From Ectocarpus siliculosus (Eukaryota; Sar; Phaeophyceae; Ectocarpales; Ectocarpaceae), in assembly GCA_000310025.1 (NCBI GenBank), contig FN649742.1:2409842-2433171 (forward strand): DNA of 23,330 bases, written 5' to 3'. The position numbers and the translations under genes were made by a program. Below the pieces are notes generated by a model. The model worked only from the letters and a program-made list of their open reading frames with translations. It searched no databases and was not told the DNA's origin. Below, piece after piece: positions 1 to 23,330 of the stretch (positions are counted from its first letter, which is position 1; each line of letters begins with the position of its first letter).

Positions 1-987
1 CCCCCCCCCGAGTCCAGGCGCCTTTGTCAAACTCCTGGTAATTCCTACCTTCCCAGATGCCAGCGTGACGCGTTCTCACCATCCGCCGTTCAACATCACC
101 GGGGGCACGCAACAAGAGACACCAACCCGCTCCGAATCAATACATTCCGAAAAGGCCTTTGCCCACATCAAACATACCTAATACCTGGTAGTAGGTGTTT
201 GGTTTCTTCCGTCATCTATCACACTCAGACAGCGAGCACCGATGTCGACATTCGCATAGCGCATGTTCTTTCGGGTCAAGCTGCCGTACTACATGCCCTC
301 ACCCCCCCACCCCTACTGAACATGTCTTCTTCAGCCAGTGCTTCGTTTCTCTACCCTCAACACGGCCAGCTGTGTCTTTGTCGTCTTGGGATCTTCAAGT
401 TCCGCGAGGCCATAACGAGTAGCGCGATGTTAATCCCCTCGTAGGAACGCAATCGAAATGCTTGGCTGGGTGGGGTGCTTACGCAGTTGTCTCGATTTCT
501 TCAAATGCCAAGCTGCCTGCTCGTCAACGTATGACGTGGGGCGTAACCCGTCCACTTGTTGCTGCTGTTAGCGCACGGTGAACTCAAACACACCAAGCAA
601 AACAAACGAAATTACAAGACTCGCTTACAATCAGCTGAAAGGCACCACAACAACAATTCCATGTGGTTCCACGACGAAACCGACCAACTACTGTGTGAGC
701 AACGGTTTTCATACCGGTATCATAGTAGTGCTTCTCTCCACCAAGAAACACACCAGCTGTGAGATTCTCACCGTTTTTCACCACCACCATATCCCGGAAA
801 TCAGACGGGAAACCCCGAAGATCAGCTGGGGACCGCTGAAGTAAACAGGCGTTTCGAGCCAAAAAACAAACATTTTCCACCGGCAAACGCCACGCCACTC
901 CTTTTCGTGTCCGCGCTCGCCCGCCCCACGAAGACGCGGCGGAACATCCATCCTTTCATCGCTCCCCCCCCCCCCACCCGCCCTCTT
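1..987. other. No gene seen; 3' flank of gene 1
   Basis: No reading frame here has a convincing protein or a spliceable pattern; the short frames are rich in Cys, His and Ser. The stretch lies downstream of the stop codon of the minus-strand gene at 988, so part of it is probably that gene's 3' untranslated region (inference). It opens with a C run and has another C run at about 963-976. Confidence 0.5.
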
Positions 988-1375
988 TCAGCACACAAAC
1001 GCGCTCGGGATCTCCTCGTCCAGGTCGGGCTTCCCGCGGCGATCGTTCTTCATGAGCCCCGTCACTCCCCCGCCGAACGCCTGCTCGAACGACTCCAGCA
1101 TATCCTCCAGCCCCAGGCCGCGGAGGGCGCCCATCCCGCCGGCGTTCCACTCGGGGTCGTTCAGCTCGCAGTTCATCAGCACCTTGACCTCGCAGCCCCG
1201 GGGCACGCGGCGGGCGCTGCTGAGCTCGTCGACGAGGTACAGGCGCCGCAGGGTCGGCGGCCACTCGAAGCGCGGGGCAGTGTTCGGGAAGCTGTCGCCG
1301 AGACCCAGCGTGACCAGTCCGCGCGGCCACACGACGCCGTCCTGGGGTCTAGTGGCGTCCGACAGCCACAGTCGC
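988..1375 (-). CDS. Gene 1 exon 2
   Basis: The exon continues the WP..L repeats (VVWPRGLVTLGLGDSF, then FEWPPTLRRLYLVDE) and then leaves the repeat pattern in an acidic C-terminal tail ending ...EIPSAFVC. It starts after the acceptor CCCCCCAAG. A pure GCTC-type microsatellite supplies the pyrimidine-rich tract in front of that acceptor. Confidence 0.75.
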
Positions 1376-2188
1376 CTTGGGGGGAGCGAGCGAGCGAGCG
1401 AGCGAGCGACCGGTGGAGGGGACAAGGGGAATGGGGCACCACACGAGCGGAGGAGCTTTGGTTATCGAAAAAGGAAAGGTGCGTTTGGGGGGCGAAGTTT
1501 GTGCAGCACTAGCAGTAGGTCACAGCTATTGCAGCAGCAGCAGCAGCAGCAGCAGGCGGTATATCACACGACAGGACACGACGATGTATACATAGAACCG
1601 GGCAGTCTTGCTGTGATTGCACGTATATGTTCTAAAGAAAACCGCCGTTGAATATTTACGGCAGTACTCACTCAAGGCTGACGGGGAGGCCGCTGTTTTC
1701 GCCCAGCGACTGATTGAAGCCGCTCTCAGTGGTGAAGTTCAGCCTCTCCAGAGTAATCTCGGGGTCTTCGCGGAGAAGAATCTCCCCGGGGGGCAAGAAC
1801 TCCAGCGATTTCAGCCCCCGGGGCCATCGGACGCCCTGAAGGGGCTGGTTGAAGCCCGGCAGGGACATCCGCTCCAGACCGTCCGGCCACGCGACGCGGT
1901 CGATGGGCTGGTTGAAGCTCATGCCGAGGAATATCTCCCGCAGAGTGTCGGGGAACTCGGCCCTGTCCAGGCGCCTGTTGAAGATGCCGCCGAGGGGGTT
2001 GGACGAACGGCCCGCGGATCCGAAGGCGGCCTTGGAGGGCTCGAGCGAGCCGAACGCCAGCCGCTCGAGGCCCGACGGCCACGCCACCCGCGCCACGCAG
2101 CCGTTGAAGAAGTACAGGGTCACGGACTTGGCGTTCGTGGGCCATTGGACCTCGCTCAGCTCCACATCCGCGGGGCCGCTTTCTGGAG

Positions 2189-2227
<39 letters not shown>

Positions 2228-2637
2228 GCTGCCCGTCCGCGGCGGTGCTGCTGCTGCCGCAGCGCTTCGAGGAGGAGGGCTGCTGTCGGTCGTCGCCAGA
2301 CTTCGACCTGACGCGCTGCTGCGAATCGCTTATGGGGTCCTCGACCTGCTTCTTGTCCAGAACCACGCTCGGGAGGTAGATCACCGCCAGCCGAGGTGTC
2401 GCCGGCTCGCCCTCCCGCGGCCACAGTCCAGCAAGCGACCCCGGACCGTGCCCTCCTCCCGCCGCCGCCGCCGCCGCCGGAGATGGTGGGATCGCCGGTT
2501 CTGCTACCGCTACCTCTGGGGAGGATGGTGGCGTCGCCGGTTCGGACGAGTGAGGGTTCAGCAGCCCGTTGGTTCCGAGAGCACGAGGCCCTGCGCTGCT
2601 GTCGGGGAGGGTTTCGTCTCGACGGACCGTCATTTCG

Positions 2638-2675
<38 letters not shown>

Positions 2676-2843
2676 CCTGCCGCAGCCGTCGAAGTCGAAG
2701 CAGCTGCCGCCGTCTTCATCGTTGCCGTCGGCGGCGGAGGCGGCGGCGCTGCCCGACCCGCGGAACGTGAAAAGAGGTCGGTGTCGCCACGTTTCTTCCT
2801 GCTGCTCCTTCGTGCTTCTGCCCCAAGTTGCAGGTGTCTTCAT
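988..2843 (-). CDS. Two-exon FNIP/LRR-like repeat protein (predicted 519 aa)
   Basis: The CDS joins 2843-1672 and 1375-988 on the minus strand; the stop TGA is at 990-988. The junction is GA|GTGAGTAC ... CCAAG|GCGACTG: phase 2 meets phase 2 and the repeat pattern continues across it. The first ~220 residues are low complexity: an Asp/Gly-rich stretch, a run of about a dozen Ser near residue 58, Pro/Ala-rich sequence, and about 13 Gln near residue 208. From about residue 232 come degenerate repeats of the form WP..L..L.., with FNQP motifs (FNQPIDRVAWPDGLERMSL and FNQPLQGVRWPRGLKSLEF). This resembles FNIP/leucine-rich repeats, which form solenoid protein-binding surfaces. No signal peptide, membrane segment or enzyme motif is visible, so the role is unknown beyond likely protein interaction. 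M at 2843 is the most upstream Met of the open frame; a further 5' exon cannot be excluded. Confidence 0.75.
1384..1409. repeat. (GAGC)n microsatellite at the acceptor of gene 1
   Basis: Six to seven perfect GAGC units on the plus strand. On the transcribed strand they read GCTC and sit just upstream of the AAG acceptor at 1378-1376, standing in for a polypyrimidine tract. Confidence 0.9.
1532..1555. repeat. (CAG)8 microsatellite
   Basis: Eight perfect CAG units on the plus strand, in the intron of gene 1. Confidence 0.95.
1672..2843 (-). CDS. Gene 1 exon 1
   Basis: This exon carries the low-complexity N-terminal half and most of the repeats. The Ser run is AGC codons and the Gln run is CAG codons, so the same triplet expansion is read in two frames. 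The donor GTGAGTAC starts at 1671. The opposite strand is also open for 419 codons here, but that reading is Ala/Arg/Leu-rich with no repeat logic and is treated as a shadow. Confidence 0.75.
2191..2226. repeat. (TGC)12 microsatellite encoding the Gln run
   Basis: Twelve perfect TGC units on the plus strand; on the minus strand they are read in frame as CAG (Gln) in gene 1. Confidence 0.95.
2641..2673. repeat. (CTG)11 microsatellite encoding the Ser run
   Basis: Eleven perfect CTG units on the plus strand. Gene 1 reads them in the frame AGC (Ser), not CAG (Gln). Confidence 0.95.
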
Positions 2844-4670
2844 GATGGTGTGGATGCGCGACTGGAGTATCGATGAGGGGGGAGGGGGGAGGCGTTGACG
2901 GGACAGCGCGGGTTGGAATCATCGGTATGCACATGTACGTCACCGCGCGCAGGCGGATTGCTTATAAGGATCGGCAAACTCTGAATGTGTCCGCATGATT
3001 TTCTACTCTTTCAATACAGATAGCGCCCGCGCTCAAGAACCTCAAGTTTTGGTCGACGCCGGGGTTGGTTCTGTTTGTGGGCTACAAATGGCCATATATG
3101 CATACATCAATCGATTTTTAGCCTAGGGGTTCTTTGCCGGGCTCACAAACGTTGCTCAAGTTCTTAGTTCGATAAAAAACGTGTCGGGCATCAACTTCTT
3201 AACTTATCTGACAAGTTCTCAAGCGCGGGCGCTATCTGTATACCTGTCATCCACACAGCTGATGGACAAAAGGATCCTTCCGTCTTGCATCGAAAGCGCA
3301 GGAAAATCGAAAAATCTTATACACTGGGGGATCTAAATTACATGTAGTAGATGTGCATACAACGTACCAAACGCGGGCAGCAAGGGCACAAACTTGTTGA
3401 TTGAAAGGGGCGGCAGGGATCGACGACACGCGAGCGACAACACACAAGAAACTCTACGGTTGGCAGCAGAGGGCGCCTAGAAGAGATCCTGTAAGGATGC
3501 ATTCTCATTCTTGCATCCATCCATCTCCACGAACCACGAACTAAGGCTACACTCGGACGAGGCTTAGACGCGGGGGCCTGCGGAATTTTATGGGGGGGGG
3601 CGTAGGTGCCGTTGCCTGTGTGCTCACTCGTGGATCAGGGGCGGCAAGGACTGTTGTTGTACCGGGACGATGCTATTCTTTGGTCCACACTTCCGTTCCG
3701 CGTACCCTGGCCCCTGTGCAGGTAGTCTACACCAGGGACGAGGTGACCGCTGTCGAAATGCTGCTGCTGAAACAACAAAAACCTGGGGCGTTTGCCCCAG
3801 GCCCGCACCAAGTATGCTTCGACTCCAACAAACTGACGCACAGCCAAGACGGAAGGGTCTACCAAACGAATCTACGCGATCGTGCAAACTCTTCTGTCTT
3901 TGCCCTGTGCTGCCCACCGCTGTGCTACCACACGAGGAGAGAGGACAAGGTAAACAAGGAGCAAGAATTTGAAATTTGTTGGGACCGCCATAGAAAATCT
4001 TCTTTTCCGATCAGGTATCATGACGAGCAACTCGAGAATCACCCCTTTCCCTTCTCTCGTAACCTCCGTGCAGCTCGGCGACAGAATATCAGACGCAGCG
4101 GGGAGAGGCAGGAGAGCGTGCGCGCGCGTATTTCCAATCCAACGGGTCTCTCTCTCTCTCGCTACATACTGCCGAACTCCCCTGCGTGCTCTTCCCACCC
4201 CACCTTCAGCTGCTGCTGTTGAATATATGTGCGAATGTGCCAAACTCAACACACCTTCACCGGCGAGCTGCCGATCCACGTGGTGTCGCAGGAGCAGTAT
4301 CTCCCACCAGGCACAAATCGATCCCACGTGCTTTCGACCAGCGAGCGAGTGCAGAGACTGTCTGCTCTGTCTCCCTAAGCTTCTTTCCGCTTTCCTCTGT
4401 GGACCTGTGGACGGGACCGTGGTGGTGTGGCATATCGAATTTAAAAATCACAAGGGTATACCCTCCATTTCGTTTTAGGATTCGGCGTTGCCCCTCGTTT
4501 GGTTTGCGAGTCCCCTCGGCAGGCAGTCTGCTCCACTTACACTGACAACAAGTTCAAATTTACTGCTGCGCGTTGGTTTCCTCCAGCGCGCGAGGCAGTC
4601 CGACGGAACACACGTGCTCCGGTACAAGAGGTAGGCCTCGCCCCCGCTTGTCCCCTTAGGGGCGGAGGCA
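2844..4670. other. Divergent intergenic region between genes 1 and 2
   Basis: About 1.8 kb between the start of the minus-strand gene and the start of the plus-strand gene, so it should hold both promoters (inference). A TTATAAG string at about 2963-2969 lies roughly 120 bp upstream of the gene 1 ATG and is a weak TATA-like candidate. A MITE-like element occupies 3017-3238. Several ORFs of 60-210 codons are present (for example 3590-4222), but their compositions look random and none shows a domain. Confidence 0.55.
3017..3238. mobile_element. MITE-like element 1 (222 bp, TA target site)
   Basis: Both ends begin CAGATAGCGCCCGCGCT as a perfect 17-bp terminal inverted repeat, which continues imperfectly for about 7 bp (CAAGAAC against TGAGAAC). 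TA dinucleotides flank both sides (3015-3016 and 3239-3240), as expected for TA-duplicating Tc1/mariner-type elements. The interior is AT-richer than its surroundings, has no ORF, and repeats a CTCAAGTTCTT-like string. It is best explained as a non-autonomous DNA transposon; the superfamily is inferred from the TA flanks only. Confidence 0.8.
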
Positions 4671-5241
4671 ATGGTTGAAGGGGACAGCAGCGAAGGAGAA
4701 GCTGGAGGTGCCCAGCCCCCGCCCGACCAGAACGGGCATCGCGAGCGAGAGGCTGCTTCTGTGAAACCGCCGAAGTCGCCAGGCCCTCCAGCGGCCATGG
4801 CGTCATCCGCGGCACCATTGGGCGCCGCGGGGGAGGGGGGATTGGAAATTGGCGCCGTGGCAGCAGCAGAACAGTCAGCAGCAGCGGCGGCGGCGGCAAT
4901 GAAACAACTACCAGCAGCAGCAGGCGAGGAGGAGGACGATGATAACTCCGTCAGTCTTTCCGCTCGGCAAGAACAACAGGACCCACCAAAACTCTTCGGT
5001 GAGGTAGACGCGCCCTTTGCTGACGGGGTTCAACAAGGACAGGTGGACGTGGAGTCGGAGATCGGGGGGCCGCTCTCGCCGATGACGACGAGAAGCATCA
5101 AGGACGATTGTAGCACCGGCAGCGATTTCGACTGGGAAGGTGCCAGCCCCACCGAGCCCTCGTCTCCCGCATTGCGAGGGGTTCACAAAATCGCCGTGGA
5201 GGTGATGCGAAGGAGCTTCGGGTCTGCAGAGGGAGATCCAG
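4671..5241 (+). CDS. Gene 2 exon 1 (residues 1-190)
   Basis: Start exon. It contains a short Ala run, an acidic patch EEEDDD near residue 86, a Ser/Thr-Pro-rich stretch (PLSPMTT, ASPTEPSSP) that could be phosphorylated, and a helical end VHKIAVEVMRRSF. The donor is CCAG|GTATGT, phase 1. Confidence 0.75.
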
Positions 5242-8200
5242 GTATGTTTATAGGTACAGCATGTGTGTGTCTATGTGTGCTATGTGGTAGGCGTAATAAT
5301 GGTGTGCGACGGAATTGTGACTCGTGCGGAACGACGCCCCAACACCCTTTTTCCTTTCTTTTTTGGGTGCACTTTTCTCGCTTGAAGCCAGCGCGTGGGC
5401 CGCACGGTGCGACCGCAGAGAACCAGAAATTTCGGCAAGATGGCAAGATTGATTTCTTGACTGCGCACACATGCGGACGTTCATGATGCTGCTGGTGATG
5501 TTGCGGGAGTACTTGATCTTGATCACCTTTTAAAACCATGCATGTATTTATTTCATCCAGTGGCGGGGTAAGGGGGATATTGAACTCCGTCCGTCATATG
5601 GGATCATGTTTCCTCCGGGTTGCGTGTATGTGCACAGCAGTCGAGGCCGTCCATCGATCAGCAGTCGAGTCATTTATTTCTACGGCCGCAAGTGTTTGCA
5701 GCAGCGAGAGACAAGACTTCAGACTGCAGACTTCAGACCTGGAGACAAAACAACCATTGAAGCGGACAGCAGTGTTCAGAAGCAAGGCAAACCTGGGTGC
5801 CGGTCAATTTGCCTTCCGCAACCTAATACGAAGTATCCACCTACCACCTGGCAGACATTGGTGTGTAGCAATCAGCGAGCGATGGCGCTGTTTGACCCAC
5901 TGAATCAGGCCACCGCAGCAGCAGCAGCAAACTGTGCCTGCAGCGAAACCAAAGACCACATGAGTTCATCGCTAGGCGATCCCGGACTCTCATTATCTGG
6001 AGGCAGGTGTTGTAGTTTTGTAAGAAGGAGCACCTGTCGACGGGCGGAGATAAAAGCATGGAGAAGAAGTGTAAGGTCAACACCTTTCGTACATGAGGTC
6101 CTCTCTCTACTACTGGTATGCTGCAAGGACATTACACCGATTGATAATTTTTTTGGCTGCAAGTGTTTGTCCACCCACAAACGGAGGGGCTTTCGGGGGC
6201 AGCGGCGGAATACGGAATGCAGCAGTGGCGCGTCCTAATGCGGCAGTTTGTACAATGTTAGGGCGGGTGGCCGGTGGCCGGTACAGGTGGATGAAATCTC
6301 TTACACAGAAAAATCATCATGTCGTTTACTCCTACTCCGTGGTATGTTTTGTGAAGTGCTTTGAATGGCGTGGGTACGATCGGGTGAAGGCATAATTTCC
6401 AGTAAAGCTTGGTTGCCCATGCGATGGATTGCCATGTGGAAGAATGGATTGGAGGAATCAATACCTACAGATACGTCACCGCGACAAGTTGTCGATGCCG
6501 GACCTCAATGTGCCTATCAGCCTGACCCTCTGGTCTGTGTGGGGAGATCAATCGACCTTTGAACATGGGGCCAGGAGATCCAGGAAGGGGTAGAAACTAC
6601 CTGGGTTCTGCTGCTGCTGCCGTAGGCTTGAACTGGGGTCGTGGTGGTGAAGTGGTTGCGAACGGTAGGCCCGCGAGAGCCTCTTGGGTGTTGATCTACG
6701 TGTCGACACGCTGCGATGTGTTTTTTTAGTGCTTTAGATGGGGTCACGTTTCTTCTGAGATGTGAGCTATAATAGTTGGAACTTCCGAAAACGGTTGACG
6801 GTATGCTATGCATACGTGAAGCGAACTGCCAGTCCTCTCGCCCCCGGGTTTCGACTACGTTCGCCCAAGGCAGTTTCTCGGGAGTCCCCGGCTTCCGTGA
6901 TGAAGCACTCATTTTTTCCAGTTTCAGATATCGCGGTTGTCAACAGCTTTGGTGCTGTTGGGGTAGTGGTGGTTGCGTCTTGTCTTGGCCGCCCAGTTGT
7001 TGGGTGAACCAGCGCGTACATACGGCCGACTAGTTATTCATCTCTGTCGCAAGCAATGCTACTGCTGTCGTTGTTGGACCAAGAGAGAGGCCACCCGTTA
7101 TCTAGACTGCTGTTGAATTTTGGTGAAACCCACCAGCGGCAGCAGCTGCAGCAGCAGGCGTCATTTTCGGCTGCAGCAGTTGTATACAAGTACTATTAGC
7201 ACCGAGTTACCATGCGTGGGCGTTCCACCGTCGTGTGATACGAAATTATCATAGGTTTTTGGTGTTTGTGTAGAATGAATGACCACCTTGGCATGCATGT
7301 GCATACATCACTGACCTAGTACACCTAGTACTCTAATTGTTTCTTTCTCGTCGACTCTCGCGCGCGTCCGGATGTGCTCCTGGGATTTCATTCCCTGACG
7401 CCTGTCGTCTCAACAGGGATGCATGCAGCCTTGGTTGCCATGGGAAAGGAGAAGGCCCGAAGGGAGGACGACGACGATGGGATGTTCGAGGAAGAGCAAA
7501 GCCTCACCACGAAGGTGCGTAGCCCGTTGTTTCCCCGTTGTAAGTATGCTGTGTCCTCGACAACCATTGGAGGCTCGATTGTACAGAGGGGGAGAGACGC
7601 GTAGCAATCCCTCCCGTTGCTGTTTGTTAATGTCAGGCAGATGACCGCACACCGCAAGTGCGACTTTTTTTTCTGCGTCTGTTGTTTGGCTCGCGTCAAC
7701 GCTGCAGCAGTAGAAACAACAGCACCAGCAGCACTGGTGCAATGATAACGCTACGGTGTGCGCAGGAAGCGCGGGCTCTTGGGCGGAAAGCAGCTGGCCT
7801 CGAAACTCTAAAACAGTATTGGTAGTCGCGAAGAGGTGTGATGCGGTACGACTTGGGTCAAAGCTGTTTGCCCGATACAACGACTGCTGTCATCCACAAG
7901 CAGCCATCCGGATCGCACGTGTCACTAACTGCCGTATCGGTGGCACCTCTCTCCCTTGTGCGGATTGATGCTTACACGCGACGTCCCACTAGGCTTGGGA
8001 CTGCCGCTAAATAGTACTGACTCCGCCCCCCCCCCCCTCCCCCCCCCCGCCAGGAGCCACTACGGCCACGGGCCCGCAGTAGTGTGCCGACATGTGCCCG
8101 ACCAGCGAACCGGCACAGTTTAGGGCCACGGCCGCTACTCTAGAGACTACACAAGCCAATCAGCAAACAGTCACCAACAACAAAGCCTCCTGTCTTACCG

Positions 8201-11200
8201 GACTGCTCCAATTTTATAGAAAGGGCGGTGGTGAGTTTCGTGGACCGTTATTTTTCGTGTCTGCTTGACCACGTTCGGCTTAAATAAGTGCGTGCTTGCG
8301 ATGACTTGTTCCCGATGCCAACAGGCCGCGGATCTCAAGCAGAGTCTTATCGACGTGTCCGTAGACGACATCGATATGTCCGGAGGCAAGCCTTCCGATC
8401 GGGGCGGCGACGGGGAGGGCGGCGCCCTACGAGCCTCGCCACGGCCGGCGGGCGCAGCGGCGGCGGCGGCGGCGGCGGCGGCGGCAACAGAAGTGGTGGC
8501 ATCATTGGGGACGGCGGGGGCGGAGGCAGGGGGGGCAGGGGCTGACGATGAGAGCGGTAGCAGAAGGGGGAGCGCCACCGCCGAAGGTGACGAGCAACTT
8601 CCACGGGCGGCGGCGGCGGTGGCGGCGGTAGCGAGAGAGGCGGAAGAAGCGGCTTCCCCCGCGGTGGCGGCGGCCGGGCGGGCTACAGATAGCGGTGGGC
8701 GGGAGGGCACCGCTAGCGAGCGCGTCGAAGGCGTCGTAAGCATACCACCGGCGGCGGCAACGGGAGGTCTCAACGGTAACGGTGTGGGGCAGGGAGAAGG
8801 AGGACCAGGGGGCAAGGTTGATGCCGGTGCCACTAACGGCGGCGACGAGGGTAGGGCTGCGAGCAATGGCGGGGGGGAGCTTGTGACGAGAGCGATCCCG
8901 AGACGACCGTTGCGAGAGATGCTGAGGTGAGAAGGAGGTGTTTGTTTGGCCGTGCAGCAGTACAGTGGTGGTCCAGATATACCGTACCGCGGTCTCGAGT
9001 AGTGCGGGCCCTGATACACCGCGGCAAAAATCGCTTGTCACAGGATTTGGCTACCATACTAAAAGCTATATATTCCCCAACACTCAATAGTGCGGTGTCT
9101 CCATGTACACCGCGGTGATTTTTTATCTGCCACGACACCGCGGTATATCGGGACCATGACTGTGGTCGAGGCGTGTGGTTTTCGTTAGGTGTCTCCGTCC
9201 CGCGTGTCTCCTGCATGCCCGACCGGATAGCGACAACGACAACGACAGTGACGCAGCAGAGGCGGCGTCTTTGTATTATTTAATCACTTAATCACACAAA
9301 CAAACAAACCTCAAGGGTGCGGTGGTGGTGTTGGTGTACACCGGAGAGAGGGCTTGTCCAACGGCTTGACGTCTCGCCTCTTTCAGGTGTTGCGTAACAG
9401 AGTGTTTTCACGAGCGAGACCATGCAAGAGAGAAGGTTACGCTTTTTTGTTTGCCGCGTTTTGCTTTGTTTTCCGCCGCTGTGCAGCAGTACCGAGCGAA
9501 AATAAATGGAACGGGGCGGCAGGGATTGGTGTCGTGTTGTCGTGTGCGGTGGGGGTGAGGTGCTCCTGGGCTCCTTTTTTGTATCACCCGCCAGAATGTT
9601 GCGGCAGCTTGTGGCAAGCGTTGGCCTATGGTTGCCGCATCACAACAAAGCGAGAGCTAATTAAACACACACAGCAGCAGTAGCTGTCCTTCGACACGGG
9701 AAGAACCAAGGCAGCCAGTCAGTCAGAAACAACACCAGATCGTCTCTCTTGACGTTTTCTTTTTGTTCCCTCCAGGCTGTTGGTGCTTGCTTTTGCCATG
9801 TTGCGATATGGTGCCACCCGTGGCGGCGCCGGTGGTACAACGTGAAATCCATCACCACGGCGGTATGCCTGCGTGCGTACTACGGAACATTTGATACTAA
9901 ACATGGCAAAACGCTTGGATACGTTTGATGGTGAACAAGGTTGGAGGAAGAAGAAGCCGAGGTGAAGGACGGGGGCGAACCCGTAGCTCGCCTCGAGCAC
10001 CTTCCGGCCTTTACTGAGAGATGGGCGCCGGAGGCACTCACACCCCACATCTTGACGCAGGTGAACGAGTAGTCAGTCGACCATTGAGCGTCTCGCGTGT
10101 CCGTCCCGTCAGGTCGTTCCGTCCATGCCATGCCGCCCCCAAGGGCCGATGAACAGCACGCCCCCCCCCCAAAAAATGAAACAAGGGGTCCCTCTGGAGT
10201 GCGCTCATGAGAGCTCAAGGGGGTGACGCAAGATGAAAATAAGACCAGTAGAAAACTAACCCGCAGGCAGCTGCCAGCTACCATGATTTTTCCCAAACTC
10301 GAACTGCTCACACAGCTGATGTGTTTTTCACTCGAAGAGTAGTAGCCCAGCGAACCCCAACGAATCTAGAGAAAAAATTGAAATCTGTGTACAGCAGCAG
10401 TCTTGTATAGAGGAGGACGCGAGGGCGGGGGGGGGGGGGGGGCGTCTTCATGCAGGTCGCCAAGATTAGGATGAGCGTGTTTACTGTGAGGGTGGACGTT
10501 TGTTTTTTTTGTTGAGGCGTTTCCAGTGTCTGGCATGGCAATTCTGTGCTACTATCACCGTTGTTGCAGTTGTTGACGTCGTCGTTGTCGGGACCCCCTC
10601 CCCCCCTCCGTCATACTTATCGTATCTTATCTTACGCATATCGCATCTTATCCTGTCGTATCTTATCTTATCTTATATCAGGTGTTCAGCGGGCTGGTTC
10701 CCGTGGCGTCGAACCAGGGGCAGGGCGAGCCGGTGTGCACGTACATGCTGGAGTGCTGCGTCCGGCCCGACGTTCAGGCCGTCACCATCCTGCACGTGGC
10801 CTCGCTGGTGAGCCATCCACCAACCCGCTTTTGATGTTTCTTCTTTTCTTTTCTTTTGTCTTCACTTCAAATCAGCGCTCACAGCACTATAGTGCCGTTT
10901 GCTCCAACCCGTGGTCACGCGGAAGAGACTCTCTCTACCTTGCCCTCCTGCGGTACTTTGCCTTCGATTTTTAATGCGAGAAGAGTTCAGCACTCTCTTC
11001 CCTCTGTGTACACACGAACTAGCGCTATCCACTAGGCTAGGAGCGGAAGCGAGAGAAAAACTCACTTTGCAAGAAAAGCTCGCTTGCGCCGGGATTCGAA
11101 CCCCTGACCTGACCTCTAGAAAGTTTCGAGGATACCAACTAGACCACCGGGGCGACCTGCTTAGCCCTGGATGAATGTCGTATTTGATTGTTTTGTTTTT

Positions 11201-14200
11201 CAAGACTGTAGGTGGCACTACAGTTGATGATGACTTCGCGAAGTGGACGCGGGGGGGGGGGGGGGGGGGGGNNNNNNNNNNNNNNNNNNNNNNNNNNNNN
11301 NNNNNNNNNNNNNNNNNNNNNNNNNNNNNNNNNNNNNNNNNNNNNNNNNNNNNNNNNGGGGGGGGCATGCATGTCCGCGTGTTTTTTTCAGGTCAGCGAA
11401 TGCCGGCATAGGACCAAGAAAACGTGCACGGAAGGTGTACTCTACCCTGCGGGTGTATATGATATGTCGTCTACGCTTCTGGCACGCAGGCCTTCTTGTC
11501 TAGAGACATGAATATCTCTTCTTTTCCGTCCTGATGGCATACGCATCGACGAGCAACGAATCGTTCTCAGAAATGGCAGAAATAACGCGTCACGCATACC
11601 CCCCACCGATACGCCGCGCCAATGTTAACAACACGCTTACACTGCTTTGCTGCTGTGTGCAGATTGCCGCGAACCACGGGTTGGAACTCGTGCGCAAGCG
11701 GGGCGGCCAAGTCCTCTACGGCGTCGCACCCCCGGCCTCGAACGCTCCCCCTTCACCGCACGACAGCATCTTGTTTCCCCACTCCCCCCGGAGCCCCGCC
11801 CCCGCTGCAGCAGCAGCAGCAGCTGCTGCTGCTGCTGCGCCGCCTTCCCCGGCAGTGTCAGGGGGAGGGGCTTCCGTGCCCAGAACTCCGCCACCGCGGC
11901 CGCTGTCGCCGGAGGCGAGCGGCAGCAGCGCTACAAGTAGTGGCGCCCCCGCCGAGGCGGAGGAGACAGGAACGGGGTCCCCGGAGAATGAAGTCGAGGG
12001 CGCGGCGGAAAGGGGGACCGCGGATAGCTCGGCGGCGGCGGGGGGGGGCTCCGCGTCGAAGGGGGCGGCGACGGGCAAATTGTGGGGCGGGGCGGTCGGG
12101 GGGGCGACGGAGCTAAGGGGCTGGTGGGGCGCCGGCGGCGCCGGGTGGGGTGCATGGAGCCACGTGGACATGCAGCTGGTGGTAGGGCAGGCCTCCAAGC
12201 ACCGGGTAAGGGCATGTGCCACCAGTGTTTTTGAGAGAGTTGAGACGAAACGCGTACGGTAGTCCCCACACCGGTGCCTTCCATTAGGCTCCCCCCCCCC
12301 CCGAAAAAAACTTAGCCCCCAGTGAAACTAAGACCAAAAATCCCCCCGCCTATGAGGTTCGGGGGTGGAATAGTCGAGATAGGGTTGCCTCTTGTGGCAT
12401 GGAGCTATAAAACTGCTGTGAGTAAAGAGTATGGAGGTTGTTCATGCGGTACCGTATATTCTGTGAGCTTCACACCCTATTGGATATCCGCTGAACACTG
12501 GATAGTTGGAACGTCCTAGAGCAAAAAACACTTATGGACTACTCTATCTGGAATTTTCCCACCTGGGCTACATAACAGCAGATTGTACTCTTCAGTGTAT
12601 CACACACGAAGCCAAGTATTCGCTGTGTGTCCTCCTTTGAGGTATGCACGAGCGCGCGAATATCGATGCCCCATTGAGGTACCTGAACCCTAGTCGTGCT
12701 TGCCGAATGTGCAATGTTTGGTTAGCCGGGATGCCCTATCAACCCATAGCGTGCCTGGTTTGGCACAGCAAACGCAAGGATAATGACCAGAGCTTTCACG
12801 CTGGTAAAACGTAGCCTGGGCCGGCGAAAACCCGGCATATCGCTCCGTCTGTAGGGATGCGAGGTCTATCGTCCTACACGGCTTCGGCATGCATTTACAG
12901 GAGAACACCTCTCTCACCCCCCCCAAACCAAACGTGGTCAAAATGGTCTATTACTAACAGCTATTTAAAGGCATGCAAACGATGAGTACGCCCCCCCCCC
13001 CGACGAAACCAAACTGGTTTTGACGACATTTTTTTTACCCGAACCATGCACATAAAACCGTGTACCTCACTCGATTCGTCACGTCGGTCGCGTCGACAAA
13101 AACCCAAACTGCTTTTTGACGACTTTTTGTTTTTTTTACCCGAACTATTACAACAAATATCCAGGTACTCCTTATTCGATTCGTCCAAAAAAAACAGTAA
13201 CTGTTTTTTTGTCGACATTTTTTTTAACCCGAACTATCTACACGACAACCAGGTGCTCCTTGTTCGATTCGTCACCTCGAGAACGGCCACCTCCCGAGAG
13301 GTCTTCCGCCTGGCGGCCGCCGCCGCGGAGAACGGCGAGCCCCTGGCCATCGCGCCGGCGGCCAAGGGGTTCGTGTCGAGCGTGCAGCGCGCGCTTCGGG
13401 ACAGGGGCGCCCTGCTGGAGTCGCTGGAGGAGTTGCCGGTGCAGAAGACAAAGGTCGAGATCGACGCCCAGTTTTTGAGTCAGGTGTGTGATGCGCGCGC
13501 GATTCATTTTTGTATTTGTCTGGGTTTATATGGCCTGCGTGCGTCGTGTTATTGGGGAGGGACTGCAGCCTGGGTGCCTGGGTGGGGGGGTGTGTTCCTA
13601 GTGCTGTTTAACTCGAAGGTACTGCTGTTGGTTTTGTCGTTATTCATGGGGCTTGGTGGCTCGTTCGCTGGCAAGCTCTCTCTTTCTGTCTCGTCCTCCC
13701 TCTCTCTTTTCTCTTCTCTCTTGTTTTTGAGTTTTTTTGTCGCCTTCATGTACAACGCATACACCAGAACAACCGACCAGCCGGATCGCCCGAGAGAGCC
13801 ATTAATAATCGCGGGCTGAAACGGAAGGGCACAAATATCAAACATCTCCTGAGTCTCATCATGACGTCCTATCACATGGTTTAACAGCAGTGCCGAATAG
13901 TCATGGTAACGGTATCACATCATCATACGGCTATATACCTCCAAGTACCACGAACCCAGGCACTACCTAACCACCAGCTTGCGCTCTCTCTGTCGCGTCT
14001 TCGCATACGACGGCTCCTTGATTTTTTCGTCATCCTCCTTTCTGAGTTCGCGCTCGCTCGGCTGCCCGCTGCTTTTTGTGCCGCCGCCTGCCCTACCCAC
14101 CCGACACCCGGTCACGCGGACAAACCGGCGACGATGACGACGACGATAACGACGGCCATGAAAAAGGTGGAGGGTATGTGCCAGTTCGACATGGTGGCGA

Positions 14201-16585
14201 GCTTGAGGGAGGCAGGGGTTTCTTTGGACGAGCACGCCAGGGTGAGTGAGTGTGAGGCAGTGAGGCAGTGAGGCAGTGAGGGGTGAGCCGCCACCGAAGG
14301 GGGCACGCGGGCCAATGAACACACGTAAAAGTAGTGTTGACACACACGACTGGAACGACTGTGTTGATTGGTCAGCAGTCGGTTAGAGTCAGCGAATTAA
14401 ACGCACACGAGGGATATGCTGCTATTTCCGCGTGTTTTGCTAGAGTGATATGTACGGGGTGATGGCATAACTTTTTTTTTAACAGCATGGCCACTCTCTT
14501 ACCCCCGCGTTTAAGCACGGTGTTGGTATGCATACAGCAGTAGTGCTTCTGACCTCCTACCGATAGCGGCAGTGCATAGGGGAGTTCAACAGAGAGAGGC
14601 CTTAGACTCGACTAAGACCACTGCTGCTGTAGTACAACATCAACATGGCGGTGTCCTTCATCATGTTTTCTTATTAATAGCAGACCTCCCCCCGTTGGCA
14701 TGCACCCGCGTCTTACCTCCCACTCAATAGTTTAATACCGAAGTACATGACAATGCTGCGTCGAAAAACGAACGATAATGATCTAAGTAATGAGAATAAA
14801 CCCCGGTGCATTTCGGCGCCACGGCAGAACGAGGAGCTCCGGGGCGTGGTGGTGACGCGGCTGCTGGAGGAGATGTTCAACCTGGTCGGGCTCCCGATGC
14901 TGCCGCCGCCGCCCCAGCTCGTGCTCGCAATGCCGCGCCCGAACGACATCCTGCCCTCGAGGTGTGTTGGTTTGTTTTGGTTGTGTTTTTACTCTCTCCG
15001 CGGAGGACAATGTTGGGGTTAATCTTTGCTTCTTGCTCTTTCGTGTCGTCGTAACCCCGCCCCTGCCGTGCGCTGCACCGTACATGAGTTTTTGGCGGGG
15101 GATTTGGTAGGGATAGCCCATCCGCGGTTCATCCTTTGTCCCGCCCCCGTCCCGTCCTTGTCCCGCCCCGTCCCATTTCCCGCCCTTGTCCCGTCCGGTT
15201 TCCGTCCCGTCCCATTCATGCCCCTTCCCGTCATGTCCTCGTCCCGTCCCATCCCGCTCCCGCGCGTCCCGTCCCGTTCCGTCCGTATGCCGTATATGTA
15301 GCGTGGATCCCATGCCGGATTTGTGCGAGGAGGATAGAGGGGAGCTGTCGTCCCACCGCTTCTGCTCCGAGGCGAGCCGGGTCATGGCCAACGTGCTTGC
15401 CCGGTGCATCCGGTACACGGAGAAGTGCGACGAGCAGATGACGGCCCGCATGCAACGGAAAAACCGGCAGGTGAATGGAAGGGGAAAAAGATGGGACCCC
15501 TTTTTTTGAGCGGGGTCCACTCGTTTAAGGATGTACCAAGGCTTTGGCGGGGAGATCGGGGAGGAAGATTGCAGTTCTGCTCGCTTGGGTGCGGAGGGGG
15601 GGAGGGGGGGGTACATGTGAGTTTTTTCTCTCTGAATAAATGCTGGTCTAAGTTGGAAGCGACGCGCTGCAAAGCTCGTTGTTAGTAAACTGATCGACTT
15701 CATTGTTGACATCGACTTAACCGCCGGGAGGGAAGGGATTGCTGTACCCTTCTCGCGAGAAAAACTATCTCAGGCAGGCACCGCAGGAGGTAGATGGGGA
15801 CAAAAGAAGATAAAAAAAAGAAGAAACCCCCGGCGTGGGTACCCCCTCCTGTGTGACCCCGGACGGTGCGTCTAGCTAGTTTGTAGTGTAAGTGCACATA
15901 CGCGGCAAAACGTGAAGTGTGCACCGAAGAGGAGTAAGCAGGCGGCGCCAGAGATGGGACGAAAAAATAAAAAATAAAAATAAAATGTACTATACCTTTT
16001 TGTCCTATGCGATGTGGTTACTTTTTTGGGAGACCGTCGCTTGCCTAGGCCGCGTACCTTTTGCTCAGAGACTCGTCGACTGAAAAGCCGGATGAAACAA
16101 TGGTGCACTGCTGTTTGTGTTTTCTCTCGCATTGATTCACATTGAAGCCATACGTGTCTGCTGTGCACCATGCCCGTGCACTTCGCCCCCCCCCGCCCCT
16201 CGGCTCTTTTTCTGACTTGTTACCTTGGTTGTGTCCATGTCCGTTGGTCTCCTTGCAATGTTTGTCCAGGTTATGCAACGAATATCGCGCTCCCAGCTCT
16301 ATCAACGAGAGCTGTTCCAAGCTCTTCGCGACGGACACATGGCGGTCAGTTTAGTACTATTTTTTTTGTTGCATGTTTTGTGTGCTTCGAGATTGTCGCA
16401 TGCTGCAATTGCGTTGAGGTTTCTGCCTCTTGGACTCTCGGTGGAATTTCGTTCGGCCTGTTAGCGCGGTCGATGCTAGATATGATAGGAAAACACGCAC
16501 GAAAACCACCGTTGTGCGCCCCCTCTCTAGTAGTTCGCTTCTTTTTGTCTTGTCCTGCCCTTTTCACGAAACGAACGGCATGCAT

Positions 16586-16626
<41 letters not shown>

Positions 16627-18593
16627 CACTCTCTCTTTGCACGCGGTGTTGCACGCCACAGCAACACCGACACCAACGACGCCCAACACCAACAATTACC
16701 GACACCATGATCAACACCAACAACACCAACACCAATACCACCCGCGACACGCCCACCGTTGTTGGTTGTTGGTCTCGACGGCACAGGTCCGTCGATCGAG
16801 GATGACGGCGGCGTTCAGCAGGGTCATGCAGAGCCGACCCGAGGCTGGGATCGACCCCAACGTCGAGGCCCCCGTGTACTTCTGCTCGATCATCTGCAAC
16901 CGCCGGCCGGGGTACCTGTACCTCACGTGAGTCACAAGACGTCGTGGACGACGAAAAAGAAGATAAAGCAGGACGGGCGCAGAAAGAGTGTGCAGATAGG
17001 CGTCGGGGGATCGGTGGGGCAGAAAGAAGTTCAGAAAGGCGTCGGGGGGTTTGGTGAGGCGGTCGGGGGAAGCGAAGAGAAGAGAGGGAGCGTCGCGCGT
17101 GGCGTTGTAGCCTCTCTCTTCTTTGCGCGCTTTCTCGGGAAGACGGGGGTTATCGCGCCAACTCTTTGCGTTCAGGGTGCGGGGGGTGCGAGGTTGGGGG
17201 GGGGGGTTGTGTTTTTCTGTGTTTGGATGTCGCTTCGTTCCGTCGCTGGTACGTGCATGTGTCGCTTCCTTGTCTGGTGTAAAGTGGTGTACCAATAGTC
17301 TCTGTCCTGCTCGTGTCTTGTCTGTTGTGTTGTGTTGTCTGTGCATGCTTGGGCTCGTTGTTTTGTAAACTTGTTGGGTTGTGGTGAACCGCGCGAGCCG
17401 TCTTGTTGGTCGTGGTGCTGCTGTTGACAAGTTGTTCCCACTTGGTCTACGGACACGGGACCCCCCCAAACCAACCCCAAACATCCAATCTGGGATCCCC
17501 CTTACAACTGGTGGCGACCTCCTTCCTGCCGCCCTTCCTGCCGCCCACAGCGCTGCATCGGATCTCAAACAAACGGCCGTATTTGACGGGCGGTGTCTTT
17601 GCTTCCTTTTCACCCGCGGCCGTTAGTTTCGCTCCTTCCATGTGGCGCCGCGGCGATGGTGTCAATGACGTCAATGAAATTTTACGATTGGTTGCGCTGG
17701 TCGTGTCTTTTTTTTTTTTTGTCATTCCAGGTATTGGCACGTGTGCGTGGTAACGAAAGTGCCTGGTTTTGCTTCGACGGTAACGGTGATGAACCTCGAG
17801 GACATCGACGCGGTCGAGATCGTTAAGCTCTTTGTGGGATATGGGATTCAGGTAAGCGAGAGAGAGAGAGGGGGGGGGGGGGGGTAGGGAGGAGAGTGAG
17901 AGAGACAGACAAACCTACGAGGGAGGCAGAGAGAGAGAGAAAGGGAGAGAGAAAGGGACGGAGGGAGAGTGGAAGAGATAGACAAACCAACAGGAAGGCA
18001 GACAGAAAGAAAGAGACAAACCAACAGGGAGGCAGACTGGAAGAAGGAGGGAAGGGGAAGGCGGCGAGGAAGAAAAAGAGGGGTAAGTGGGAAATGCAGC
18101 ACAGAGATGAAGAGGGCGGCGGCAGGCCGAGGCAAAAGAACCAAGCGAGTGGGACGGATGGGCGGGCTATCTCGCTCGTGTGTTGTCCTGGTTTCACCTG
18201 CTGTCGTGTTCGTCTCTAACCCCTGCCACAAACACGTTGTTGCTCCCCCTCCCACATCGATCGACCCACGCCAACAGGTCAGAAAAGGCCTCCGGGGGGC
18301 AGCGGCGGCGGCGGGAGAAGAACCGACCGTGTCCCCGTTCCCCCCATCACCGGCGTCCTCCGCCTCTCAACCCCCCCCGCCCCGCCGCTCTAACGGCCAG
18401 ACGGACGCCGCGGCAGCGGCAGCGGCGGTTGCGGCGGCAAAGAGAGTCCGGCCGGCGACCATGACCTTCGCCACGGCCAAAGTAGCGACGGCCGAGCTCC
18501 GCGAGCTTATCGTAGCGCTGGTCCGGGTGCACCGAGAGCCGGTGACGTCGCCGTCGGCGGCGGAGAGGGCGGCGGCGACGAGAGCGGTGGCGT

Positions 18594-18648
<55 letters not shown>

Positions 18649-18673
18649 ATCGGCGTCGACGCCTGGCTTGTGA
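4671..18673 (+). CDS. Large 13-exon gene, unrecognised protein with GRAM-like C-terminal segment (1084 aa)
   Basis: Exons: 4671-5241, 7417-7514, 8325-8926, 10690-10807, 11663-12205, 13253-13483, 14185-14241, 14828-14961, 15302-15470, 16270-16344, 16787-16926, 17731-17851, 18278-18673. All introns are GT-AG, all phases match and the frame is open throughout (3255 nt with stop). The ATG at 4671 follows an in-frame TAG at 4632. The N-terminal half is disordered: Ala/Pro/Ser-rich, with acidic clusters and Ala runs. Ordered blocks lie at about 424-485, 625-785 and 785-953. Residues ~895-945 (VYFCSIIC, then PGYLYLTYWHVCVVTKVPGF, then LEDIDAVE) fit the GRAM pattern of a small PH-like lipid- or protein-binding fold: strand, G.LYLT, aromatic-H.C, then L.DI. 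I do not recognise the family. If GRAM is right, a membrane-associated regulatory role is possible. No catalytic motif or membrane segment is seen. Confidence 0.7.
5242..7416 (+). other. Gene 2 intron 1 (about 2.2 kb)
   Basis: No further exon, RNA gene or element recognised. Short CAG/CTG clusters occur at 5918-5929 and 7136-7156. ORFs up to 210 codons (5606-6238) have random-looking composition. Confidence 0.6.
7417..7514 (+). CDS. Gene 2 exon 2 (residues 191-223)
   Basis: Preceded by CTCAACAG and followed by GTGCGT. It reads GMHAALVAMGKEKARR, then a DDDD patch and MFEEEQSLTTK: a short basic helix followed by acidic sequence. The phase-1 entry matches exon 1. Confidence 0.75.
7515..8324 (+). 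other. Gene 2 intron 2 (810 nt)
   Basis: Nothing recognised apart from a C-rich tract at about 8026-8051. The intron ends at ATGCCAACAG. Confidence 0.65.
8325..8926 (+). CDS. Gene 2 exon 3 (residues 224-423)
   Basis: It opens with an ordered-looking segment AADLKQSLIDVSVDDIDMS, then about 165 residues of Gly/Ala/Glu-rich low-complexity sequence with an Ala run encoded by GCG repeats (about 8457-8483). It ends in a basic stretch RAIPRRPLREML. The donor is CTGAG|GTGAGA, phase 2. Confidence 0.75.
8963..9162. mobile_element. MITE-like element 2 (about 200 bp, CAGT ends)
   Basis: The left end reads CAGTGGTGGTCCAGATATAC and the right end, complemented, CAGTCATGGTCCCGATATAC: about 20 bp with three mismatches. 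ACCGCGGT-type sequences recur inside near both ends. The left flank is TA (8961-8962) and the right flank is TG (9163-9164), perhaps a decayed TA. No ORF. Probably a non-autonomous Tc1/mariner-like element within intron 3. Confidence 0.65.
10616..10680. repeat. Degenerate (TATCTTA)n tract
   Basis: Repeated TATCTTA / TCGTATCTTA / CGCATCTTA units give a pyrimidine-rich run directly before the exon 4 acceptor. Confidence 0.8.
10690..10807 (+). CDS. Gene 2 exon 4 (residues 424-463)
   Basis: Chosen acceptor GTGTTCAG|C. It completes a Ser codon and gives SGLVPVASNQGQGEPV, then TYMLECCVRPDVQAVTILHV: hydrophobic and ordered-looking. An upstream AG eight bases earlier (TATATCAG) also lies in a good context but shifts to an Arg/Trp/Cys-rich frame. 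The donor is CTG|GTGAGC. Confidence 0.75.
10838..11157 (-). mobile_element. tRNA-derived SINE-like element
   Basis: On the minus strand an A box TGGTCTAGTTGG (11146-11135) and a B box GGTTCGAATCC (11102-11092) lie 32 nt apart, matching RNA polymerase III internal promoter consensus. The acceptor and T stems do not pair properly, so this is not a functional tRNA. An unrelated body of about 230 nt follows, with a second A-box-like TAGCCTAGTGG (11039-11029). The element ends in an A-rich GAAAA-repeat tail (10858-10838). No clear target-site duplication is seen, so the borders are approximate. Confidence 0.6.
11251..11364. repeat. Poly-G tract with assembly gap
   Basis: About 21 G, then N from 11272 to 11357, then about 7-8 G. 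The gap is probably an unresolved homopolymer or G-rich repeat. Confidence 0.95.
11663..12205 (+). CDS. Gene 2 exon 5 (residues 464-644)
   Basis: Acceptor CTGTGTGCAG, donor CGG|GTAAGG, phase 0 at both ends. It begins IAANHGLELVRKRGGQVLYG, continuing the ordered block of exon 4. It then has about 120 residues of Pro/Ala/Gly/Ser spacer with an Ala run, and returns to ordered sequence (WGAWSHVDMQLVVGQASKHR). The Ala run comes from GCAGCAG followed by GCTGCTG, a near-palindromic triplet repeat. Confidence 0.75.
12206..13252 (+). other. Gene 2 intron 5 (1047 nt)
   Basis: The last ~240 nt are a three-copy tandem repeat that ends across the exon 6 acceptor. The rest (12206-13009) shows C runs but no recognised element. 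Confidence 0.6.
13010..13280. repeat. Three-copy ~93-bp tandem repeat across the exon 6 acceptor
   Basis: Degenerate copies start near 13011, 13106 and 13198. Each has AACTG, a T-rich run with TTTGACGAC or TTTGTCGAC, then ACCCGAAC[TC]AT, then a TACTCC- or TGCTCC-like block ending CGATTCGTC. Copies 2 and 3 carry CCAG|GT[AG]CTCCTT; copy 3 is the proposed acceptor and copy 1 has no AG there. Confidence 0.85.
13253..13483 (+). CDS. Gene 2 exon 6 (residues 645-721)
   Basis: Reads VLLVRFVTSRTATSREVFRL, then an Ala-rich helix and a long amphipathic stretch (SVQRALRDRGALLESLEELP), ending DAQFLSQ|GTGTGT. Both borders are phase 0. The first ~9 codons overlap the tandem repeat. An alternative in-frame acceptor, CCCGAGAG|GTC, at 13301 would drop 16 residues. 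Confidence 0.65.
13484..14184 (+). other. Gene 2 intron 6 (about 700 nt)
   Basis: Contains CT-rich tracts (about 13675-13735). No element recognised. The 3' end is uncertain: 14185 is assumed, but earlier phase-0 acceptors exist. Confidence 0.5.
14185..14241 (+). CDS. Gene 2 exon 7 (residues 722-740, start uncertain)
   Basis: Reads FDMVASLREAGVSLDEHAR and ends at AGG|GTGAGT. The 3' border and the frame are good. The acceptor ATGTGCCAG is weak (purine-rich upstream). CTTTCTGAG at about 14041-14049 has a much better pyrimidine tract, is also in phase and would add about 45 residues. Confidence 0.6.
14242..14827 (+). other. Gene 2 intron 7 (586 nt)
   Basis: Begins with a GAGTGAG / GAGGCAGT tandem repeat (8-mer three times, about 14253-14280) directly after the donor. 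Nothing else recognised. Confidence 0.6.
14828..14961 (+). CDS. Gene 2 exon 8 (residues 741-784)
   Basis: Acceptor GCCACGGCAG. Reads NEELRGVVVTRLLEEMFNLV, then a PPPP loop, QLVLAMPRPNDILPS. Looks ordered. The donor is CGAG|GTGTGT, phase 2. Confidence 0.75.
14962..15301 (+). other. Gene 2 intron 8 (340 nt)
   Basis: Its second half is the GTCCC-rich repeat described separately. Ends at TATATGTAG. Confidence 0.65.
15140..15287. repeat. Degenerate (CCCGTC)n minisatellite
   Basis: About 150 bp of CCCGTCC, CTTGTCCCG and CCCATTCC variants, almost free of purines apart from G. It supplies the pyrimidine-rich end of intron 8. Read on the minus strand it gives a false DGTGRDG repeat protein. Confidence 0.85.
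15302..15470 (+). CDS. Gene 2 exon 9 (residues 785-841)
   Basis: Completes a Ser codon, then VDPMPDLCEEDRGELSSHRF and a long helix SEASRVMANVLARCIRYTEK through MQRKNRQ, Arg/Lys-rich towards the end. The donor is CAG|GTGAAT. Confidence 0.75.
15471..16269 (+). other. Gene 2 intron 9 (799 nt)
   Basis: No element recognised. G-rich tract at 15592-15610. Ends at TTTGTCCAG. Confidence 0.65.
16270..16344 (+). CDS. Gene 2 exon 10 (residues 842-866)
   Basis: A 25-codon exon, VMQRISRSQLYQRELFQALR then DGHMA, continuing the helix of exon 9. The donor is GCG|GTCAGT. Phase 0 at both ends. Confidence 0.7.
16345..16786 (+). other. Gene 2 intron 10 (442 nt)
   Basis: Contains an (CT)18 microsatellite and an ACACCAAC-type repeat (about 16670-16745). 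Ends at CGACGGCACAG. Confidence 0.65.
16587..16622. repeat. (CT)18 microsatellite
   Basis: Eighteen perfect CT units in intron 10. Confidence 0.95.
16787..16926 (+). CDS. Gene 2 exon 11 (residues 867-912)
   Basis: Reads VRRSRMTAAFSRVMQSRPEA, then APVYFCSIICNRRPGYLYLT. The second half fits the first strands of a GRAM domain. The donor is CTCAC|GTGAGT, phase 2, in the middle of the proposed domain. Confidence 0.75.
16927..17730 (+). other. Gene 2 intron 11 (804 nt)
   Basis: GT-rich in the middle (GTTGTGTTGTC at about 17320-17345). Ends in a textbook T-run plus CATTCCAG acceptor. No element recognised. Confidence 0.7.
17731..17851 (+). CDS. Gene 2 exon 12 (residues 913-953)
   Basis: Reads YWHVCVVTKVPGFASTVTVM, then NLEDIDAVEIVKLFVGYGIQ. 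It completes the GRAM-like pattern (aromatic-H.C, then strand, then L.DI). The donor is CAG|GTAAGC. Both splice sites are strong. Confidence 0.8.
17852..18277 (+). other. Gene 2 intron 12 (426 nt)
   Basis: The first ~270 nt are almost pure purine on the plus strand; the rest is ordinary and ends CACGCCAACAG. Confidence 0.7.
17857..18125. repeat. Purine-rich GA tract with AGACAAACCAACAGG repeats
   Basis: (GA)n, a G run of about 15, then degenerate GGGAGAGA and GACAAACCAACAGG(A/G)GGCAGAC units. Strong strand asymmetry (purines on the plus strand). Confidence 0.85.
18278..18673 (+). CDS. Gene 2 exon 13, terminal in this model (residues 954-1084)
   Basis: Starts VRKGLRG after ACAG, then Ala/Pro/Ser-rich sequence, an ordered helix TAELRELIVALVRVHREP, and a Ser run (TCG) plus Ala run (GCG) before the TGA at 18671-18673. 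The end is uncertain: an internal phase-0 donor at CCG|GTGACG (18542) could splice to 18701 and remove the Ser/Ala runs. Confidence 0.6.
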
Positions 18674-18700
18674 CGAGACGGTCCCTTTGTTTTCTCGTAG

Positions 18701-18865
18701 GAGCAGGAGCAGGAGGAGGAGGAGGAGGAGGAGGGGGATTGGCAAGGGGCGTGTGCGGAGGGGGATTTCGCTACGCTCTTAGCTCGTGGAGGTGTGTGTG
18801 TGTGTTGGAGAGAAGGGGTGCCTGTCATTTTGTGTGAAGCGGGAACGGGCGCCAAGAACGACTGA
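18701..18865 (+). CDS. Possible alternative last exon of gene 2
   Basis: Preceded by a strong acceptor CCCTTTGTTTTCTCGTAG. Phase 0 reads a GAG-encoded Glu run, then GDWQGACAEGDFATLLARGG, and stays open to TGA at 18863-18865 (54 residues). It joins in phase if exon 13 ends at 18541. It could also end earlier at G|GTGTGT (18791) and continue to unseen exons. Transcript data are needed to choose. Confidence 0.35.
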   Translation, partial: EQEQEEEEEEEGDWQGACAEGDFATLLARGGVCVCWREGVPVILCEAGTGAKND

Positions 18866-20301
18866 CCCCTGGGGGCAGGAGGCGGTGGGATAGGCTTCGC
18901 GTCGCGCGACGCGAGACATCCGAAGCGAAACAAGGCGATGCGGTGGAGTTTTTGGTTCTCCGGGTTTTCCCGCGCGCGCGCGATAACGAGAGGCGGAGTT
19001 AGGCGAGATGACGGGGGGGGGGTTGGCCTTGTCGGGGAGCTGTTTCTTTTTTTGACCGCGCCCCCGTCCTTCCCCTTGGCCCCTGTGGTGTGGTAGTGAG
19101 GTCGCGATGGGGGGCGTGGTACAGCAGTAGGTGTTGCTGTTCGTGTGAGAGGAGGGTGAGCAGTGGAGCGTCCAAAGACAAGACACGGACGGTGGTGTCG
19201 TGTTTTGTTGGGGCTCGTCTCGATGTATGCTGCTATGGACGTACCGAAAGAGGGCGAGAGCGATTGCGAAGGGGGTGGAAGGCCCATCGGTTCACTGCCG
19301 GCGGTAGGGTTCGACCGCATGGTCGTGAACCAATCGATGGGTTACCAAACGTACGGGGGTTGTGGCTGGGGAGAGAGCAGCAACCACCGACCCCCCCCCC
19401 CTTGTGTTTGTTGTCCTAAGAACGCCTTGACCATGACCACTACGGAAGAAGGTGAACATGGTACCACTTCGAGTGAGAGTTGTTATGCCGGTCTTCCGCT
19501 GGGGCGTGATGCCGCTGCGGGTTTCGAAGCAGATTCGAAAACTGCGTTTTTATGGTTTTTATTTTTCGCTCGCAAGAAAGGGGGTCGGTCGTGTCCTACT
19601 AGTGGCTGAACGGGAACTTGAAACACGTTTAAAAATATATGTATTGCTTTTTGTTCCTTGTGTTTGGCGAACACTCGTACACGGCGGGATGATGTAGAAA
19701 CGCGAGCCTGCTTCAGCCGTTCCGGGAGTTGCTTGGGCTTGGAAGGCGGCCTTCCTTTCGTGCCGGCACCGGCGGTTGGTCTGATTTCACATGCGCAGCA
19801 GACCTTTTGTACAACAAATGTGATGAATACTGGTAGTGTTTTATATTCTCTTGTTGCGTTGCTGCGCGCGGGGGAGAGGGAGAGAAGAGTTAATAAGGAA
19901 CTCTTTGCACGTATTTTCCCGAGTTTTTGTTCATTCTGAAGAAAAAACGCAGCCAGCAGGGGGGCTTTTGTGTGCGACAGCCGTCCATTTCTTTTTTGAG
20001 GAGGTCGGTGGGCGTCGCCTAATCCTGATAAAGTACGTATCTAACCGTTTGTAAACAGGCTGGATCTGGTGCTGGTTTATGTTTTTGTTGTTGTGTTTAG
20101 CCGAAGGACGGACGTATGTGCAAGGCAAGGGAGGCACACCACACCTGCTTGTCCTGGTCGCGTAGTTAATGGTCGACCTAAGAGCAGCACGCATGCATGC
20201 GTGTGAGAGAGCCGTCATGATGTTGTTTTTTGCGACATACGCATACCAGATGCTGTGTCGTGTTTCTTGTGTGTACTACCGCTGTATCGGTCTTCCCGTG
20301 G

Positions 20302-20325
20302 CTGCTGCTGCTGCTGCTGCTGCTG
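20302..20325. repeat. (CTG)8 microsatellite
   Basis: Eight perfect CTG units, not in a supported gene. Confidence 0.95.
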
Positions 20326-20606
20326 TATCTTGTTCTTCGCGCCTGGCTGTCTTAACTGACGCGTGCACTACACCACGTGTGTAAAGATAAAATAAGACCG
20401 TAAGAGAGCTTGTCTGTCGCCTTTTTTGGAGTTTTTTGAGTACGTGAGAGCCTATGCGTACGATAGCTCGACGCTCCTCCCCCTCGCCATCGTCTTCGGT
20501 TCGCATGCAGACAGTACAGACACGAAGCGCTACGTTATCATGTGCGTGTACGTTTGACCAACACGCATTTTTGAGAGAGCACATGTCGCGCTGCCGTCTG
20601 CTGCAC

Positions 20607-20626
20607 CACTACTATCCGTAGTAGTG
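20607..20626. repeat. Perfect 8-bp stem, 4-nt loop hairpin
   Basis: CACTACTA, TCCG loop, TAGTAGTG. Isolated, with no T run after it; function unknown. Confidence 0.8.
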
Positions 20627-22091
20627 ATTGAGTCACGTACGTACGGCGATATCATGCAACAGAGAGTCAGTCGTGTCCACGAAGCACAACGCATATGCCC
20701 CGTCAAGTCGTACGCACGAATGGCAGGGAACAGACCCAAGGTCGTCTATAACTCGGTCACTTTTTTTTATCTCGTACAGCAGTGTCGGCCGAAACGTACG
20801 TAGATAAGACTACGAAGATCATGTAGACATGGAAGGACAACCAATCATGTGGCGAACCGCGCCGCTTTATGTGGGTCCCCTCCCGCGAAAAATTATTATG
20901 GCCGTGGGTGCCATGCTACGGTGCGCGTACATAGCAGTGTCACGAAACGGACCTAATACCCTACAGGCCTGCCCGAAACGAGCAGAGCCCCAAGACGTGG
21001 TACGTGCTACAGGACATACACTCGTCGGTCGAAGAAACAAGGCATGAGCTCTTGCCACTCGCCCGGTTGGTCCAGATTTGTTTATTATTAAAAGCCGATT
21101 TGGTGACGAACGAGGGGCAAGACAGACCAGTCTCCTTGGCTCCATTTCAACACTGGGGACAACAGCAGCCTGTCTGTTCGTGTCGCGGGGCACACTCAAA
21201 TTTGTTGGGGTAGCATATAGCATACACACGACGATAATCACAATCAATCTCGTTAGATTGGCCAGCAAGGGGGGGGGGGGATGAGGGGAATCTTGAAAAA
21301 ACATGGGTTCACTAAAAAACACCTGTCGGGACGGACGCACCCGGCGAGGGGCAAACCATCAAGTATTGCCTTACACTACAACGCAGCAGACTCACCCTCA
21401 GCACACGAAAACACCAGCCTTATCTTTCCTTTACACCCACGGGCAGGACCATCAAAACGCATCAAAACGCATCGTATACGCATACATACCAGGTACAATA
21501 ATCTGCCCAGTGCACCTACCTTCATCTGATGCAACTAAATTCCGAAACAAGACTCATGGGGGTAAGTAAGTAAGGTACAAAAAAATGCCCCCAAGGGAAG
21601 GGAATAGAATAGTAGGCTGAGTCCGTTGATTTGAATGCGACCCTCAACGGGGCCGTGGCTGGGAAAATACAAAAATTCAGGCACTGACCGCTACTTTGGC
21701 CGGGTAGGAGAGAGGGGGGCAGCACGACGGCAACTAAACACGGCAACCCTACAATATTATCCCCTCGAAACACGTCCGATAGCAGCGACCAAGGTACGTG
21801 TTTTCGTCCTACATTTCGCGGCGACAAGACAAACTACACTAACGGGCAACAACCAGCCCTGGGGAGAACGAGAATGATCGATCGCCATGCACGTGGCGCG
21901 CGTGTTTCATCCACCACCCACACCCGCCACCCCGTCACTCGCGTGTCACGCCGTGGAATAGGGGAGCGACCTCCTCCATGGCAGCCTCACCCTCACCTAC
22001 CCCCTCCCGCCGTGGTCGGCGATATCATCAGCCACCACCCACGTAGTGGTGCTGCTTGAGAGACTGCCAAGACACACGCAACGAACTAGCA

Positions 22092-22115
22092 CAGCAGCAG
22101 CAGCAGCAGCAGCAG
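22092..22115. repeat. (CAG)8 microsatellite
   Basis: Eight perfect CAG units, followed about 120 bp later by an AAC-rich run (22240-22262). Confidence 0.95.
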
Positions 22116-22884
22116 CACGGCCACAACACACACGCGCGCGCGCTCACCAAAGACTCACGTGCTTGCTCCGTTCAGCCGGTTGTTGTTGTTGTGATAGCGG
22201 TCGACTCGACCCAAACACACACAGTGATACAGCACAACAATCATAACAACAACAACAACAACCAGCAGCGAGGCTTTACCGCTACAGAAATTCGAGATAC
22301 TGTTGACTATTGGGAAATAGAGAGGGGGGACGTAGAGGGTGCTACAAACGTTTCACGACGACGGGCGACCAATCCCCAACCCCACCTGTCGGCCTGTGCA
22401 TCGGCAAACCGGGCAATACCCGACCCCCGTCACTAAATTCTAAAACACGCAAGACAACGACGAAAAACACAGCAGACGAAAACCAACAGAAAAAAACATC
22501 TCTATCTATGACTGCCACCTTCCGCGCAAACCTCTAAACCTAACCCCCCCCCTCTCCTGACTATTTGAACCCCCGGTGTATCTGCACAAGGGGGTACACA
22601 TGACAAAATCCTCGACCCCACACCTCCCCCTCGCCCCCCCCGCCCATATGTCTCGCGCTCTTGTCCAGTTTGAGAGGCCCCATCGGCGACAAAAATGCGG
22701 TGTCCCCCCTCTATAGTCTTGGGGCACAAAGGTACCTTCTGCGTGACCCCCTGATCAAAGTACATAGGATATAGTATACCCCGGGCTCCGTGGTCCTGGG
22801 TGTTCTCAGGCGCGCCCCCCGCAGCCGCTTTGACCCAGACGCCGGGCAACATCCTAGGTCGCGCCTTCCCAAGTATCACTAAAC

Positions 22885-22887
<3 letters not shown>

Positions 22888-22924
<37 letters not shown>
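22888..22924. repeat. (CA)18 microsatellite
   Basis: About 18 perfect CA units. Confidence 0.95.
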
Positions 22925-22927
<3 letters not shown>

Positions 22928-23330
22928 CCTGGAAGCGACCAAAACGAGCCCCCACAGCCCGCATGACTTTGCGAAACACCGCCTCCAGCTACGGCGGCCT
23001 ACATGTCGAAACACCCCTCCTGTCGTTTTCATTCGTCGCATGAGACACAGCCCCGACAGCAGCACAGCACGTGGCGCGGGAGCATCCCCGTCAATGCCGC
23101 ACCGCAACAACCCCCGCCCCCCCGCTCCACTCGCGCAGCAAGGATAGACACCACGTTGAGTAGAGTACCAGAGAAAGACGCCAAAAGCTCTCTCCCCCTC
23201 GACCTCGACTCTCTTCGGAAGTTTGAATCGCCACACGAGCATAACCCCCCGCCCCCCCCCCCCGTGTTTTTGGTCGACCCGTAAACTACCGATTTAGTTA
23301 CCCTCCCCCCCCGCCCCGCAATTTAAGGGG

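Follow-up and report, generated by a model that had tools for sequence, protein, structure and literature searches.

Tandem duplication of an intron-exon border has been described in the potato RdRp gene PGSC0003DMG402000361.L, and the report concerned (PMC4974935) describes adjacent copies of a unit that contains the 3' end of the intron, including a putative branch site (TTTAC), a pyrimidine tract, and CAG, together with the start of the exon that follows. In the potato gene, a cryptic donor has been activated and a new intron and exon piece are spliced, with support from RNA-seq. According to two further reports, dual-specific AGGT splice sites occur in tandem repeats, for example, in human UBC (PMC10809524), and Drosophila introns have been gained via duplicated exonic AG/GY proto-splice sites, with premature stops noted in such introns (PMC2891723).

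The window analyzed here, a stretch of 23,330 nucleotides of Ectocarpus siliculosus DNA, contains a predicted plus-strand gene whose intron 5 ends in a three-copy repeat array, and the potato border duplication appears to be the closest published likeness that we encountered. The array shares with the potato unit the intron 3' end, a putative branch site, the pyrimidine tract, CAG, the start of the following exon, and the adjacency of the copies. It differs in that no new exon is predicted, the three copies have diverged, and the upstream ones look dead or like decoys. The likeness to UBC lies in the recurrence of AGGT in copies 2 and 3, each instance of which could in principle be an acceptor or a donor. 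In the Drosophila case, as in the array, local tandem duplication supplies splice-site motifs, but the Drosophila duplications consist of coding sequence, whereas the Ectocarpus unit is mostly intron.

The array occupies positions 13006 to 13279 and consists of three diverged copies arranged head to tail, with 74 to 78% identical alignment columns in pairwise local alignments. Copies 1 and 2 share 63 of 85 columns (score, 55; 63 of 75 with gap columns excluded), copies 2 and 3 share 65 of 83 (score, 73; 65 of 71), and copies 1 and 3 share 57 of 73 (score, 61; 57 of 69). The top shuffle score was 29 to 30 per pair, and none of the 2000 dinucleotide-preserving shuffles run for each pair matched any real pair; adjacent copies with above-chance similarity, the pattern of a tandem border duplication, are therefore present. 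The original prediction of three similar copies spanning 13010 to 13310 was borne out as far as the array itself is concerned, but the array ends about 30 nt earlier than 13310. At the usual scoring (minimum, 30), the list produced by TRF did not include the array; a permissive setting lists it at 13098 to 13273 with a period of 88. Successive units lie 96 and 93 nt apart in their 5' part; in their 3' part, copies 2 and 3 are 88 nt apart and copies 1 and 3 are 193 nt apart. Blocks common to the copies include the T-run, ACCCGAAC[CT]AT, and TTCGATTCGTC.

Copy 1 (13006 to 13086, plus strand) has a palindrome-like start, T8, and ACCCGAACCAT and lacks the AG, as had been noted; aligned to copy 3, it reads ACC--GTG. 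Copy 2 (13101 to 13185, plus strand) contains T8, TTTAC, ACCCGAACTAT, and CAG/GT at 13164/13165. This look-alike acceptor (ATCCAG/GTACTCC) was correctly described as out of frame: in the phase of exon 5 it reads VLLIRFVQKKQ and meets a stop at the 12th codon. Copy 3 (13199 to 13279, plus strand) contains T8, TTAAC (A at -26), ACCCGAACTAT, and CAG/GT at 13252/13253, and the proposed acceptor (AACCAG/GTGCTCC) and the overlap with the first 27 nt of exon 6, to 13279, were likewise correct. Columns identical in all three copies make up 15 of 21 in the exon-like part and 37 of 53 in the intron-like part; the two parts are equally conserved and thus give no indication of coding constraint. Site patterns (copies 2 and 3 alike at eight sites, 1 and 2 at six, and 1 and 3 at four) do not settle the order in which the copies branched.

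A near-perfect inverted repeat (CAAAAAAAACAGT / ACTGTTTTTTTG) lies at 13178 to 13214, just before and into copy 3, and the starts of the other copies differ from that of copy 3 yet are likewise palindrome-like. Each unit holds an imperfect palindrome, with folding z-scores of -1.61, -0.11, and -2.02 for the individual units; the whole array has a z-score of -2.40, and there was no Rfam match within the window. A conserved RNA structure was considered, but nothing is drawn from these z-scores, and the palindromes are at most a possible aid to slippage.

Exon 5 (11663 to 12205, plus strand) is an open frame, rich in Ala, Gly, and Pro, that ends in phase 0 at CGG/GTAAGG (donor score, 5.84); a gene-finder calibrated as described below splits it into 11811 to 11856 and 11970 to 12205 and leaves the donor unchanged. 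An acceptor at 13253 continues exon 5 from its phase 0 end at 12205 and gives an intron 5 of 1047 nt, which is inside the calibrated range of intron lengths with or without the dispersed element that it contains. Exon 6 (13253 to 13483, plus strand; donor, CAG/GTGTGT) would then start with VLLVRFVTSRT. The calibrated gene-finder also predicts exon 7 (14167 to 14241) and exon 8 (14828 to 14961), both on the plus strand. Exon pieces and hand-joined proteins had no Pfam match at the cutoff (best E values, 0.11 to 0.15), no PDB relative was found (best E value, 0.38), and the genome beyond the gene gave only a chance-level match (E value, 9.6).

Other features of the window include a second tandem array (15139 to 15284; 39-bp/CCCGT-type units) in intron 8, just before the predicted exon 9 at 15302, and Ala tracts from trinucleotide runs in predicted plus-strand exons at 11804 to 11838, 8446 to 8485, and 18555 to 18648. 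On the minus strand, a well-scored coding block at 1672 to 2918 has FNQP..W P.GL..L as a recurring motif, together with long stretches of Ser/Gln, and presumably resembles repeats of the FNIP/LRR type. The EsV-1-7 cysteine motif, which is typical of brown algae, has at least 150 matches in the genome (150 scored of 880 first-look candidates) and was found in none of 14 control genomes.

Splice signals were calibrated on seven chaperonin (PF00118) genes of the same genome, in which 25 introns were inferred from profile continuity. Of 59 chaperonin matches, 48 lay in seven fetched loci and formed 41 neighboring pairs, 25 of which were used; the pairs left out were eight with a large profile gap, seven that lacked a candidate, and a single pair, L038, whose gap was 19. 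The choice of junctions was based on the match in profile length and on the donor score, independently of the acceptor. Among the 25, L036 was the only candidate and is one residue off in length, and L037 was the second-ranked, length-exact candidate. The 25 acceptors comprise 18 CAG, 5 AAG, 2 TAG, and no GAG, with the nearest upstream AG 33 to 218 nt away and matrix scores of 1.14 to 6.69; donor scores are 4.20 to 8.41, and intron lengths are 237 to 2558 nt (median, 521). Just 11 of the 25 acceptors have YTNAY at -45 to -14, so the TTTAC/TTAAC branch-point motif of the array is a weak argument. By the same calibration, the AGGT sites of copies 2 and 3 have full donor scores of 5.03 and 5.05, within the calibrated range; their intronic positions +3 to +6 score -0.47 and -0.45, below all 25 calibrated donors (lowest, -0.17). 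Unlike the situation in UBC, the 88-nt intron that they would delimit would be shorter than every one of the 25 calibrated introns.

The acceptor at 13253 has CAG, its nearest upstream AG is 55 nt away, and its matrix score is 4.0, all within the calibrated range. The copy 2 site at 13165 (CAG; nearest upstream AG, 178 nt; score, 3.16) fits the calibrated signals too. The stretch from 12987 to 13163 is free of AG (expected number, 6.5; P = 0.0002 by composition shuffle) and would also suit a distant branch point serving 13165, but this depletion is not leaned on because the copies share AG-poor sequence. The argument from AG exclusion relies on a scanning rule described for human introns (PMC1431707).

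Coding potential was scored with a model built from 1972 chaperonin codons in 37 of the 48 matches; those that contain an internal stop (11 matches) were left out. The exon core from 13301 to 13483 scores +34.5 over 61 codons (0.565 per codon), and the 16 codons from 13253 to 13300 score +1.55 (0.097 per codon; the best of three frames); exon 6 as a whole (13253 to 13483) scores +36.0, and the exon-frame score turns from negative to non-negative around 13253. The nine repeat codons themselves are neutral (+0.24), which leaves splice signals as the basis of their coding status. The calibrated gene-finder, a crude tool that uses chaperonin-derived signals and hand-set penalties and also predicts exons of a few bases, chose 13253 to 13483 as exon 6 unforced. 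It also drew a minus-strand exon over 13276 to 13411, at 19.6 compared to 36.0 for exon 6. Together, the calibrated signals and this unforced choice favor the acceptor at 13253, as originally predicted, so that a repeat unit would cross the predicted junction and exon 6 probably begins with nine repeat-encoded residues (VLLVRFVTS), in line with the roughly nine residues first proposed. Inclusion of the whole array in an exon was considered and rejected: the frame from 12986 to 13816 is open, but the codon score is -69 over the 89 codons from 12986 to 13252.

The unit was sought throughout the 189-Mb, 492-contig genome by using the array, copy 1, copy 3, and two 24-base patterns (up to 3 and up to 2 mismatches) as queries, and none was found beyond this locus; the search skips simple repeats, masked stretches read N, and the counts obtained are lower bounds. 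Copies elsewhere in the genome, as expected of a dispersed repeat or transposable element, were thus absent from the search results. Intron 5 does hold a dispersed element (12314 to 12926, plus strand) upstream of the array, which is context and separate from the repeat. It has at least 46 matches including itself (40 scored of 622 first-look candidates), the others being 68 to 88% identical. Several of these other copies end in ATGAGTAC or similar, followed by a C-run, and a quick test gave no clear terminal inverted repeat. A possible degenerate second copy of the element end lies at 12930 to 12990, abutting the array; 1 of 10 comparisons was above all 1000 shuffles, and two more were reached by less than 1% of them, but with stricter scoring none of eight comparisons was above all 500 shuffles.

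The likely origin of this arrangement is a local tandem duplication of the intron 5-exon 6 border, in which copy 3 is the working copy and the upstream copies are now intron. A segment of about 90 bp, made up of the end of intron 5 and the opening 21 to 27 nt of exon 6, would have been duplicated locally at least twice, with the border copy as the presumed parent and the intronic copies as daughters, an order that the site patterns do not settle. Each unit would be a 3'-splice-site cassette consisting of a T-run, a branch-point-like TTTAC/TTAAC 26 to 27 nt before the junction, and CAG/GT. Copy 3 would remain the border, with its in-frame acceptor at 13252/13253 in use. Copies 1 and 2 would now be intron sequence: copy 1 appears dead because its AG is missing, and copy 2 is a plausible pseudo-acceptor whose use, because it gives a premature stop, is expected to occur at a low level or to lead to nonsense-mediated decay. 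Border duplication, one of two origins offered by the original prediction, seems the simplest account because the similarity extends across the likely junction, the genome search found the unit at this locus alone, and the units resemble acceptor cassettes.

The other proposed origin, a spreading repeat that inserted the units and captured the splice site, is highly improbable: the presence of the dispersed element in the same intron and the possible end copy abutting the array would suit it, but the whole-genome search, which skips simple repeats and masked stretches, found this locus alone, and the ends of other element copies (ten right and three left pieces, all 351 bases long, with partial masking in two of the right pieces) did not match the array, with scores of 21 or less. 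A more serious competitor, though still an unlikely one, is that an intronic minisatellite came first and that its last unit then captured the acceptor, displacing an older downstream one and adding 16 codons. The near-neutral score of the nine repeat codons and of the seven that follow them, set against the exon core, would fit such a capture, and the intronic position of copies 1 and 2 and the unsettled copy order are compatible with it. Against it stands the one in-frame site that could be seen as the older acceptor, GAG/G at 13300/13301 (13298 to 13301, plus strand), which has two features found in none of the 25 calibrated acceptors, namely, GAG and an AG nearer than 33 nt; this site could, for its part, have decayed once abandoned.

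Those two features also make it very unlikely that 13301 is the acceptor in use and that the array is wholly intronic. The site had been put forward as a repeat-free, in-frame acceptor, and it is in frame, its matrix score of 2.89 lies inside the calibrated range (3 of 25 sites score lower), and the exon core with the strongest codon score starts there; the proposal is weakened by GAG and by AGs 2, 19, and 48 nt upstream. In a forced comparison, the calibrated gene-finder gave slightly less to 13301 (total, 37.4) than to 13253 (40.0), a small gap. A self-trained gene-finder (20 fetched stretches plus the window) took 13301 to 13483 as exon 6, which counts against 13253, but its model was rejected because several of the stretches were largely masked, the median exon was 81 nt, and the splice matrix was vague. 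It is improbable that 13165 (out of frame) and 13253 (in frame) compete as a tunable splice rheostat, in which the number and state of units would set the share of transcripts that run into a premature stop and are degraded, and copy number would vary between strains.

The repetitiveness of the border was measured by comparing the segment from -70 to +30 with the 300 nt that precede it. The score is 70 for the exon 6 border and 43 or less for all 25 chaperonin borders; random positions (n = 584) have a 99th percentile of 63.5 and a maximum of 95. A score of at least 70 occurred at 9 of 1949 further sampled positions of the fetched sequence, which tempers the rarity implied by the original prediction, and permissive TRF gave 16 rows (which may overlap) with a period of 60 to 150 in 231 kb, the array included. 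This background rate would imply a chance of a few per cent of such a case in a window with about ten introns. Comparable border repetitiveness is thus uncommon but ordinary in this genome.

By analogy with the potato gene, the type of duplication is already known, and this case alone leaves the general picture unchanged. The preferred reading, tandem duplication of the border, would make the locus a clearly bounded illustration of the way in which small local duplications may alter exon ends while decoy splice sites stay behind, and it carries a simple prediction: repeat-encoded residues at the start of the exon and a decoy 88 nt upstream. The setting is the brown algae, an intron-rich lineage with independently evolved multicellularity.
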